Assembly (NCBI RefSeq): GCF_000820025.1
Contig: NZ_CDBI01000025.1
Span: 1-64,000, forward strand
Origin: Aeromonas popoffii
Lineage (GTDB): Bacteria > Pseudomonadota > Gammaproteobacteria > Enterobacterales > Aeromonadaceae
Direction: 5' to 3'
Length of the DNA stretch: 64,000 nt
Positions within the stretch are counted from its first letter, which is position 1; each line of letters opens with the position of its first letter. Of the stretch, positions 1 to 64,000 are shown one piece after another. The notes under the pieces are model-generated. The model ran no database searches, was not told the origin of the DNA, and saw only the letters and a list, made by a program, of their open reading frames with translations. A program made the translations under genes and the position numbers.

Positions 1-639
1 CCGTCACTCACCTACGGGTTCTGCGGGGCGCTGCTGCGTAAAACGATTCTGGCCAACCCCTCCCCCGGCATAGCCCCCACCCTTGATCAGCATTCAGCCT
101 GTGAACTCAACAAGCAGGGGCGACTTGTCTGTCCTCGGCAAGGTGCTGCTATTGACTTGATATACCCAAGGAAAAACAGCTATCAGATTGCCCTGTGGCT
201 GGCTCAACACACCCCGTTTGATCGTCTCTATCTCTATGGACCGAAGCAGAGTCGCAGGCACAGCAGGCCGCCAAAGCGCTGCTCTACCAGATTGCCGACA
301 TTTCCCTCATCAACCAGGCCTGCGAGCTGGCCCATCAACAGCTACCCAACAGCCTGCTCTATCCCAACCATTCACTGCTGCTGCACAAATGCTTTATTGC
401 GCAATTACCGCCGCTGCTGCGTGTCTACCTGGGGGCGGCTTGCCAACTCTATGGTGACTTGACCGATATCGATGTGATCAAACTGCACATTCGCTCCGGC
501 AAGGTGAGCCTGATGGGGTATGACAACTTCAGCAAGCCCATTCCCTATCTGGTGGAGCGAGTGAAGATCAAGATGGCCGAGCAGGAGGTCGATTTCTTTG
601 ACTACATCAATGCGCAGACCCGGCCAACCAAACGTTTGA
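1..639 (+). pseudogene. Remnant of DNA phosphorothioation-associated methyltransferase-like gene
   Basis: The left edge enters a reading frame (frame of base 1) that runs to about base 240 (ending DRLYLYG) and continues only in another frame from about base 243 (EAESQAQQ onward). A single-base frameshift near 240 therefore breaks the gene. The downstream part contains PPLLRVYLGA, DVIKLHIRSGKVSLMGYD and VERVKIKMAEQEVDFFDY, which I recognise as the C-terminal region of proteins annotated as DNA phosphorothioation-associated putative methyltransferases. Family members continue beyond the FFDY motif. Here the homology stops about ten codons later and the frame runs into a terminator hairpin, so the 3' end is also lost. 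The family name is from memory and moderately sure. The frameshift could in principle be a sequencing error, but the 3' truncation argues for real decay. Confidence 0.6.
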
Positions 640-669
640 AAAGGACCACCTCACAAGAGGTGGCCCTTT
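640..669. terminator. Bidirectional hairpin terminator
   Basis: Inverted repeat AAAGGaCCACCTC / GAGGTGGcCCTTT around an ACAA loop, with A-runs on the left and T-runs on the right. It lies between the methyltransferase remnant (plus strand) and the convergent HNH gene (minus strand), so it can serve both. Confidence 0.65.
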
Positions 670-688
670 GTTATCAAGCTTTAAAACC

Positions 689-1750
689 TCATAAAAAGCG
701 CAGGGGAATATCCACACTAGGGGCTGTTACATCCACAAACTCGTCAATACCACGCCACAACCGGGCATGCTCACGGACGGCCTGCTGATAGGCCCAAGTG
801 GCGATGGCAGTAGAACGCTCGGCATCGACGCTCACCAAGGGGGCCAACTCGCCAGTAAGGTACGCCCCATGAGTCAGGATATTCTGCTCGTACCAGGTAT
901 CCCTGTGCTCGGGAGCGGCGAGAAAATCCCGTTTGCTCCGGTTACAGTTGGCGTGTGCCAGTACGAAATTGTGGCCCAAATCGATTGGATAACGACGCCA
1001 GGGAATGAAATGGTCTACCTCGCCAGTCCCGTGTATCGCCTTGTTACAGTAAAAACAGGTCCCCCCCTGCAAGTCCCTCAATACTTCCCCTACCCGCCCC
1101 AGCGCCTGACGGCTTGAACCAAAGAGAAAATTCTCCAGCCCCACGCTTGGGCCAATCAGTGGCTGATTCCCCTTGATGTCGCAGATAAGCTGCAGCCAAT
1201 GCTGTCGGGAGAGGGAGACCACCAAATCGTAAAAGCGGTGGAGACAGTAGAGAATGCCGGGGTTAAGGCAGATATGATCCTCGCCCCTTTGATGAGGATA
1301 GAGGTGGCACTCCTCTCGCCCACCCAGGATCTGCAGACGCCACAAGGGACCCTCAATAAGGATGCGTCGAACTCGGGCAAGGAGAGGCCGCCAAGCGTCG
1401 TGACGACGCAGTGCAGTCACCGAACGGACACCCTCTTCACGCAGCCGTGACAACTCCGTCAGCATGATGGCCTGACGACCGCTGCTCTGCTTGAGCAAGG
1501 TGGCTGTTTCTCCCGTCGCCGAGTAGGGCAGACTGTGCTGCCAATAGAGCTCCACAAACTTGGTGGCCAGTTCGTCCAGCGTAATGGTGCGCGCCGCAGT
1601 CAGATCATGGGTCTCGCTGCTGCGCTCAATTGCGATATCTGCAATCCCGTGGAGCAAGGCGCACTTGTAAGTGGCAACAAAATCGCCTTCGGTAAAGATG
1701 CGTTGCAAATAAGCAATAAAGGCGAGTTGCTGCTCAGGGGAGGCGTGCAT
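689..1750 (-). CDS. HNH endonuclease-domain protein
   Basis: A 353-residue protein with a C-terminal HNH nuclease module: CFYC zinc knuckle, then EVDHFIPW (catalytic His preceded by Asp), then NFVLAHANCNRSKRDF carrying the Asn/His of the fold. The N-terminal ~220 residues have no domain I recognise. The ATG at 1750 is preferred over the TTG at 1762 because GGGGGCGAG lies just upstream. It overlaps the end of the methyltransferase gene by 17 bp, so the two are translationally coupled and probably one functional pair. The nuclease would cut DNA; whether it is a type IV/modification-dependent enzyme or a restriction partner of the methyltransferase is inference from the defence-type neighbourhood. 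Confidence 0.8.
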   Translation of the reverse strand: MHASPEQQLAFIAYLQRIFTEGDFVATYKCALLHGIADIAIERSSETHDLTAARTITLDELATKFVELYWQHSLPYSATGETATLLKQSSGRQAIMLTELSRLREEGVRSVTALRRHDAWRPLLARVRRILIEGPLWRLQILGGREECHLYPHQRGEDHICLNPGILYCLHRFYDLVVSLSRQHWLQLICDIKGNQPLIGPSVGLENFLFGSSRQALGRVGEVLRDLQGGTCFYCNKAIHGTGEVDHFIPWRRYPIDLGHNFVLAHANCNRSKRDFLAAPEHRDTWYEQNILTHGAYLTGELAPLVSVDAERSTAIATWAYQQAVREHARLWRGIDEFVDVTAPSVDIPLRFL

Positions 1751-2360
1751 GCTCGCCCCCAAGGATCAGACTCTGCCAACTCAACCCGGTACGCGCCAAG
1801 GCATCCCCCTGTGGTTCTGACACATGGAGCAGTGTCATCCCCTCCCCCAATGCAAGCTGCTCAACTTCATCGGCAGCCACCGGGTACATGGCTCGCTCCC
1901 GCATCTCCTGCTCCGATACAACCAGGCGAAGACTCAGTACCAGATAACCATCTGGTGAGAGCAGCTCATGAAGACGAGCCAGCGCCAAGGGGCGAGACTC
2001 AGGGGGTAGATGCATCCAGACAGCACTGAGCAAAATCAGATCAAAAGTGCCTGTCACGCCAGAGAGAGCAGGCATAGCGTCACTGACCCACGCCACCGCA
2101 GCCTCACGGGTATGACATTGCCCCTGTAGAGCGAGTGCCTGACAGGGCTCGGCAGCGACCACACAGTGGCCCTGATGGAGCCCCGCTAAAAACGCGGCAT
2201 CACGACCACTGCCAGCCCCCACATCGAGCAACCTGCGCGGCGCAGCCAAGAGCCAAGGCTCCAGCAGAGTGAGCCAGTCGCCGTGAACTGCGCGAGCAGA
2301 TACCTGCAGGTAACGGGTCGCCAATTCGGTGGCGTGGCGCTGGTAGTAATCGAGGGACAC
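1734..2360 (-). CDS. Class I SAM-dependent methyltransferase
   Basis: The protein contains the SAM-binding motif I LLDVGAGSGRDAAFLAG, an acidic residue after the next strand (VVAAEP) and the post-motif FDLILLSAVWMHL. This is the layout of small-molecule or protein class I methyltransferases (UbiE/Methyltransf_25 type) rather than classical DNA methylases with an NPPY motif. The frame extends upstream to an ATG at 2444, but that start has no ribosome site. A GTG at 2360 preceded by CGGAAC starts the conserved YYQRHATELATRY segment and gives about 208 residues. It is the first gene of a two-gene unit with the HNH nuclease. The absence of an obvious DNA-methylase target motif makes a simple restriction-modification role uncertain. 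Confidence 0.75.
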   Translation of the reverse strand: MSLDYYQRHATELATRYLQVSARAVHGDWLTLLEPWLLAAPRRLLDVGAGSGRDAAFLAGLHQGHCVVAAEPCQALALQGQCHTREAAVAWVSDAMPALSGVTGTFDLILLSAVWMHLPPESRPLALARLHELLSPDGYLVLSLRLVVSEQEMRERAMYPVAADEVEQLALGEGMTLLHVSEPQGDALARTGLSWQSLILGGEHARLP

Positions 2361-2621
2361 AATGCGTTCCGATCGGAGAAGGAAGGGAAATAGTCTCACA
2401 AGATCAGTGGGTTGACCATGGCAAGGACGACACTTTCCAAACATGAACCATTAAGGGGGCAGAGGCATTTACCAAAACGGGATGCCAGCCAAAAGAACTG
2501 CGACCAGAGGGCTCTGAATGATGCCACCGTTCAACATTTCGGGTAATATTCGGCCAACTCACTGATCTTTTGGCACTTATTATCGCCATGAGAGGTCAAC
2601 GCCAGATGGAGATGGCTATTG

Positions 2622-2849
2622 ATGAACTCGACTGATGTCGTGGCCCTGTTTGGGGATGACAAGATTCTTTCCTTTGACCTTGAACTGACCCGAGATGAAA
2701 AGCTCCGTCATCTGGGTGCACTCCTGGCTGATCGTGAGCTCAATCTCAAGGGCCCGCAGGATCTCTCCCTCAAGGAGTTAAATGCGCTGGCACAAGAGGC
2801 TGATGTGGTCCTTGGCCACAATATCACTAGAAAACGCGTCTTTGTATGA
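2622..2849 (+). pseudogene. Truncated N-terminus of RecQ-like helicase with exonuclease domain
   Basis: 75 codons beginning at an ATG with AGATGGAG upstream. The segment ILSFDLELT...LRHLGALLADREL...ADVVLGHNI matches the start of large RecQ-family helicases whose N-terminus is a DEDD 3'-5' exonuclease (D-x-E of Exo I in FDLEL; VLGHNI just before the expected catalytic Asp of Exo II). Sequence similarity ends immediately after GHNI, and the frame closes eight codons later in unrelated residues. Exo II, Exo III and the entire helicase are missing. Such helicases are typical of defence islands, consistent with the neighbouring genes. This is a remnant, not a functional small gene. Confidence 0.6.
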
Positions 2850-3038
2850 CACTGGATCTTCAGGGGCCAATCTACTCTCTGCGTCAACACACGCCAGACA
2901 TCAGACAAACGCTCCCTCATCCCGGCTCGTACAGGGGAGCATTGCTCCTGATGCTGCTGTCACGTCTCTCTATACTTCAGCGATATTGACCCGCCCCGGC
3001 AACCTGTATTTTGACCGGTCACTGTAGAGGAGATCCAC

Positions 3039-4097
3039 ATGTTCAGAGTGCTGGTACTACTGCTCTGTCTGATCGCGCCCGTCCGGGCCATCACTCTGAT
3101 CCCGCTGGTCGAAGGGCTTTCCCATCCCTGGGGTCTGGTGCTGTTGCCTGGCGGGGAGTTTCTCATCAGCGAACGGACAGGCCGTTTGCTGCGCATCGAT
3201 CCGCAAGGGGAGCGCCATTCGGTGCAGGGACTGCCTCCCATCGCCAACGCCGGTCAGGGGGGATTGCTCGACCTGGCCCAGGACAAGGAGGGCTGGATCT
3301 ATCTGAGCTACAGCGAACCGGGTGAGGGCGGTGCAGGCACGGCAGTGGCCCGTGCCAAATTGCAAGATGACAGACTGCACCAGTGGCAACTGCTGTTTCG
3401 CCAGCAGCCGAAAATGAGCGGGGGTGCCCACTTTGGTGCCAGGCTGCTGACTGGGGACGATGGCTACCTCTATATCACGCTGGGAGATCGCTATCAGGGG
3501 CGAGATCAGGTCCAGTCCCTCGATAACCACCTGGGCAAGACCATACGCCTGCATCTTGATGGCCGGGTGCCACAAGACAACCCCTTTGTACAGCACGCCG
3601 GAGCCCTGCCCGAGATCTGGAGCCTGGGTCATCGCAACATGCAGGGGGCAGCCCTGCACCCCGTCACTGGCCAGTTCTGGGCCCACGAACACGGTCCCCA
3701 GGGCGGCGATGAGGTCAACCTGATCCTGCCTGGCCGCAACTATGGCTGGCCCAGCGTCAGTTTTGGCGAAGAGTATGGCGGCGGCAAAATTGGTTCAGGC
3801 ACTGCGGCCCCCGGTATGGTGCCGCCAAAATGGATCTGGGTTCCCTCCATCGCCCCCTCCGGCATGACGTTTTATCAAGGCACCCTGTTCAAGGAGTGGC
3901 AGGGCGACCTGCTGGTCGGTGCCTTGCGGGGTCAGGCCCTGTTGCACCTGAAGATGGAGGGAGACAAGATAGTCTCGCAAGAACGCCTGCTGACCGAGCT
4001 GGGGGCACGGATCCGCACAGTCAAGGAAGGACCGGATGGCGCCATCTATCTGCTAACCGATGCCCCTGACGGACGCTTGCTAAAACTGATTCCCTAA
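3039..4097 (+). CDS. PQQ-dependent sugar dehydrogenase (YliI-type), secreted
   Basis: 352 residues starting with a cleavable signal peptide (MFRVLVLLLCLIAPVRA). The mature protein begins ITLIPLVEGLSHPWGLVLLP, the usual first blade of soluble quinoprotein glucose/aldose dehydrogenases. Further blade motifs are LISERTGRLLRID, GQGGLLDLA, GGAHFGARLLTGDDGYLYI, GDR, NPF, IWSLGHRNMQGAALHP and WAHEHGPQGGDEVN. His and Asp residues in GHRN and HEHGPQGGDE are those that line PQQ and the catalytic base in this family. It should oxidise the anomeric carbon of aldoses in the periplasm, passing electrons to an unknown acceptor. No PQQ biosynthesis gene is in the window. The ribosome site is GAGGAGA before the ATG. 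Confidence 0.88.
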   Translation: MFRVLVLLLCLIAPVRAITLIPLVEGLSHPWGLVLLPGGEFLISERTGRLLRIDPQGERHSVQGLPPIANAGQGGLLDLAQDKEGWIYLSYSEPGEGGAGTAVARAKLQDDRLHQWQLLFRQQPKMSGGAHFGARLLTGDDGYLYITLGDRYQGRDQVQSLDNHLGKTIRLHLDGRVPQDNPFVQHAGALPEIWSLGHRNMQGAALHPVTGQFWAHEHGPQGGDEVNLILPGRNYGWPSVSFGEEYGGGKIGSGTAAPGMVPPKWIWVPSIAPSGMTFYQGTLFKEWQGDLLVGALRGQALLHLKMEGDKIVSQERLLTELGARIRTVKEGPDGAIYLLTDAPDGRLLKLIP

Positions 4098-4117
4098 CTC
4101 ACCTGAGAGGAAACAAG

Positions 4118-4243
4118 ATGAAACACATGAAATATGGGCTGCTGCTCTGCTGCGTCCTCTTGATGGGCTGCAACACCGTCAGTGGTATCGGCAGGGATAT
4201 CGAAAAAGCGGGGGAAGTGATCCAGCGCTCCGCCAGTAAATAG
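4118..4243 (+). CDS. Entericidin-like small lipoprotein
   Basis: A 41-residue ORF beginning MKHMKYGLLLCCVLLMGCNT, with a lipobox (LLMGC) and a mature tail VSGIGRDIEKAGEVIQRSA. This is the entericidin EcnA/EcnB pattern: lipidated Cys, NTV-GIG-DI-xxAGxxI. The start is preceded by GAGAGGAAACAAG. It lies 20 bp after the sugar dehydrogenase and may be read with it. The protein is a predicted envelope lipoprotein; in E. coli the pair behaves as an antidote/toxin set, and only one member is present here. Confidence 0.85.
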   Translation: MKHMKYGLLLCCVLLMGCNTVSGIGRDIEKAGEVIQRSASK

Positions 4244-4262
4244 GGCGTGGGCAGTGAGCCGC

Positions 4263-5051
4263 CTAACCGGCGGCCTGCTGCTCTGCCAACCAGGACACCA
4301 GCGTGAGCTTGACGCCATGTTGGGCCAGCACCTCGCGGGCGCTCTCCGGCAGTTGTCCATCCGTGATCACCTGATCGATCACTTCCCATCCCACCACGTT
4401 GAAAGTCCCCACCTTGCCATATTTGGACGAGTCGCAGATGAGTATGCGGGTAGCGGCCGCCTCCACCACGGCGCGCTTGACCGGCACCTTCTGTTCGCTG
4501 GGGGTGGAGATCCCCATGGCATCCCAGGAGGACGCCGACAAAAACGCCATATCAAGGTGCAGATTGCGCAGGAAATGGGCGGTCGCCTCACCGGCGCAGG
4601 ACTGATTCTCCCGAATGACCTGGCCCCCGGAGTGATAGAGGCGGCAACGACCATGCTCGATGAGGTAGGCACAGACCATAAAGTCGTTGGTCACTATCAT
4701 CAGATCTTCCCGCTGCGCCAGTTCGCGGGCCAGTTCGAGGGAGGTGGTGCCGGCATCCAGATAGATGGTGCTGCCCTGCGCCACCTGGGCGGCCGCGTTG
4801 CGTGCAATGGCCAGCTTGGCCTCCTGCATCAGGCTGCGCTTGGCGGCATGAGAGGGTTCGCTCTTGATTCGCTGGGAGAGACTCACTCCTCCCGAAACAG
4901 AGAGCACTCGCCCCTGCTCTTCCAGCTTCTGGATGTCGCGCCTGATGGTCATGTGGGAGACCTGTAGCCGCTCGGTCAGTTCGGTGATGCTGACGGCACC
5001 GCGCTCGGCCAACAGGTGCAGTATCTGTTGCTGTCTCTCTACGGGGATCAT
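4263..5051 (-). CDS. ygbI: DeoR-family regulator of acid-sugar operon (YgbI-like)
   Basis: About 262 residues. The N-terminal DeoR helix-turn-helix reads ERQQQILHLLAERGAVSITELTERLQVSHMTIRRDIQKLEEQG, with the family's recognition helix MTIRRDI. The C-terminal DeoRC sugar-phosphate-sensing domain shows the typical IYLDAGTTSLELA and ITDG motifs plus LICDSSKYGK. The frame opens at a TTG (5057), but the ATG at 5051 is the likelier start. It is transcribed divergently from ltnD-otnK-otnC-otnI-denD-permease, the arrangement of ygbI with ygbJKLMN in E. coli. It is therefore the probable local repressor, responding to a pathway phosphate ester (inference). Confidence 0.88.
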   Translation of the reverse strand: MIPVERQQQILHLLAERGAVSITELTERLQVSHMTIRRDIQKLEEQGRVLSVSGGVSLSQRIKSEPSHAAKRSLMQEAKLAIARNAAAQVAQGSTIYLDAGTTSLELARELAQREDLMIVTNDFMVCAYLIEHGRCRLYHSGGQVIRENQSCAGEATAHFLRNLHLDMAFLSASSWDAMGISTPSEQKVPVKRAVVEAAATRILICDSSKYGKVGTFNVVGWEVIDQVITDGQLPESAREVLAQHGVKLTLVSWLAEQQAAG

Positions 5052-5201
5052 GGGCAATCCGTAACGGTAAAACGGGTGTTCATGTTACCCCAGTGGAATG
5101 GGAAATTTTGATAAAAAATCCCCCCTCCGCTCACGCCTCACATAAATTCACACAAAAACGACATCCAAAGCCATCCAATTGGCTCCAGACATTCATAAAT
5201 A

Positions 5202-5234
5202 ACAAAAATTAACACATCGATAGTTAATATTTGT
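5202..5234. promoter_or_regulatory. Inverted repeat, candidate DeoR/YgbI operator
   Basis: ACAAAAATTAAC, a 9-bp spacer, then GTTAATATTTGT: the two arms are inverted complements at 11 of 12 positions, with centres 21 bp (two helical turns) apart. It lies in the AT-rich divergent intergenic region between the DeoR-type regulator and ltnD, about 75 bp before ltnD. The right arm runs into a TGTGA half-site (5232-5236). Assignment to the regulator is inference from position. Confidence 0.55.
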
Positions 5235-5306
5235 GATGTCAGCCTGATTTTTAACCACAACAACCCCTTACTATCGGCTCATCCGTTGTAATCGAGGAAT
5301 AGACAG

Positions 5307-6215
5307 ATGAGCAGACCCTACCACGTAGCCGTCATCGGCCTGGGCGCCATGGGAATGGGCGCCGCCCGCTCCTGCTTACGGGCCGGACTTGCCACCTATG
5401 GCATTGATCTCTCTGAAACCGCCCGGGAGCAGTTGCAAGCAGCCGGTGCGACCGCCGTCATGGCCGATGCCCGCCCCCAGGCAGAAGCACTGGATGCCGT
5501 CCTGCTGCTGGTGGTCAACGCCGCCCAAGTGCGCCAAATCCTGTTTGGCGAGAGCGGCCTGGCCGCCCACCTCAAGCCGGGCACAGGCGTCATGATCTCC
5601 TCCACCATAGCTGCTGATGAAGCCGCAGCGCTGGCACACGAGCTGGCCGAGCTGGAGCTGCTGATGCTGGACGCCCCCGTCTCCGGCGGTGCCATCAAGG
5701 CCGATGCGGGCGAGATGACGGTGATGGCCGCCGGCTCCGACGCCGCCTTTGCACGCCTGCAGCCGGTGCTCGACGCCGTGGCCGGCAAGGTCTACCGGGT
5801 CGGCAGCGAGCCGGGTCAGGGCAGCACGGTCAAGATCATCCATCAGCTGCTGGCCGGGGTGCATATCGCCGTGGCCGCCGAAGCCATGGCGCTGGCCAGC
5901 CGGGCAGGCATCTCCCTCGACCTCATGTATGACGTGGTGACCCATGCCGCAGGCAACTCCTGGATGTTCGAGAACCGCATGGCCCGAGTGCTGACCGGTG
6001 ACTACCAGGCCCGCTCCGCAGTCGACATTTTCGTCAAGGATCTCAATCTGGTGGCCGACACGGCGCGGATTCTGCACTTCCCGCTGCCGCTGGCAAGCAC
6101 GGCGCTCAACATGTTCCTCACCGCCAGCAACGCCGGTCACGGCAAGGAAGACGACAGCGCCGTCATCAAGATCTTCGACGGCATCAGCCTGCCGGGTATG
6201 GAGGGCACAGCATGA
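5307..6215 (+). CDS. ltnD: L-threonate 2-dehydrogenase (YgbJ/LtnD)
   Basis: A 302-residue beta-hydroxyacid dehydrogenase. The Rossmann motif GLGAMGMGAA is at residues ~9-18, the substrate loop is SGGAIKADAGEMTVM, and the catalytic Lys lies in GSTVKIIHQLLAG. The C-terminus VDIFVKDLNLVADTA followed by STALNMFLTASNAGHGKED is characteristic of the YgbJ branch. It oxidises L-threonate to 2-oxo-tetronate with NAD+. It is the first gene of the operon, with ribosome site GAGGAATAGACAG, and overlaps otnK by 4 bp (ATGA). Assignment rests on family similarity and on having all the downstream enzymes of the published pathway in order. Confidence 0.88.
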   Translation: MSRPYHVAVIGLGAMGMGAARSCLRAGLATYGIDLSETAREQLQAAGATAVMADARPQAEALDAVLLLVVNAAQVRQILFGESGLAAHLKPGTGVMISSTIAADEAAALAHELAELELLMLDAPVSGGAIKADAGEMTVMAAGSDAAFARLQPVLDAVAGKVYRVGSEPGQGSTVKIIHQLLAGVHIAVAAEAMALASRAGISLDLMYDVVTHAAGNSWMFENRMARVLTGDYQARSAVDIFVKDLNLVADTARILHFPLPLASTALNMFLTASNAGHGKEDDSAVIKIFDGISLPGMEGTA

Positions 6216-7462
6216 AACTTGGTGTCATCGCAGACGACTTCACCGGGGCCACCGACATCGCCGGTTTTCTGGTGGAAAACGGCCTCGCCACCATCCAGTT
6301 TTCCGGCATCCCGGCAGAGGCGGATCTGACGGGGGTTGACGCCGTGGTGATCAGCCTCAAGAGCCGCTCCTGCCCGACCAGCGAGGCGGTGCGCGACTCC
6401 CTAGCCGCCCTCGACTGGCTCAAAGCGCGCGGTTGCCCGCGCATTTACCAGAAGTACTGCTCCACCTTCGACAGCACGGCGGCGGGCAATATCGGCCCGG
6501 TGACCGACGCCCTGCTGACGGCGCTGGACAGCCAACTCACCCTGATCTGCCCGGCGCTGCCGGTCAACGGCCGCACCGTCTATCAGGGCAACCTGTTTGT
6601 TGGCACCCAGCCGCTCGCCGAGTCGGGTATGCGCCACCATCCCATCACCCCCATGACCGACAGCAACCTGCTGCGGCTGATGGAGGCTCAGGCCGGGGGG
6701 CGCGCAGGTCTGGTCCCGTTCACCACCATCAGTCAGGGACCCGGCGCCATTGCCGACGCCTTTGAGCAGCTGGCAGCCGACGGGGTGCGCTACATCGTGG
6801 TCGACACCCTCACCGAGCAGCACCTGTTGGACATCGCCGCCTCTGCCCTCGACATGCCACTGGTGACCGGCGGCTCCGGGCTCGCCATCGGCCTGGCCCG
6901 CCTGCTCGGCGACGGTAATCGGGCTGCCGCCCGCGAGGCTGGAAGGCCGCTTTGCAACCGCGCCGTGGTGTTGTCGGGATCCTGCTCCGAGATGACCAAT
7001 CGCCAGGTGGCCTGCTACCAGACCATGGCACCGTCCCTGGCTCTCGATGTGGCGGCATGCCTGACACAGGCCGATTACCCGGCCGAGCTGGCCCGCTGGG
7101 TATTGAGTCAGCCGGCAACGCCGGCCCCCATGATCCACGCCACCACCAGCCCGAACGAGCTGGCCGCCATTCAGGCCCGTTTTGGCCGCGAAGCGGCGAG
7201 CGAGGCGGTGGAGCTGTGTTTTGCGCAAATTGCCGTGCAGCTGCGCGAGGCGGGGGTGGAGAGCTTCATCATCGCCGGCGGTGAAACCTCCAGCCGCATC
7301 ACCCAGGCTCTGGGTATCGCCGCCTTCCACATCGGTCCTCAAATCGCCCCCGGCGTCCCCTGGGTGCGAGCCACCGATGCCCCTCTGTCACTGGCCCTCA
7401 AATCGGGCAATTTTGGTGACGAAACCTTCTTCAGCCGGGCACAGGAGTTCTTCCATGACTGA
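6212..7462 (+). CDS. otnK: 3-oxo-tetronate 4-kinase (DUF1537 family)
   Basis: 416 residues with the DUF1537 N-domain signature DDFTGATDIAGFLVENG, LPVNGRTVYQGNLF and the C-domain motifs VLSGSCSEMTNRQV and IIAGGETSSRI. This is the OtnK/YgbK acid-sugar kinase, phosphorylating 3-oxo-tetronate with ATP before decarboxylation. It is translationally coupled to ltnD by a 4-bp overlap and overlaps otnC by 8 bp. Confidence 0.92.
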   Translation: MKLGVIADDFTGATDIAGFLVENGLATIQFSGIPAEADLTGVDAVVISLKSRSCPTSEAVRDSLAALDWLKARGCPRIYQKYCSTFDSTAAGNIGPVTDALLTALDSQLTLICPALPVNGRTVYQGNLFVGTQPLAESGMRHHPITPMTDSNLLRLMEAQAGGRAGLVPFTTISQGPGAIADAFEQLAADGVRYIVVDTLTEQHLLDIAASALDMPLVTGGSGLAIGLARLLGDGNRAAAREAGRPLCNRAVVLSGSCSEMTNRQVACYQTMAPSLALDVAACLTQADYPAELARWVLSQPATPAPMIHATTSPNELAAIQARFGREAASEAVELCFAQIAVQLREAGVESFIIAGGETSSRITQALGIAAFHIGPQIAPGVPWVRATDAPLSLALKSGNFGDETFFSRAQEFFHD

Positions 7463-8087
7463 ACAGGCACTGCGCGACACCATGGTGATGCTGGCTGCAT
7501 CCCTTTTCGAACGAGGCTATGCCACCGGCGGTGCCGGCAACCTCTCGGCCAAGTTGCCGGACGGCACCCTGCTCGCCACCCCGACCGGCTCCTGCCTCGG
7601 CCGGCTTGATCCGGCACGCCTCGCCAGGGTGAGCATGAGCGGCGAGCACCTGGGGGGAGATCGCCCCTCCAAGGAGGTGGCCTTCCACCTCGCCATTTAC
7701 CACAACAATCCGGACTGCCAGGCCGTGGTGCACCTGCACTGCACCTACCTCACCGCCCTCTCCTGTCTGGAGGGGCTGGATCCGGCCAATGTGATCCGCC
7801 CCTTCACCCCCTACTACGTGATGCGGGTCGGCCAGCTGCCGCTCATCCCTTATTACAAGCCGGGGGATGCGCGCATTGCCGAAGAGTTGGGGCGCCGCGC
7901 CGCTGACGGCAACGCCTTCCTGCTGGCCAACCACGGTCCCGTGGTCACCGGCAAGGATCTTGTCGACGCGGTCAACAACATGGAGGAGCTGGAAGAGACG
8001 GCCCGCCTCGCCCTGCTGCTGCACGGCCAGCGGATCCGCTATCTGAGCGAGCCCGAGATCAACGAATTGAGGAGTCTGAAGCCATGA
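7455..8087 (+). CDS. otnC: 3-oxo-tetronate 4-phosphate decarboxylase
   Basis: 210 residues of the class II aldolase/adducin fold: GGAGNLSAKLPDG, TPTGSCLG, the zinc ligands in HLHCTY and the third His in LLANHGPVV. The open frame extends far upstream (to 7182), but the ATG at 7455 has an AGGAG 8 bp before it and starts at the family's usual N-terminus (MTEQALRDTMV). OtnC splits 3-oxo-tetronate 4-phosphate into dihydroxyacetone phosphate and CO2. It overlaps otnK by 8 bp and otnI by 4 bp. Confidence 0.9.
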   Translation: MTEQALRDTMVMLAASLFERGYATGGAGNLSAKLPDGTLLATPTGSCLGRLDPARLARVSMSGEHLGGDRPSKEVAFHLAIYHNNPDCQAVVHLHCTYLTALSCLEGLDPANVIRPFTPYYVMRVGQLPLIPYYKPGDARIAEELGRRAADGNAFLLANHGPVVTGKDLVDAVNNMEELEETARLALLLHGQRIRYLSEPEINELRSLKP

Positions 8088-8857
8088 GCAAATTTGCCGC
8101 CAATCTCACCATGCTGTTTACCGAGCTGCCGTTTCTGGAACGCTTCGCGGCGGCCCGCGAGGCTGGCTTCGAGGCGGTGGAGTTCCTGTTTCCCTACGAG
8201 TGGCCGGCCGCCGAGCTCGCCCGCCAGTTGCAGCAGTACGGTCTGACCCAGGCGCTGTTCAACATGCCGCCGGGTGACTGGGCGGCCGGGGAGCGCGGCA
8301 TGGCCGCCATACCGGGGCGAGAAGCCGAATTTCGTGCTCACCTGCCCACCGTGCGTGACTATGCCCTGGCCCTTGGTTGCCGCAAGGTGCACGCCATGAG
8401 CGGTATCGTCGACCCGGCACACACTCTGGCAGCCCACCGCCAAACCGTGATCGATAACATCCGTTTCGCCGCCGATTTCCTGGCCAAAGACGGTATCAGG
8501 GTACTGCTCGAGCCGCTCAACGATCGGGACGTGCCCGGCTACTTCCTCGCCCATCAGCTCGATGCCCTGGCACTGGTGCAGGAGATAGACAGACCCAACG
8601 TGGCGGTGCAGCTCGATCTCTATCACGCCCAGATCATGGACGGGGATCTCACCCGCCTCATCGGCAAACTGGGCCCGGCCATCGGCCACGTCCAGATCGC
8701 CTCGGTGCCGGACCGTCACGAGCCAGATGAAGGGGAGATCGCCTACCCGCACCTGTTCAAGGTGCTCGAGCAGGCGGGCTACCACGACTGGATCGGCTGT
8801 GAATACAACCCCAGAGGCAATACCCGGCAAGGCCTGGCCTGGCTGGCACAACAATAA
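8084..8857 (+). CDS. otnI: 2-oxo-tetronate isomerase
   Basis: A 257-residue TIM-barrel of the hydroxypyruvate isomerase/xylose isomerase-like family. Metal and catalytic residues are visible in LLEPLNDRDVPGYFL, VQLDLYHAQIMDGDL, IGHVQIASVPDRHEPDEGEI and WIGCEYNP. It converts 2-oxo-tetronate (from either dehydrogenase in the operon) to 3-oxo-tetronate for the kinase. The N-terminal MSKFAANLTMLFTELPFLERF matches the YgbM branch. The ATGA overlap with otnC indicates coupling; 35 bp separate it from denD. Confidence 0.9.
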   Translation: MSKFAANLTMLFTELPFLERFAAAREAGFEAVEFLFPYEWPAAELARQLQQYGLTQALFNMPPGDWAAGERGMAAIPGREAEFRAHLPTVRDYALALGCRKVHAMSGIVDPAHTLAAHRQTVIDNIRFAADFLAKDGIRVLLEPLNDRDVPGYFLAHQLDALALVQEIDRPNVAVQLDLYHAQIMDGDLTRLIGKLGPAIGHVQIASVPDRHEPDEGEIAYPHLFKVLEQAGYHDWIGCEYNPRGNTRQGLAWLAQQ

Positions 8858-8892
8858 CAACCCTAAACACGAACGAGTCTGAGGATAGCAAG

Positions 8893-9837
8893 ATGCAGAT
8901 CATTATCACCGGCGGAGGCGGTTTTCTGGGACAGAAGCTGGCCCATGCCCTGTTGCACAGTTCCCTCTCTTTCAGCGAGCTGTTGCTGGTGGACATTCAG
9001 GAGCCACAAGCCCTGGCCGACCCGCGAGTACGCTGCCTGCAGGCGGATCTGACCGCTCCCGGAGTGGCCGAATCGCTGATAAGCAAACATACCGCCATCG
9101 TCTATCACCTTGCCGCCATCGTCAGCAGCCATGCGGAACAAGACTTTGATCTCGGCTGGCGGGTCAACCTGGACACCACCCGCAGTCTGCTGGAGGCGTG
9201 CCGCCAGGCCCGCCCAGGCATCCGCTTCGTGTTCACCAGCTCGCTGGCCGTCTACGGCGGCCCGCTGCCGGAGGTGGTAGACGACGGCACGGCACTGACC
9301 CCGACCTCCTCCTACGGCGCCCAGAAGGCGATGGGGGAGCTGTTGGTCAACGACTACAGCCGCAAGGGCTACGTCGACGGCCTGGCACTGCGCCTGCCCA
9401 CCATATGTGTGCGGCCCGGCAAGCCTAACCGCGCCGCCTCATCGTTTGTCAGCAGCATCATTCGCGAACCGCTACAGGGGGAACAAACCACCTGCCCGGT
9501 GAGCCCAGCGCTTCGCCTCTGGCTCTCGAGCCCCGCCACCGTGGTCAACAACTTCCTGCTGGCTGCCACGCTGCCCAGAGGGGATGGCCGCAGCATCAAC
9601 CTGCCCGGCATCAGCGTCACCGTCGGCGAGATGCTGGACGCACTCACCAAGGCAGGCGGTCAGGCGGCCCGTGACAAGGTCAGTTTTGCCCATGACCCGG
9701 CCATCGAGCGCATCGTCGCCAGCTGGCCCGGACAAATAGACAACAGCCGGGCACTGGCATCCGGCTTCATGGCAGACTGGACGTTTGCCGGGATCATCGA
9801 CAGTTTCATGACCCATGACCTGCAGGAGGCATCATGA
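8893..9837 (+). CDS. denD: D-erythronate dehydrogenase
   Basis: A 314-residue extended SDR: NAD-binding GGGGFLGQKLA at the N-terminus, VYHLAAIVSSHAEQDF, the active-site Ser in FTSSLAVYG and the Tyr-x3-Lys pair in SSYGAQKAMGE. Members placed with otnK/otnC/otnI are DenD, oxidising D-erythronate to 2-oxo-tetronate. With LtnD in the same operon, two acid-sugar substrates enter one pathway. Ribosome site GAGGATAGCAAG; a 4-bp overlap links it to the permease. The closely related UDP-sugar epimerases are the alternative by sequence, but the context argues against them. Confidence 0.85.
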   Translation: MQIIITGGGGFLGQKLAHALLHSSLSFSELLLVDIQEPQALADPRVRCLQADLTAPGVAESLISKHTAIVYHLAAIVSSHAEQDFDLGWRVNLDTTRSLLEACRQARPGIRFVFTSSLAVYGGPLPEVVDDGTALTPTSSYGAQKAMGELLVNDYSRKGYVDGLALRLPTICVRPGKPNRAASSFVSSIIREPLQGEQTTCPVSPALRLWLSSPATVVNNFLLAATLPRGDGRSINLPGISVTVGEMLDALTKAGGQAARDKVSFAHDPAIERIVASWPGQIDNSRALASGFMADWTFAGIIDSFMTHDLQEAS

Positions 9838-11336
9838 GCACCATACCAACCCCCATCATCGGACTCATCATCGCGGTCTTCGTGCTGGTCTTCCTGGTAG
9901 TGCGTACCCGGGTACACGCCCTGATCGCCATGCTGGCCGCGGCCTGCATCGCCGGGATCACTGGCGGCATGAGCATCGACAAGACCCTCACCGTCATCAC
10001 CCAGGGGTTTGGTTCGACCCTTGGCAGCATCGGCATCGTCATCGGCCTCGGCGTCATGATGGGACGCCTGCTGGAGGTGTCGGGCGCTGCCGAACAGATC
10101 GCCTACAGCTTCATCAAGTGGCTCGGCAAACGCCGCGAGGAGTGGGCCCTGGCCATCACGGGCTACGTAGTCAGCATCCCCATCTTCGTGGACTCTGCCT
10201 TCGTCATCCTCTATCCGGTGGCCAAGGCGCTGGCGAAAAGCGGCAAGCGCTCCCTGCTCACCCTGGGCGTAGCGCTGGCGGGGGGGCTGGTGGTCACCCA
10301 CCACACTGTGCCGCCAACCCCGGGTCCCCTCGGTGTCGCCGGTCTGTTTGGCGTGGACATCGGCGCCATGCTCTTGATGGGCATTGCCCTGGCCATCCCC
10401 TGCGTGCTCGGCATCGTCTTCTACGCCCAGTGGCTCGACAAGAAGTACCCCGAGTTCGCCGCCCAGGTCACCAAGACGCCGGATGAACTCCAGTCCACCT
10501 ACGAGCAGTACATCCAGGGGAAGGAGGGCAAGAGCCTGCCCAGTCTGACCCTGTCACTGCTACCGATCCTGGTGCCCATAGTGCTCATCTTCCTCAAGGC
10601 CATCTTCACCACCCTGGCCACCCTGGAAGGCATGGACGGCTTGGCCGCCAACCCTCTGGTGCAGGGCGTCAACTTCATCGGCACCCCCATCATAGCGCTC
10701 GCCATCAGCGTGCTGCTGGCGGTCTATACACTAGTACCGCACATGGATCGCCACGCCACCGCCGCCCGTCTGGAAGAGGGGCTGCAATCGGCCGGCATCA
10801 TCTTGCTGGTGACCGGTGCCGGTGGCGCCCTGGGTGCCGTGCTCCGTGACAGCGGTGCGGGCCAGCAGATGGCCGAGCAGATCGCCCAGCTACCCATTTC
10901 CCCCATCCTGATCCCCTTCATCGTGGCGACCCTGGTGCGCCTGATCCAGGGCTCGGGTACAGTGGCCATGGTGACAGCGGCCTCTATTTCTGCGCCCATA
11001 CTGGCCCAGATCCCGGGGGTCAACATGCTGCTGGCAGCCCAGGCAGCCACCATGGGGTCGCTGTTCTTCGGCTACTTCAACGACAGCCTGTTCTGGGTGG
11101 TCAACCGCATGATGGGTATCTCGGATGTCAAACAACAGATGGTAGTCTGGTCCATCCCCACCACCATAGCCTGGGCCATTGGCGGCACCAGTGTGGCATT
11201 GCTCAACTTGCTGTTCGGTTCGGGCGGCACCTGGCTCGATCCCTTGCTGCCACTGGTGGTACTGGCGCTGATCATCTGGGGAGTAAGGCGTCAGCCAATT
11301 ACCCCTGTTGCCAATGCGGAAGTAAACGGTAAATAG
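9834..11336 (+). CDS. GntP-family acid-sugar permease
   Basis: A 500-residue, very hydrophobic protein with about twelve to fourteen membrane segments. The first is IIGLIIAVFVLVFLVV, and a GntP-type segment reads HHTVPPTPGPLGVAG. IVATLVRLIQGSGTVAMVTA and GYFNDSLFWVVNRMMG are typical of gluconate:H+ symporters and YgbN. It is the last gene of the operon and overlaps denD by 4 bp, so its substrate is most likely L-threonate and/or D-erythronate. It is followed by a clear terminator. Confidence 0.9.
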   Translation: MSTIPTPIIGLIIAVFVLVFLVVRTRVHALIAMLAAACIAGITGGMSIDKTLTVITQGFGSTLGSIGIVIGLGVMMGRLLEVSGAAEQIAYSFIKWLGKRREEWALAITGYVVSIPIFVDSAFVILYPVAKALAKSGKRSLLTLGVALAGGLVVTHHTVPPTPGPLGVAGLFGVDIGAMLLMGIALAIPCVLGIVFYAQWLDKKYPEFAAQVTKTPDELQSTYEQYIQGKEGKSLPSLTLSLLPILVPIVLIFLKAIFTTLATLEGMDGLAANPLVQGVNFIGTPIIALAISVLLAVYTLVPHMDRHATAARLEEGLQSAGIILLVTGAGGALGAVLRDSGAGQQMAEQIAQLPISPILIPFIVATLVRLIQGSGTVAMVTAASISAPILAQIPGVNMLLAAQAATMGSLFFGYFNDSLFWVVNRMMGISDVKQQMVVWSIPTTIAWAIGGTSVALLNLLFGSGGTWLDPLLPLVVLALIIWGVRRQPITPVANAEVNGK

Positions 11337-11373
11337 TCGATAACCAGACCAAAACAGGGATGGTCAGGAGGGA

Positions 11374-11406
11374 GGGTCAGTCTGCTAGACTGGCCCTCTT
11401 TTTATT
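11374..11406 (+). terminator. Rho-independent terminator of the acid-sugar operon
   Basis: GGGTCAGTC, TGCTA loop, GACTGGCCC (9 bp with one G-T pair) followed by TCTTTTTATT, 37 bp after the permease stop. Confidence 0.9.
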
Positions 11407-11427
11407 CATCTTGCAAAGGAGTGTTGG

Positions 11428-12330
11428 ATGTCTGCTTCTTCCTGGTGGGACAAGTCCACCGGTTTTGCGCTGCTGACCATACTGCTGTGGGCCTCGCTGG
11501 CGGCGCTCACCTCCCGGATCGCCAGCGTGTCACCTCTGGTGCTGGTGGGATTGGTGCTCTTCTTCTGCGGCGCCGGTGCCCTGCCGTTCTGGCGCCAGTG
11601 GCGGGCTCGCCCCATCACCTGGCTGGTCACGGTTGCGGCGCTGCTGTTCTACCATCTGCTGCTGTTCATGAGCTTTCGCCACGCCCCCGTGCTGGAGGCG
11701 AACCTCATCAACTACCTGTGGCCCCTGTGCATCATACTGTTCACCCCCCTGCTGCTGCCGGGCCATCCGCTCCATGCTCGCCACCTGCTGGCCGGTGCGC
11801 TAGGGCTGGCCGGTTCCGTGCTGGTGATGGTCAACGGCGAGTTGCAGCTGCAACAGGCCTATCTGCCCGGCTACCTGCTGGCGCTCGGCGCCGCCATCAT
11901 CTGGGGTGCCTACTCTGTGCTTTCCCGCCGGTTGCCACCCGCACCGGCTGTGGTGACGGCGGCGGCCTGCCTGCCCGCCGGATTGCTGGCGCTGCTGCTT
12001 GCGCTGTGGCTGGAGGGACCGCTGCCCCTCGAACAGATCCCCACCCGCGACTGGTGGTTGATCGTGGGGCTGGCGCTCGGGCCCATGGGAGCGGCCTTCG
12101 TCACCTGGTATCTGGCGCTGCGAGACGGAGATCCCCGTCGCATCGGGGCACTGGCCTATCTGACGCCGCTGCTGAGCACCCTGTTGCTGGTGCTGCTCAA
12201 TGGCGAACAGCTGACGCCCCGTCACCTGCTGGCCGGAGCCTTCATCATGGGGGGGGCCCTGCTCGGCATGCTGGGCAAGTCACCTGCCGCCCGCAAGCAG
12301 AAGGAGCCCGCCGCGCCTTCGTTGTCATGA
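11428..12330 (+). CDS. EamA/DMT-superfamily exporter
   Basis: 300 residues, ten predicted membrane helices in two EamA repeats. The first repeat contains GFALLTILLWASLAALTSRI and RHAPVLEANLINYLWPLCI; the second contains GAIIWGAYSVLSRRL-like residues (ALGAAIIWGAYSVLSRRLP) and YLTPLLSTLLLVLLNGE. AKEGAG-type Shine-Dalgarno AAAGGAG lies 8 bp before the ATG. It resembles aromatic amino acid/metabolite exporters such as YddG, but no substrate can be read from the sequence. It stands alone between two terminators. Confidence 0.85.
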   Translation: MSASSWWDKSTGFALLTILLWASLAALTSRIASVSPLVLVGLVLFFCGAGALPFWRQWRARPITWLVTVAALLFYHLLLFMSFRHAPVLEANLINYLWPLCIILFTPLLLPGHPLHARHLLAGALGLAGSVLVMVNGELQLQQAYLPGYLLALGAAIIWGAYSVLSRRLPPAPAVVTAAACLPAGLLALLLALWLEGPLPLEQIPTRDWWLIVGLALGPMGAAFVTWYLALRDGDPRRIGALAYLTPLLSTLLLVLLNGEQLTPRHLLAGAFIMGGALLGMLGKSPAARKQKEPAAPSLS

Positions 12331-12432
12331 CAGCACCGCCATGAAGTGGCTGTCATAAAAACGCCATCTCTCCTGCCTCGGCCATCAGGTCTGAATATCC
12401 CGTCCTATCTCTCTTATGAGTCCCCTGCTCTC

Positions 12433-12463
12433 GCCCCCAACGCGGGGGCATATCTTTTTTTTT
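12433..12463 (+). terminator. Rho-independent terminator after EamA exporter
   Basis: GCCCCC, AACGC loop, GGGGGC, then ATATC and nine T residues; about 100 bp downstream of the exporter stop. Confidence 0.85.
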
Positions 12464-12903
12464 GGCACAAAATTATCTGTTGCATACAGGTTAACGAAAA
12501 AAGTGACGCCCCTTGCAAAAGATCCGCCCAAGTCTCTGACCAATTTCACCTGAATATGGCTATCAGCGCTGATATAAGCGGGCTGCGGGTGTCCATGACA
12601 AGATCCATGATTATTTGCACTCTGTCATATTTTTGAAACTTGGCGGGAACTTTCCATTGATATTTCGCACCGCGAACGTACTCTTGGCATTGTCCGATAG
12701 CCAAGAATCGGAACACAAAAAATAACATGATGTGATGAACAGAACTGCCCACCGCACATACGCCAAGACGTCGCGGCCGCAGACGAACGACCAGTAATTT
12801 TTTGCCCTACGGGGTTTTTGATTGCAATGCCAATACCGAGCGGCGGGCCATCGCCTGACTGCCGGACAAAAAAGCTAAGTCCATAAAATCAGGAGCAATA
12901 AAA
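12464..12903. other. Intergenic region, probable porin control region
   Basis: About 440 bp with no credible gene; a 96-codon frame starting at 12346 is not coding-like. The segment is more AT-rich than its surroundings and ends in the AGGAGC ribosome site of the ChiP-type porin. The length fits a complex promoter or a 5' leader under catabolite or sRNA control, but I could not identify a convincing CRP site. Confidence 0.4.
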
Positions 12904-14358
12904 ATGGAAAACGTGATCTTCAAGCGTGCTGCATTAAGCGCGGCGGTTGTTGCCGCCTTGGTCACCCCCAGCATGGCGTTGGCAGCTCAGGATATGATGA
13001 GCCCAACTTATGGCAAATCTTATGAAGCCTTTACCGATGATGCCAAGCTGACCGGCGGGCTGTTCTACTTCCAACGTGATCGTGTTCGTGTTGACTCTGG
13101 TGTCGTACCTGCAGAGAACACCGGAAAATATCGCTCCAACTTGAGCCATGCTACCGCTCAAGCAGCCCTTAACTTTACCTCCGGCTATGCATGGGACGTG
13201 GTGGGTTTAGACTTGGGCGGATTCACTGCCTATGACTTAGCCATTGATGAAAGTAACCCTGTCAACGCCGAGAATGAATTCTCTTTCTGGGGACGAGCTT
13301 GGGGAACCAGCAACACCGAATCTGAAAATGGTGCGAGCCTGACAAACGCAGCTCTTAAGTTGAAGCTGATTGAAGGTGTGACCGCAAAAGCTGGCTATAC
13401 CCAATTGTATGTTCCTGGCCAAATTGGCGTTAACTGGTCTTATCAACCTGGTACTTACCGGGGCGGACAAATTGAAGGTAACCTTGGTGGTCTCTATCTG
13501 ACCTACGCGATCGCCGATGAATACAAGGCTCCCTGGTTCAAAGAAACTCAGGGCTTTTACAAAAGTAAAGCGTGGAGCGGGCCTTGGGGTAATACCTTCG
13601 ATAAAGAAAACGAAATCGACTACATCCATGCAGTTGCTGCTCGTTACACCTTTGAGACTGGCACGGCCATTACCGGCTCCTTCGGCCAGTCTGCCGATTA
13701 TATGGATAGCTACCACGCCAAACTGGCTCACAAGTTTGACGTATTGGGAGGCCTCTCAACCAGCTACCAGTTCTATGGCTCCGAGACTGAGACTTACAAA
13801 AATGCCTCTGGTAGTCCTGTAGAGACTTATGATGGCTTGGCATGGCAACAAGCCCTGACCGCCGCCTGGAGCTACGCTCAGTACGGTTTCCGTCTGGAAG
13901 GTCTGTGGACCAAAGCGGAAGGGGCTGAAGGCAACTACCTGCCCCGTCTGACCCGCGGCTACGGCAACTCCCAGGGTGCTAACGAAATTTGGTGGGATTC
14001 CCGCTCCGACTGGAACGCCAACAACGAAAAAGCACTGTTCTTCGGCGTAACGCGTTCTCTGGATGACCTGGTTGGTGCACCTGGCTGGTCTGTCGGTGTA
14101 TCCGGTGCTTACGGCTGGGATATGGAGAAAGGTGATGGCACTAAAGTTGCCGAAGGAGATACAGAGTGGGCAGCTAACTTCGATGTCAGCTACACAGTCC
14201 AAGATGGCAAGCTGAAAGGCACCCTGTTCAAACTGCACTACACCGACTATAACAACGATCTGCCATCCACTTGGAAAGGTTGGACTGACTATCCAAACGT
14301 ATTTACCTCCGAGCGTGACGTCAAATTCCACATCATCATGCCACTTACCATCATGTAA
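12904..14358 (+). CDS. chiP: ChiP-like (OprD-family) outer-membrane porin
   Basis: 484 residues: a signal peptide ending SMALA, then a beta-barrel rich in alternating aromatic/polar strands. Strong matches to E. coli chitoporin ChiP (YbfM) are visible along the length: LTGGLFYFQRDRVR, YRSNLSHATAQAALNF, NWSYQPGTYRGG, DEYKAPWF, GLAWQQALTAAW, WWDSRSDWNANNEKALFFG, GTLFKLHYTDYNN and ERDVKFHIIMPLTIM with an aromatic-poor end. It probably admits chito-oligosaccharides, but related OprD porins take other solutes. No chitinase or PTS gene is adjacent. Codon use is noticeably less GC-rich in the first two-thirds than in neighbours, common for highly expressed porins. Its own terminator follows. Confidence 0.85.
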   Translation: MENVIFKRAALSAAVVAALVTPSMALAAQDMMSPTYGKSYEAFTDDAKLTGGLFYFQRDRVRVDSGVVPAENTGKYRSNLSHATAQAALNFTSGYAWDVVGLDLGGFTAYDLAIDESNPVNAENEFSFWGRAWGTSNTESENGASLTNAALKLKLIEGVTAKAGYTQLYVPGQIGVNWSYQPGTYRGGQIEGNLGGLYLTYAIADEYKAPWFKETQGFYKSKAWSGPWGNTFDKENEIDYIHAVAARYTFETGTAITGSFGQSADYMDSYHAKLAHKFDVLGGLSTSYQFYGSETETYKNASGSPVETYDGLAWQQALTAAWSYAQYGFRLEGLWTKAEGAEGNYLPRLTRGYGNSQGANEIWWDSRSDWNANNEKALFFGVTRSLDDLVGAPGWSVGVSGAYGWDMEKGDGTKVAEGDTEWAANFDVSYTVQDGKLKGTLFKLHYTDYNNDLPSTWKGWTDYPNVFTSERDVKFHIIMPLTIM

Positions 14359-14381
14359 TCAGGCAAATGACGATGTCAGCA

Positions 14382-14412
14382 AACCGGGCTACTTGGCCCG
14401 GTTTTCTTTTTT
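14382..14412 (+). terminator. Rho-independent terminator after porin
   Basis: AACCGGGC, TACTTG loop, GCCCGGTT, followed by TTCTTTTTT. Confidence 0.9.
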
Positions 14413-14503
14413 CCGGGTGGCAGGCTAACATGCGAGCCGGATAAGGTTTTTATCCGCGCTATCCTGCCCGCACGCTTCTGTCAGCAGTTACAAGGACGCC
14501 ATC

Positions 14504-15331
14504 ATGCCCCGTTTTGTTCTGATCACCGGTTGTTCCAGTGGTATTGGCCTCGCTGCCGCGCAGGCGCTGGGTCAGCACGGTTTTACCGTGATCGCCTCCG
14601 CCCGCAAGGCCAACGATGTGGCACAGCTGCAACAGCAGGGTCTGCTGGCTGTACAACTGGACCTGGCGGACACCGCCAGCATAGAGCGAGGGGCGGCAGA
14701 GGCGCTGGCCCTGGCCGGGGGCCGTCTCTATGGCCTGTTCAACAATGGCGCCTATGGTCAGCCCGGTGCGCTGGAAGACTTGCCCACCGAGGCGCTACGT
14801 GCCCAGTTCGACACCAACCTGTTTGGCTGGCACCACCTGATCCGCCAGATACTGCCGGCCATGCTGGCCGCAGGAGAAGGACGCATAGTGCAAAATAGCT
14901 CTGTGCTAGGGCTGGTGGCCATGAAATATCGCGGCGCCTACAACGCCAGCAAGTTTGCACTGGAAGGGTATACAGACACCCTACGTCTGGAGCTCGAAGG
15001 CAGCGGCGTGCACATCAGCCTGATCGAACCGGGCCCCATCGATACCCGCTTTCGCGCCAATGCCCACGCCGCCTTCGTGCGCCATATCGATCCGGCCCAG
15101 AGCCGCCATCAGGGCGCCTATCGCCAGACCCTGACCCGGCTGGAAAAAGAGGGGGCTACCAGCGGTTTCACGCTGCCAAGCGAAGCCTGCATCCCACCGC
15201 TGCTGCACGCGCTGCAGAGCAAGCGGCCAAAGCATCGTTACCCTGTCACCTTCCCGACCCGGCTGTTTGCGGTATTGCGCCGCCTGCTGCCAAGCCGCTG
15301 GCTCGACAGGATCCTGGCCAAGTCGGCCTGA
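14504..15331 (+). CDS. SDR-family oxidoreductase (YbbO-like aldehyde reductase)
   Basis: A 275-residue classical short-chain dehydrogenase: TGCSSGIGLAAAQALG cofactor motif, Asp in QLDLADTASIE, NNGAYGQPG, active-site Ser in VQNSSVLGLVA and YNASKFALEG (Tyr-x3-Lys). The C-terminal KRPKHRYPVTFPTRLFAVLR and LLPSRWLDRIL match the E. coli YbbO branch, an NADP-dependent aldehyde/retinal reductase. The NNAG motif reads NNGA here, a variant position. Monocistronic, start preceded by AAGGACGCC. Confidence 0.85.
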   Translation: MPRFVLITGCSSGIGLAAAQALGQHGFTVIASARKANDVAQLQQQGLLAVQLDLADTASIERGAAEALALAGGRLYGLFNNGAYGQPGALEDLPTEALRAQFDTNLFGWHHLIRQILPAMLAAGEGRIVQNSSVLGLVAMKYRGAYNASKFALEGYTDTLRLELEGSGVHISLIEPGPIDTRFRANAHAAFVRHIDPAQSRHQGAYRQTLTRLEKEGATSGFTLPSEACIPPLLHALQSKRPKHRYPVTFPTRLFAVLRRLLPSRWLDRILAKSA

Positions 15332-15413
15332 TCCGGTTAGCGGCTATGGGCATCAAGCAACCCAGGTTGGGTTAGCGGCGTAACCCGACCCGCCGATCTT
15401 GTTTACCCGCTTT

Positions 15414-15746
15414 TCAATAATGCTGGCCATCGCTGTAGTAGTGGCTTTTGACGATGGGCAGCACCTGCACCACCACATAGGTCTGCTCCCCCAGCACCGC
15501 CTTCAGATGACGGGTGATGAGCGCCGCGGCGGCATCTTGCAGCTCCTGCGGTCGTTCGAACCAGACCAGCTCCACAAACGGAAAACCGGCTTCGACCGCC
15601 CCGCTGCGTACCCAGCTGCTCTCGACCTGCTCCAGGGTGACAAACTCGGGCTTGCCGCCGGTCAGGGCGCACAGATCCGCCAGCAAAGGCGTGCTTATCT
15701 GCTGCAGGGTATCGACGGAAACGGCCCGAAAACGAAGATGGGGCAT
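15414..15746 (-). CDS. DUF1904 (tautomerase-like) protein
   Basis: 110 residues starting MPHLRFRAVSVDTLQQIS, with Pro after the initiator Met as in 4-oxalocrotonate-tautomerase relatives. WVRSGAVEAGFPFVELVWFERPQE and a C-terminal VVQVLPIVKSHYYSDGQHY are typical of DUF1904 proteins. The open frame continues far upstream, but the ATG at 15746 has AGAGG 8 bp before it and gives the usual family length. Function unknown. Confidence 0.8.
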   Translation of the reverse strand: MPHLRFRAVSVDTLQQISTPLLADLCALTGGKPEFVTLEQVESSWVRSGAVEAGFPFVELVWFERPQELQDAAAALITRHLKAVLGEQTYVVVQVLPIVKSHYYSDGQHY

Positions 15747-15833
15747 GGGAAACCTCTTGGCTGTGACGAATGAGGACTTATCATAGGGCTTAATGTTATG
15801 AAGAGAAGCCATCCCGCCAACATAAGGTGCCTC

Positions 15834-16724
15834 ATGAAATTTCACCGCACGCTGATTGCCTTCCTGCTCTGCCTGCTGCTGCCGCTGACCGCCTTTGCCG
15901 ACCCCGCCTTCTATCGGGTGAGCAAGGGTGACCAGCAACACTGGCTGCTGGGCTCCATTCATGCGGGCAAACCCTCGCTCTATCCGCTGCCCGATCCCGT
16001 CGAACGCGCCTGGCAACAAAGCCGTGCCCTGGTGATGGAGGTCGATCTCACCCACATCAGCCAGACGCAGTGGCAGGAGATGGGCGCCATCACCCGGCTG
16101 GTGGATGGCAAAACCCTCCAGGATCACGTGCCGCTCGATCTGTATCAACGCACCCTCATAGCCGCCGGCCAGAATGGCCTGACCGAGCACATGATCGCCC
16201 CGCTGCGCCCCTGGTTTGCGGCCATCACTCTGACCCAGGCGGCGCTGGAACGTACCGATTTCAGCAGCGCGCTCGGGGTGGATCAACACTTTGCCAAACG
16301 CGCCACCGAGAGCGGCAAGCCCATCATCGGCCTCGAGACCCTGCTCGAACAGCTCGGCTACCTCGCCAGTGTCGGTGACAACCAGACCCTGATGCTGGAA
16401 AGCACCCTGGATGAGCTGCCCCAGCTCGAAACCGGCTTTCGCGACGTGATGAAGGCGTGGCAGCAGGGGGATCAGGCAGCCCTGGTCAACCTGCTCAAAG
16501 CCGAGATGGCGCCACCCAAGCTGCAAGCCTGGCTGGAGCAGACCTTGCTGGCGGAGCGCAACCACAACTGGCTGAAGAAGTGGCCTACCCTGCCGAACGA
16601 GAGCTTTATTGTGGTAGGCGCCCTGCACCTTTATGGTGACCAGGGGCTGATCGCCCTGCTGGAGCAGCAGGGATGGCGCATCACTCCACTGACCGCACCG
16701 GGCCCACGCACGGCAACCGATTGA
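15834..16724 (+). CDS. TraB/GumN-family secreted protein
   Basis: 296 residues with a signal peptide (MKFHRTLIAFLLCLLLPLTAFA). The mature region carries the family's hallmarks: FYRVSKGDQQHWLLGSIHAGK (GS-x-H), ALVMEVDL, the GLETLLEQ segment with Glu after GL, and a final VVGALHLYGDQGLIALLEQQGW with GA-x-H. GumN/TraB/TIKI proteins are metallohydrolases; the paired GSIHAGK and GALHL His motifs are present, so activity is plausible, substrate unknown. The start at 15834 (AAGGTG upstream) is preferred over 15798. Confidence 0.85.
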   Translation: MKFHRTLIAFLLCLLLPLTAFADPAFYRVSKGDQQHWLLGSIHAGKPSLYPLPDPVERAWQQSRALVMEVDLTHISQTQWQEMGAITRLVDGKTLQDHVPLDLYQRTLIAAGQNGLTEHMIAPLRPWFAAITLTQAALERTDFSSALGVDQHFAKRATESGKPIIGLETLLEQLGYLASVGDNQTLMLESTLDELPQLETGFRDVMKAWQQGDQAALVNLLKAEMAPPKLQAWLEQTLLAERNHNWLKKWPTLPNESFIVVGALHLYGDQGLIALLEQQGWRITPLTAPGPRTATD

Positions 16725-16893
16725 TGCCCCATCGCAGCGCTGGCTCTGCCCAGCGGGTTAGCCGAGTGCGAGATGGCTCACAGATCAGGCTGCCGATTAA
16801 ATAACCACCAGGGGACTTGATCGAGATCATCTCATCACTCCCAAAGGGGTATCTATCATGCTTGTCATCAATGGGATGACAGGAGTGCATGAG

Positions 16894-17043
16894 ATGGAAT
16901 TTTGGATGAACCTGATGTTCGGCAACAGCGTGGGGCTCATGTCCATGTTGGTGATTATCGGTACCTTCCTGCTGATCAGTTCCTACGCGGCCTATTTCAT
17001 CTACAAGGTGATAAATGCCAAGCCGCCGAAAGAGGAGCAGTAA
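16894..17043 (+). CDS. DUF3149 small membrane protein
   Basis: 49 residues: MEFWMNLMFGNSVGLMSMLV then one membrane helix and a short basic end (INAKPPKEEQ). The LMFGNSVGLMS block is the DUF3149 signature. The upstream ATG at 16858 is less likely, since AGGAG lies 9-13 bp before 16894. Function unknown. Confidence 0.8.
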   Translation: MEFWMNLMFGNSVGLMSMLVIIGTFLLISSYAAYFIYKVINAKPPKEEQ

Positions 17044-17053
17044 CACATCTCGT

Positions 17054-17075
17054 CAGGCGATCCCGCGATCGCCTG
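17054..17075 (+). terminator. Strong hairpin after DUF3149 gene
   Basis: Perfect 9-bp stem CAGGCGATC / GATCGCCTG with a CCGC loop, 11 bp after the stop. No T-run follows, so it may act as a transcript-end or Rho-associated structure rather than a classical terminator. Confidence 0.5.
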
Positions 17076-17156
17076 TTAACGCTTGCCCGGCACGACTGAC
17101 AGTGGTCCTCCAGACTGGCTAGCTGTGGCCCCATTTTCTGACCCCGACTCCCCCGC

Positions 17157-17162
17157 TATAAT
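17157..17162 (+). promoter_or_regulatory. Consensus -10 box upstream of smrA
   Basis: A perfect TATAAT 31 bp before the smrA GTG start. No good -35 hexamer is visible at 16-18 bp, so the promoter call rests on the -10 element and position. Confidence 0.45.
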
Positions 17163-17192
17163 GCCCGCTCATTCCAATGCGGGGAGCCTGCC

Positions 17193-17774
17193 GTGTCTCA
17201 TGACGACGAACTCTCACTGTTTCTGCAGGAAGTGGCCGACGTGCGGCCCATTCGTAGTGACAACACCCTCTCTCTCACGGGCACATCCGCCCCGACCGAA
17301 GCGCAACTGGCCCGCCGCCAGGCCGCGACCGCCGAGCAACTGACCCTGGATCACCTCAGCATGGAGGCGGTCGAGATGCTCGATCCCCACGCCATCGTCG
17401 GTTTCAAGCGCGACGGTGTGCAAGAGGGGGTCTACAAGAAGCTGCGGCTCGGCAAGTACGAACTGCAGGCAAGCCTGGATCTGCATCAGAAGACACTCAA
17501 CGAAGCGCGCCAGAGCCTGGTGCAGTTCATTGCGGATTGCGAGGTGCGGGACATCCGCTGCCTGCTGATCCTGCACGGCAAGGGGGAGCGCAGCACGCCG
17601 CGCGCGGTGCTGAAAAGCCATGTCAGCACCTGGTTGCCACAACTGCCAGCCGTGATGGCCATGCACAGCGCCGAGCGCCGCCACGGCGGCAGCGGCGCCC
17701 TCTATGTGCTGCTGCGAAAAAGCGAGCGCCAGAAGGCGGAGAACCGCGAGCGACACCAGAAGCGCCTCGGCTAG
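17193..17774 (+). CDS. smrA: Smr-domain endonuclease-like protein SmrA
   Basis: 193 residues; starts at GTG with GGGGAGCC upstream. The N-terminal region LFLQEVADVRPIRSDNTLSL is the usual SmrA/SmrB linker with a DxxPl-like segment. The C-terminal Smr domain has LDLHQKTLNEARQ, the catalytic-type LILHGKGER and the closing GGSGALYVLLRK. Smr domains are nucleases acting on branched DNA or, for SmrB, on mRNA at collided ribosomes. SmrA is favoured over SmrB by the motif LDLH-Q rather than LDLHG and by the size. Confidence 0.85.
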   Translation: MSHDDELSLFLQEVADVRPIRSDNTLSLTGTSAPTEAQLARRQAATAEQLTLDHLSMEAVEMLDPHAIVGFKRDGVQEGVYKKLRLGKYELQASLDLHQKTLNEARQSLVQFIADCEVRDIRCLLILHGKGERSTPRAVLKSHVSTWLPQLPAVMAMHSAERRHGGSGALYVLLRKSERQKAENRERHQKRLG

Positions 17775-17907
17775 TCAGTACCAGTCATCTGGTCAGGCCC
17801 CTTCGGCCAGGGTGGTAAAACGCGCGATGGCAGTGTTAGCATCGAACGGCCCCGATCATGCCAGGTACGGGGTGCACACCATCAGGGACGATAACAAGGA
17901 CAATCCC

Positions 17908-19386
17908 ATGTCATATCAAAAACTTGAACAACATCAGCAACAGCTGCACCGGCTCTCCCACCTCAGTGCCATCTGTGGCTGGGATCAGGCCGCCATGATG
18001 CCGGAGGGTGGCAACGAGGCACGCGCCGAGGCCATGGCCGAACTCGGCGTGCTGATCCATCAAAAGCGTACCGCCCCCGAGCTCGGCGACTGGATCGCCA
18101 AAGCCGAGAGCGAGTACTTGAATGAGCTCCAACGCGCCAACCTCGCCGAGATAAAACGCCACTGGCAGGATGCGAGCCTGCTACCCACGGATCTGGTAGA
18201 AGCCTTGTCGCTGGCTGGTAGCAAGTGCGAGCACGCCTGGCGCAGCCAGCGCAAAAATAACGACTGGGCAGGCTTCGCCCCCAATCTCAAGGAGGTGGTG
18301 GCCCTGTCGCGGGAAGTGGCGCACCTTCGCGCCGAGGCACTCGGGGTGCGCCCCTACGACGCCATGCTGGCGCTGTATGAACCCGGCATGACGAGTGCGC
18401 GGCTGGATCAGATCTTCGGTGATCTCACCAGCTGGCTGCCGGGCCTGATCCAGACGGTGAGCGAACAGCAGAAAAGCGAATCCTTGCTGATCCCGCAAGG
18501 CCCCTTCCCGATTGCAAGCCAGCAGGCGCTCGGTCAAGAGGTGATGGGCGTGCTGGGCTTTGATTTCGCCCACGGCAGGCTCGATGTGAGCAGCCACCCG
18601 TTCTGCGGCGGCGTGCCGACCGACGTGCGCATCACCACCCGCTACAACGAGCAGGAGTTTGTCTCCAGCCTGATGGGAATCGTGCACGAGACGGGTCACG
18701 CGCGCTACGAGCAGGGGCTGCCACGTCAGCTGCTGGGCCAGCCGGTGGCCGAGGCTCGGTCCATGGGCATTCACGAGAGCCAGAGCCTGTTCTGCGAGAT
18801 GCAGCTCGGCCACGATGCGGCCTTCCTAGCTCTGCTGGTGCCGCGCATCCGCGCGCACTTTGGCGAGCAAGCGGCATTTGCGCCGGCGAACCTGGCGAAG
18901 CTCTACAACCGGGTCGAGCCCGGCTTTATCCGCGTCGATGCGGACGAGGTGACGTACCCGGCGCACGTGATCCTGCGCTACGAGCTGGAGCGCGACCTCA
19001 TCGAGGGGCGCATCGAGGTGGCCGATCTGCCCGAGCTGTGGGATGCCAAGATGCAGCAGTGGCTCGGCCTCTCCACCAGGGGCAACGACCAGAATGGCTG
19101 CATGCAAGACATTCACTGGACGGACGGCTCGTTCGGCTACTTCCCGAGCTACACGCTCGGCGCCATGTATGCGGCGCAGTTGCGCTTCGCACTGGAGCGG
19201 GAGCTGGGCAACATGAGCAGCGTGATCGAGGCGGGTCGCCTGCCGGAGATACTCGCGTGGCTTGGCCGCCACATCTGGTCACAGGGCAGCCAGCACAGCA
19301 CGGACGAGCTCATTCGCCGCGCGACTGGCGAGGCGTTGAACCCGCGCTGGCTGCGCCAGCATCTGGAGCAGCGCTATCTGAAATAA
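17908..19386 (+). CDS. M32 family carboxypeptidase (thermostable carboxypeptidase 1 type)
   Basis: 492 residues, starting MSYQKLEQHQQQLHRLSHLS. The M32 metallopeptidase signature is complete: zinc-binding HETGH in GIVHETGHARYEQG, the third ligand Glu in IHESQSLFCEMQ, DVRITTRYNEQEF, and IRVDADEVTYPAHVILRYELERDLI near the C-terminal third. It removes C-terminal residues from peptides in the cytoplasm. The frame is open further upstream (to 17704, overlapping smrA), but the ATG with ACAAGGAC upstream gives the standard family N-terminus. Confidence 0.92.
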   Translation: MSYQKLEQHQQQLHRLSHLSAICGWDQAAMMPEGGNEARAEAMAELGVLIHQKRTAPELGDWIAKAESEYLNELQRANLAEIKRHWQDASLLPTDLVEALSLAGSKCEHAWRSQRKNNDWAGFAPNLKEVVALSREVAHLRAEALGVRPYDAMLALYEPGMTSARLDQIFGDLTSWLPGLIQTVSEQQKSESLLIPQGPFPIASQQALGQEVMGVLGFDFAHGRLDVSSHPFCGGVPTDVRITTRYNEQEFVSSLMGIVHETGHARYEQGLPRQLLGQPVAEARSMGIHESQSLFCEMQLGHDAAFLALLVPRIRAHFGEQAAFAPANLAKLYNRVEPGFIRVDADEVTYPAHVILRYELERDLIEGRIEVADLPELWDAKMQQWLGLSTRGNDQNGCMQDIHWTDGSFGYFPSYTLGAMYAAQLRFALERELGNMSSVIEAGRLPEILAWLGRHIWSQGSQHSTDELIRRATGEALNPRWLRQHLEQRYLK

Positions 19387-19417
19387 CGGATACAGCGCCA
19401 GCGAGTTGAAGAGGAGA

Positions 19418-19444
19418 ACGGGGCAGCTTGGCTGCCCCGTTTTT
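19418..19444 (+). terminator. Rho-independent terminator after M32 peptidase
   Basis: ACGGGGCAGC, TTG loop, GCTGCCCCGT followed by TTTTC. Confidence 0.92.
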
Positions 19445-19586
19445 CATTGGCAAACAACCGGATTCAAAGTGGCTCGGGGCGCTCCCGGCCACATCTTTAT
19501 TTCAATCCCTGTCCGTTTCTGGCTAGTCACCGCCTTTTCTCCTCTTTACTCTCTCATTCATGCACCCAGTACAGAGCGCCCGGACC

Positions 19587-21131
19587 ATGAACTCGCAACC
19601 CGCCAGTGACAACCATCAGGATGAGGGGACCCCGAGCCTCAGCCGCGAACAGTGCCACGCCGCCCGGCTCGCCCGCGATGCCCGTTTCGATGGCCGCTTC
19701 TTTACCGGCGTGCTCTCCACCGGCATCTACTGCCGGCCGGTCTGCCCCGCACGGCCGCCGCACGAACACAACGTGCGCTACTTCCAAAGCGCCGCGGCTG
19801 CCGAGCAACATGGCCTGCGCCCCTGCCTGCGCTGCCGACCGGAGCTGGCCCCCGCCGCCCGTGGCGATCTGCCGGTTGAACTCGCCCGTTTGCTGACGCG
19901 GATCGATCGCGGCGAGCTGGCGGACGGCTCGCTCGCCGAACTGGCCGCTGAGGCCGGGATCAGCGAACGCACCCTGCGCCGCCAGTTCGAACAGCACCTT
20001 GGCGCCTCGCCAAAACAGGTGGAACAGACGCGCCGCCTGCTGCTCGCGAAACGGCTGCTGACCGAAACCCGGCTGCCCATCACCGACATCGCGTTTGCCG
20101 CCGGTTTTGCCAGCATCCGCCGCTTCAACGACGCCTGGCTCAACGCCTACGGGCTGGCCCCGCGCACCCTGCGCCAGCAGGAGGCGCTCGATAACGCGCC
20201 AGATCAGATGGGCTCGGAGCCGCGTGGCGCAACCCTGACCCTGCAACTGCCCTATCGCCCCCCTTATGACGTGGCGGCCATGCTGGCGTTCTATCGACTA
20301 CGGGCGATCCCGGGGCTGGAGCGGGTGGATGGTGAGGTGTATGAGCGGCGCTACCGGGTCGGCGATCAGGTTGCGCTGGTGCGCATCGCGCAGGGCAAGG
20401 GGCACAGCCTGCAGCTCACCGTTCATGATCTGCCGCTCGCGGCGCTGCCTGATCTGCTCTATCGGGTGCGCCGGATGTGGGATCTGGATGCCGATATGCA
20501 GCGGATCGGCGATCTGCTTGGTCAGGATCCGCTGCTCGCCCGTTTGCAGGCGCGCTGGCCCGGCGTACGGCTGCCGGGTGGCTGGGACGAATACGAGGTG
20601 ATGCTGCGGGCCATCGTCGGCCAGCAGGTGTCGGTCAAGGGGGCAATCACCCTGCTCGGGCGACTGGTGGCCCGCACCGAAGCGCAATTCGGGGTGGCGC
20701 AACTGCCAACCCCCGCCCAGTTGTGCGAATTCGATCTCGACGGCATCGGCATGCCGGGCAGCCGCATTCGTACCCTGCGGGGAGTGGCTCAGGCACTGGC
20801 CAGCGGCGAGCTGACCCTCACTACGGCCAGTGACGAGCAGTTGCTGGCGCTACCGGGCATAGGCCCCTGGACGGTCTCGTACTGGCGACTGCGCTGCGCT
20901 CTGGATCCTGATGCTTTCCCCGCCTCCGATCTGGTGCTGCAAAAAGCGCTCGGAGGTGGCACCAAACTGCCGGTGAAGGAGGTGTTGGCGCAAAGCGCAG
21001 CATGGCAACCGTGGCGCAGCTATGCGGCGAGCTGGCTGTGGCACGCCATGAGTGAAGCGCCCAATTTGCTGATCCATGCCACCGGCAACGAAAAACAGCC
21101 AGATAACCAACAACAGGAGATAACCCCATGA
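19587..21131 (+). CDS. alkA: DNA-3-methyladenine glycosylase 2 with Ada-type N-terminus
   Basis: 514 residues in three parts. Residues ~20-95 are an Ada zinc domain with the four Cys of the methyl-phosphotriester acceptor (STGIYCRPVC and CLRCRPE). Residues ~100-190 are AraC-type helix-turn-helix (ISERTLRRQFEQHLG, ITDIAFAAGFASIRRFN). The rest is AlkA: N-terminal AlkA_N, then the HhH-GPD glycosylase with LPGIGPWTVSYW and the catalytic Asp in FPASDLVLQ. Like Ada it can sense methylation and regulate, and like AlkA it excises alkylated purines. The suicide O6-methylguanine domain is absent, supplied by the ogt gene that overlaps it by 4 bp. Start 19587 has a weak CGGA site; 19560 is an alternative. 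Confidence 0.92.
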   Translation: MNSQPASDNHQDEGTPSLSREQCHAARLARDARFDGRFFTGVLSTGIYCRPVCPARPPHEHNVRYFQSAAAAEQHGLRPCLRCRPELAPAARGDLPVELARLLTRIDRGELADGSLAELAAEAGISERTLRRQFEQHLGASPKQVEQTRRLLLAKRLLTETRLPITDIAFAAGFASIRRFNDAWLNAYGLAPRTLRQQEALDNAPDQMGSEPRGATLTLQLPYRPPYDVAAMLAFYRLRAIPGLERVDGEVYERRYRVGDQVALVRIAQGKGHSLQLTVHDLPLAALPDLLYRVRRMWDLDADMQRIGDLLGQDPLLARLQARWPGVRLPGGWDEYEVMLRAIVGQQVSVKGAITLLGRLVARTEAQFGVAQLPTPAQLCEFDLDGIGMPGSRIRTLRGVAQALASGELTLTTASDEQLLALPGIGPWTVSYWRLRCALDPDAFPASDLVLQKALGGGTKLPVKEVLAQSAAWQPWRSYAASWLWHAMSEAPNLLIHATGNEKQPDNQQQEITP

Positions 21132-21601
21132 TCCGCTACGATATCCTGCCGACCCGCTGCGGCGATCTGCTGGTCGCCATCACTGAATCTGGTCTGGTGC
21201 ACGTGGACTTTGTGGCGGGCCTGCGGGCACTACCCGATATGAGTGGCTGGCAGCAAAACCACACGGCGTTGGCCCCCTTCCTCGCCGAGTTTGACGCCTA
21301 TTTTGCCGGTCGCTTGCAGCGCTTCTCCCTGCCCCTTGCCGCCCACGGCACCGCCTTTCAGCAAGCGGTATGGCAGGCGCTGTGTGACATCCCCTACGGC
21401 GAGACCCGCAGCTATAGCGAGATTGCTCGCGCCATCGGCAAACCGAGTGCGAGCCGCGCGGTCGGCGCGGCGAACGGCCGCAATCCGCTCTCGATCATCG
21501 TTCCCTGCCATCGGGTGATCGGCCAAAACGGCAGCCTGACCGGCTATGCGGGGGGATTGGAGATTAAAAAAGCGCTGCTGGCGCTGGAGGGGAACAACTA
21601 A
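21128..21601 (+). CDS. ogt: Methylated-DNA--[protein]-cysteine S-methyltransferase
   Basis: 157 residues. The active-site block IIVPCHRVIGQNGSLTGYAG holds the acceptor Cys. Upstream GTAFQQAVWQAL, IPYGETRSYSEIA and the arginine-finger helix SASRAVGAANGRNP are intact. It repairs O6-methylguanine/O4-methylthymine by self-alkylation. Translational coupling (ATGA) with the Ada/AlkA fusion makes a compact two-gene alkylation-repair operon, likely self-inducing through the upstream Ada-like regulator domain (inference). Confidence 0.94.
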   Translation: MIRYDILPTRCGDLLVAITESGLVHVDFVAGLRALPDMSGWQQNHTALAPFLAEFDAYFAGRLQRFSLPLAAHGTAFQQAVWQALCDIPYGETRSYSEIARAIGKPSASRAVGAANGRNPLSIIVPCHRVIGQNGSLTGYAGGLEIKKALLALEGNN

Positions 21602-21668
21602 AGGGAGGTTGGCAGAGCGCCTGCGATAAAAGTTGCCCCTTTCCCAGACGGAGAAAAGGGCAGTTTGA

Positions 21669-23537
21669 TCAGCGTTTCAAACTACCCATCACCTGCATTT
21701 CACAGCGGTTGCAGTCAAAACGCAGGCGGAAGGTGTCTTTACCCATCTTGAGCTCCAGCGGCTCGGCCTTGAGCCCGGGCACCTCTTTCGGGCAGAGGTT
21801 CTGGCTGTAGCGGATGCAGTGCTTGGTGATCATCAGCACCACTTCCCGCTCCTCCTTGTTAGCCTCATAGGCGGGAGCAATGCGCTCCACCCCGTGTTCA
21901 CGGAAGAACTGCTCGGCGGCGCTGTTCAGCACGTTGCCAAGGTAGGAGAGGCGGTGCTGGGGATAGCTGATATCCCGCAGAGCGATGCGTCGCTCGGGGC
22001 GCTGGTAGCTGGCCACACGCGCTGCCTCCAGCGCGGCGATGCCATCCCGGCGCAAACCGTTGAGCTGTGATGCGGCGATGAATAGCGGCCTCGTTACCAC
22101 CAACTCAATCTTGCGCGCCACAAACAGGGTATTGCCGAGTTTGCCGAGTCGATCCCGCGCCTGTTGCAACGCCCGCTCCGGATTGTCGGCAGGCTGCTTG
22201 TCGCAGGGAAGCGTCACCGCGGCGCTGATGCCCTGCTCGTCGGTGAGCGTGAGGCGCAATCCCTCATCGCACTCGGAGAGCTCCATATCGACCCGGATCC
22301 GGCGATCCGCGCTCGCCTTCTCCAGCATCTTGCTGAACGCACTATCGTGGTTGCGATAGAGCTCGGTGCCTACTTTCAGCCCCGGCATACGTTCTGACAG
22401 GAGCAACAGCTTACTCTCCGCCTTCTCTTCGACTTTATTGAGGCGCATCCCCACCAGCTCGTTGTTCGGCTTGAAGAAGCCCAGACCGTCGCCGTTGTTG
22501 AGGCTGACCTGCTTGCCGTCAATCTCTATGCCATCCCTGGTGACTCTGGTGACACGCCCCAGCGGTTCGCCCACGTATTTCGGGCTCTTGGTGGAGTCGA
22601 TCCCTGGCTTTCGGCCATTGAGGAAGTAGTCGGTGCTGCCGCGATTGAAGCTCTTTTTCGGATCCGGCTCGAAGCTGTAGCTGCAACGACCCGCCGAAGC
22701 GGCCACCAGATCGGAGCGGCTATCGAGAATGGCGTCCAGCTTCTGGCGATACCAGGCGGTGACGTTCTTGACGTAATCGAGCCCCTTGAGGCGCCCTTCA
22801 ATCTTGAACGAGCGAATGCCTGCGGCGATCAGCGCCTCCAGATTGTCGGTCTGATCCATATCCTTGAGGGACAGCAGGTGACTGTCGGCCACCAGCACTT
22901 CACCGTCCGGCTTTTGCAGCGAGCAGGGCAGACGGCAGAGCTGGGCACACTCACCGCGGTTGGCGCTGCGGCCGGTACGGGCGTGGCTGATGTTGCACTG
23001 ACCGCTGTAGGAGACACAAAGCGCGCCGTGGATAAAGAACTCCAGCTGCACGTTGGTTGCCGCGCTGATCTCGCGGATCTGCGCCAGCGACAGCTCGCGT
23101 GCCAGCACCACCTGGGAGAAGCCCACATCCTGCAAAAACTTCACCTTTTCCGGCGTGCGGTTGTCGGTCTGGGTACTGGCATGGAGCGCGATGGGAGGGA
23201 GGTCCAGCGCCAGCAATCCCATGTCTTGCACGATCAGCGCATCGGCCCCCGCTTCATAGATTTGGTGGGTCAGGCGCCGGGCCTGCTCCAGCTCGTGATC
23301 GTGCAGCAGGGTGTTGAAGGCGACAAAGACCTGGGCACCGAAACGGTGGGCGTGACGTGCCAGCGCTTCGATATCTTCGAGGGCGTTGCCCGCCGCACTG
23401 CGGGCGCCAAAGGCAGGGCCGCCCATGTAGACGGCGTCAGCGCCATGGTTGATGGCTTCGATGCCGTAGGCGAGGTTCTTGGCCGGAGCCAGCAGTTCGA
23501 GGCGGTTCAGGACGTGGCTATGGGTCTGTGGGTGCAT
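21669..23537 (-). CDS. rlhA: 23S rRNA C2501 hydroxylase RlhA (U32 peptidase family)
   Basis: About 622 residues. Begins LELLAPAKNLAYGIEAINHGADAVYMGGPAFGAR, with the peptidase U32 signature ELEFFIHGALCVSYSGQC-like segment (QLEFFIHGALCVSYSG). The iron-sulfur Cys set is in SGQCNIS, GECAQLCRLPC and the C-terminal NLCPK and RFDCNRCEMQ. Full length and the KIEGRLKGLDYVKN and RGSTDYFLNGRK segments match E. coli RlhA (YdcP), which hydroxylates C2501 of 23S rRNA from a prephenate-derived donor. The ATG at 23537 is preferred; a GTG at 23576 would add 13 residues. The paralogue TrhP is encoded at 40.3 kb. Confidence 0.92.
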   Translation of the reverse strand: MHPQTHSHVLNRLELLAPAKNLAYGIEAINHGADAVYMGGPAFGARSAAGNALEDIEALARHAHRFGAQVFVAFNTLLHDHELEQARRLTHQIYEAGADALIVQDMGLLALDLPPIALHASTQTDNRTPEKVKFLQDVGFSQVVLARELSLAQIREISAATNVQLEFFIHGALCVSYSGQCNISHARTGRSANRGECAQLCRLPCSLQKPDGEVLVADSHLLSLKDMDQTDNLEALIAAGIRSFKIEGRLKGLDYVKNVTAWYRQKLDAILDSRSDLVAASAGRCSYSFEPDPKKSFNRGSTDYFLNGRKPGIDSTKSPKYVGEPLGRVTRVTRDGIEIDGKQVSLNNGDGLGFFKPNNELVGMRLNKVEEKAESKLLLLSERMPGLKVGTELYRNHDSAFSKMLEKASADRRIRVDMELSECDEGLRLTLTDEQGISAAVTLPCDKQPADNPERALQQARDRLGKLGNTLFVARKIELVVTRPLFIAASQLNGLRRDGIAALEAARVASYQRPERRIALRDISYPQHRLSYLGNVLNSAAEQFFREHGVERIAPAYEANKEEREVVLMITKHCIRYSQNLCPKEVPGLKAEPLELKMGKDTFRLRFDCNRCEMQVMGSLKR

Positions 23538-23729
23538 GGTCTCTGAGTCTATCGGCAGACAGAAAATGCCGGTCACTCTAGGTCAGTCACCCTTTGCTTG
23601 CCTTGATCCCGCTTAAGATCACTGCGAAATACAGGATTCAGCGTCCCGTGCTCACAGTCCCTGCCGCGGAGCCGGATATTCATTCAGCAGCCCTGCCCTG
23701 TCATCGCGCGAGCCACTGACAAGTGAACC

Positions 23730-24338
23730 TCAGAGCACCACCTTCAAAGCCAATCCCAGCAGTACCAGGCCGCTGACCTTGTCGATCACGAAGGATTTGG
23801 CTTTGAGCCAGCCCAGCACGGGCCCACGAGAGAGCACCAGCGCCACCAGCACGTACCAGATAGCATCTATGCCACCTGCGGTGAGCATCATGATCCCCCC
23901 CTCGTTCCAACCGGTGTCGGCCCGTACGAACTGGCTGAAGAGGGCGATAAAGAAGATGGCGAGCTGGGGGTTGAGAAAGGCGACCATAAAGCCTTCAAAG
24001 GCGCCCTGACGCCCACGCAGCTGATGTACCACCTCCTCGACCGACTCACTGGCGGGCTTGGCAAGCAGCGCCTTGATGCCGAGCCAGGCGAGAAACGCGG
24101 CGCCACCGTAGCGGATCAGATCAAACAGCAGCGGGGTCTGGGTGATCAGCACGGAGAGCCCCAGCGCGGTAATCAGTGCATAGATCCCGACCCCGAAGCC
24201 ATGACCCAGGGCAGTCGCCACCCCGTGGCCCTGCCCTCCTTGCACCGTGTTACGGATGATCAGCGCCAGGCTCGGCCCCGGGCTGATGGCCCCCATCACG
24301 CAGATTGCGGCCAGTGCCAGCCAACTCGTCAATTCCAT
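23730..24338 (-). CDS. LysE/RhtB-family amino-acid exporter
   Basis: 202 residues, six predicted membrane helices. The N-terminus WLALAAICVMGAISPGPSLAL carries the SPGP motif of LysE/RhtB, followed by NTVQGGQGHGVATALGHG and a central AFLAWLGIKAL. FMVAFLNPQLAIFFIALFSQF is the usual fourth helix with NP. Exports amino acids or derivatives; substrate not evident. It sits 129 bp downstream of a co-directional LysR regulator with a LysR-type operator between them, so it is the probable regulated target. Confidence 0.88.
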   Translation of the reverse strand: MELTSWLALAAICVMGAISPGPSLALIIRNTVQGGQGHGVATALGHGFGVGIYALITALGLSVLITQTPLLFDLIRYGGAAFLAWLGIKALLAKPASESVEEVVHQLRGRQGAFEGFMVAFLNPQLAIFFIALFSQFVRADTGWNEGGIMMLTAGGIDAIWYVLVALVLSRGPVLGWLKAKSFVIDKVSGLVLLGLALKVVL

Positions 24339-24430
24339 ATCTTTCCCTATCTGTAAACCGAATATCAGCAGCGGAGCTCAGGGTAAGGGGCGGCCAGTTA
24401 TGCCAGAAGTGAAAGTTATGAATAGATCCC

Positions 24431-24445
24431 ATAGCCAATGGCTAT
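24431..24445. promoter_or_regulatory. LysR-type T-N11-A operator candidate
   Basis: ATAGCC-AAT-GGCTAT, a perfect 6-bp inverted repeat that contains T-N11-A (24432/24444). It lies between the lysR stop and the lysE start, about 93 bp upstream of lysE, the usual distance for a LysR activator site. Confidence 0.5.
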
Positions 24446-24467
24446 AGGTTGGCGCAACCGACTGCGG

Positions 24468-25409
24468 TTAGCGGACGCCAGCCAACAGCTTGCGACCCTC
24501 GGCGACAGTGCTTTGCAGGTGTTCGCGCAAGAAGGGGTAGGCCAGATCACGAAACCACTTGTGAGCCGGATCCTGATGATGGCGCTGGTGCCACAGCAAA
24601 TGATACTGCTGGGGGCGGGTGGCGAACGGCAGATCACAGAATGTAAGATCGTGCTCACGTGAAAGTTGCCAGGCGATATGGGCGGGGGTGGTCATCAAGC
24701 AGTCGGTGCGCAGCAGTACCTCGACTGCGGCCTGAAAGAAGGGCACCCTGGCAAACCAGCGCCGGGTAAGCCCCTGCGGCGCCAGCACCTGCTCCACCGG
24801 GCTGTCCTTGTCGCCGCCGCCGCTCACCTGCAGATGGGACCAGGCGAGGTAGTGATCCAGACTGAGCGGATTGCCCGCCAACGGATGGTGACTCCCCATC
24901 AGCACCACCAGCCGGTCTTCTCCCTGATGCAGGCCACGGATCTGCTCCGGCACCAGATCCGTAATGGTGGAGACCAGATCCAGCTCTGACTGCCACAGCT
25001 GCGGTAACTGGCGCTTGTCCCACAAGCTGTACTCCAGCGCCGCCAGCGGCGCCTCTTTGGCCAGCGCGGCGCAGATATCGGGCAGGATGTGCTGGGCCAC
25101 ATAATCGGACGAGGCAAGCCGAAACACCCGCTCGCAGCGACCGGGGTCGAAACCCGGTGCTTCGTAGAGCCGATCCAGCGCACCGAGGGAATCCGCCAAG
25201 GCTGCCGCCAGCGTCTCGGCCCGTGGCGTCAGCAGCCAGCGCTGCCCCTCCCGCACCAGCAAGTCGTCGCCAAACTCGTTGCGCAACTGACTTAGCTGCT
25301 TGCTGATGGAGGGCTGGCTAAGGTGCAGCAGCTCAGCTGCCCGGCTGATGTTGCGGGTCTCCAGCAGTACCTTGAGGGTGGGCAGCAGATTGAGGTTGGC
25401 TTTGTGCAA
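24468..25409 (-). CDS. LysR-family transcriptional regulator
   Basis: 313 residues. The N-terminal winged helix reads LLPTLKVLLETRNISRAAELLHLSQPSISKQLSQLR followed by FGDDLLVREGQRWLLTPRAE, the standard LysR DNA-binding domain. The C-terminal effector domain begins RVFRLASSDYVAQHILPDI and is of the NodD/LinR/NahR-like subgroup by its layout. It precedes lysE on the same strand. Effector unknown. Confidence 0.9.
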   Translation of the reverse strand: MHKANLNLLPTLKVLLETRNISRAAELLHLSQPSISKQLSQLRNEFGDDLLVREGQRWLLTPRAETLAAALADSLGALDRLYEAPGFDPGRCERVFRLASSDYVAQHILPDICAALAKEAPLAALEYSLWDKRQLPQLWQSELDLVSTITDLVPEQIRGLHQGEDRLVVLMGSHHPLAGNPLSLDHYLAWSHLQVSGGGDKDSPVEQVLAPQGLTRRWFARVPFFQAAVEVLLRTDCLMTTPAHIAWQLSREHDLTFCDLPFATRPQQYHLLWHQRHHQDPAHKWFRDLAYPFLREHLQSTVAEGRKLLAGVR

Positions 25410-25613
25410 GGGGCGGCCCCATAGGATGGTGGAAAACCCTATTTTAGGGCAGGCGAGTCCTCGACTTTAAGCAAAATCTCCCGCTATTTTCGGCGGTTTT
25501 ACGCCCCTTCCCTGCCAGATAACCATGGCCACAAGATGACAGTGGTTGGTCCGTGCGGCATAATTGCGCGATTTTCCGCCCGCGGGCGATCCACTTTGAG
25601 AAGCGGTAACAAG

Positions 25614-26702
25614 ATGAAATACGCCAATATCACCGGTTGGGGCAAATGTCTGCCTCCCTCAGTGCTGACCAACGATGACCTCAGCACCATCATGGATACG
25701 TCGGATGAATGGATCTATCCGCGTACCGGTATCAAGGCCCGCCGGATCTCCCACGTCAGCACCTCGGATCTCGCCACCCTGGCCAGTCGCCGCGCCCTGG
25801 CCTGTGCAGGCCTGACAGCCAGCGATCTCGATGGCATCATCTTGGCGACGGCGACACCTGATACGCTCGCGCCCAATGCAGCCTCTGCGGTGCAGCAGAA
25901 ACTGGGCGCCGTCAATGCGGCCGTGTTCGACCTCAATGCGGCCTGTACCGGGTTTGTCTACGCCCTCTCGGTCGGCACCTCATTAGTGCAAACCGGCATG
26001 ATGAAGAAAGTGCTGGTGATCGGTGCCGAGCGTCTGACTTACCTGCTGGACTGGACCCGCCGCGATACCGCAGTGCTGTTTGGTGATGGTGCGGGGGCAG
26101 TGGTGATCGAGGCGAGCGAGCAGGAGTGTGGCCTGATTGCCAACAAACTCGGCTGTGACAGCGAAGCAAGGGAGATACTGCACGTCCCGAACTTTGGTAC
26201 CGATCGGGTGCGTTTTGCCGATATCGACGGTCTGTTTACCTTCAACTTTGAAGGCCAGGAAATTTTCAAGCGCGCGGTGCGCGGCATGGGTGAAGCGACC
26301 AGTTGCGCACTCACCCAAGCCGGAATTACACCTGAGCAAATCGATCTCATCGTGCCGCACCAGGCCAACATCCGCATCATCGAAACCTTGGCCAAGCGCA
26401 TGAACGCGCCCATGGAGAAGGTGATGGTCAACATAGAGAACTACGGCAACACCTCCGCTGCCACAGTCCCCATCGCCCTGTGCGAAGCGCTGGAGCAAGG
26501 CCGCGTCAAGCCGAATTCCTATCTGCTGACCGCCGCATTCGGTGCCGGTCTGACCTGGGGCGCTGCCATCATCAAGTGGGGCGACCGCGTCACCCCCATC
26601 AACTCGTGTGATGCCGAACTGCCCCCGTGCGACAAGAGTGCACTTGAGCTGATTGCCCATGCGGTAGAAGGTTGCCAGAAGGCCCACGCCAACGAGGACT
26701 AA
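25614..26702 (+). CDS. FabH-family beta-ketoacyl-ACP synthase III (long form)
   Basis: 362 residues. Catalytic triad visible: Cys111 in DLNAACTGF, His in VPHQANIRI and Asn in [11 protein letters not shown]. The N-terminus [22 protein letters not shown] and a 30-residue C-terminal extension after AAIIKWG distinguish it from the ~317-residue FabH of the fab cluster. This is the second FabH type seen in Vibrio/Aeromonas, and none of fabD/G/F or plsX is nearby. It may use medium-chain acyl-CoA to feed fatty acid synthesis (inference). The frame opens at 25536, but the ATG at 25614 (GCGGTAACAAG upstream) fits the family start. Confidence 0.9.
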
Positions 26703-26710
26703 TCCTTATC

Positions 26711-26739
26711 AGGGGCCTGAGTCATCAGGCTCCTTTTTA
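26711..26739 (+). terminator. Rho-independent terminator after FabH-type gene
   Basis: AGGGGCCTGA, GTCA loop, TCAGGCTCCT with one mismatch, then TTTTTAT. Confidence 0.88.
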
Positions 26740-27009
26740 TCTGTGCTTGCCTCCCCGCTATCCCCACGCTTCGTTATACGCCACGTCACAGCGATCTCAT
26801 TTCGCCAGAGCCCCCGTCGGCTGCCTCCATATTCCAGCTTTATCAGTAGTCCCCGCTGAATTGGGGCGACTTGCAACCAAGTTATTTTTTTGCGCTAACC
26901 TTATTGAGCCATTTGTAATTAATGGGTTCGGGCGTGGTTCATCCTCTCTGACACCAGTGGGATAACAGCTTGCTCCCGCCTCGACTCACGTGCAGGGATG
27001 AGTTTGCGT

Positions 27010-28227
27010 ATGACAGATCACAAGACGGCAGAGACAATTGCATTCTGGGACCCCGTGAGTTGGGCATGCTGCCTAGGCATAGGCCTGCTCAGCATCCTGC
27101 TGCTAGTTCTCGCTGGCAGCCCTCTGTCTTATCTGCTGGCCAACGGCGTGCTGGCCCTGGGCGCAGCCCTCTGGTGCTCCCATCACTATCACAACAAGCC
27201 GGAGGCAAGCCATCACGACGAGGAGGCTGCCCATACCTGGTCTGCCGCCCAGCTCAGCCATTCCATTATTGGGCTCGAGCAAGTGTGCGAGAAAGCGGTC
27301 CCCATCTGGTCACAGCAAATTGAGAGCTCTCGTCAGCAGACCGAAGGGGCCATGATCGATCTGACCCAGCGCTTCTCCGGGCTCACCACCAAGCTGGAAG
27401 AGGCGGTAGCCGCCTCTCACAATGCCGCCGGAAATCTGGGCGGGACAAAATCGGCGGGCATGGCCGCCGTACTGGCCGAGAGCCAGGCTCAGCTCAACCA
27501 GGTGCTCGCCATCATGCATTCCGCGCAAGCCAATCGCGATGCCATGCTGGCGGAAATCAAGACGCTTACCGCCTACACCATAGAGCTCAATACCATGGCG
27601 CTCGATGTGGCCAAAATTGCTTCCCAGACCAACTTGCTGGCGCTCAATGCTGCAATAGAGGCGGCTCGGGCTGGCGAGGCCGGTCGCGGCTTCGCCGTGG
27701 TGGCCGATGAAGTGCGCACCCTGTCGCGCCTCTCCAGCGAAACGGCCAAGAAGATGACGGACAAGGTCGACACCATCAATAGCGGCATTGGCCGAGCCTT
27801 CCAGATAGCAGAAAGCGCAGCCGCGCGGGATCAAGCAGCCGTCAGTGACTCGGAGCACGCTATCGAGCAGGTGCTGGAGCGCTTTCGCATGGCCACTACC
27901 AGCCTGGCGGAGTCGGCAGCCCTGCTGCAGAGCGAAAGCTCGGGGATCCACCGCGAGATCTCCGATGTCATCGTTTCGCTACAGTTCCAGGATAGGGTCA
28001 GTCAAATCCTCAACCATGTACGCCAGAACATGGACAGCCTCAATGACCATCTGATTTCCTCACGTAATAGAACACACCAGTCAGGCCCCATCCAGATAGA
28101 TGCGGAGAGCTGGCTGGCAGACATGGAACTCTCCTACGCCACAGATGAACAACGCAACATTCATCATGGCCGCCGTCAGCAACCCATGGTGAATTCATCC
28201 CGCAGCGCAGACGTTACTTTTTTCTAG
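27010..28227 (+). CDS. Methyl-accepting protein with CheZ-like D-x3-Q motif
   Basis: About 405 residues. Two adjacent hydrophobic segments at the N-terminus ([37 protein letters not shown]) leave almost no periplasmic domain. The signalling hairpin [35 protein letters not shown] is intact, at ~residues 194-240. Near the end [14 protein letters not shown] places Asp328 and Gln332 in the D-x3-Q spacing of the CheZ phosphatase. First gene of the che cluster; cheY follows 9 bp later. The ATG at 26998 is possible but its AGGG abuts the codon, so 27010 is preferred. It ends ADVTFF, a degenerate form of the tail on the other two receptors. Confidence 0.85.
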
Positions 28228-28236
28228 GAGACAGAT

Positions 28237-28605
28237 ATGTCCAAAACAGTCCTGATCGTGGATGACTCGGCAACCATTCGCCAAGTCGTCGGCATGACGC
28301 TCAAGGGAGCCGGTTACGAGGTGATGGAAGCCTGCGATGGCAAGGATGCCCTCAGGAAACTCGACGGCAAGAAGATCAATCTCATCATCAGCGACGTCAA
28401 CATGCCGAACATGGATGGCATCAGCTTCGTCAAGGAGGCCAAGAAACTGGCAAGCTACAAGTTCACCCCCGTCATCATGCTGACCACCGAATCCCAGGAC
28501 AGCAAGAAGCAGGAGGGACAGGCTGCAGGAGCCAAAGCCTGGGTGGTCAAGCCATTTCAACCCGATCAGATGCTGGCGGCCGTCGCCAAGCTCATCATGC
28601 CCTGA
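28237..28605 (+). CDS. cheY: CheY-type response regulator
   Basis: 122 residues, a receiver domain only: acidic pair Asp9/Asp10 in IVDDSATIRQ, phospho-acceptor Asp53 in IISDVNMPNMDG, the conserved Thr in MLTTESQ and Lys in VVKPFQP. With the kinase CheA two genes downstream it forms the phosphorelay of this chemosensory cluster. No effector domain is attached, so its output is protein binding. Confidence 0.92.
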   Translation: MSKTVLIVDDSATIRQVVGMTLKGAGYEVMEACDGKDALRKLDGKKINLIISDVNMPNMDGISFVKEAKKLASYKFTPVIMLTTESQDSKKQEGQAAGAKAWVVKPFQPDQMLAAVAKLIMP

Positions 28606-28619
28606 GTCAGGAGCCACCA

Positions 28620-28946
28620 ATGCCGCTGCACATAGAGACAGGTGAACACAAGACGCTGGTCAAAGTCTCGGGGGATATGACCATCTATACAGCCGCCGAT
28701 CTCAAGCAGGCACTCACCCCCCTGCTTTACCGCCAGCAGGCGCTGGAGCTAGATCTGTCCCAAGTATCCGAGATGGATAGTGCCGGCTTGCAGCTGTTGC
28801 TGGCTGCCAAGAAAACGGCGCAACAGGGCGGTTATCCACTGCACCTGATCATGCACAGCCATGCGGTGCTCGACGCGCTGGAGCTGTGTCAACTGACAGC
28901 CTTCTTTGGCGATCCAACCCTCATGCCCCACGCTGATCACGCCTAG
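28620..28946 (+). CDS. STAS-domain protein of the chemosensory cluster
   Basis: 108 residues, an entire STAS (anti-sigma factor antagonist-like) fold: VKVSGDMTIYTAADLKQAL at the N-terminus and LDLSQVSEMDSAGLQLLLAA, with Ser54 at the phosphorylatable position. Placed between cheY and cheA, an arrangement known in some alternative che clusters. The kinase acting on Ser54, if any, is not in the window. Role in signalling is inference. Confidence 0.85.
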   Translation: MPLHIETGEHKTLVKVSGDMTIYTAADLKQALTPLLYRQQALELDLSQVSEMDSAGLQLLLAAKKTAQQGGYPLHLIMHSHAVLDALELCQLTAFFGDPTLMPHADHA

Positions 28947-28972
28947 GCAGTCCCAGTGACAAGGAGTCATTC

Positions 28973-31186
28973 GTGAGCATCAATCTTGATCAGGCCCTGC
29001 AAACCTACATCGCCGAGGCACGCGAACTGCTGGAAGAGATGGAGTCCGCCCTGCTGACGTTGGAAAACGACCCGAACAACAGCGAGCTGATCGGTGCTAT
29101 CTTTCGGGCGGCACATACCATCAAGGGATCCGCCGGCCTGTTTGGCTTGCAGCCCATCGTCAGTTTCACCCACATAGTTGAAGACTTGCTCGATCAGGTG
29201 CGCAATCAGCAACTGGCGATCACCACGACGCTTATCAAGGATCTGCTGGAGAGCCGGGATCATATCGAGCGGCTGGTCTATCTGGTCGCAGAGCAAGGCG
29301 CGTCCCTGGGGGGTGACGAACAGGCTATGGACTCTCAGTTGCGGCTAAATTTGGCACGCCATCAGGCGACCCGCCCGACCGGGTTGACGGACTGCACCCC
29401 ATCAGCAGGCGCTGAGCCGCTCAGCAAGGAAGAGGGTCATGTCAGCACCACCTCGTTGTGGCACATCTCCCTGCGCTTTGGCCCGGATGTGCTGCGCAAT
29501 GGCATGGATCCCACCTCGTTTCTGCGCTACCTCGGCACCATGGGCACCCTCTGCTCCATCGAAACCCTTCACGACGCCCTTCCCGACTGGGAACATTTCG
29601 ATCCCGAGAACTGCTACCTCGGTTATGAACTCGATGTCGACACCCAGGCCGACAAGGGAGCCCTGAGCGACGTGTTCGAATTCGTACGCGATGACTGCCG
29701 CATCACCATACTGCCCCCTCACAGCAAAATTGCCGAGTACATAGCGCTCATCAATGACCTGCCAGAAGACAACGATATGCTGGGACAATTGTTGGTCAAA
29801 ACGGGAGCACTAACCGCCAGCGAGCTAGCGCTCGGCCTGCAAACCCAGCATGACAACCCGCAGACAGACAGCAGCAAGCTGGGGGAGATCCTGATTGCAC
29901 AGGGCGCAGTCAACGAAGTGGTCGTAGAGGCCGCGCTCAAGAAACAACACCAGAACAAGGAGAATAAAACCAAAGAGGGGCGCTACGTCCGAGTACATGC
30001 CGACAAGCTGGATGATCTGATCAACCTGGTTGGCGAGCTGGTGGTCGCCAGCTCGGGCGCCAGTCTGTTAGCCCAACGCTCACGGGACAGCCAGTTGCAG
30101 GAGGCCAACTCCACCATCGCCATGCTGGTCGAGGAGATCCGGGATGGCGCCCTGCGCCTGCGCATGGTACCCATTGGGGACACCTTCAACCGCTTCCAGC
30201 GCGTCGTGCGCGACGTAAGCCAAGAGCTGAACAAGAACATTGCGCTAGTCATCACAGGCGGTGACACCGAACTCGACAAATCCGTGGTGGAAAAGATAGG
30301 TGATCCCCTGATGCATCTGGTTCGCAATTCCATGGATCACGGCATCGAATCGGCGGGGCAGCGCCTCGCCGCCGGCAAACCGGCGAGGGGCACTTTGACC
30401 CTCAATGCCTATCACGACTCCGGCAGCATCGTCATCGAGATCAAGGACGATGGCGCCGGACTCAACAAAGCAAGAATTCTGCAAAAGGCGCAAGAACGGG
30501 GCCTGGTCGCCGCCAATGCGGCCTTGACAGATCAGGAGATCTACCTGCTCATCTTCGAGCCCGGTTTTTCCACCGCAGAGACAATCACCAACCTCTCGGG
30601 TCGAGGGGTTGGCATGGACGTGGTCAAACGCAACATCACGGCCCTGCGCGGCAGCGTCGAGCTGGACAGCAAGCCAGGACAGGGCACCCGAGTGCAGATC
30701 AGGTTGCCATTGACCCTGGCCATCATCGACGGCTTTTTGGTCAGGGTTAGCACCACACATTACGTCATACCCCTCGACATGGTAATCGAGTGCGTTGAGC
30801 TGACCCAGAGTGCGCTGGCCGATACTCAGGGACGCAACTACCTCAACCTGCGCGGCGAGGTGCTGCCATTCGTACGACTCCAACAATACTTCGATATCGA
30901 AGGTGCGAGAGGGCGCAGGGAAAACATAGTGGTCGTCAGTCACGGCGGCAAAAAATCCGGGCTGGTAGTCGATGAACTGCTGGGGGAGTTTCAGATCGTG
31001 ATCAAGCCGCTCGGCAAGCTGTTTCAACGCCTGCAAGGGATCAGCGGATCCACCATTCTGGGCGGTGGCGAGGTTGCCCTGATCCTGGATATTCCCTCCC
31101 TCATTCAACATGCCATCGATCAGGAACTGAGCCAGCTGAGCCAGTACGCCCTTCCTCGCCAGCAAACTCAACCAAGAGTCAATTAA
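28973..31186 (+). CDS. cheA: Chemotaxis histidine kinase CheA
   Basis: 737 residues, GTG start with AAGGAG. P1 HPt domain with His48 in IFRAAHTIKGSAGLFG. Then a ~150-residue region with two repeats of an unusual alpha-beta segment (residues ~155-255) and a glutamate/glutamine-rich linker. P3 dimer helix YVRVHADKLDDLINLVGELVVA, P4 kinase with N-box LMHLVRNSMDHGIE, DDGAGLN and GRGVGMDVV, and the P5 CheW-like domain with YVIPLDMVIECVEL at the end. It phosphorylates CheY and CheB of this cluster. The domain order is standard; the P2 region is not the E. coli type. Confidence 0.94.
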   Translation: MSINLDQALQTYIAEARELLEEMESALLTLENDPNNSELIGAIFRAAHTIKGSAGLFGLQPIVSFTHIVEDLLDQVRNQQLAITTTLIKDLLESRDHIERLVYLVAEQGASLGGDEQAMDSQLRLNLARHQATRPTGLTDCTPSAGAEPLSKEEGHVSTTSLWHISLRFGPDVLRNGMDPTSFLRYLGTMGTLCSIETLHDALPDWEHFDPENCYLGYELDVDTQADKGALSDVFEFVRDDCRITILPPHSKIAEYIALINDLPEDNDMLGQLLVKTGALTASELALGLQTQHDNPQTDSSKLGEILIAQGAVNEVVVEAALKKQHQNKENKTKEGRYVRVHADKLDDLINLVGELVVASSGASLLAQRSRDSQLQEANSTIAMLVEEIRDGALRLRMVPIGDTFNRFQRVVRDVSQELNKNIALVITGGDTELDKSVVEKIGDPLMHLVRNSMDHGIESAGQRLAAGKPARGTLTLNAYHDSGSIVIEIKDDGAGLNKARILQKAQERGLVAANAALTDQEIYLLIFEPGFSTAETITNLSGRGVGMDVVKRNITALRGSVELDSKPGQGTRVQIRLPLTLAIIDGFLVRVSTTHYVIPLDMVIECVELTQSALADTQGRNYLNLRGEVLPFVRLQQYFDIEGARGRRENIVVVSHGGKKSGLVVDELLGEFQIVIKPLGKLFQRLQGISGSTILGGGEVALILDIPSLIQHAIDQELSQLSQYALPRQQTQPRVN

Positions 31187-31201
31187 CGCCAGGAGCCCAT
31201 T

Positions 31202-33124
31202 ATGTTCAGAAACTCCACCATTAAAATGCGACTCACCATCCTGCTCTGCCTACTATGCCTGCTGCTACTAGGCGTTGGCGGGCTAGGACTCTACAACATG
31301 CAGAGCAGCAACCAGGGCCTGCAACGGGTTTATAACGACCGTGTGGTGCCGCTCAAACAGCTGAAAACCATCTCAGACAACTACGCCGTCGCCGTCATCG
31401 ACAACGTCAACAAGGCCAATGTGGGCCTCATCAGCGCCGAAGAGGCATTGCAACAGGTCCAGCGGGCCCAGCAGCAGATCAAGCAAGAGTGGCAGCATTA
31501 TCAGTCCACCAAGCTGACCGCAGCCGAGCAGAAACTATCGGCTGAGGCGGGCACCCTGTTCAACGCGGCGGATCGCGATATCACCAAACTGGAGCAGTTT
31601 CTAGCGACCCAGCACGGAGTCATCGCCGGCACCCTCAATGATTTTGACGGCAAGCTTTACAGCTCTATCGATCCCATCGGCAACAAGATAACTGAGCTGG
31701 TCACTCTGCAACTCGATGTGGCCAAAGCCGAATATGAGCAGGCTCAATCCTGGTACGACGCCATGCTGCTCACCATGATGGTAGTGGTCACGGCGGGGAT
31801 AGTGGCGGCGGCCTGGCTTGGTATAGTGCTCATCCGCAGCATCATTGCCCCCATCAATCAGGCGCTGCAGGTGGCCAACCATCTGGCGGAGGGGAACCTC
31901 GACGTCACCATCACCATAGGAGCCAACGATGAAGCGGGTCAACTCTTGATGGCCATGCAGAATATGGTCAACAAGCTGACAGCACTCATCAACGACATAG
32001 AAACCCTGGTCACCGCCGCCGTCGATCAAGGGGATTTCAGCTACAAGATAGCGCTGGACAATCGGCAGGGTTATACCAAACGCTTGTCCGAGCAGCTGAA
32101 CCGCTTGTCCAACGTCACAGATACCAGCCTCAAGGATGTCATGCGCATCGCCACCGCCCTGTCGCGGGGGGATCTCACCCAAAAGATAGATCAGCCCTAC
32201 CCGGGGATTTTTGGTCAGACCAAAGATGGTCTCAACAGCACCATAGACGCCTTGACAGCCATCATTGAAGAGGTACGCAACGCCGCTGACAACCTCACCA
32301 ATGCCTCCAGCCAAGTCAGCACCACGGCCCAGTCCCTGAGTCAGGCCACCAGTGAACAGGCAGCGAGCGTGGAAGAAACCAGCGCCTCCATCGAGCAGAT
32401 GAGTGCCAGCATCAACCAGAACACCGACAACGCCAAGGTGACCGACAACATGGCGAGCAGCGCCGTCCTCGAAGCGACCGAAGGGGGTCACTCGGTACAG
32501 CAAACCGTGGCGGCGATGCAACAGATAGCCCGCAAAGTCAGCATTATCGATGACATCGCCTACCAGACCAACCTGCTGGCGCTCAATGCCGCCATAGAGG
32601 CGGCCCGCGCCGGTGAACATGGCAAGGGCTTTGCGGTAGTGGCCGCCGAGGTACGCAAATTGGCTGAGCGCAGCCAGATTGCGGCGCAGGAGATAGGGGA
32701 ACTATCCTCCAGCAGCGTCGATACCGCAGAGAAAGCGGGCAGTCTGCTCGACAAGATAGTGCCTTCCATTCGCAAGACATCCGACCTGGTCCAGGAGATC
32801 AATGCTGCGTCCGGCGAGCAGGCCAGCGCGGCTAACCAGATCAGCATGGCCATGAACCAGCTCAATCAGGTGACCCAGCAGAACGCGGCCAGCAGCGAGG
32901 AACTGGCCGCCACCGCCGAGGAGATGAGCTCCCAGGCCAACGAGCTGCAGCAGACCATGGACTTCTTCTCGCTGGATAACCTGGTCAGGCCCTCAAAACT
33001 CAGCGAGGGTACGCACAGGGGAGCGTCCCCCAGAGGCACGTTTGTCATGCCCGCCCACCACCCGCTGCACGGCAACACGGTACCTCAACCCCAGGTTGAT
33101 GAAGCCGATTTTGTCCGCTTTTAA
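31202..33124 (+). CDS. Transmembrane methyl-accepting chemotaxis protein
   Basis: 640 residues. N-terminal TM1 ([20 protein letters not shown]), a ~150-residue four-helix-bundle (4HB_MCP) periplasmic domain with a Lys/Asp/Glu-rich helical sequence, TM2 ([20 protein letters not shown]), HAMP ([20 protein letters not shown]), then a methylation-helix region and the hairpin [43 protein letters not shown]. The C-terminus ends DEADFVRF after a ~50-residue unstructured linker. The ligand is unknown. It is the second receptor in the cluster. Confidence 0.92.
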
Positions 33125-33136
33125 CCGGAGAGACTC

Positions 33137-33709
33137 ATGAGCATGTCAACCGAAGTGGTCCCACAGCCAGTCACACTGGCTCATGACAATCAGGGCGATG
33201 CCCAGTATCTGACCTTCCTGATCAAGGGTGAGATGTTTGCCATCAACATTCTCGGGGTCAAAGAAATCATCGAATACGGCAACATCACTCCCATCCCCAT
33301 GATGCCCAGCTTCATCCGCGGCGTGATCAACCTCAGGGGGGCAGTGGTCTCGGTGGTGGACCTCAACGCTCGCTTTGGCAATGCCCCCTCCAGCATCACC
33401 CGCCGTAGTTGCATCGTCATCATCGAAGGGATGCACCCGGATGATCCCGAGCACGGCAATCAGGACATTGGGGTCGTGGTGGATTCGGTCTCGGAAGTAC
33501 TGACCATTCCCTGCAACGAGATAGAGCCACCGCCCAGTTTTGGCGCCCGCATCCGGGCCGATTTCATCAGCGGTATGGGCAAGGTGAATGGCAAGTTCGT
33601 CATCCTCATCAATACCGAGAAGGTGCTCTCCATCGACGAGATGACACAACTAAGTGAACTGACCCAGCAGCAGGAACGGCTGCTGGAACAAAAACAGCCA
33701 ACGCCATAA
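33137..33709 (+). CDS. cheW: Chemotaxis coupling protein CheW
   Basis: 190 residues, a single CheW SH3-pair domain: YLTFLIKGEMFAINILGVKEIIEY, the signature IPMMPSFIRGVINLRGAVVSVVDLNARFG and FISGMGKVNGKFVILINTEKVLS. Longer than E. coli CheW (167) by a C-terminal glutamine-rich helix. It links the cluster's CheA to its receptors. Confidence 0.94.
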   Translation: MSMSTEVVPQPVTLAHDNQGDAQYLTFLIKGEMFAINILGVKEIIEYGNITPIPMMPSFIRGVINLRGAVVSVVDLNARFGNAPSSITRRSCIVIIEGMHPDDPEHGNQDIGVVVDSVSEVLTIPCNEIEPPPSFGARIRADFISGMGKVNGKFVILINTEKVLSIDEMTQLSELTQQQERLLEQKQPTP

Positions 33710-33781
33710 CCCAAACATCAACAACAACGAGAGTGTCGCTCACACCACACAGCAATGACATGTCGCACAAGGATCAGGCCC

Positions 33782-35953
33782 ATGACTCAATCATTCTTTG
33801 GCAATCTCTTCGGCAACGGTAGCGCTCATACCTTGCAACAAGCACAACTGACCCAGTTGATCGGGGCTACTCGCACTATTTCGCAGGGGATCGCGCAGGG
33901 TGAACCGCCGTTCCTGCTGGAACTGGGCACACTGGATGGCCCGCTGCGGGAACTCTGTCAGGAGTTCAACCAGGTAATCACGCTGCTGGGCCAGCGGCTC
34001 AACAGCGGGCTGGCGGCCATCAGCGCCAACCAGGCCCTGTATGACGAGAACCTGCGGGTGCGCAAGGCTCTGGATGGTGCCTCGACCAATGTGATGATCG
34101 CCGATACCAACCTCGACATCGTCTACATGAATGAAGCCGTGCTCGCCATGCTGGGGCAGGCGGAGTCCGACATCCGCAAGGATCTGCCCAACTTCGATAC
34201 CAGACAGCTGATGGGCAAGAACATAGACACCTTTCACAAGGATCCGTCCCACCAGCGCAGCATGCTGGCCAAGCTGGACAAGACCTACCGCACGCAGATC
34301 TCGGTCGGTGGCCGCATCTTCTCCCTGATCGCCAACCCTGTCTTCAACGATAGCGGAGAGCGGCTCGGTTCAGTGGTGGAGTGGGCAGATCGCACCAAGG
34401 AGATCGCCATCGAAAATGAGGTGAAAGCGGCCAACGCGGCGGCCAAACTCGCCGCCGCCGAAAGCCTGCGAGTCAAAAGAGCGCTGGATGGCGCCAGTAC
34501 CAACGTGATGATTGCCGACACAGATTTGAACATCATCTACATGAACGAATCGGTCAAGGAGATGCTTAGCCTGGCCGAGTCCGACATCAAGAAGGATCTC
34601 TTCAGCTTCAATTCGTCCACCCTGATGGGGGCCAACATCGACAGTTTTCACAAGAATCCCGGCCATCAGCGCGGCATGCTGGCCAAGCTGAGCAATACCT
34701 ACAAGACCCAGATCCTGCTCGGTGGCCGCACCTTCTCGCTCATTGCCAACCCAGTGTTCAGCGATGATGGCGAGCGGCTGGGCTCCGTGGTCGAGTGGTC
34801 TGATCGCACCAAGGAGGTCGCGATCGAGCGGGAGATGTCGGAGATCGTGCAGGCGGTGATCAACGGGGAGCTGCACAAACGCATGGATCTGGTGGGCAAG
34901 AGTGGTTTCTTCCAGACCCTGGGGGAAGGCATCAACCGCATCGCAGAGGTGATAGACACCAGTCTCAACGACGTGATCCGGGTGGTGCAATGCCTGGCTC
35001 GGGGAGATCTGACCCAAACGATCGTGGCCGACTACCCCGGGGTATTTGGCACTACCAAGGACTCCCTCAACCAAACCATCATCTCGCTGACCAACATAGT
35101 GACCGAGGTGCGGAGCGCGTCCGATAACCTCTCCAGTGCCTCGGAACAAGTCAGCGCCACCGCCCAATCTATCAGTCAGTCGAGCAGTGAGCAGGCATCC
35201 AGCATGGAGGAGACCAGCGCCTCCATCGAGCAGATGAGTGCCAGCATCAACCAGAACACAGACAACGCTCAGGTCACGGATGGCATGGCCAGCAAGGCGG
35301 CCAAGGAGGCCGTGGAAGGCGGTGAAGCAGTCAAGCTCACGGTCGATGCCATGAAACAGATCGCCAAACGAATCGGCATCATTGATGACATCGCCTACCA
35401 GACCAATCTATTGGCCCTCAACGCCGCCATCGAAGCCGCCCGTGCGGGGGATCACGGCAAGGGCTTTGCGGTGGTCGCCGCCGAGGTCCGCAAACTGGCG
35501 GAGCGCAGCCAGGTGGCGGCTCAGGAGATAGGCGAGCTGGCCTCCAGCAGCGTCGACATGGCGGAAAAAGCGGGCCGCCTGCTCGATCAGATGGTGCCCT
35601 CCATCAACAAGACTTCGGATCTGGTACAGGAGATCAGCGCGGCCTCCGCCGAACAATCCACCGGCGTTAGCCAGATCAATATCGCCATGAATCAGCTAAG
35701 CCAGGTGACCCAGCAGAATGCATCCTGCAGCGAGCAGCTGGCGGCCACAGCAGAGGAGATGAGCAGCCAGGCCGAGCAACTGCAACTGGCCATGGAGTTC
35801 TTTACCCTGGAGCAACACAAGGGCGGCACGGGTCACAAAACCACAACCCCCCGGGCTGCAACCCGAGGACGTTTCATCACCGACGGCAATGGACAAGATG
35901 GCTTCAATGGTTCCCCTCGCCCCCACAACGACGCTGATTTTGTTCGGTTCTAA
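33782..35953 (+). CDS. Soluble chemoreceptor with duplicated PAS domains
   Basis: 723 residues with no membrane segment. Two PAS domains, residues ~93-213 and ~231-351, share most of their residues (both contain [34 protein letters not shown]). A HAMP-like connector (residues ~360-430) precedes a methyl-accepting hairpin with [43 protein letters not shown]. The last residues are [11 protein letters not shown] domains would sense redox, oxygen or ligands in the cytoplasm; the cofactor is not evident. The ATG at 33782 is preferred to 33755 because AAGGA lies 12 bp upstream. Confidence 0.92.
34058..34837 (+). repeat. Tandem duplication of PAS-encoding segment
   Basis: Direct repeat with a 414-bp period, first copy from ~34058, second from ~34472, encoding the two PAS domains of the soluble receptor. 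Both copies retain CTGGATGG and GCCAA-rich stretches at the nucleotide level. The linker between them is alanine-rich. Confidence 0.8.
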
Positions 35954-36014
35954 GCAAGGTAGCGGGTGAGCATGGCTCACCCGCTACGCCCCGATCACCA
36001 CAGGGAGTCAGGTC

Positions 36015-36818
36015 GTGTATCAGACCCAGTTGCATGATGATGAATTTACACAGTTTCAACGCTGGCTCCACCAAACGGCGGGCATCGATCTGTCACCGGC
36101 GAAGAAGGCGCTGGTCGCCAGCCGGCTGTCAAAACGGCTCTGTCACTACGAACTGGAGAGCTACGGCGACTATTTCAGCCTGATCATGAATAACCGGGGG
36201 GCAGAGCTGCAAATCGCACTGGACCTGCTCACCACCAACGAGACCTACTTTTTCCGGGAACCAAAGCACTTCGAGTTTCTCAGCGAGAAGGTGCTGGCAC
36301 TGCTGCCAAAAGAGCGGGCGGTGCGCATCTGGAGCGCGGCCAGCTCATCCGGCGAAGAGCCTTACAGTCTGGCCATGACGCTGGCTGACACCTTGAGCCA
36401 GGGCAATTGGGAGGTGATAGCTTCGGATATTTCGACCCGGGTGCTGGAGCAGGCCAGATCGGGGCAATATCCCATCGAGCGGGCCCATAATATTCCGCTC
36501 TCCTTCCTGATGAAGTACTGCCTGAAGGGCGTCGGCTTTCAGGAGGGTACCTTCATCATCGACCGCAAGCTCAGGGACAAGGTGCAATTTCATCACATCA
36601 ACCTGAATCAGGAGCTGCCTGACATCGGTATGTTCGACATCATTCTGATCCGCAATGTGATGATCTATTTCAATCGGGAAACCAAGGGGCAGGTGCTACA
36701 GCGCCTGGTACCACGCTTGAAGAAGGGAGGCTATCTCATCGTCAGCCATGCGGAGAGCCTGAACGGCCTGCCCCACGGTTTGCAACTGGTATCACCCTCC
36801 ATCTATCTGAAACCCTGA
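36015..36818 (+). CDS. cheR: Chemotaxis methyltransferase CheR
   Basis: 267 residues, GTG start with GGGAGTC upstream. N-terminal all-helical CheR domain, then the SAM-binding domain: TTNETYFFREPKHF, IWSAASSSGEEPYSLAMTL (motif I), SDIST and IILIRNVMIYFN. It methylates glutamates on the receptors with SAM, so adaptation is local to the cluster with CheD and CheB. Confidence 0.94.
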   Translation: MYQTQLHDDEFTQFQRWLHQTAGIDLSPAKKALVASRLSKRLCHYELESYGDYFSLIMNNRGAELQIALDLLTTNETYFFREPKHFEFLSEKVLALLPKERAVRIWSAASSSGEEPYSLAMTLADTLSQGNWEVIASDISTRVLEQARSGQYPIERAHNIPLSFLMKYCLKGVGFQEGTFIIDRKLRDKVQFHHINLNQELPDIGMFDIILIRNVMIYFNRETKGQVLQRLVPRLKKGGYLIVSHAESLNGLPHGLQLVSPSIYLKP

Positions 36819-36828
36819 GGGTTTCAAA

Positions 36829-37299
36829 ATGAAAGAGATAGTGCTGCAACCGGGAGAATTCTTTTTTGGTCAGGATAACACCATCATCCGCACCCATCTT
36901 GGCTCCTGCGTGGCCATTACCATGTGGCATCCGGAACAGAAACGGGGTGGCATGTGCCACTACATGCTGCCAAGCCGTGGTCACAACGATGACGTGCTGG
37001 ATGGCCGCTATGCAGATGAGGCAATCCAGTTGTTTATCAATGAAATAAGCAAGTACCCCGCCCCCATTCACGAATACGAGGTCAAGTTGTTCGGCGGCGG
37101 CAACATGTTTATCGAACAGCAGACACTCAACACCATGAATGTGGCAATTAAAAACATCAAGGCGGCCTGGCAACTGACTCAGCACCTGGGACTGTCGATC
37201 AAGGCCCACCATCTCGGACATGCAGGACACAGAAGCCTGATTTTTGAACTGACCAACGGCAATGTCTGGGTACGCCACCACCGGCTGCCTCATCGTTAA
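36829..37299 (+). CDS. cheD: Chemoreceptor glutamine deamidase CheD
   Basis: 156 residues. The catalytic pair is at the standard positions: Cys27 in THLGSCVAI and His44 in GGMCHYMLP, and the fold ends in VKLFGGGNMF. Deamidates glutamines to glutamates in receptors. E. coli has no CheD, so its presence marks a distinct class of chemosensory system. It lies 10 bp after cheR and 12 bp before cheB. Confidence 0.93.
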   Translation: MKEIVLQPGEFFFGQDNTIIRTHLGSCVAITMWHPEQKRGGMCHYMLPSRGHNDDVLDGRYADEAIQLFINEISKYPAPIHEYEVKLFGGGNMFIEQQTLNTMNVAIKNIKAAWQLTQHLGLSIKAHHLGHAGHRSLIFELTNGNVWVRHHRLPHR

Positions 37300-37311
37300 G
37301 GGAACTGGGCT

Positions 37312-38373
37312 ATGAAACAGATCAAAGTCATGCTGGTGGATGACTCCGCCGTGGTCAGGCAGGTGTTGCAGGCCATTCTGGAACAGGAACCGGATATCAA
37401 GGTGATTGCCACCGCGTCTGACCCGCTGTTTGCACTGGAGAAGCTGAAAAAAGAGTGGCCCGACGTGATAGTGCTGGATGTGGAGATGCCGCGCATGGAT
37501 GGCATCACCTTCCTCACCAAGATAATGGCCGAGCACCCGACCCCTGTGGTGATCTGCTCTTCCCTGACCGAGAAGGGGGCGGAAACCACGCTGCAGGCCA
37601 TGGCTGCCGGCGCAGTGGACATCATCACCAAACCCACGGTCGGGCTCAAAAATTTTCTGCAGGAGTCGGCGCAAGCGCTGGCCATGGCAGTCCGTGCCGC
37701 CGCCCAGGCCAATGTCAAACGACTGGGCAAGGCGCCTTTGGCCACTGTCGCCGCCAAACTCAATGCCGACGCCATCATGCCCGCAGCCAGCCCGCATGCC
37801 ATGGCTCAGACCACGGAGCGGATCGTGGCAATCGGCACCTCTACCGGCGGCACCCAGGCACTGGAAGCCGTGCTGACGACTCTGCCTCGCGTTTGTCCCG
37901 GCATCGTCATAGTGCAACACATGCCGGAGAAATTCACCGCCTCCTTCGCCGAGCGACTCAACAACCTGTGCCAGATAGAAGTGCGGGAAGCAAAGAGCAA
38001 TGACAGGGTCATTCCGGGTCTTGCGCTCATAGCGCCGGGGGGCAAGCACATGCTGCTCAAGCGCAGCGGGGCCTACTATCACGTCGATGTGATCGATGGC
38101 CCTCTCATCAACCGTCACCGCCCTTCGGTGGACGTGCTGTTTCGCTCTGTGGCCAAATTTGCCGGTGGCAATGCCACCGGCATCATCATGACGGGAATGG
38201 GGGATGATGGTGCACGCGGGCTAAGAGAAATGCTGGAGGCGGGCGCCAACACCTTCGCCCAGGATGAGACCTCCTGCGTGGTATTCGGCATGCCCAAGGA
38301 GGCCATCAAGCTCGGGGCTGTCCGCCACATACTGCCGCTGCAGGACATTCACCACGCAATAGTGGGCCGCTAG
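37312..38373 (+). CDS. cheB: Chemotaxis methylesterase/deamidase CheB
   Basis: 353 residues. A receiver domain (Asp56 in [12 protein letters not shown]), a linker with two Ala-rich helices, and the methylesterase domain with the catalytic Ser in [16 protein letters not shown], His in [18 protein letters not shown] and Asp in [15 protein letters not shown]. It is the last gene of the eleven-kilobase cluster and provides feedback demethylation. Confidence 0.94.
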
Positions 38374-38914
38374 CTGCATTGCACATCAGCCAGCACATAG
38401 AAGTGGCCGGCCCAGCTGCATACCTAATGCTGGCCAAGATACTCGGCCATCTCGGTCTGAAGTGGCCGAGATAGTCAGTCATGGCCGTGATCACGGCATG
38501 ATGAATCCGAACGCTACCCTTACCGTCGAAAAAGATGGGATCTTGCCATCAAGCAGTTGATTGAGGGCGGGAAACTGGCCGCACAACACGGCGATATCGA
38601 GAGCCTGCATATGAAGAGCCCACCGTCCCCATTAACATTTTAACAAAATGGTGAGAGTAAGATGCGGTAGCCGCAATCTCCATCCGTGAACCAGTCAACC
38701 ATCACAGTGACAAGATGAGGTCATATTTTCAGTATAAAATGCTGAAGTTCGGTGCAGAACCCACCTGCCCCATCAGTACCTGCCGGCACGGGTCTCTCGC
38801 CATATTCATGCCGGGAATCGATATAGAAGTCGTTGATAAGGATGAAAAATGAGCGAAATATATCAAAAAATGACCGGCTAGCACTTTTTTGTCGCCAGAT
38901 ATCACCAGAAGGGG
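38374..38914. other. Intergenic region with hairpin and decayed coding fragment
   Basis: 540 bp without an intact gene. Just after cheB is an 8-bp inverted repeat CTCGGCCA / TGGCCGAG (about 38440-38470). From about 38491 to 38643 the plus strand, without a start codon, encodes RYPYRRKRWDLAIKQLIEGG and KLAAQHGDIESLH, residues with a coding-like character but no recognised family; I read it as a remnant. The remainder precedes the tRNA promoter. Confidence 0.4.
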
Positions 38915-38942
38915 TTCACAAAGCTGCCGGATCTGATAGTAT
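38915..38942 (+). promoter_or_regulatory. tRNA-Tyr promoter
   Basis: TTCACA (38915-38920), 16 bp, TAGTAT (38937-38942), followed by a GC-rich GCGCCTCGC discriminator as in stringently controlled stable-RNA promoters. It lies 15 bp before the first tRNA-Tyr. Confidence 0.6.
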
Positions 38943-38957
38943 GCGCCTCGCACTTGG

Positions 38958-39042
38958 GGAGGGGTTCCCGAGCGGCCAAAGGGATCAGACTGTAAATCTG
39001 ACGGCTCTGCCTTCGAAGGTTCGAATCCTTCTCCCTCCACCA
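38958..39042 (+). tRNA. tRNA-Tyr (GTA)
   Basis: 85 nt, class II with an extra arm. Acceptor GGAGGGG pairs with TCCCTCC, then A and encoded CCA. Anticodon GTA in GACTGTAAATC, T-loop GGTTCGAATCC. Closely resembles E. coli tRNA-Tyr. Confidence 0.97.
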
Positions 39043-39081
39043 TTCAAGTGCAAAAGTAGTGACAATCAGGAAATACCCCGT

Positions 39082-39166
39082 GGAGGGGTTCCCGAGCGGC
39101 CAAAGGGATCAGACTGTAAATCTGACGGCTCTGCCTTCGAAGGTTCGAATCCTTCTCCCTCCACCA
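39082..39166 (+). tRNA. tRNA-Tyr (GTA), second copy
   Basis: 85 nt, identical in sequence to the copy at 38958, with anticodon GTA and encoded CCA. The 39-bp spacer before it shares no obvious similarity with the next spacer, apart from a GTG just before the tRNA. Confidence 0.97.
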
Positions 39167-39210
39167 TTTTCCCGATTGAAATGGCTGAATAACCTATGCT
39201 TTACCCCTGT

Positions 39211-39295
39211 GGAGGGGTTCCCGAGCGGCCAAAGGGATCAGACTGTAAATCTGACGGCTCTGCCTTCGAAGGTTCGAATCCTTCTCCCTCCACCA
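39211..39295 (+). tRNA. tRNA-Tyr (GTA), third copy
   Basis: 85 nt, same sequence as the other two. The array of three is co-transcribed from the promoter at 38915 and closed by a terminator 12 bp after this copy. Confidence 0.97.
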
Positions 39296-39306
39296 TCCTT
39301 TAGAAG

Positions 39307-39329
39307 ACCCGGCCTAGCGCCGGGTTTTT
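39307..39329 (+). terminator. Rho-independent terminator of the tRNA-Tyr array
   Basis: ACCCGGC, CTAGC loop, GCCGGGT followed by TTTT. Confidence 0.92.
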
Positions 39330-39433
39330 GCTTTGTAAAAATGACTCCATTTGGCACTGTCAGATCTGACAATTGCATCACCTGCTCTTTTTGGAAACAG
39401 TAGTGCTCACACAGTTCGGAGTCATGGATAACC

Positions 39434-39712
39434 ATGTTTGAAATTTGGGATGAGGCAGGACAGGCAAACGACTTGACGCTACCACAATTGCAGCAACGGC
39501 TGACCAGTTATCGAGGTGAAGTCATGGTGCGCTACACCAATCGCATCGGACTGCCGACGACCCTGTTCCTGACTGTCGATCAGGGGTTGGCCTATCAGCG
39601 CTTCAAAGCGGACAGGCCCCTGCTCGACTGGGCCTGGCTGGCACAAGCCGTGCACGCTACCGACCCGGGCAGGGAACCCATGCTCTCCTATCTAGACGCC
39701 GTCTCCCGCTGA
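39434..39712 (+). CDS. Hypothetical 92-residue protein
   Basis: 92 residues beginning MFEIWDEAGQANDLTLPQLQ, no signal peptide or membrane segment, fairly acidic at the N-terminus. I recognise no family. GGAG lies 12-15 bp before the ATG. The codon pattern is consistent with coding (third-position G/C bias). It is isolated between the tRNA array and a decayed EAL fragment. Confidence 0.6.
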   Translation: MFEIWDEAGQANDLTLPQLQQRLTSYRGEVMVRYTNRIGLPTTLFLTVDQGLAYQRFKADRPLLDWAWLAQAVHATDPGREPMLSYLDAVSR

Positions 39713-39875
39713 TATCCCCTTTCAAGACCGGGCAAACAACCCGGTCAGCTCATCGACTATCTGCTGTAACAGAGCCCTGAAATCCGCCAACTCGGCTTCA
39801 CACTGCCCGGTCCCCTCCCTGCGGATCTTCTCCTCCAGATGCCATGCTTGCTGCACCAGATCGCGCACCATCATC

Positions 39876-40066
39876 ATGGATGATGGTGCCAGCCTGACGA
39901 TGCACCCATCGCGGCGGATGCTGACCGGTCTGGTGGAATACCTGCAGCGACTCGGTATGAAGGGGGTCGAGACACTGCAACATATCGAATCGGCCGCGAC
40001 TACCAGCAGGGCTACGGCTACGCCTACGCCATGCCCCCTCTCTCTCTGGACCTGATCGGAACCTGA
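39876..40066 (+). pseudogene. Decayed EAL-domain remnant
   Basis: Plus strand reads LTMHPSRRMLTGLVEYLQRLGMKGVET, then about thirty bases later, after a frame change near 39990, GRDYQQGYGYAYAMPPL to a stop at 40066. This is the C-terminal part of an EAL domain (xxRxLxxIVxxAxxLGxxVIAEGVETxxQ...DYxQGYxFxxPxP) from which the VIAE residues and a short spacer have been lost. No intact gene remains; upstream residues are too diverged to place the 5' end. Confidence 0.5.
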
Positions 40067-40239
40067 CATTCCTCACGGCTCGCGCCGGCAACCATTGCCT
40101 GTCAAATTGCATGATGGCGTGGGGGCGAGTACAATCTCGCACCCCGTATATCAGGTGCATCCCATGCAATCTTGCATAATGATGTACACCATCGGGTAGT
40201 TGTGTCGCGAGCGCCGTCTCGTACCACGGCTCAACCAAT

Positions 40240-40258
40240 CCGGCGCCATCAGGTGGCG
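40240..40258 (+). other. Leader hairpin upstream of trhP
   Basis: Perfect 7-bp stem GGCGCCA / TGGCGCC with TCAGG loop, about 36 bp before the trhP ATG, with no T-run. It could influence translation initiation or mRNA stability; no further evidence. Confidence 0.35.
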
Positions 40259-40294
40259 CCGTCCTGATTTGCAATCAGATACTAAGAGTCCAAC

Positions 40295-41906
<1,612 letters not shown>

Positions 41907-41925
41907 AACTCCTGCAGACAGTTGT

Positions 41926-41953
41926 AAAGAAGCCCCGCATGCGGGGCTTCTTT
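41926..41953. terminator. Bidirectional terminator between yfhL and alr
   Basis: A perfect 28-bp palindrome, AAAGAAGCCCCGCA / TGCGGGGCTTCTTT, flanked by A/T runs on both sides, between two convergent genes. Confidence 0.9.
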
Positions 41954-41973
41954 ACGTTTGGTGCTTGCCGTGC

Positions 41974-43047
41974 CTAGACGTATTCCATAAAGACCCGGGA
42001 GGTGAGCTTGGTGATGAGTTCGTAGGGGATGGTGCCAATCTCGTCGGCAACCCGCTCCACCGGCAGCCCCTCACCCCAGAGCACGGCTTCGTCACCGGCC
42101 TTGTCGGTGGCGCCCGGTCCCAGATCCACTGTGGTCATGTCCATGGAGACGCGGCCCACCAGCGGCACTATGCGGCCATTGACCAGCACTGAGGTACCGT
42201 TGGGCGCCATGCGCGGATAGCCATCGCCGTAACCGATGGCAATCACACCGAGCCGGGTATCACGATCAGAAACCCAGTTGGCACCGTAACCTACCGGCTC
42301 ACCCGCCTTGTGATCTCGCACCGCGATGAGCTGGGTCCTGAGGGTCATCACAGGTTGCAGGTCGTAATCCGCCGCCACCGAATGGGGGAAGGGGGATACG
42401 CCATAGAGGATGACACCGGGACGGATCCAGTCACAGTGGGAGTCCGGCCAGGCCAGGATCCCCGCCGAGTTGGCCATGGCCCGCTCACCCAGCAGCGGCG
42501 CCGTAAGACGGCTGAAGAGATCAATCTGCTCGCGGGTGGTGGATTGATCGAGCTCATCGGAGCGGCTGAAGTGGGTCATGATGTTGAACGGTTGCACCAC
42601 GTTCTTGCACTTGGCGAGACGTGCGATAAAGGCGGGCATCTCATCGCTGCGCACCCCGAGGCGGTGCATGCCGGTGTCGAGCTTGAGCCAGGCCACCACG
42701 GGGGCAGGCAGTTCGACCTGCTCCAGCGCTTCGAGCTGCTCCCAGGTGTGGACCGCTGTCTGCAGGTTGTTGGCCGCCAGCACCGGCAGATCATCGGCCG
42801 AGAAGAAGCCTTCCAGCAGTACTATCGGTTTGACCACGGCGCAGGAGCGCAACATCAGCGCCTCTTCGATGCGAGCCACGGCATACGCGTCGGCATCCAC
42901 CAGGGTGCGGGCGACCGGCAACAGGCCATGGCCATAGGCGTTGGCCTTGACCACTGCGATGATCTTGCAATCGGGAGCATGCCGTTTGACCACGGCGAGG
43001 TTATGGCGCAGGGCCGCTGTATTGATTTGGGCAATTGCCGCTTTCAT
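41974..43047 (-). CDS. alr: Alanine racemase
   Basis: 357 residues. PLP-Lys34 in [11 protein letters not shown], the second-subunit Tyr in [23 protein letters not shown] and the C-terminal [29 protein letters not shown] are all canonical. It interconverts L- and D-alanine for peptidoglycan. The ATG at 43047 with AAGGGAAAACAG upstream is preferred over the extended frame. It lies downstream of dnaB on the same strand; dnaB-alr is a common gammaproteobacterial pair. Between the two lies a 63-bp echo of the dnaB 3' end. Confidence 0.95.
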
Positions 43048-43110
43048 CTGTTTTCCCTTACGAGGGCATGATGGCACGTAAATGCGCCAGGCACCGTGTG
43101 GTGTCAGCCC

Positions 43111-43173
43111 TTAATTGTCATCGTCTAAGGCCGGACCGGCATAATTGTCGAACCGGGAAAACTGTTTCAGGAA
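43111..43173 (-). repeat. Diverged second copy of the dnaB 3' end
   Basis: Reads, on the minus strand, FLKQFSRFDNYAGPALDDDN then a stop, against FQGQFSRFDNYAGPAFDDDY then stop in dnaB. 50 of 63 bases match and the frame is kept. It begins 99 bp downstream of the same point in dnaB and lies wholly between the dnaB and alr genes. No start codon or promoter precedes it, so it is not expressed as a gene. Confidence 0.85.
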
Positions 43174-43209
43174 CCGGAGGTGGCACCCACACAAGCGCCA
43201 TCCCCCGGA

Positions 43210-44604
43210 TTAGTAGTCATCATCAAACGCAGGACCGGCATAGTTATCGAACCGGGAGAACTGACCCTGGAAGGTGAGGCGCACTCGCCCGATGGGGCCG
43301 TTACGCTGCTTGCCGATGATGATCTCGGCAATCCCCTTGTCAGGACTGTCATCGTGATACACCTCATCACGGTAGATAAACATGATCAAATCCGCGTCCT
43401 GCTCGATGGAGCCGGATTCCCGCAGATCCGAGTTGACCGGACGCTTGTCAGCACGCTGTTCCAGGCTTCGGTTGAGCTGAGAGAGCGCCACCACGGGGCA
43501 CTGCAGCTCTTTTGCCAAGGCCTTGAGGGATCGGGATATTTCACCTATCTCCAGGGTCCGGTTGTCGGAAAGTGCGGGCACCCGCATCAGCTGCAGGTAG
43601 TCGATCATGATCATGGATAGGCCGCCGTGCTCACGGGCAATGCGGCGCGCACGGGAGCGCACGTCGGTCGGGGTGAGGCCGGAGGCGTCATCGATATACA
43701 TCTTGCCCTTCTCGAGCAGCAGCCCCATGGTGGAGGAGAGGCGCGCCCAGTCTTCGTCATCGAGCTGACCGGTTCGCACCTTGGTCTGGTCGATACGCCC
43801 GACCGAGGCGAGCATACGCATGATGATCTGCTCGGAGGGCATCTCCAGCGAGAAGATGAGTACCGGCTTCTCGGCGGTGAGCGCTGCATGCTCGCACAGG
43901 TTCATGGCAAACGTGGTCTTGCCCATGGAGGGACGGGCCGCCACGATGATCAGATCCGAGCGCTGCAAACCTGCCGTCATTTTGTCGAGATCCCCATAAC
44001 CGCTGGAGACCCCGGTCACCCCGTTGTGGGGGGTCTTGAACAGCTCTTCAATCTTGTCGACCGTCTGCTCGAGGATCAGCTTGAGCGGCTGCGGCCCCTC
44101 GTTGGCGCTGGTGCGCTGCTCGGCGATCTGGAACACCTTGCTCTCGGCCAGATCGAGCAGATCGCCCGAAGTGCGTCCCTGCGGCTCATAGCCTGCTTCG
44201 ACTATCTCGTTGGCGACCGAGATCATCTCCCGCACGACCGCCCGCTCACGCACGATTTCGGCGTAGGCATTGATGTTGGCGGCACTTGGGGTGTTCTTGG
44301 CGATCTCCACCAGATAGGCGAAGCCACCGGACTCTTCCAGCTGCTCCGAGCGTTCCAGCTCCTCTTGCAGCGTGATGAGATCGATGGGGTTGCCCACATT
44401 GGAGAGGCGGGTCATGGCCTGGAAGATCAGCCGGTGCGGACGGCTGTAGAAATCCTTGTCGATCACCCGTTCGGCGACCCGATCCCAGGCGTCGTTATCC
44501 AGCATCAGGCCGCCCAGTACGGACTGCTCGGCCTCAAAAGAGTGGGGAGGAACTTTCAGCTGTTGTGTCTTGGCGTCTTTTTTCGCCGTCACTTGCTCTG
44601 CCAT
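43210..44604 (-). CDS. dnaB: Replicative DNA helicase DnaB
   Basis: 464 residues. N-terminal domain VPPHSFEAEQSVLGGLMLD and NTPSAANINAYAEIVRERAVVREMI; C-terminal RecA-fold with Walker A AARPSMGKTTFA, the Walker B IDYLQLM, the H4 sensor ALSQLNRSLEQR and DLRESGSIEQDADLIMFIYRDEVY. Unwinds DNA ahead of the fork. Reading frame opens at 44610; the ATG at 44604 gives the usual MAEQ start. Full length and complete, so the partial copy downstream is an addition, not a replacement. Confidence 0.95.
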   Translation of the reverse strand: MAEQVTAKKDAKTQQLKVPPHSFEAEQSVLGGLMLDNDAWDRVAERVIDKDFYSRPHRLIFQAMTRLSNVGNPIDLITLQEELERSEQLEESGGFAYLVEIAKNTPSAANINAYAEIVRERAVVREMISVANEIVEAGYEPQGRTSGDLLDLAESKVFQIAEQRTSANEGPQPLKLILEQTVDKIEELFKTPHNGVTGVSSGYGDLDKMTAGLQRSDLIIVAARPSMGKTTFAMNLCEHAALTAEKPVLIFSLEMPSEQIIMRMLASVGRIDQTKVRTGQLDDEDWARLSSTMGLLLEKGKMYIDDASGLTPTDVRSRARRIAREHGGLSMIMIDYLQLMRVPALSDNRTLEIGEISRSLKALAKELQCPVVALSQLNRSLEQRADKRPVNSDLRESGSIEQDADLIMFIYRDEVYHDDSPDKGIAEIIIGKQRNGPIGRVRLTFQGQFSRFDNYAGPAFDDDY

Positions 44605-44765
44605 ACACATAAAAACCGCAGCGGGAAGGGGACGGGAATTTTACAAAAGAAACCCCGCCATCGCGAGTGCTAATGCACGCTATTCACCTCTGTCTGGTGC
44701 AACCCTCCTCCTGATGGTGGCTGGCACCACTTGCCGATGAACTATGCCAGGGGCTCACCCCCGCC

Positions 44766-44867
44766 TCATACCATGATAAAGGGCCAGACCAGGATCTGGT
44801 CATGGGGCTTGGCTCTCGCCTTGTTGCGCAACTTGCGCTCCTTGCGGCTCGGTCGTCGACTTTTCAT
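44766..44867 (-). CDS. 33-residue basic small protein
   Basis: ATG at 44867 preceded by AGAGGAGAAGCGCA, a strong ribosome site. The peptide reads MKSRRPSRKERKLRNKARAK, then PHDQILVWPFIMV. More than a third of residues are Lys or Arg, all in the first two-thirds. It resembles nothing I can name; the arginine-rich start could bind nucleic acid or the ribosome. Too short for ordinary gene calling. It lies between dnaB and a Tim44-domain gene, on the dnaB strand but 160 bp upstream of its start. Confidence 0.55.
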   Translation of the reverse strand: MKSRRPSRKERKLRNKARAKPHDQILVWPFIMV

Positions 44868-45031
44868 TGCGCTTCTCCTCTGATGCCCCCGATCGGGACA
44901 ATCTGTTCATGAATAATTCATGACAAGCATGTTAATCATAGTCGCAAGCTGCAATACAACGCGGGACAGGCAGCCTGCCATGCGCCGCGCTGAGCTTGCC
45001 CCACCCACTGATGAGAGTGAAAAGAGTCAAA

Positions 45032-45886
45032 ATGAAAAAAATGCTGACCCTGTTTGCCGTGATCCTGGCCATTGGCCTGGGGGCACCCATGGCCGAAGCC
45101 AAAAAGTTTGGCGGCGGTAAATCCTTTGGCAAGAACTACAAGACAGCTCCGGCCCAGCCGGCGGCCAAGCCCGTCGACAGCAAGAACCCGACGGTCGGGG
45201 CTCAGGCCGCACCGAAGAAGGGTGGCATGATGGGCGGCCTGCTCGGCGGCCTGCTGGCCGGTGGTCTGTTCGCCTACCTGCTGGGTAGCGGTGCATTCGA
45301 AGGTCTGCAAGGCATGGACATGCTGCTGATCGCCGCCCTGGCGCTGGGCGCCGTCTTCTTGTTCCGTGCCATGCGCAGAAGCAAGGCGGCCTCGCCCCAG
45401 CCACAGGCCGCCTACGCCGGCTATCAGCCGCCATCGGCCGCCCCCCAGCAGTTCGAGCAGAGCAACAGTGCACCGCAAGCGACCGGCTTTGCCGACAGCG
45501 ACGTGCCCTTCCGTCTCCCGCCAGGCTTTGACATGAACGGTTTCCTGTCAGGTGCCCGTGATCACTACCGCACCCTGCAAGAATCCTGGAATAAAAACGA
45601 TCTGGAAAAGGTACGCGAGTACGTGAGCCCTGAGCTGTTCGAACAGCTCAAAGCGGAACGTGCCGAGCTGACCGGTGAGCAGCATACCGAAGTCATGTAT
45701 GTGGATACCCAGCTGGTGCGTGCCGACTACGGCAGCGACTGGGCCCAGGTCAGCGTGCGCTTCAGCGGCCGCTACATGGATCGCCAGGAGCAGGTCGAGG
45801 AGGACATCAAGGAGGTGTGGCACCTCGAGCGCAACCTGGCCAAGGACAATGCACCTTGGCACATAGTCGGCATCGAGCAGCTGTAA
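45032..45886 (+). CDS. Tim44-domain membrane protein
   Basis: 284 residues. A signal-anchor-like N-terminus (MKKMLTLFAVILAIGLGAPMAEAKKFGGGKSFGKNY), then a Gly-rich transmembrane pair (GGLLGGLLAGGLFAYLLGSGAF; MLLIAALALGAVFLFRAM), a Gln/Pro-rich linker and a C-terminal Tim44 domain from FDMNGFLSGARDHYRTLQESWNKNDLEKVREYVSPELFEQL. Bacterial Tim44-domain proteins are inner-membrane proteins of unknown function. The ATG at 45032 (AAGAG upstream) is preferred to 44996. Confidence 0.85.
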   Translation: MKKMLTLFAVILAIGLGAPMAEAKKFGGGKSFGKNYKTAPAQPAAKPVDSKNPTVGAQAAPKKGGMMGGLLGGLLAGGLFAYLLGSGAFEGLQGMDMLLIAALALGAVFLFRAMRRSKAASPQPQAAYAGYQPPSAAPQQFEQSNSAPQATGFADSDVPFRLPPGFDMNGFLSGARDHYRTLQESWNKNDLEKVREYVSPELFEQLKAERAELTGEQHTEVMYVDTQLVRADYGSDWAQVSVRFSGRYMDRQEQVEEDIKEVWHLERNLAKDNAPWHIVGIEQL

Positions 45887-45910
45887 GCACTCCCTTGTCT
45901 ACGATGACAA

Positions 45911-45940
45911 CAGAGGCGGCCCTGGGCCGCCTCTGTTATT
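45911..45940 (+). terminator. Rho-independent terminator after Tim44-domain gene
   Basis: CAGAGGCGGCC, CTG loop, GGCCGCCTCTG followed by TTATTTTT. Confidence 0.92.
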
Positions 45941-46080
45941 TTTGAGTCCCTATATCCCTTCTCCGCCGCCCCCCCCCGGGCCCCTGCCATTGACACCCTG
46001 TGGTGGCTATGAGAATGATGGCTGATTGTGTAGTATGACCGACCTTTTTTGTTCAATTTCCGTTCACTGAGGCGTGGTCC

Positions 46081-47622
46081 ATGGCTCTCTCTTTTCTGCG
46101 TCGCAGCAACATGCCCCGTCTGCTGGCCAGCCTGCTGTGCTGCGCCTCGTTGATCTTCATCTCCCTCGCCACCCTCTACTGGCAAGCCTGGGCTCTGACT
46201 CGCCAGCAAGCCCAGAATGCCACCGAGCGCGCCATGGTGCAGATCGACAGCGCCCTGCACCACTCGATCCTGGCGGCAAGGGCCGCCCTGCCACTGGCGA
46301 CCAGACCCTGTGTCGAGGTTGCCCGCGAGCTGCGGGTGCTGGTCGCCACCTCCCCCTATGTGCGCTCGGTCAACCTCTCCCGCCACGGCCGCCTCTACTG
46401 CTCCTCCATCTTCGACGAGATAGACCTGAGCAATGAGCTGCAAGACGGCCCGCAAGAGCGGTTCAAGCTCACCGCCGTCACCCGGCTCGGGAACAAGCCC
46501 TCGCTGCTGTTCTATCACCTGAGTGAAGGAGATCATTCGGTGCTGGTCGCCATCAACCCTTATCACCTGAGCAACCCCTTGCAGTGGCGGCTCGCCGGAG
46601 CCCATAGCTGGGTGCAGATCGGCGACCAGTGGCTCGACGTCAAGGGCAAGATCCACGACGGCCAGCCCCCAAGATTGCGGGGATTCAACTATCGGCTCAA
46701 CTCGGCAGCATTCGACTACAGCCTCAACCAAGGGTTTCCCTTGCATGCCGTGCTGTCCCTACCCCTGCAAACGCAGGGCTCCATCATCATCTTGATCCTG
46801 ACGCTGGGAGGCCTGGCCGGCCTCGCCACCTATCGCTGGTGGAGCCATATCTCGACCCCGACCCTGGAACTCAAGCGCGCCATCATCAAACAGGAGTTCG
46901 TCCCCTATCTGCAACCCATTGTCTTCAGCAAGAGTGGCCAGCTGCATGGCTGCGAGGTGTTGATGCGCTGGCAACACCACCGCCAGGGGCTGATCCGGCC
47001 TGATCTCTTCATCCCACTGGCAGAGGAGAGCGGCCTCATCATACTCATGACCCAGACCCTGATGCAGCAAGTACGCCTGCAGTTCGCCCCCCATGCGGCG
47101 CAGCTACCGACCCGCTTTCACTTCAGCTTCAACATCTGCGCCCAACACTGTCAGGATCTGAGCCTGATCGATGACTGCCGCACCTTCCTCGCCGCCTTCG
47201 CCGACAATCCGATCACGCTGGTGCTGGAGCTGACCGAACGGGAGCTGATCCCCCCCTGCCAGCTGACGGACCAGCTGTTTGGCGAGCTGCGGCAGATGGG
47301 GGTCAGGATAGGGCTGGACGACTTTGGCACCGGCCATTCCAGTCTCACCTATCTGCAGCAGTTCCACGTGGATTATCTCAAGATCGATCAGAGCTTCGTC
47401 GCCATGATAGGTACCAATGCCCTCTCCCGTCATATTCTGGACAGCACCATCAGCCTGGCCACCCGGTTGGGGCTGGAGACCATAGCCGAAGGGGTCGAGA
47501 CCCAGGAGCAGGCGGACTTCCTGACCGAGCGCAACGTCAACTACCTGCAGGGCTATCTCTATGGCCGCCCGCTGACCCCCGCGCAGTTTCTGCGACTGCT
47601 GCCCGCCATCACCACCGAGTAA
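46081..47622 (+). CDS. CSS-motif EAL cyclic-di-GMP phosphodiesterase
   Basis: 513 residues. TM1 (LLASLLCCASLIFISLATLY), a ~190-residue periplasmic region with the redox motif LYCSSIFDE and a second Cys in TRPCVEVA, TM2 (IIILILTLGGLAGLATY), then an EAL domain. Catalytic residues all visible: Glu of the signature motif (CEVLMRW, in place of EALLR), Asn in HFSFNICA, Glu in LELTERE, Asp-Asp in GLDDFGTGHSS, Lys in YLKIDQSF, Glu in AEGVET and QGYLYGRP. Predicted to degrade c-di-GMP under control of a periplasmic disulphide, as E. coli CSS phosphodiesterases do. Confidence 0.92.
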   Translation: MALSFLRRSNMPRLLASLLCCASLIFISLATLYWQAWALTRQQAQNATERAMVQIDSALHHSILAARAALPLATRPCVEVARELRVLVATSPYVRSVNLSRHGRLYCSSIFDEIDLSNELQDGPQERFKLTAVTRLGNKPSLLFYHLSEGDHSVLVAINPYHLSNPLQWRLAGAHSWVQIGDQWLDVKGKIHDGQPPRLRGFNYRLNSAAFDYSLNQGFPLHAVLSLPLQTQGSIIILILTLGGLAGLATYRWWSHISTPTLELKRAIIKQEFVPYLQPIVFSKSGQLHGCEVLMRWQHHRQGLIRPDLFIPLAEESGLIILMTQTLMQQVRLQFAPHAAQLPTRFHFSFNICAQHCQDLSLIDDCRTFLAAFADNPITLVLELTERELIPPCQLTDQLFGELRQMGVRIGLDDFGTGHSSLTYLQQFHVDYLKIDQSFVAMIGTNALSRHILDSTISLATRLGLETIAEGVETQEQADFLTERNVNYLQGYLYGRPLTPAQFLRLLPAITTE

Positions 47623-47718
47623 GCGGCCCGGCACAGCCTGATCCCCCGATACAGTCAGACCCAGATACGGCGATATGACATTTGTCATTAGTCTGTGGTC
47701 ATGGCATTACGCAATATG

Positions 47719-47730
47719 GCAAACGTTTGC
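47719..47730. promoter_or_regulatory. PurR-type operator
   Basis: GCAAACGTTTGC, a perfect 12-bp palindrome that is the core of the PurR/LacI-family consensus (ACGCAAACGTTTGCGT). It lies 136 bp upstream of the 5'-nucleotidase start, in a promoter-length intergenic region with no other gene. Confidence 0.7.
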
Positions 47731-47865
47731 TTATTTATTAAATGTGCAGTAGCTCAAAGGAATCGGCTCTCTTTATTTCCAATTATTGCGTTTTGCCTAG
47801 AATCGCCACACTCCTGTCATGCGGGAACGATATACAGGACAATAACAACAAGAGGATGATTACCG

Positions 47866-49704
47866 ATGAAGAAGACGCTACTGGCCGTCACCGTCTCTAT
47901 TACCCTGTTCGGGCTGACCGCCTGCAATTCAGAAAACAGCAGCAAGGAACATATTCCGCTGGATCTGACCATTGCCCACATCAATGATACCCACGCCCAC
48001 CTGGACCCGACCGAAAATGCGCTGGCCATCCAGCCCACCGGCCAGGAGTTGTTCAAATTCTACGCCCAGCTGGGCGGCTATCCCCGCCTGAAGTTCAAGC
48101 TGGACGAGCTGCGCAGCCAAGCTGCCAATGAAGGCCGCAACTTCATGGTGCTCAACGGCGGCGATGCCTTCCAGGGCACCCTCTACTTCACCCAGTTCAA
48201 GGGGGAAGAGGAGTCTCGCCTGCTCTCCGACATGGGCATAGATGCCATGGTGCTGGGCAACCACGAATTTGATTTGGGTAATCAGGCCATTAAAGATTTC
48301 GCCTCACGGGTGAATTTCCCTGTATTGGCTTCCAACATGGTGAAATCCAGTAGCGCCACCCTGAAAGACAGTGAAAATATTCATGAATATGTCATTAAGG
48401 AAATAAATGGCGAGAGCGTGGGTATTTTCGGGCTGGTGCTGGAAAATATGCATGATATCTCTTCACCGGATACCGATACCCAATTCCTGCCGATGATTGA
48501 GACCGCCCAAAAAATGGTCGACACCCTCAAGTCAAAAGGCGCCAACAAGATCATCATGGTCACCCATATCGGTCTGCAAAATGACCAGGCCGTCGCCAAG
48601 GCGGTCAACGGTATCGACCTGATTGTCGGTGGTCACTCCCAGACCTTCCTCGGCGACATTAACGAGATCAACACCATAGGCTACACCGCCCACAACCAGA
48701 ATCCGGACGACGACAACACCTATGCCCAGCTGGTGAGCAACCCAGACGGTGGCAAGACCTGTATCGTGCAGGCCGGTGAATGGGCCAAAGGCTATGGCCT
48801 GGTCAACGTCTCCCTGAACAAGGAAGGCCAGATCACCAAGTGTGAGGGTCGCAACACCCTGATGACGGGCGACGATTTCACCAAGGACGTGGCCAAGAAG
48901 AAAGAGCCCCTGAGCGGCAGCGAGCAGACCAACGTGGTCGATTTCATCACCAAGTCACCCGTCATCGAAATCGTGCCGGAAAACACCGCCATGCGCGATG
49001 TGATCGACACCGAGTACAAACCGGTCGTGGCCGCGCTCGAGGCCAAGATCATCGCCGATGTGCCGACCCAGTTGCCCCATGTGCGCGTGCCGACCACCCC
49101 GAATGGCGCGGGTCTTATCGATCCTCTGGTGGCCGAATCCCTCTACTGGAAGCTCAACAAGCTCAATACCAAGGTCGACTTCACCATCCAGAACGCCGGT
49201 GGTGTGCGCACTGATGTGAATGCGGGCCCGCTCTCCGTCGGTTACGTGATGGGCACCTTGCTGCCGTTTGGCAACAAAATCGCAGCCTTCAACCTCAAGG
49301 GCAAGGACGTGCGCGCCACCCTGGAGTACGCCGTTGACTATTCCATCGGCCACGAGACAGGGATCGGCGCCTCCAGCGGAGCTTTCCCTTACGTCGGCCA
49401 CCTGAGCTACACCTATGACGGCACACAGCCCAAGGGTTCCCGCATCACCAAGCTGGAACTGCTGGACGCCAACGGCCAGTGGCAGCCGCTGGACGACGAC
49501 CAGGTGTACCGTGTCGGTGCCAACACCTATATCGCCTCCGGCAAGGATGGCTACAGTGGTCTGCTCAAGCGTGAAGAGCTGCCCAACAAGGGTGACTATG
49601 TCGACTCCGGCGTCGGTGAGAACGAGATGTTCATGGAGTACGCCGAGTCCCTGGGCACCCTTAATCCGCTGCCCTATGCGACCGTGACCTACTACAAGCC
49701 CTGA
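47866..49704 (+). CDS. 5'-nucleotidase/UshA-family lipoprotein
   Basis: 612 residues. Signal peptide with lipobox LFGLTAC, then the metallophosphatase domain: THAHLDP preceded by IAHIND, LNGGDAFQGTLYF, GNHEFDLG, MVTHIGLQND and VGGHSQTFL. The C-terminal 5'-nucleotidase domain has NAGGVRTDVNAGPLSVGYV and YIASGKDGY. A surface or periplasmic enzyme hydrolysing nucleotides to nucleosides, related to Vibrio NutA. A PurR-type operator upstream suggests it is tied to purine supply. Central segment (48250-48500) is visibly more AT-rich than the rest. Confidence 0.9.
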   Translation: MKKTLLAVTVSITLFGLTACNSENSSKEHIPLDLTIAHINDTHAHLDPTENALAIQPTGQELFKFYAQLGGYPRLKFKLDELRSQAANEGRNFMVLNGGDAFQGTLYFTQFKGEEESRLLSDMGIDAMVLGNHEFDLGNQAIKDFASRVNFPVLASNMVKSSSATLKDSENIHEYVIKEINGESVGIFGLVLENMHDISSPDTDTQFLPMIETAQKMVDTLKSKGANKIIMVTHIGLQNDQAVAKAVNGIDLIVGGHSQTFLGDINEINTIGYTAHNQNPDDDNTYAQLVSNPDGGKTCIVQAGEWAKGYGLVNVSLNKEGQITKCEGRNTLMTGDDFTKDVAKKKEPLSGSEQTNVVDFITKSPVIEIVPENTAMRDVIDTEYKPVVAALEAKIIADVPTQLPHVRVPTTPNGAGLIDPLVAESLYWKLNKLNTKVDFTIQNAGGVRTDVNAGPLSVGYVMGTLLPFGNKIAAFNLKGKDVRATLEYAVDYSIGHETGIGASSGAFPYVGHLSYTYDGTQPKGSRITKLELLDANGQWQPLDDDQVYRVGANTYIASGKDGYSGLLKREELPNKGDYVDSGVGENEMFMEYAESLGTLNPLPYATVTYYKP

Positions 49705-49724
49705 TCCGGCTCACAACCTGCTAC

Positions 49725-49749
49725 AACGGCGCCTGAGGGCGCCGTTTTT
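49725..49749 (+). terminator. Rho-independent terminator after 5'-nucleotidase
   Basis: AACGGCGCC, TGAG loop, GGCGCCGTT followed by TTT. Confidence 0.9.
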
Positions 49750-49790
49750 ATGGCATACTCCCCGCCAATCGATGCCGAGGAGACCCTTTG

Positions 49791-50129
49791 ATGGCGAAGT
49801 ACGACAAAATATCCCCAGAGACCCAGCAGGATGCGCTGAAGATCGCCCGCGCCAATCAGAAGCCGGGACAGAGCAAGGAGCAGACCCAGCTGATCGCCCA
49901 AGGGATCCAGAAAGGCATAGACGAGTACAAGAAACAGATGAAGGCACGGGCCCGGGAGGCCAGTCGCCAGAAGAAGTTGCAGAGCAAGGCAAAGCCGCAA
50001 CCGCAAGCCGACCAGGTAGAGGAGAGCGAGATCGAGCTGATTGAGGTCTCCCGCCAGCATCCCCTGCCCTGGATCCTCTTGCTGCTGAGCTGGCTGGGCA
50101 TTGCCGCCGCTTGGTTCTGGTTGCGTTGA
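49791..50129 (+). CDS. DUF2956 membrane-anchored protein
   Basis: 112 residues. N-terminal AKYDKISPETQQDALKIARANQKPGQSKEQT is the DUF2956 hallmark; a highly basic helix (KKQMKARAREASRQKKLQSK) follows and a C-terminal membrane helix (WILLLLSWLGIAAAWFWL). Tail-anchored orientation likely. Start ATG with GAGGAGA; a TTG just before is out of favour. Function unknown. Confidence 0.85.
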   Translation: MAKYDKISPETQQDALKIARANQKPGQSKEQTQLIAQGIQKGIDEYKKQMKARAREASRQKKLQSKAKPQPQADQVEESEIELIEVSRQHPLPWILLLLSWLGIAAAWFWLR

Positions 50130-50273
50130 TCCCCTGATGGCAAGGTTTTGCCCAGGCTCTCCTTCCAAGCTTTAACCCGCGCCACGGCTCTTCGCCGGCC
50201 AAGGCCATCCCGCCGGCTCTGTGCGATGGCTGAACCCCAACCCCACTTACCCACCGTCTGGAGAACACCAACC

Positions 50274-50609
50274 ATGAACCCGGCTCCGCTCTATCTGCTG
50301 GCACCTCTGGTGCTGTTTATCGTGACCCTGGTGCTCTATCGCATCTCGCCGCTGCGCGCCGTTGCCGCTGGCAGCGCCCGCTGGTTTATTCTGCCGGCCT
50401 TCACCCTCTTCATCCTGCTGATCATCATCAATGGTGCGGCAGACCCGAGCCTGCGCAACCCGGCCTTTCACTGGCTGATGCCGGGGCTCGGCTTTGCCTT
50501 GAGTCTGTTTCCGGCCCTGCCCAAGGCGCTGGTGCCGCGCCTCGCCATCAAGGAGGGGGCCTTTGCCGCCCTCGGCCTGATGCTGATGAGCCTGGCCATG
50601 GTCTACTGA
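50274..50609 (+). CDS. Small four-helix membrane protein
   Basis: 111 residues, MNPAPLYLLAPLVLFIVTLV at the start and three further hydrophobic stretches. The ATG at 50274 with GGAGAACACC upstream is the likely start of a frame open from 50148. No family recognised beyond a general integral membrane protein. Confidence 0.65.
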   Translation: MNPAPLYLLAPLVLFIVTLVLYRISPLRAVAAGSARWFILPAFTLFILLIIINGAADPSLRNPAFHWLMPGLGFALSLFPALPKALVPRLAIKEGAFAALGLMLMSLAMVY

Positions 50610-50722
50610 CCGGCTGACAACGGGTGTTGGCATGACTCAAGGGGCACTCTGTGACGGGTGCCCCTTGTGCAAATAGTGGCCTGCAGGCATCTTGGTGACA
50701 GGATCGCTAGCAAGGAGGCCAA

Positions 50723-51589
50723 ATGGACAATCCGCCCGATTTCATGGCGCAGTGGGATTATCGGGATCCCGCCGCCAGCGCCCTGCGTTTTAACACTCTG
50801 CTTCCCGAGGCGCGCACCACCGATCTGCAGTACGAGCTGGAGCTGCTCACCCAGATAGCCCGCACCCATTCGCTGCAACGCCAGTTTGCCGAGGCGCACC
50901 AGCTGCTCGACGACATCGAACTCCGCCTCACCGAGGCCACCCCGCGGGCCCGCCTGCGCGTCTTGCTGGAACGCGGCCGCACCTTCAATTCCGCCGGCGA
51001 CAAGGCCAGCGCCAAGACGCTGTTTGAACAAGCCTGGCAGCTTGGGCTCAAGCACAAGGAGCTGTATCTCGCCATCGATGCAGCGCACATGATCGCCATC
51101 GCCGCCCCGCTGGAGGAGCAGAGCCGCTGGAACCTGTTGGCGATGGAGCTGGCAGAGCGCAGCCAGGACAAGCAGGTGCGTGGCTGGCTCGCCACCCTCT
51201 ACAACAACCAGGGCTGGACCCTGTTCGAGCTGGGTCGTTTCGATGAAGCAAGGATATCCCAGCAAAAGTGTCTGACCTGGCACGAGCAGCACAACAACCA
51301 GGCCAAGGCTTTTATCGCCCGCTGGAGTCTGGCCCGCCTGAGCCGGGCCCAGGGGCAGCACGAACAGGCGCATGCCGAGCTGACACAGCTGAAAGAGGAT
51401 ATGGCCGCCGCCGGTGCCCCCGAGGATGGCTATGTGTTCGAAGAGCTGGGGGAAAATGCACTGGTACTGTCTGACCCGGCCGCAGCCGAATACTTCGCCC
51501 GAGCCTGGTTTCTGCTGTCACAGGATGGCTGGCTCAGGGCCAACGGGGCAGAGCGGCTGGCCAGGCTCAAGCAGCTGGCCAAGCTCTGA
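50723..51589 (+). CDS. Tetratricopeptide-repeat protein
   Basis: 288 residues, entirely helical with TPR-like repeats: QFAEAHQLLDDIELRLTEA, GDKASAKTLFEQAWQLGLKHK, NNQGWTLFELGRFDEARISQQKCL and GQHEQAHAELTQL. No signal peptide, so cytoplasmic. Ribosome site CAAGGAGGCCAA. TPR proteins mediate protein interactions; the partner is not evident. Confidence 0.78.
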   Translation: MDNPPDFMAQWDYRDPAASALRFNTLLPEARTTDLQYELELLTQIARTHSLQRQFAEAHQLLDDIELRLTEATPRARLRVLLERGRTFNSAGDKASAKTLFEQAWQLGLKHKELYLAIDAAHMIAIAAPLEEQSRWNLLAMELAERSQDKQVRGWLATLYNNQGWTLFELGRFDEARISQQKCLTWHEQHNNQAKAFIARWSLARLSRAQGQHEQAHAELTQLKEDMAAAGAPEDGYVFEELGENALVLSDPAAAEYFARAWFLLSQDGWLRANGAERLARLKQLAKL

Positions 51590-51610
51590 AAAACCGCCTC
51601 TAGCAAAGCA

Positions 51611-51636
51611 GCGGGGCGGCCAGTTGGCCGCCCCGC
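51611..51636. terminator. GC-rich hairpin after TPR gene
   Basis: Perfect 11-bp stem GCGGGGCGGCC / GGCCGCCCCGC with AGTT loop, but no T-run follows. It is 21 bp after the TPR stop and about 50 bp before the luxO echo, with which it is convergent. Confidence 0.6.
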
Positions 51637-51684
51637 ACACATACACATCAAGCTGGGATCATGGATGCCATCCCGACATCTGCC

Positions 51685-51809
51685 TCAAACCAGGCTCGCC
51701 TCTTCCCGGCTCTGCTGCTTGCGATACATGAGAGGATTGAGGGGCTGATCTCCAGCAGAATCGCCGCCTTGGGAGTATTACCATTACCACTGGCGATTGC
51801 CTGCTCGAT
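51685..51809 (-). repeat. Diverged second copy of the luxO 3' end
   Basis: 125 bp that align with the last 120 bp of luxO (51837-51956) at roughly 85% identity, offset 152 bp downstream. On the minus strand it encodes IEQAIASGNGNTPKAAILLE, then a 5-base insertion shifts the frame, after which YRKQQSREEASLV and the stop correspond to YRKKQSWEEASLV in luxO. This is the factor-for-inversion-like DNA-binding helix-turn-helix. No start codon or ribosome site precedes it. Confidence 0.88.
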
Positions 51810-51836
51810 GGCGGGACATTGACCATGCCTCGCCAC

Positions 51837-53249
51837 TCAAACCAGGCTCGCCTCTTCCCAGCTCTGCTTCTTGCGATAAATAGTGGAAGGGCTGATCTCC
51901 AGCAGTGCCGCCGCCTTGGGGATATTGCCGTCACAGCTTGCGATGGCCTGCTCGATCACCTCTTTTTCCACCAGCCAGAGTGGGCGGATCGGCGTATTGA
52001 GCGAAGGCATGGCAACACCGCTGGCCGTGCTGGCTGGCGCCATGGCCACCACCCCGCCCCTGCGGCCGCTGAGCGGCGGTGGCAATATATCCAGATTCAC
52101 CAGTTCGCGATCGTTGAGCACCACTATGTTGCGCACTACGTTTTGCAGCTCGCGCACGTTGCCGGGCCAAGGGTAATCGAGCAGCACCCGTGCCACCTCG
52201 GCATCAAAATCCTTGAAGCGCTTGTTCTCTTCTCTGGTGTAGCTCTGCAACAGACTGCGTGCCAGCAGCAGTATATCCTCGCCCCGCTCACGCAGCGGTG
52301 GCAGGCTGAGGGGGATCACGTGCAGACGGTAATAGAGATCCTCGCGAAAACGTCCCGCCTTCACCTCTATCAGGGGATCCCGGTTGGTGGCGCAAACGAA
52401 GCGCACGTCCACTGTCTCCAGCTTGCCGCTGCCGACCCGTTGCAGGGTGCCGGTCTGGATGAAGCGCAGCAGCTTGCTCTGCAGGTCGAGATCCATCTCG
52501 CAGATCTCGTCCAGAAACAGGGTGCCACCGTCCGCCAGACTGGCAGCCCCCTTGCGATCCCCCTGGGCGCCGGTAAAGGATCCCTTCACATGGCCAAAGA
52601 TCTCGCTCTCCATCAGATCGTGGGGAATGGCGGCACAGTTGAGCGCGATAAAGGGCTGCTCGCTGCGGGGGCTGCACTGGTGAATGGCCTCGGCGCACAC
52701 CTCTTTGCCGGTGCCGCTCTCCCCTGTGATGAACACGGTCGCCTTGCTCGGCGCCGCGCTCTCTATGATGCGATAGACGGCCTGCATCGGCATGGAGGCA
52801 CCGATGAAACCGGCGAACGAGCTGCGCTCGAAGTTCTCCCGGTACTGGGCCACCAGCGAACTCAGTTGCTGGTGCTTGAGGGCGTTACGAGCGGTGGCAC
52901 ACAGCCGTTTGCCGTCGAACGGCTTGGTCAGGAAGTCGAAAGCGCCGAGGCGCATCGCCTCCACCGCCACATCCACCGAGCCATGGGCTGTGATCACCAC
53001 CACGGAGCAGGGCAGTTGCTGCTCAGTAATCTGTTGCAGGATATCCATGCCGGACATGTCGGGCAGTTCGAGGTCAAGCAGCACCACAGGCGGCGGGCTG
53101 GTCAACAACTGTGCGAGCGCCTGCTGGCCACAATCGGCCAGCAGCACCTCATAGCCATCCTGGGCCAGATACTGTTCATAAACCACCGCCAGACTGCGGG
53201 TATCTTCCACCAACAGGACTCGAGGTTTGCTTTCAGCCACGGGAGCCAT
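51837..53249 (-). CDS. luxO: Quorum-sensing sigma-54 response regulator LuxO
   Basis: 470 residues. Receiver with phospho-acceptor Asp59 in VVLLDLELPDMSG; AAA+ domain with Walker A FITGESGTGKEVCAEAIH, Walker B GGTLFLDEI and the sigma-54 contact loop reading GSFTGA (Ser224 in place of Ala). C-terminal helix-turn-helix AIASCDGNIPKAAALLEISPSTIYRK with PLWLVEKE before it is the LuxO signature. Activates qrr small RNAs at low cell density in Vibrio-like systems. luxU, its usual downstream partner, is absent here; instead there is a partial repeat of its own end. The linker at residues ~400-430 is Gly/Ala/Pro-rich. Confidence 0.9.
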   Translation of the reverse strand: MAPVAESKPRVLLVEDTRSLAVVYEQYLAQDGYEVLLADCGQQALAQLLTSPPPVVLLDLELPDMSGMDILQQITEQQLPCSVVVITAHGSVDVAVEAMRLGAFDFLTKPFDGKRLCATARNALKHQQLSSLVAQYRENFERSSFAGFIGASMPMQAVYRIIESAAPSKATVFITGESGTGKEVCAEAIHQCSPRSEQPFIALNCAAIPHDLMESEIFGHVKGSFTGAQGDRKGAASLADGGTLFLDEICEMDLDLQSKLLRFIQTGTLQRVGSGKLETVDVRFVCATNRDPLIEVKAGRFREDLYYRLHVIPLSLPPLRERGEDILLLARSLLQSYTREENKRFKDFDAEVARVLLDYPWPGNVRELQNVVRNIVVLNDRELVNLDILPPPLSGRRGGVVAMAPASTASGVAMPSLNTPIRPLWLVEKEVIEQAIASCDGNIPKAAALLEISPSTIYRKKQSWEEASLV

Positions 53250-53349
53250 CCTTGCAATTGATTTTGTTGTCTATTTCAAGTCTTGTCCGCCATCTTAGCA
53301 CAATTGGCGACGCTCTCTTTTATCCCGCTATTTACGAAGATATACAAGT

Positions 53350-53377
53350 AAAAACGGCTCCTTAAGGAGCCGTTTTT
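53350..53377. terminator. Bidirectional terminator between luxO and fkpA
   Basis: AAAAACGGCTCC, TTAA loop, GGAGCCGTTTTT: a 12-bp stem with A/T tails on both sides. It ends fkpA transcription on the minus strand before the luxO promoter region. Confidence 0.92.
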
Positions 53378-53392
53378 TTCAACGATGAGCGC

Positions 53393-54199
53393 TTACTTCT
53401 TGGCTTTGTCGCCATCAGCAGCCGGCTTCTCGATCGCCAGCAGCTCAACATCGAACACCAGCACGGCATTGGCCGGGATGGAACCTGCACCGTGCTCGCC
53501 ATAGGCCAGCTCGGACGGCAGGAAGAACTTGAACTTGGAACCCACCGGCATCAGCTGCACGCCTTCGGTCCAGCCAGGGATCACCTGGTTGAGCGGGAAG
53601 GTGGCAGGCTCGCCGCGATCGACTGAGCTGTCGAACTTGGTGCCGTCGGTCAGGGTGCCAGTGTAGTGGACCTTGACGATGTCAGTGGCCTTCGGCTTGG
53701 CGCCGGTACCCATCTTCTCAACCAGGTATTGCAGGCCGGATTCGGTGCTCTTCACGCCTTCTTTCTTGGCGTTGGCAGCCAGGTACTCTTCACCCTTCTT
53801 CTGGTTATCCACGGCATCCTTGTCAGACTTGGCCTTGGTCAACTCGTTGATCTTGGCGTCGTACTGCTGCAGAACCGTCTGGATCTCCTCGTCAGTCATG
53901 CTGGCTTCTTTACCCAGACCATCAGTCACCCCCTTGAGGATGACGCTGTTGTCCAGTTTGATGCCGAGTTCCTGCTGACGTTCCAGGGTATTGGCGATAT
54001 AACGACCCATGGAGAGGCCAATTGCATAGCCGGATTGCTCTTCGAAGCTCTTGGCATCAGCCTTGGGAGCCTCGGCCGGCTTGCTGGCTTCTGCCTTGAC
54101 CTCTGCGGTATTCGCAGCAGTCTTCTCGTCTTTTTGGCAAGCAGTCAGACTCACGGCAACTGCCGCAGCCAACAGGGACACCTTCAGAAAATTGTTCAT
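53393..54199 (-). CDS. fkpA: FkpA/Mip peptidyl-prolyl isomerase lipoprotein
   Basis: 268 residues. Signal sequence MNNFLKVSLLAAAVAVSLTACQ ending in a lipobox (LTAC), so it is probably membrane-anchored, unlike E. coli FkpA. The dimerisation helices (GYAIGLSMGRYIANTLERQQELGIKLDNSV) are followed by a FKBP domain: IVKVHYTGTLTDGTKFDSSVDRG, FPLNQVIPGWTEGVQLMPVG and FFLPSELAYGEHGAGSIPANAVLVFDVELL. A periplasmic prolyl isomerase/chaperone. The ATG at 54199 with TTGGAGA upstream is preferred over a TTG. Neighbours slyX and slyD repeat the E. coli arrangement. Confidence 0.92.
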   Translation of the reverse strand: MNNFLKVSLLAAAVAVSLTACQKDEKTAANTAEVKAEASKPAEAPKADAKSFEEQSGYAIGLSMGRYIANTLERQQELGIKLDNSVILKGVTDGLGKEASMTDEEIQTVLQQYDAKINELTKAKSDKDAVDNQKKGEEYLAANAKKEGVKSTESGLQYLVEKMGTGAKPKATDIVKVHYTGTLTDGTKFDSSVDRGEPATFPLNQVIPGWTEGVQLMPVGSKFKFFLPSELAYGEHGAGSIPANAVLVFDVELLAIEKPAADGDKAKK

Positions 54200-54318
54200 C
54201 AGTTTCTCCAAAACTCTAAATACCGCTCTCGGTTCCTTCGTGAAATGAGAGGTTTATCGTGACAAGCGCCTTATACTAACGCCGTGATCGCAGGTAACGA
54301 AAGCATGAGACAGGAAAA

Positions 54319-55287
54319 ATGATAAAAAGTGCCATTTATTTCATCGGTATTTGCCTGATACTGACAGGTTGCGAACAGAGCTCACTACCGGACCGGCAAA
54401 TTACCCTCGCCAACCAGGGGCTGCTGAGCGCCGATCTCACCAGCGACGGCAAGCAGGCCATCGTCTCCAGCCTGGGCCAGGGCACAGTAGTGTGGGACCT
54501 GGAGCAGGGCAAAGAGCGCTGGCGCTGGCGCCAATCCGACAATCAGGACAACTTCGTCATCATCACCCGCTTCTCGCCAGACAACCGCCACGCCGTCACT
54601 GCGACCTTGGATACCTTCGCCATCTGGCGTCTGCAAGATGGTCAATCCCAAGGCTACTACTCGCTTCCTGAATCCAGGCTGAGGGACATAGCCCTGTCAG
54701 CCGATGGCCGTCAGGTGCTGATCGGCCGGCAAGATGGCAAGGCCGAGGTGGTCGATACCCGCACCGGCCGCAGGCTGCAATTCCTCGGTCACACCGAGCA
54801 GGTCAATACGGTGGATCTCTCCGCCAATGGCCACTACGCCCTCACCGGCGGCAACGACTACAGCGCCTATCTGTGGGATACCCGCTCCGGCCAGGTAATA
54901 TGGCGTTTCAACCACGCCGGCCGGGTGGTGATAGCAAGGCTGGATCCCCAGGGCCGTTTCGCCTTTACCGCCGACAGCAGCCAGGCCAGCATCTGGGATC
55001 TGAACACCGGCAAGGAGGTGAGCCGGCTGCAATTCGCTCACCGCTTCGAGGTCTACACCAGCGCCCGCTTCGCAAACGACGGCAACTGGCTCATCACAGG
55101 CTCTCCTTCTCGCAGGCTCTCCCTGTGGCGGGTGAGCGATGGCAACCTGCTGCAAAGCTGGCGCGTCTCCCCCCACCCCAGAGTGAAACCACCGAGCGCA
55201 GTGGTCTACGGCGTGGCTTTGCGCGACAATAGCCACCTTGTCAGCGCCAGCTCCAGTGGCCTGGCCGAAATCTGGACAATCAAGTAA
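54319..55287 (+). CDS. WD40-repeat lipoprotein
   Basis: 322 residues. Lipobox at ICLILTGCEQ, then six to seven WD40-type blades: ALTGGNDYSAYLWDTRSG and AFTADSSQASIWDLNTGKEV show the clearest GH-WD repeats, with others (VVWDLEQGKE, FAIWRLQDGQ, LSLWRVSDGNLL). A beta-propeller lipoprotein that may be a scaffold; no partner is known. It is divergent to fkpA and 14 bp upstream of slyX, co-directional. Confidence 0.85.
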   Translation: MIKSAIYFIGICLILTGCEQSSLPDRQITLANQGLLSADLTSDGKQAIVSSLGQGTVVWDLEQGKERWRWRQSDNQDNFVIITRFSPDNRHAVTATLDTFAIWRLQDGQSQGYYSLPESRLRDIALSADGRQVLIGRQDGKAEVVDTRTGRRLQFLGHTEQVNTVDLSANGHYALTGGNDYSAYLWDTRSGQVIWRFNHAGRVVIARLDPQGRFAFTADSSQASIWDLNTGKEVSRLQFAHRFEVYTSARFANDGNWLITGSPSRRLSLWRVSDGNLLQSWRVSPHPRVKPPSAVVYGVALRDNSHLVSASSSGLAEIWTIK

Positions 55288-55301
55288 GGACCCAAAGGCC
55301 C

Positions 55302-55517
55302 ATGAGTCAGCCACTTAACGATCGCCTCGAAACCCTGGAAAGCCGCCTCGCCTTCGCCGAGTACACGGTAGAGCAGCTCAACGACGAGGTTACCACCCAG
55401 GGCCGCGAGCTGGATCGACTCAAGCATCAGATCCAGCTGCTGGTGGACAAGCTGCAGAGCGTGCAGCCGAGCCAGATCGCCAGCATGGCCGAAGAGACGC
55501 CCCCCCCGCACTATTGA
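55302..55517 (+). CDS. slyX: SlyX protein
   Basis: 71 residues, a coiled coil: LNDRLETLESRLAFAEYTVEQL and LDRLKHQIQLLVDKL, with the SlyX N-terminus and a final Pro-Pro-His-Tyr. Located between the WD40 lipoprotein and slyD (convergent). Function unknown. Confidence 0.9.
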   Translation: MSQPLNDRLETLESRLAFAEYTVEQLNDEVTTQGRELDRLKHQIQLLVDKLQSVQPSQIASMAEETPPPHY

Positions 55518-55546
55518 GCTGCAACGCGCACCGCCACCCAGCCATA

Positions 55547-55575
55547 AAAAAACCCGCGTTAGACGCGGGTTTTTT
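55547..55575. terminator. Bidirectional terminator between slyX and slyD
   Basis: AAAAAACCCGCGT, TAG loop, ACGCGGGTTTTTT: a 13-bp stem ending in A/T tails on both strands. Confidence 0.93.
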
Positions 55576-55599
55576 ATCGGGCTCTGCCCATAACGCAGA

Positions 55600-56235
55600 T
55601 CAGTGCTGGTGACCCTTGCCACCGCAGCCACCGCCACCGCAGCAACCGCCCTGACCCTGATCGTCGCCGTGGTCATGACCGTGATCGTGGCCATGGCCAC
55701 CACCGCAGCAACCGCCGTGCTCATGGCCGTGATCGTGGTCATGGTCATGGTCGTGGTCGTGACCGCAACCACCGGCACCGTGAACGTGGCCGTGAGCCAG
55801 CTCTTCGGCCGTGGCGGCACGCACGTCCTTGATCTCGACCTTGAAGCCCAAGGTCACGCCAGCCAGCGGATGGTTGCCATCCACCTTGATGAACTCTTCG
55901 GACACTTCGATGACAGTCACCGGGCGGTGACCATCGTCAGTCTCGGCCACAAAAGTATCCCCTTCAGACACTTCCATGCCGTCAAACAGCTCGCCAGGTA
56001 CTTCTTGCACCAAGCTTTCGTCGTATTCGCCATAGGCCTGGGTCGGTGCCAGCGTGACGTCGAACGCCTCGCCCACACTGCGGCCTTCCAGCTCGGCTTC
56101 AAGGCCGGAGACCAGATAACGGGTACCGTGCAGATACACCAGAGGCTCTTTACCGACAGTGGTGTCGATGACTTCACCGTGTTCGTCGGTGACTGTGTAT
56201 TCCAGCGTAACCACGCTCAGGGGAGCTACTTTCAT
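55600..56235 (-). CDS. slyD: SlyD peptidyl-prolyl isomerase and metallochaperone
   Basis: 211 residues. FKBP fold with inserted flap: LEYTVTDEHGEVIDTT, LVYLHGTRYLVSGLEAELEGR, then VDGNHPLAGVTLGFKVEIKDVRAAT. The last ~60 residues are an almost pure His/Asp/Gly/Cys tail (HDHDHDHDHDHGHEHGGCC and similar), the nickel-binding region. The tail is longer than that of E. coli SlyD's, with three CC-GGG motifs. Delivers nickel to hydrogenase in E. coli. Start ATG at 56235. Confidence 0.95.
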   Translation of the reverse strand: MKVAPLSVVTLEYTVTDEHGEVIDTTVGKEPLVYLHGTRYLVSGLEAELEGRSVGEAFDVTLAPTQAYGEYDESLVQEVPGELFDGMEVSEGDTFVAETDDGHRPVTVIEVSEEFIKVDGNHPLAGVTLGFKVEIKDVRAATAEELAHGHVHGAGGCGHDHDHDHDHDHGHEHGGCCGGGHGHDHGHDHGDDQGQGGCCGGGGCGGKGHQH

Positions 56236-56392
56236 GTCAGGGATCCTGCGGATAGAAAAAAACGGGCCCAGAATACCTCAAAAAGGTGGCCAAGCATATG
56301 GTGAGCCCGGCTCAGTCGTGATGAAAAAGTCATCAATGTGAAACCGCATAGGCCTGACTCGCACCTCATTCCCGGGTATTGCGGCTGGGTCC

Positions 56393-56460
56393 TCATTCGG
56401 GACGAAACACGCCTATCACCTGTTTGGTCTCCCGGGTCACCTTGTCCACCTCGGTCTGGC
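56393..56460 (-). repeat. Tandem second copy of the yheV 3' end
   Basis: 68 bp aligned directly with the last 68 bp of yheV (56461-56528), about 90% identical, and adjacent to it. On the minus strand it encodes QTEVDKVTRETKQVIGVFRPE-like residues (TEVDKVTRETKQVIGVFRP then stop) against EVDKVTRETEQVIGVFRP then stop in yheV. Confidence 0.9.
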
Positions 56461-56667
56461 TCATTCGGGACGAAACACCCCAATTACCTGCTCCGTCTCC
56501 CGGGTCACCTTGTCCACCTCGGCCTGGGTCTGCACCTGGGTGTCCCCGCAGTCGACACAAGTCACCTTCTCGACTCCATGCTCCATATACAGCATCATGG
56601 TGTCCATTTTGCCGCACGCCGGACAAACCGCACCGGCAATGAAGCGTTTTTTACGTCTGGTTTCCAT
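56461..56667 (-). CDS. yheV: YheV-family zinc-ribbon protein
   Basis: 68 residues. N-terminal METRRKKRFIAGAVCPACGK then CVDCG: four Cys form a zinc ribbon. End TEQVIGVFRPE matches E. coli YheV (EQVIGIFHPD). The frame is closed by the first copy of the repeated terminus; the second copy follows as an echo. Function unknown; in E. coli next to kefB, which is not adjacent here. Confidence 0.9.
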   Translation of the reverse strand: METRRKKRFIAGAVCPACGKMDTMMLYMEHGVEKVTCVDCGDTQVQTQAEVDKVTRETEQVIGVFRPE

Positions 56668-56706
56668 TCTTGTTACCTCCAGGCAGCATCATATCAGGGT
56701 TTTTAC

Positions 56707-57393
56707 ATGCATCACGCCATCGAATGCCAGCATTTTTCCTCCCCGTACCTGCAGGTCGGCGGCCGCAAACGCACGCCGGTAGGCCAGTTGCTGCGGATAA
56801 CCCGGGGCGCGGCACTGCTGCGACTCGGCCAGCATGAATTGCTGCTGACCGCGGGCAACAGCTTCTGGCTCTGCGCCGATGCCCTCGCCGCCTTCAGCCC
56901 GCTGGCAGGCTGCCACCATGATCTGCTGACCTGTTCCCTGCGGGTTGCCCAGCCAGCCCAGGCGGGCTGGTTGCAACCGGCCCCGCTGCTGGATGCCCTG
57001 TTCGACAGCTTGGCCCAATGGCAGCGCCCCCGCGATTGGCAAGGGGCCTATGGTCACCGTCTGCAGGTGATACTCGACGAGTTGCAGGCCTGCCCCCTGT
57101 CGCAACATGCGGATCAGCTGCTGCAAGGCGCTTGGCGCGCACTGATCAGCCAGCAAGCGGGCAGTGACGCCGCCTGGCAAGCCTGTCTCTCCCAGCGCGG
57201 GATCTCGGATCCGGGCCTCGCGGCCGATGCCCTGAGCGCCCAATGGCAGCTGCTGCAGGCGGTGCGCCTGCTCAAGAGCGGCAGCAAGCGGGCGCAGGTG
57301 GTGAGCAAGCTCGGCTACCGGGACGAAGAGGCCCTCGCCCAGGCCTGCCAACGCTGGCTTGGCGCCAGCCTGGATGAACAGCAACCCGCCTGA
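56707..57393 (+). CDS. AraC-like regulator with degenerate N-domain
   Basis: 228 residues. N-terminus resembles a cupin-like sensing domain (GQLLRITRGAALLRLGQHELLLTAGNSFWLCADA). The C-terminus AQWQLLQAVRLLKSGSKRAQVVSKLGYRDEEALAQACQRWLGASL is the second half of an AraC helix-turn-helix with the GY and conserved tryptophan, but the family's first helix pair is not evident. Divergent from yheV, 39 bp between starts. Effector unknown. RBS AGGG. Confidence 0.65.
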   Translation: MHHAIECQHFSSPYLQVGGRKRTPVGQLLRITRGAALLRLGQHELLLTAGNSFWLCADALAAFSPLAGCHHDLLTCSLRVAQPAQAGWLQPAPLLDALFDSLAQWQRPRDWQGAYGHRLQVILDELQACPLSQHADQLLQGAWRALISQQAGSDAAWQACLSQRGISDPGLAADALSAQWQLLQAVRLLKSGSKRAQVVSKLGYRDEEALAQACQRWLGASLDEQQPA

Positions 57394-57557
57394 CCCGGCG
57401 GGCCAAAAACCGGGTAGGCCAGGCGAAAAAAAATGGGTTAAATGAGTCCAGTTTTGCGGCAAGCGGCCGCTAATAACAAGAGGGTCATTTCTCCAATAAT
57501 CCTTTATGCTAGGGGCCTGAATTGACTGATACCGTTTTGACTCACAGGACATCTGCC

Positions 57558-58457
57558 ATGAAAAGCAAAGCCAACCAATCCCAGGGCATGTTGCTGTTTC
57601 ATCTCTCGGCCAAACAATCCTTCGCCATCGGCACCCTCAAGGTGAAGGAGATAGTGCCTTACACCCAGCTCACGGCCATGCCACACTCGCACCCGACCGT
57701 GCTCGGCGCCGCCAGCATGCGGGGCACCACCATTCCGGTGATCGACATGGCCATGGCGGTGGGCTATCGCCCAATCAGCAAGGAGGAGATGCCAAACTGC
57801 TTCATCATCATCACCGACTGCCGCCGCACCCTGGTGGGCTTTCTGGTGCGCGGCATCGACAAGATCACCGAGTGCAACTGGCGCGACATCGAATCCCCGC
57901 CCGCCGCGCTCGGCCATAACGTGTTCGTGACCGGGGTCACCCGGGTCAACGACCAGCTGATCCAGCTGCTGGACGTGGAGCTGATACTGTCACGGGTCTA
58001 CCCGGACGACCCCAGCCACCTCTACCCGGTGCTGACCGACGTGCAGCGTGAGCGGATCAAGCCGATGCGGATCCTGCTGGTGGACGACTCCTCTGTCGCC
58101 CGCCGCCAGCTGATGGCGGCGCTGGACTACATCAATATTCCCTACGAGGTCTGCACCAACGGCAAGGATGCGCTGGTCCTGATGCAGGCTCGCGCCAGCC
58201 AGAAGACCCCCATCGATATCCTGGTGAGCGACATAGAGATGCCGGGGCTCGACGGCTACGAGCTGGCCTTTGAGGTGCAGAGCGACGCGACGCTGGCGGG
58301 AGCCTACATCATATTGCACACCTCGCTCTCCAGCGAGATCAGCGTGGAACGGGCCCACCAGGTGGGCGCCCACGAGGCGCTGACCAAGTTTGAGGCCAAC
58401 GAGCTGATCCAGGCCATGCTGCGCGGTGCCGAGCACCATGACAGCCTGCTGGCCTGA
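57558..58457 (+). CDS. cheV: CheV chemotaxis coupling/receiver protein
   Basis: 299 residues. CheW-like N-domain: LLFHLSAKQSFAIGTLKVKEIVPYTQLTAMPHSHPTVLGAASMRGTTIPVIDMAMAVG. C-terminal receiver: ILLVDDSSVARRQLMAALDYINI and the phospho-Asp in ILVSDIEMPGLDGYELAFEVQ, KFEANELI. It couples receptors to CheA and is itself phosphorylated, an adaptor or phosphate sink. The ATG at 57558 is preferred to 57522. It stands alone, away from the che cluster at 27-38 kb. Confidence 0.92.
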   Translation: MKSKANQSQGMLLFHLSAKQSFAIGTLKVKEIVPYTQLTAMPHSHPTVLGAASMRGTTIPVIDMAMAVGYRPISKEEMPNCFIIITDCRRTLVGFLVRGIDKITECNWRDIESPPAALGHNVFVTGVTRVNDQLIQLLDVELILSRVYPDDPSHLYPVLTDVQRERIKPMRILLVDDSSVARRQLMAALDYINIPYEVCTNGKDALVLMQARASQKTPIDILVSDIEMPGLDGYELAFEVQSDATLAGAYIILHTSLSSEISVERAHQVGAHEALTKFEANELIQAMLRGAEHHDSLLA

Positions 58458-58514
58458 CAAGGCAGCGAGAAGCCCCCTTCTCGCCGTACTTTGTTGCCTG
58501 TTTCGGACCCCATC

Positions 58515-59498
58515 ATGCTCATAGAGAGTCACTTCCACGCCCCCTGGTGGGCGCGCAATCCCCATCTGCAAACCATATTGCCAAAGTGGCTGCGACGGGC
58601 GCCGGCACGCTTCGTGGCCGAGCGTTTCGAACTGGCGGACGGGGATTTCGTCGATCTCGCCTGGAGCGGCGACATCCACCAGAACGCGCAGCCACTGATG
58701 GTGCTGTTTCACGGGCTGGAGGGGAGCATCCACTCCCACTATGCCAAGGGGTTGTTCGCCCATCTGCAACGGCAGGGGGACGAGGCCGTACTGATGCATT
58801 TTCGTGGCTGCAGCGGCGAACCCAACCGTCACCTGCAGGCTTATCACTCCGGCGCCATCGAGGATGCACAGGCCCTTATCGCCGAACTGGGCCAGCGCTT
58901 TCCTGGCAAGCCACTGATCGCCATCGGTTATTCGCTGGGAGGCAACATGCTGGTCAATCTGCTGGCACGGGCCTGCCCCCGTGAGCTGCAGGCGGCCGTG
59001 GTGATCTCGGCGCCGCTGCGACTGGACAGCTGCGCCGATCGGGTCAATAAGGGCTTCTCCCGGGTCTATCAGAGCTATCTGCTGCGCACCATGCGCGACA
59101 ACCTGCAAAACAAGATCCGGCGCCAGACCGAGGCGGGCAAACGTTGGCAGCGGCAACAGGTGCAACAGATTGCCACCCTGCGCGACTTCGACGAGCAGGT
59201 CACAGCCCCGCTGCACGGCTTTGCCAACGCCGACCACTACTACCAGCGCTGTTCCGGCCTGGGACTACTGGCCCGCATTCCCATTCCCACCCTGGTGATC
59301 CATGCCGCCGACGATCCCTTCATGACAGAGGCCGTGATCCCGCAGCCGGAGCAGCTCTCACCCATGGTGCGTTACGAGTTGAGCCGACGGGGCGGCCATG
59401 TGGGCTTCCTGCACGGCACACCCTGGCGCCCCCGCTTCTGGCTGGAAGAGCGCATCAGCCAATGGGTGAAGGAGCAGACTCAGGGCGCGAGTCGATAG
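58515..59498 (+). CDS. yheT: YheT-type alpha/beta hydrolase
   Basis: 327 residues. N-terminus HFHAPWWARNPHLQTILPKWLRR is the YheT/UPF0017 start. Hydrolase motifs VLFHGLEGSIHSHYAKGLF, HFRGCSGEPNR, AIGYSLGGNML (nucleophile Ser in G-x-S-x-G), LVIHAADDPFM (Asp) and GGHVGFL (His) complete the triad. Carboxylesterase/lipase-like; native substrate unknown. Next to yheU, as in E. coli. Confidence 0.92.
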   Translation: MLIESHFHAPWWARNPHLQTILPKWLRRAPARFVAERFELADGDFVDLAWSGDIHQNAQPLMVLFHGLEGSIHSHYAKGLFAHLQRQGDEAVLMHFRGCSGEPNRHLQAYHSGAIEDAQALIAELGQRFPGKPLIAIGYSLGGNMLVNLLARACPRELQAAVVISAPLRLDSCADRVNKGFSRVYQSYLLRTMRDNLQNKIRRQTEAGKRWQRQQVQQIATLRDFDEQVTAPLHGFANADHYYQRCSGLGLLARIPIPTLVIHAADDPFMTEAVIPQPEQLSPMVRYELSRRGGHVGFLHGTPWRPRFWLEERISQWVKEQTQGASR

Positions 59499-59763
59499 CC
59501 GTTGCGCCCTGTCCCCTTGACCCGATAGACATAGAAGCGGGCAAGCAGGAACAGGATCGCCCGCTGGTTGACGGCCCAGAACCAATGCAACCCCTGGCTC
59601 AGGCCATGGCGGCGTGACTGGCACAACTGATGATCGAAGTGGGTGGAGAGGCGACGTTGTTCATCAGACAACCTGCGTACACCCGCTGACAGCCCCATAA
59701 ATCCCTTGCGCTTGCTGGCAACAGATAGACAATACCCCCTCTCTGGTCACTGAAGATGAACCC

Positions 59764-60006
59764 ATGATTATCCCCTGGCAAGACTTGGACTCCGATACCC
59801 TCAACAACCTGCTCGAACACTTCGTCCTGCGGGAAGGCACCGAGTACGGCGAGCATGACGTCAGTCTGGCTGACAAGGTCGACGATGTCCGACAACAGTT
59901 GCAACAAGGCCTGGCCGTGATCGTCTACAGCGAGCTGCACGAGAGCGTAAACATAGTGTCAAAAGCGACCTTCAGCAGCGCACCGATGAACGATATACCG
60001 GAGTAG
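59764..60006 (+). CDS. yheU: YheU (UPF0270) protein
   Basis: 80 residues, [20 protein letters not shown] then [41 protein letters not shown]: matches E. coli YheU. RBS GAAGATGAACCC, weak. Function unknown. Between yheT and yheU is a 265-bp space holding only an uncertain minus-strand frame. Confidence 0.9.
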
Positions 60007-60497
60007 CCATGTCATTGCCATCCCAATCATGACCTTGCCTGCGACCCGCAAGATGGCGTCATGAACCCGACAGTTCCCGCCCAGAAGCTGGCATTTCCTG
60101 GATATAAAAATGGCCCGCCGAGTAATCGGAGAGCTATTTTTGGCAAAATCAGTTACCTGAGTTGCGGGGTTTATTCAGCAGAACAGACTCTATATTTAAT
60201 GAATACAAAGCCGGGTTGGATCACGCCAAATAAAAATAGATGTTGTTCACGCAGATATAAATGGGTGTTGATGCTTCCCGCCTGAGCGAGAAAGTGCATA
60301 GCGGAAATATAATAAATAAAAAGAGAATCTCATCACAATACCGCCAGAATATGACAAGACAATTCCCCCATATCAACGCAGGGTTCATCTCCATCTATGG
60401 CTGGCCCGGCACAGGCGGTGCCCCATATTGCGCTCGATGGCAAGCATCGTCCTGATCCTCGATAAATGACAGGCGCTCATGTGAATGCGCCCATCCC
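60007..60497. other. AT-rich intergenic region
   Basis: 490 bp without a credible gene; the short frames here (e.g. 60061-60285) lack ribosome sites and coding bias. The stretch 60160-60350 is markedly AT-rich for this genome, with runs such as GAAATATAATAAATAAAAAG. It may be a transferred or neutral segment, or hold promoters; no specific motif identified. Confidence 0.4.
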
Positions 60498-61844
60498 TTA
60501 TTTTGTTACCGACTCGCCACGACCGATGCCGTAGTAATGAAAACCATGCTCCTTCATGCGACCCGGGTCAAACAGGTTGCGACCATCCACGATCAGCGGC
60601 CATGTCAACGCCTGCTTGATGGTGACGAAGTTGGGGGCCTTGAAGTGGTTCCACTCGGTGCAGATCACCAGCGCATCCGCACCGAACAGGGCGGCCTCCT
60701 TGGTGCCCATCAGCCTCAGGTTGTCACAGTTGCCATAGAGGTGCTGGGCCTCCTGCATGGCCTCGGGATCATAGGCCTGCACAGTGGCGCCGGCACGCCA
60801 GAGTGCCTCCATCAGGGCGCGGCTCGGCGCCTCGCGCATGTCATCGGTATTGGGTTTGAACGCCAGCCCCCACAGGGCGATGGTCTTGCCCGCCAGGGAT
60901 TCCCCCTGGGCGCTGAAGAAGCCGGACAACAGCTCGTAGAGCCGCGATTTTTGCTGCTCATTGACCCGTTCCACCGCCCGGATCAGCGGCGTGTCATATT
61001 GCAGTTCCTGGGCTGTTGCCAGCAAGGCTTTGACATCCTTGGGGAAACAGGAGCCGCCATAGCCACAGCCAGGGTAGATGAACTGATAACCGATGCGCTG
61101 ATCCGACCCTATGCCCTGGCGCACCATCTCGATGTCCGCGCCGACCCGCTCGGCCAGACCGGCCATCTCGTTAATGAAACTTATCTTGGTGGCCAGCATG
61201 CAGTTGGCGGCATACTTGGTCAGCTCAGCGCTGCGCGCATCCATGAACAGAATGCGATCATGATTGCGATTGAACGGCTCATAAAGCTCGCGCATCAGCT
61301 GGCGGGACGCCTCGTTGCAAGTGCCGACCACGATGCGATCCGGCCGCAGGCAATCCTGGATGGCGGAGCCCTCCTTCAGGAACTCGGGATTGGAAACCAC
61401 ATCGAAGGCAAAGGAGACATCCCGCTGCTGCAAGATGACATTCACCTTGGCCATCACCTTCTCGGCCGTGCCCACCGGCACGGTCGACTTGTTGACTATG
61501 ATGACGGGGGCATCACGATGACGAGCTATGGTGTCGGCCACCGCCAGCACATGGCAAAGATCGGCGGAGCCATCGCCCCCCGACGGCGTGCCGACCGCCA
61601 GAAATTGCACCTCGCCGTGTTTGACGGCCAGCACAGCATCCGTGGTAAACACCAGAGCACCGCTCTTGATATTGCGCTGCAGCAGCGCCTCTAATCCGGG
61701 TTCATAGATGGGAACCTGACCAGCCATCAAGTCAGCCACCTTCTGTTCATCGACATCGACACAGATAACCTGATGGCCGACATCGGCCAGTACTGTGGCA
61801 TGGACCAAGCCCACGTAGCCACTTCCAAATACAGTAATATTCAT
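60498..61844 (-). CDS. ugd: UDP-glucose 6-dehydrogenase
   Basis: 448 residues. NAD domain MNITVFGSGYVGLVHATVLADVGH, VDVDEQKV, FLAVGTPSGGDGSADL, NKSTVPVGTA, SNPEFLKEGSAI with DRIVVGT; the catalytic Cys in GCGYGGSCFPKDVKAL; ELTKYAANCMLATKISFINEMA. Oxidises UDP-glucose to UDP-glucuronate, the substrate of ArnA. It is divergent from arnB, so both ends of the aminoarabinose path can share a control region. The ATG at 61844 gives the family start; the frame extends to 61919. Confidence 0.95.
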   Translation of the reverse strand: MNITVFGSGYVGLVHATVLADVGHQVICVDVDEQKVADLMAGQVPIYEPGLEALLQRNIKSGALVFTTDAVLAVKHGEVQFLAVGTPSGGDGSADLCHVLAVADTIARHRDAPVIIVNKSTVPVGTAEKVMAKVNVILQQRDVSFAFDVVSNPEFLKEGSAIQDCLRPDRIVVGTCNEASRQLMRELYEPFNRNHDRILFMDARSAELTKYAANCMLATKISFINEMAGLAERVGADIEMVRQGIGSDQRIGYQFIYPGCGYGGSCFPKDVKALLATAQELQYDTPLIRAVERVNEQQKSRLYELLSGFFSAQGESLAGKTIALWGLAFKPNTDDMREAPSRALMEALWRAGATVQAYDPEAMQEAQHLYGNCDNLRLMGTKEAALFGADALVICTEWNHFKAPNFVTIKQALTWPLIVDGRNLFDPGRMKEHGFHYYGIGRGESVTK

Positions 61845-62064
61845 ATTGATACAACCAGAACGCCAGAGATGATGTAATTTGGAAAAACAAGAACCCGGGG
61901 GGTTATAAATATTTATCACATTACATAAGATGACAGCATGAGTTAATTGTTACCAGCTGTTTCTGGACCATTGCTGGCCCGCTTTTATATACGATATGTT
62001 GAACATCAATTTTAGGGCTGCCCCGCTTGCTGGGCACTGATTAATATTCATTAATGGATCGCTT

Positions 62065-63201
62065 ATGCAAGATTTTCTGCCATTTTCGAGGCCCGCCATC
62101 GGCGATGCCGAGATAAGTGCTGTCTGCGAGGTGCTGAAATCGGGCTGGATCACCACGGGCCCGAAGAATCACCAGCTGGAGCAGCAATTCTGCGACACAT
62201 TCGGCTGCCAGCATGCGGTCGCGCTCTGCTCTGCCACCGCCGGTATGCACGTCACCCTGATGGCGTTGGGGATAGGCCCGGGGGACGAGGTGATCACCCC
62301 CTCCCAGACTTGGGTCTCCACCATCAACATCATCACCCTGCTTGGCGCCGAACCCGTTTTCGTCGACGTGGACAGAGACACTCTGATGACCAGCGCCGAA
62401 CTGATAGCGCCGCTCATTACCGCCAACACCCGGGCCATCATACCAGTCCACTACGCCGGAGCCCCCGTCGATCTGGACCCAATCCTCGACCTGGCACGCC
62501 AACACAGCATCCCCGTCATCGAAGATGCAGCCCACGCGGTCGGCACCCGCTATCGGGAGCGCTGGATTGGCGCCACCGGCACCGCCATCTTCTCCTTCCA
62601 TGCCATCAAGAACCTGACTTGCGCCGAAGGGGGCATGCTGGTGACCGATGACAAGGCGCTGGCCGACAGGGCCCGCATGCTGAAGTTTCACGGGCTGGGG
62701 GTGGATGCCTTCGATCGCATGAGCCTGGGCCGCAAGCCACAGGCGGAAGTGATCACCCCGGGCTTCAAGTACAACCTGACCGACATCAACGCCGCCATCG
62801 CCCTGGTGCAGCTGGCGCGCCTGCCCGAGCTCAATGCCAAGCGGGCCGAGCTGGTGGCCCGCTATCAGGAAAAACTGGCCGGCCTGCCGCTGATGCCGCT
62901 CGCCGTGCCCGCCTATTCCCATCTGCACGCCTGGCACCTGTTCATGGTGCGGGTCGACCCCGAGCGCTGCGGCCTGAACCGGGATCGGCTGATGCAGGCG
63001 CTGCAGGAGCGCGGCATCGGCACAGGGCTGCATTTTCGGGCCGCCCATACCCAGAAATACTACCGCGAGCGCTACCCGGCACTCAGCCTGCCTCATACCG
63101 AGTGGAACTCATCGCGCCTGTGCACCTTGCCACTCTTCCCGGACATGACGCTGGCCGACGTTGACCGTGTGGTCGCGGCACTCATCGACATATTGGAGTA
63201 A
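62065..63201 (+). CDS. arnB: UDP-4-amino-4-deoxy-L-arabinose aminotransferase ArnB
   Basis: 378 residues. DegT/DnrJ/EryC1 aminotransferase: [58 protein letters not shown] and PLP-Lys in [17 protein letters not shown]; the end [18 protein letters not shown] is ArnB-typical. Transfers an amino group to UDP-4-keto-arabinose for lipid A modification. Ribosome site weak (ATGGATCG). First gene of the arn operon. Confidence 0.94.
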
Positions 63202-63207
63202 CGACAC

Positions 63208-64000
63208 GTGAACAACACAGATATCAAGCTGGTGTCGGTGATCATCCCCGTCTACAACGAGGAGGCCAGCCTGCCCATGCTGCTGAGCCGGGTCACCGCC
63301 GCCTGCGAACGGCTGCCCCAGGATTACGAGGTGCTCCTGATCGATGACGGCAGCCACGACGGCTCCACCGAGATCATCAGCGAGGCCGCCGCCAAAGCCG
63401 GCAGCAAGCTGGTCGGGGTGCTGCTCAATCGCAACTATGGTCAGCATGCCGCCATCATGGCTGGCTTCGAGACCGCCAAGGGGGATCTGGTGATCACCCT
63501 GGATGCGGATCTGCAGAACCCGCCGGAGGAGATCCCCCGTCTGGTGGAGGCTGCCATGCAGGGCTATGACGTGGTGGGCACGGTACGTCGCAACCGCCAG
63601 GACTCCTGGTTTCGCAAGACTGCCTCCCGACTCATCAACAAGTCGGTGCAGAAGGCCACCGGCGTGCACATGAGCGACTACGGCTGCATGCTGCGGGCCT
63701 ACCGCCGCCACATCATAGACGCCATGCTCTGCTGCCAGGAACACAGCACCTTCATCCCCATCCTGGCCAACAGCTTCGCCCGCCGCACCATAGAACTGGA
63801 AGTCGGCCATGCCGAGCGGGCCCACGGGGAGTCCAAATACGGCCTGATGCACCTCATCAACCTGATGTATGACCTGGTCACCTGCATGACCACCACCCCC
63901 TTGCGGCTGCTCAGCATCGTCGGCAGCGTGGTGGCGGGCATAGGTTTCACCTTCTCCATCCTGCTGATCCTGATGCGCTTGGTGATGGGCTCAGACTGGG
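63208..64000 (+). CDS. arnC: Undecaprenyl-phosphate 4-deoxy-4-formamido-L-arabinose transferase ArnC (partial)
   Basis: GTG start 6 bp after arnB, with GGAG ahead. 264 codons visible before the edge. GT2 glycosyltransferase: [64 protein letters not shown] and [11 protein letters not shown]. The first membrane helix ([20 protein letters not shown]) begins at the window end. Adds the arabinose unit to undecaprenyl phosphate. The rest of the operon (arnA and onward) lies beyond the window. Confidence 0.94.

Follow-up and report, generated by a model that had tools for sequence, protein, structure and literature searches.

A C-terminal DFVRF pentapeptide on two chemoreceptors of an F8-like che cluster of Aeromonas popoffii, a probable docking site for the cluster's own CheR

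Receptor tails in the cluster and in the genome

The two larger chemoreceptors of a che cluster of Aeromonas popoffii, MCPb and MCPc, share the C-terminal end ADFVRF, and sequence comparisons argue strongly that its last five residues, DFVRF, serve the methylatable receptors of this F8-like (34H) cluster as their CheR-docking pentapeptide. The window, i.e. the whole 64,000-nucleotide stretch of contig NZ_CDBI01000025.1 that was analysed, carries the following features of interest.

26998..28227, + strand: MCPa (409 residues), McpA-like short receptor by its sequence, not a DFVRF receptor
27982..28005, + strand: QFQDRVSQ of MCPa (residues 329-336), CheZ-like DxxxQ
28207..28227, + strand: ADVTFF and stop of MCPa, separate conserved tail
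28237..28605, + strand: cheY
28620..28946, + strand: STAS-domain protein
28973..31186, + strand: cheA
31202..33124, + strand: MCPb (640 residues), with 4HB/TarH sensor, HAMP, 34H signalling domain and 49-residue tail region ending in DEADFVRF
33104..33124, + strand: ADFVRF and stop of MCPb (DNA pattern), with the putative CheR-docking pentapeptide DFVRF
33137..33709, + strand: cheW
33755..35953, + strand: MCPc (732 residues), with PAS domains, HAMP, signalling domain and 47-residue tail region ending in NDADFVRF
35933..35953, + strand: ADFVRF and stop of MCPc (DNA pattern)
36015..36818, + strand: cheR, long-beta-loop (pentapeptide-binding) type
36510..36563, + strand: CheR residues 166-183, beta-subdomain segment equivalent to Salmonella 182-199 (contact residues from PMC2577667)
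36829..37299, + strand: cheD
37312..38373, + strand: cheB

The translations confirm what an earlier note on this DNA had read: MCPb ends in DEADFVRF and MCPc in HNDADFVRF, and MCPa, the first receptor of the cluster, in SADVTFF. The linkers of the two larger receptors do not differ fully, as had been stated there, since an RGxF patch is common to both (ASPRGTFV / ATRGRFIT). MCPb belongs to the 34H class, as indicated by two 7-residue gaps, one per arm, relative to the E. coli serine receptor (36H), and MCPc was judged by eye to be of the same class. By a pattern that we take to mark methylation sites, MCPb and MCPc have four each and MCPa one. The Pseudomonas loci L076, L077 and L084, whose receptors have EFTRF or DFTRF tails, have a gene order similar to that of the Aeromonas cluster. 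We infer from this common gene order and the 34H receptor, compared with the description of F8 given in PMC11253619, that the cluster is F8-like.

A search of the 4.76-Mb draft genome with an exact, degenerate nucleotide pattern for ADFVRF and a following stop gives two matches, at MCPb and MCPc, against none for the reversed pattern used as control. The survey of receptor C-termini proposed in the earlier note gives the same picture: when all 28 MCP loci above the Pfam cut-off were read, DFVRF was found only on MCPb and MCPc, one receptor ended in KFTNY, and the other 25 ended outside xZxxZ (Z = F/W/Y). The KFTNY receptor belongs to another che cluster, which includes a cheR of its own, and all three xZxxZ-ended receptors sit in clusters whose CheR has a long beta-loop. 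A C-terminal xZxxZ is the published criterion for pentapeptide-bearing chemoreceptors (PMC7390727), and xF/YxxF/Y is described as its 34H-specific form (PMC2577667). MCPb and MCPc combine an MCPsignal domain with such an end, and MCPa (DVTFF) falls outside the pattern. As DFVRF fits both forms, it is best regarded as a version of the NWETF/GWEEF pentapeptide, and a tether of a new kind was ruled out, even though V-R at positions 3-4 departs from the published consensus, in which acidic residues are favoured outside positions 2 and 5 (PMC7390727). Thus, the notion of a cluster-specific tether put forward earlier is well supported, since the tail occurs only on two receptors of the cluster, is conserved in relatives and accompanies a CheR with a pentapeptide-binding loop, but the supposed difference in kind from -NWETF and -GWEEF does not hold. 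A literature search for DFVRF together with chemotaxis returned nothing but a nematode neuropeptide paper.

Conservation of the tail

Among same-genus relatives, the mean majority fraction over the last five residues is 0.92 for MCPb (15/15 relatives) and 0.99 for MCPc (17/18 relatives, leaving out L056, which ends in GFVRFEH). It is only 0.37-0.66 over the 30 residues before the tail, a contrast exaggerated by linker indels, as positions were numbered back from the C-terminus in unaligned sequences. The Arg of 27 DFVRF tails is encoded by four different codons, and the conservation therefore operates at the protein level. We also suggest that surveys in which xZxxZ must form the extreme end of the protein overlook receptors whose motif is followed by a few more residues.

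The signalling domains of MCPb and MCPc are homologous and the tail travels together with the cluster, as would fit a tail merely inherited from the receptors' common ancestor and functionless now; nevertheless, its strong conservation next to a variable linker, with synonymous codon drift, leaves next to no weight for that explanation.

CheR and its pairing with the tail

In the CheR of the window, the beta-loop is long, as in pentapeptide-binding CheRs (G188, G190, G194 region); it is short in P. aeruginosa CheR1 and in the CheR encoded on contig C55 of the same genome. The window CheR scores 183 bits with Salmonella CheR versus 147 bits with P. aeruginosa CheR1. In its predicted structure (mean pLDDT 92.4), the beta-subdomain contains three short strands, and the best structural match is 1bc5, the CheR-NWETF complex (TM 0.91). 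Residues K171, I181 and D183 are equivalent to Salmonella R187, R197 and R199. The loop is gapless in 124/124 receptor-CheR pairs, partly by construction, as the surveyed loci were found with pentapeptide-type CheR queries. DFVRF, carried on a linker of ~45 residues, would dock on the CheR of its own cluster as an additional strand of the sheet in the beta-subdomain, and the docked enzyme would stay near the methylation sites.

The charges of tail position 4 and CheR residue 199 are rarely the same in sign over 96 pair groups. Where position 4 is basic (44 groups), residue 199 is D/E in 26, K/R/H in 2 and another residue in 16; where it is acidic (33 groups), the numbers are 0, 19 and 14. In a phylogeny-aware test, this pairing comes 2nd and 4th of 233, and it is suggestive only, because it is outranked there by basic 101, a residue outside the beta-subdomain. 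With F/Y tails only, column 199 of CheR ranks 1 of 257 by mutual information for the charge of position 4. Two other signals were discarded: plain mutual information over all pairs is confounded by clade and does not place the beta-subdomain columns first, and covariation between tail position 3 and CheR 197, clear in raw counts, falls to phylogeny-aware ranks 28 and 131 of 233. The survey contains a few repeats: the CheR sequence is identical in L049, L050 and L075, of which L049 and L075 are apparently one locus, and likewise identical between L103 and L171, apparently also one locus. Without repeats, 180 CheRs become 177, 124 pairs become 122 and 138 clusters become 135.

The earlier note had left the partner open between CheR, CheD and CheB. 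CheR is by far the likelier, and nothing found points to CheD. A tail that chiefly tethers CheB or CheD, with CheR binding secondary, appears very unlikely. Pentapeptide binding is described for E. coli CheB and for P. aeruginosa CheB2 (PMC8609364, PMC7698151), and the CheB of the window retains R128 and, at 135, a hydrophobic residue, but it has Q, N and L at the positions of Salmonella CheB R132, R134 and H138, and by the published affinities CheB binds far more weakly than CheR does (PMC7698151). As for CheD, it was not found at the loci of 7/62 pairs with an F/Y tail and a basic position 4, nor at those of 10/10 KF[ST]NY clusters fetched.

In addition to docking CheR, the tag probably helps to confine the adaptation enzymes to their own pathway, given that the other receptors of the cell lack the tail, that the long loop is absent from the C55 CheR, which presumably serves the main flagellar pathway, and that KFTNY is the tail found with the second loop-bearing CheR. 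Alternatively, each loop-bearing CheR binds both tails, which we consider possible but less likely; this would affect the insulation step only and is compatible with CheR docking. Both tails fit xZxxZ, both CheRs retain G188 and G194, and in the Salmonella complex binding depends above all on the aromatic residues at positions 2 and 5 (PMC7390727). However, in the same-genus clusters fetched, first-type receptors carry the core F[VI][RH]F, second-type receptors end in KF[ST]NY, and the two CheR pockets differ at 189-193, 195-197 and 199, in line with confinement of each enzyme to its own receptors. DFVRF and KFTNY offer a natural test of tail/CheR orthogonality in one cell, for which R4 of the tail and D183 of CheR provide a specific charge pair.

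MCPa and its CheZ-like motif

ADVTFF, which the earlier note had listed beside ADFVRF, is the tail of another family, as MCPa is, by its sequence, a McpA-like receptor. A decayed DFVRF was ruled out, since ADVTFF is conserved in its own right among orthologues. Of the MCPa homologues, 77/78 end in [FLM]F and 76/78 in [IVL]x[FLM]F, in a set that leaves out L097 (<60 bits, tail DDLTFF) and in which 2/78 repeat another row. A CheZ-like DxxxQ (D332, Q336 in MCPa) is present in 78/78 homologues and aligns with FQDLTGQ of CheZ. Comparison by hhalign with a CheZ model built from 25/27 CheZ loci (the other two missed the motif pattern) gave a weak match (probability 20%, E 0.0011; control receptors 0.9%), in which the FQD...Q registers coincide. 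Pfam PF04344 scores 19.6 bits on the C-terminal part and 15.9 on the whole protein, below the curated cut-off of 30.7, and we therefore do not file MCPa as a CheZ; the L105 MCPa gave no CheZ match in the PF04344 search. Over 31 genomes, the Pfam CheZ model retrieved the true CheZs and, below cut-off, two frames of G041, 406 and 408 aa long (E 7.2e-4), whose places fit the G041 MCPa genes. Two other long frames, of 611 and 553 aa, also matched below cut-off (E 1.2e-4 and 4.8e-4), and E-values of this order consequently prove little. In the predicted structure of MCPa (mean pLDDT 74.5, pTM 0.41), the hairpin is not resolved.

The conserved C-terminus of McpA-like receptors is called important yet unclear in PMC7184735, and the passages on CheZ-like receptors and McpA in PMC7750401, PMC7184735 and PMC7534058 hold no description of DxxxQ for McpA-like receptors. 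There is an appreciable, if slightly less than even, chance that McpA-like receptors such as MCPa are receptor-borne, and thus array-borne, CheY phosphatases of CheZ-less systems. Their return helix would supply the CheZ-like FQDxxxQ site, and the [IVL]x[FL]F tail might be a CheY-docking segment, like the C-terminal helix of CheZ. If so, the receptor tails of the cluster would divide two tasks between them: DFVRF would serve the methyltransferase, and ADVTFF would serve CheY. The conserved C-terminus that is puzzling in PMC7184735 would be accounted for, as would the loss of the McpA-like gene at the stage when F7 is thought to take over the F6 cheY/cheZ. In any event, the printed puzzle of the McpA-like tail becomes a direct biochemical question.

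Comparison with known systems

McpB (Aer2) of P. aeruginosa, with its GWEEF tail and CheR2/CheB2, similarly has a dedicated tail and CheR in one pathway among several, but it is a 36H receptor with W at position 2 and acidic positions 3-4 (PMC7390727, PMC7698151, PMC7184735). The 34H receptors of Geobacter (EFEKF, group B CheRs) share the class-specific xF/YxxF/Y form, and differences in the CheR pocket were proposed there as a basis for class-specific pairing (PMC2577667); position 3 of DFVRF is V, unlike the acidic residue of EFEKF. The window CheR itself differs from that of Salmonella by I181 and D183 in place of R197 and R199. As for MCPa, it resembles the McpA-like receptors PA0180/CttP and VCA1088 in its N-terminal membrane-type helices, its place beside a che cluster, its conserved C-terminus and its non-aromatic pentapeptide position 2, but it lies in an F8-like cluster, whereas McpA-like receptors are described as confined to F7-bearing genomes (PMC7184735, PMC7534058).

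Another close system is the F8 cluster of P. syringae pv. tomato, in which PSPTO_0912 is a 34H pentapeptide receptor and PSPTO_0910 a CheR with the GXX insertion, and for which the same pairing of receptor and long-loop CheR has been proposed (PMC11253619). Compared with the F8 cluster described there, Aeromonas has two receptors bearing one tail and, in some species, a second cluster with a KF[ST]NY tail. With DFVRF, an established means of targeting would be extended to Aeromonas and its F8-like pathway.

Receptor tails in the genome and the genus

All genes of the window cluster lie on the plus strand, in the order MCPa, cheY, a gene for a STAS protein, cheA, MCPb, cheW, MCPc, cheR, cheD and cheB. 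The genome harbours a second che cluster on contig C14 (cheY, STAS, cheA, mcp, cheW, cheR, cheB).

Chemoreceptors of the window cluster and location of the second cluster
26998-28227, plus strand: MCPa, C-terminus SADVTFF
31202-33124, plus strand: MCPb, 4HB/TarH sensor and HAMP, C-terminus DEADFVRF
33755-35953, plus strand: MCPc, PAS domains and HAMP, C-terminus NDADFVRF
C14:72000-86000 (locus L037): second cluster, receptor ending in KFTNY at 4603-6282, with its own loop-type CheR

The earlier note had pointed to a shared ADFVRF end on MCPb and MCPc. This end is genuine and specific to the cluster within the genome (4.76 Mb, 105 contigs), as these genes are the sole matches to the exact DNA pattern for ADFVRF followed by a stop. 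The Pfam MCPsignal search returned 30 rows: 28 are receptors that pass the cut-off, one falls short of it, and one is an additional match within the frame of another receptor. Surveying the C-termini of all 28 receptors revealed DFVRF on none besides MCPb and MCPc; the C14 receptor ends in KFTNY, and 25 lack the xZxxZ pattern of CheR-docking pentapeptides (Z being F, W or Y). Three CheR copies are present (window, C14 and contig C55), and the single CheD copy is in the window. The C14 locus resembles the window cluster in gene order, and neither CheD nor a gene of the MCPa family (McpA-like) was found in it; its downstream neighbour resembles a receiver-EAL protein. Three consecutive tRNA-Tyr genes occupy 38958-39295 of the window, and the repeated GFPSGQRDQTVNLTALPSKVRILLPPP in ORFs there was rejected as protein, being a reading of these genes.

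We searched 61 genomes, i.e. A. popoffii and 60 relatives; 37 of the genomes are within the genus. In 18 of these 37 there is a CheR sharing at least 59% identity with that of the window, and the corresponding MCPb and MCPc tails are DFVRF or the near forms DFIRF, EFVRF and DFIHF. Two same-genus clusters, L052 and L056, have a single DFVRF-type receptor each, that of L056 ending in GFVRFEH; two others, L048 and L054, are interrupted by contig ends. C14-type clusters (n=10, in 9 of the 37 genomes) have KF[ST]NY tails. The linker is less conserved than the tail positions, in an unaligned comparison with one MCPc row dropped. The linkers of MCPb (RGTFV) and MCPc (RGRFI) share an RGxF patch, also present in relatives.

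CheR as the likely partner of the tail

The earlier note proposed that the tail tethers the dedicated CheR, CheD or CheB. This reading largely stands, with CheR the likely partner. The AlphaFold model of the window CheR (mean pLDDT 92.4) predicts three short beta-subdomain strands; among PDB entries it matches 1bc5 best, the CheR-NWETF complex (TM 0.91). Its loop aligns with that of Salmonella CheR without a gap (KGVGFQEG against RGTGPHEG); in the alignment, the beta-loop insertion is absent from the C55 CheR and from P. aeruginosa CheR1. At the peptide-contact residues described in PMC2577667 (Q182, R187, G188, G190, G194 and R197, Salmonella numbering), the window CheR has M, K, G, G, G and I; in the C14 CheR, R187 and R197 are retained and residue 190 is D. 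At the CheB peptide site, taken from the description in PMC8609364, the window CheB has R128, Q132, N134, V135 and L138, versus R, R, R, I and H in Salmonella.

We extended the comparison to 177 loci, made up of the window and C14 clusters, 35 loci of relatives, 80 named loci and 60 of the matches of a search; among the hosts named are Pseudomonas, Duganella and Methyloversatilis. They yielded 180 CheRs over 90 bits (177 distinct), 124 of which (122 distinct) could be assigned an xZxxZ receptor, giving 124 pairs in 96 groups at 80% identity. The tails comprise 62 of F/Y type with a basic position 4, 40 of W type, 17 other F/Y and five F/Y with an acidic position 4. Among the 64 CheRs in loci with an McpA-like gene, STAS and cheA, 49 go with the basic F/Y type, one with another F/Y tail, one with a W tail and 13 with no terminal xZxxZ. 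NFRPY is a further tail form, found in L108, L115, L117 and L125, whose titles indicate beta-proteobacteria, Burkholderiales or an unspecified proteobacterium.

Tail position 4 and CheR residue 199 have the same charge sign in only 2 of 44 basic groups and 0 of 33 acidic groups. Charge pairing between them is suggestive at the sequence level: residue 199 ranks 2 and 4 of 233 in a Pagel-type test, and we grade it no higher because a residue outside the beta-subdomain comes first. Pairing of position 3 with residue 197 failed this test.

In 12 of the 180 CheR loci (11 distinct, L103 and L171 being one locus), an FxxF motif is set back from the C-terminus by 1-5 residues, as in GFVRFQH, DFIKFDEAS and HFKKFA (L056, L084, L085, L087, L091, L103, L161, L165, L166, L169, L171, L201), a count that rests on a pattern picked after examples had been seen. 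No terminal xZxxZ receptor for the same CheR was found in any of the 12, and a free terminal carboxylate thus seems dispensable for the docking motif.

A CheZ-like motif in MCPa

The separate, conserved tail of MCPa is the most interesting lead of this analysis. By a sequence pattern, MCPa has one methylation-like site, versus four each in MCPb and MCPc, and so would have less need of a CheR tag. Among its 78 relatives (76 distinct; one match under 60 bits excluded), 77 end in [FLM]F. The exception is L042, an open frame without the [FL]F tail that may be shifted near its end. Outside the hairpin tip, Q329, F330, D332, Q336 and the final F are uniform in 77 or 78 of the 78 rows. LQ[FV][QEG]DxxxQ is present in 73, and the remaining five also have DxxxQ, the CheZ catalytic motif; none of 164 other receptors ending in an FxxF-like motif has the longer pattern, and a bare FQDxxxQ is present in one of them, L069.

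CheZ is described as having AxxFQ-DxxxQ, a four-helix bundle, a linker and a C-terminal region that binds CheY (PMC7750401). A model of 25 CheZs gives the MCPa of L057 a score of 23.3 bits (E 6.6e-7) and aligns its FQDRTSQ to FQDLTGQ, against 9.7 bits for the best of 235 other receptors. The window MCPa scores less than the latter (a domain of just 7.5 bits); Pfam CheZ remains under the cut-off on MCPa and weakly matches unrelated long frames too. Across 138 loci with cheA, cheR and cheB (135 distinct), 74 have only an McpA-like gene, eight only CheZ, one both and 55 neither, i.e. one co-occurrence versus 4.9 expected from the totals, absences being soft since loci were cut at fixed distances. 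It is possible to hypothesize from these motifs that McpA-like MCPa is a receptor-borne CheY phosphatase. As described in PMC7184735, the McpA C-terminus is conserved with an unclear role, no clusters but those of F6 contain cheZ in stages 1 and 2, and McpA is lost in stage 3, the stage of the presumed recruitment of the F6 cheY/cheZ pair; this pattern would fit a phosphatase role.

Comparison with known systems

The part of the earlier proposal that set the tail apart from known ones does not hold. DFVRF satisfies both the xZxxZ rule for pentapeptides (PMC7390727) and the xF/YxxF/Y form of 34H tails given in PMC2577667, where a correlation between the types of tail and of CheR pocket in Geobacter is also described. 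MCPb itself is of the 34H class, having 7-residue gaps relative to the E. coli serine receptor. Such a receptor/CheR pairing is reported for the P. syringae F8 cluster (PMC11253619), and we infer the F8 label for the window cluster. Because it fits the published rules and the P. syringae pairing, the DFVRF motif is of an already known type.
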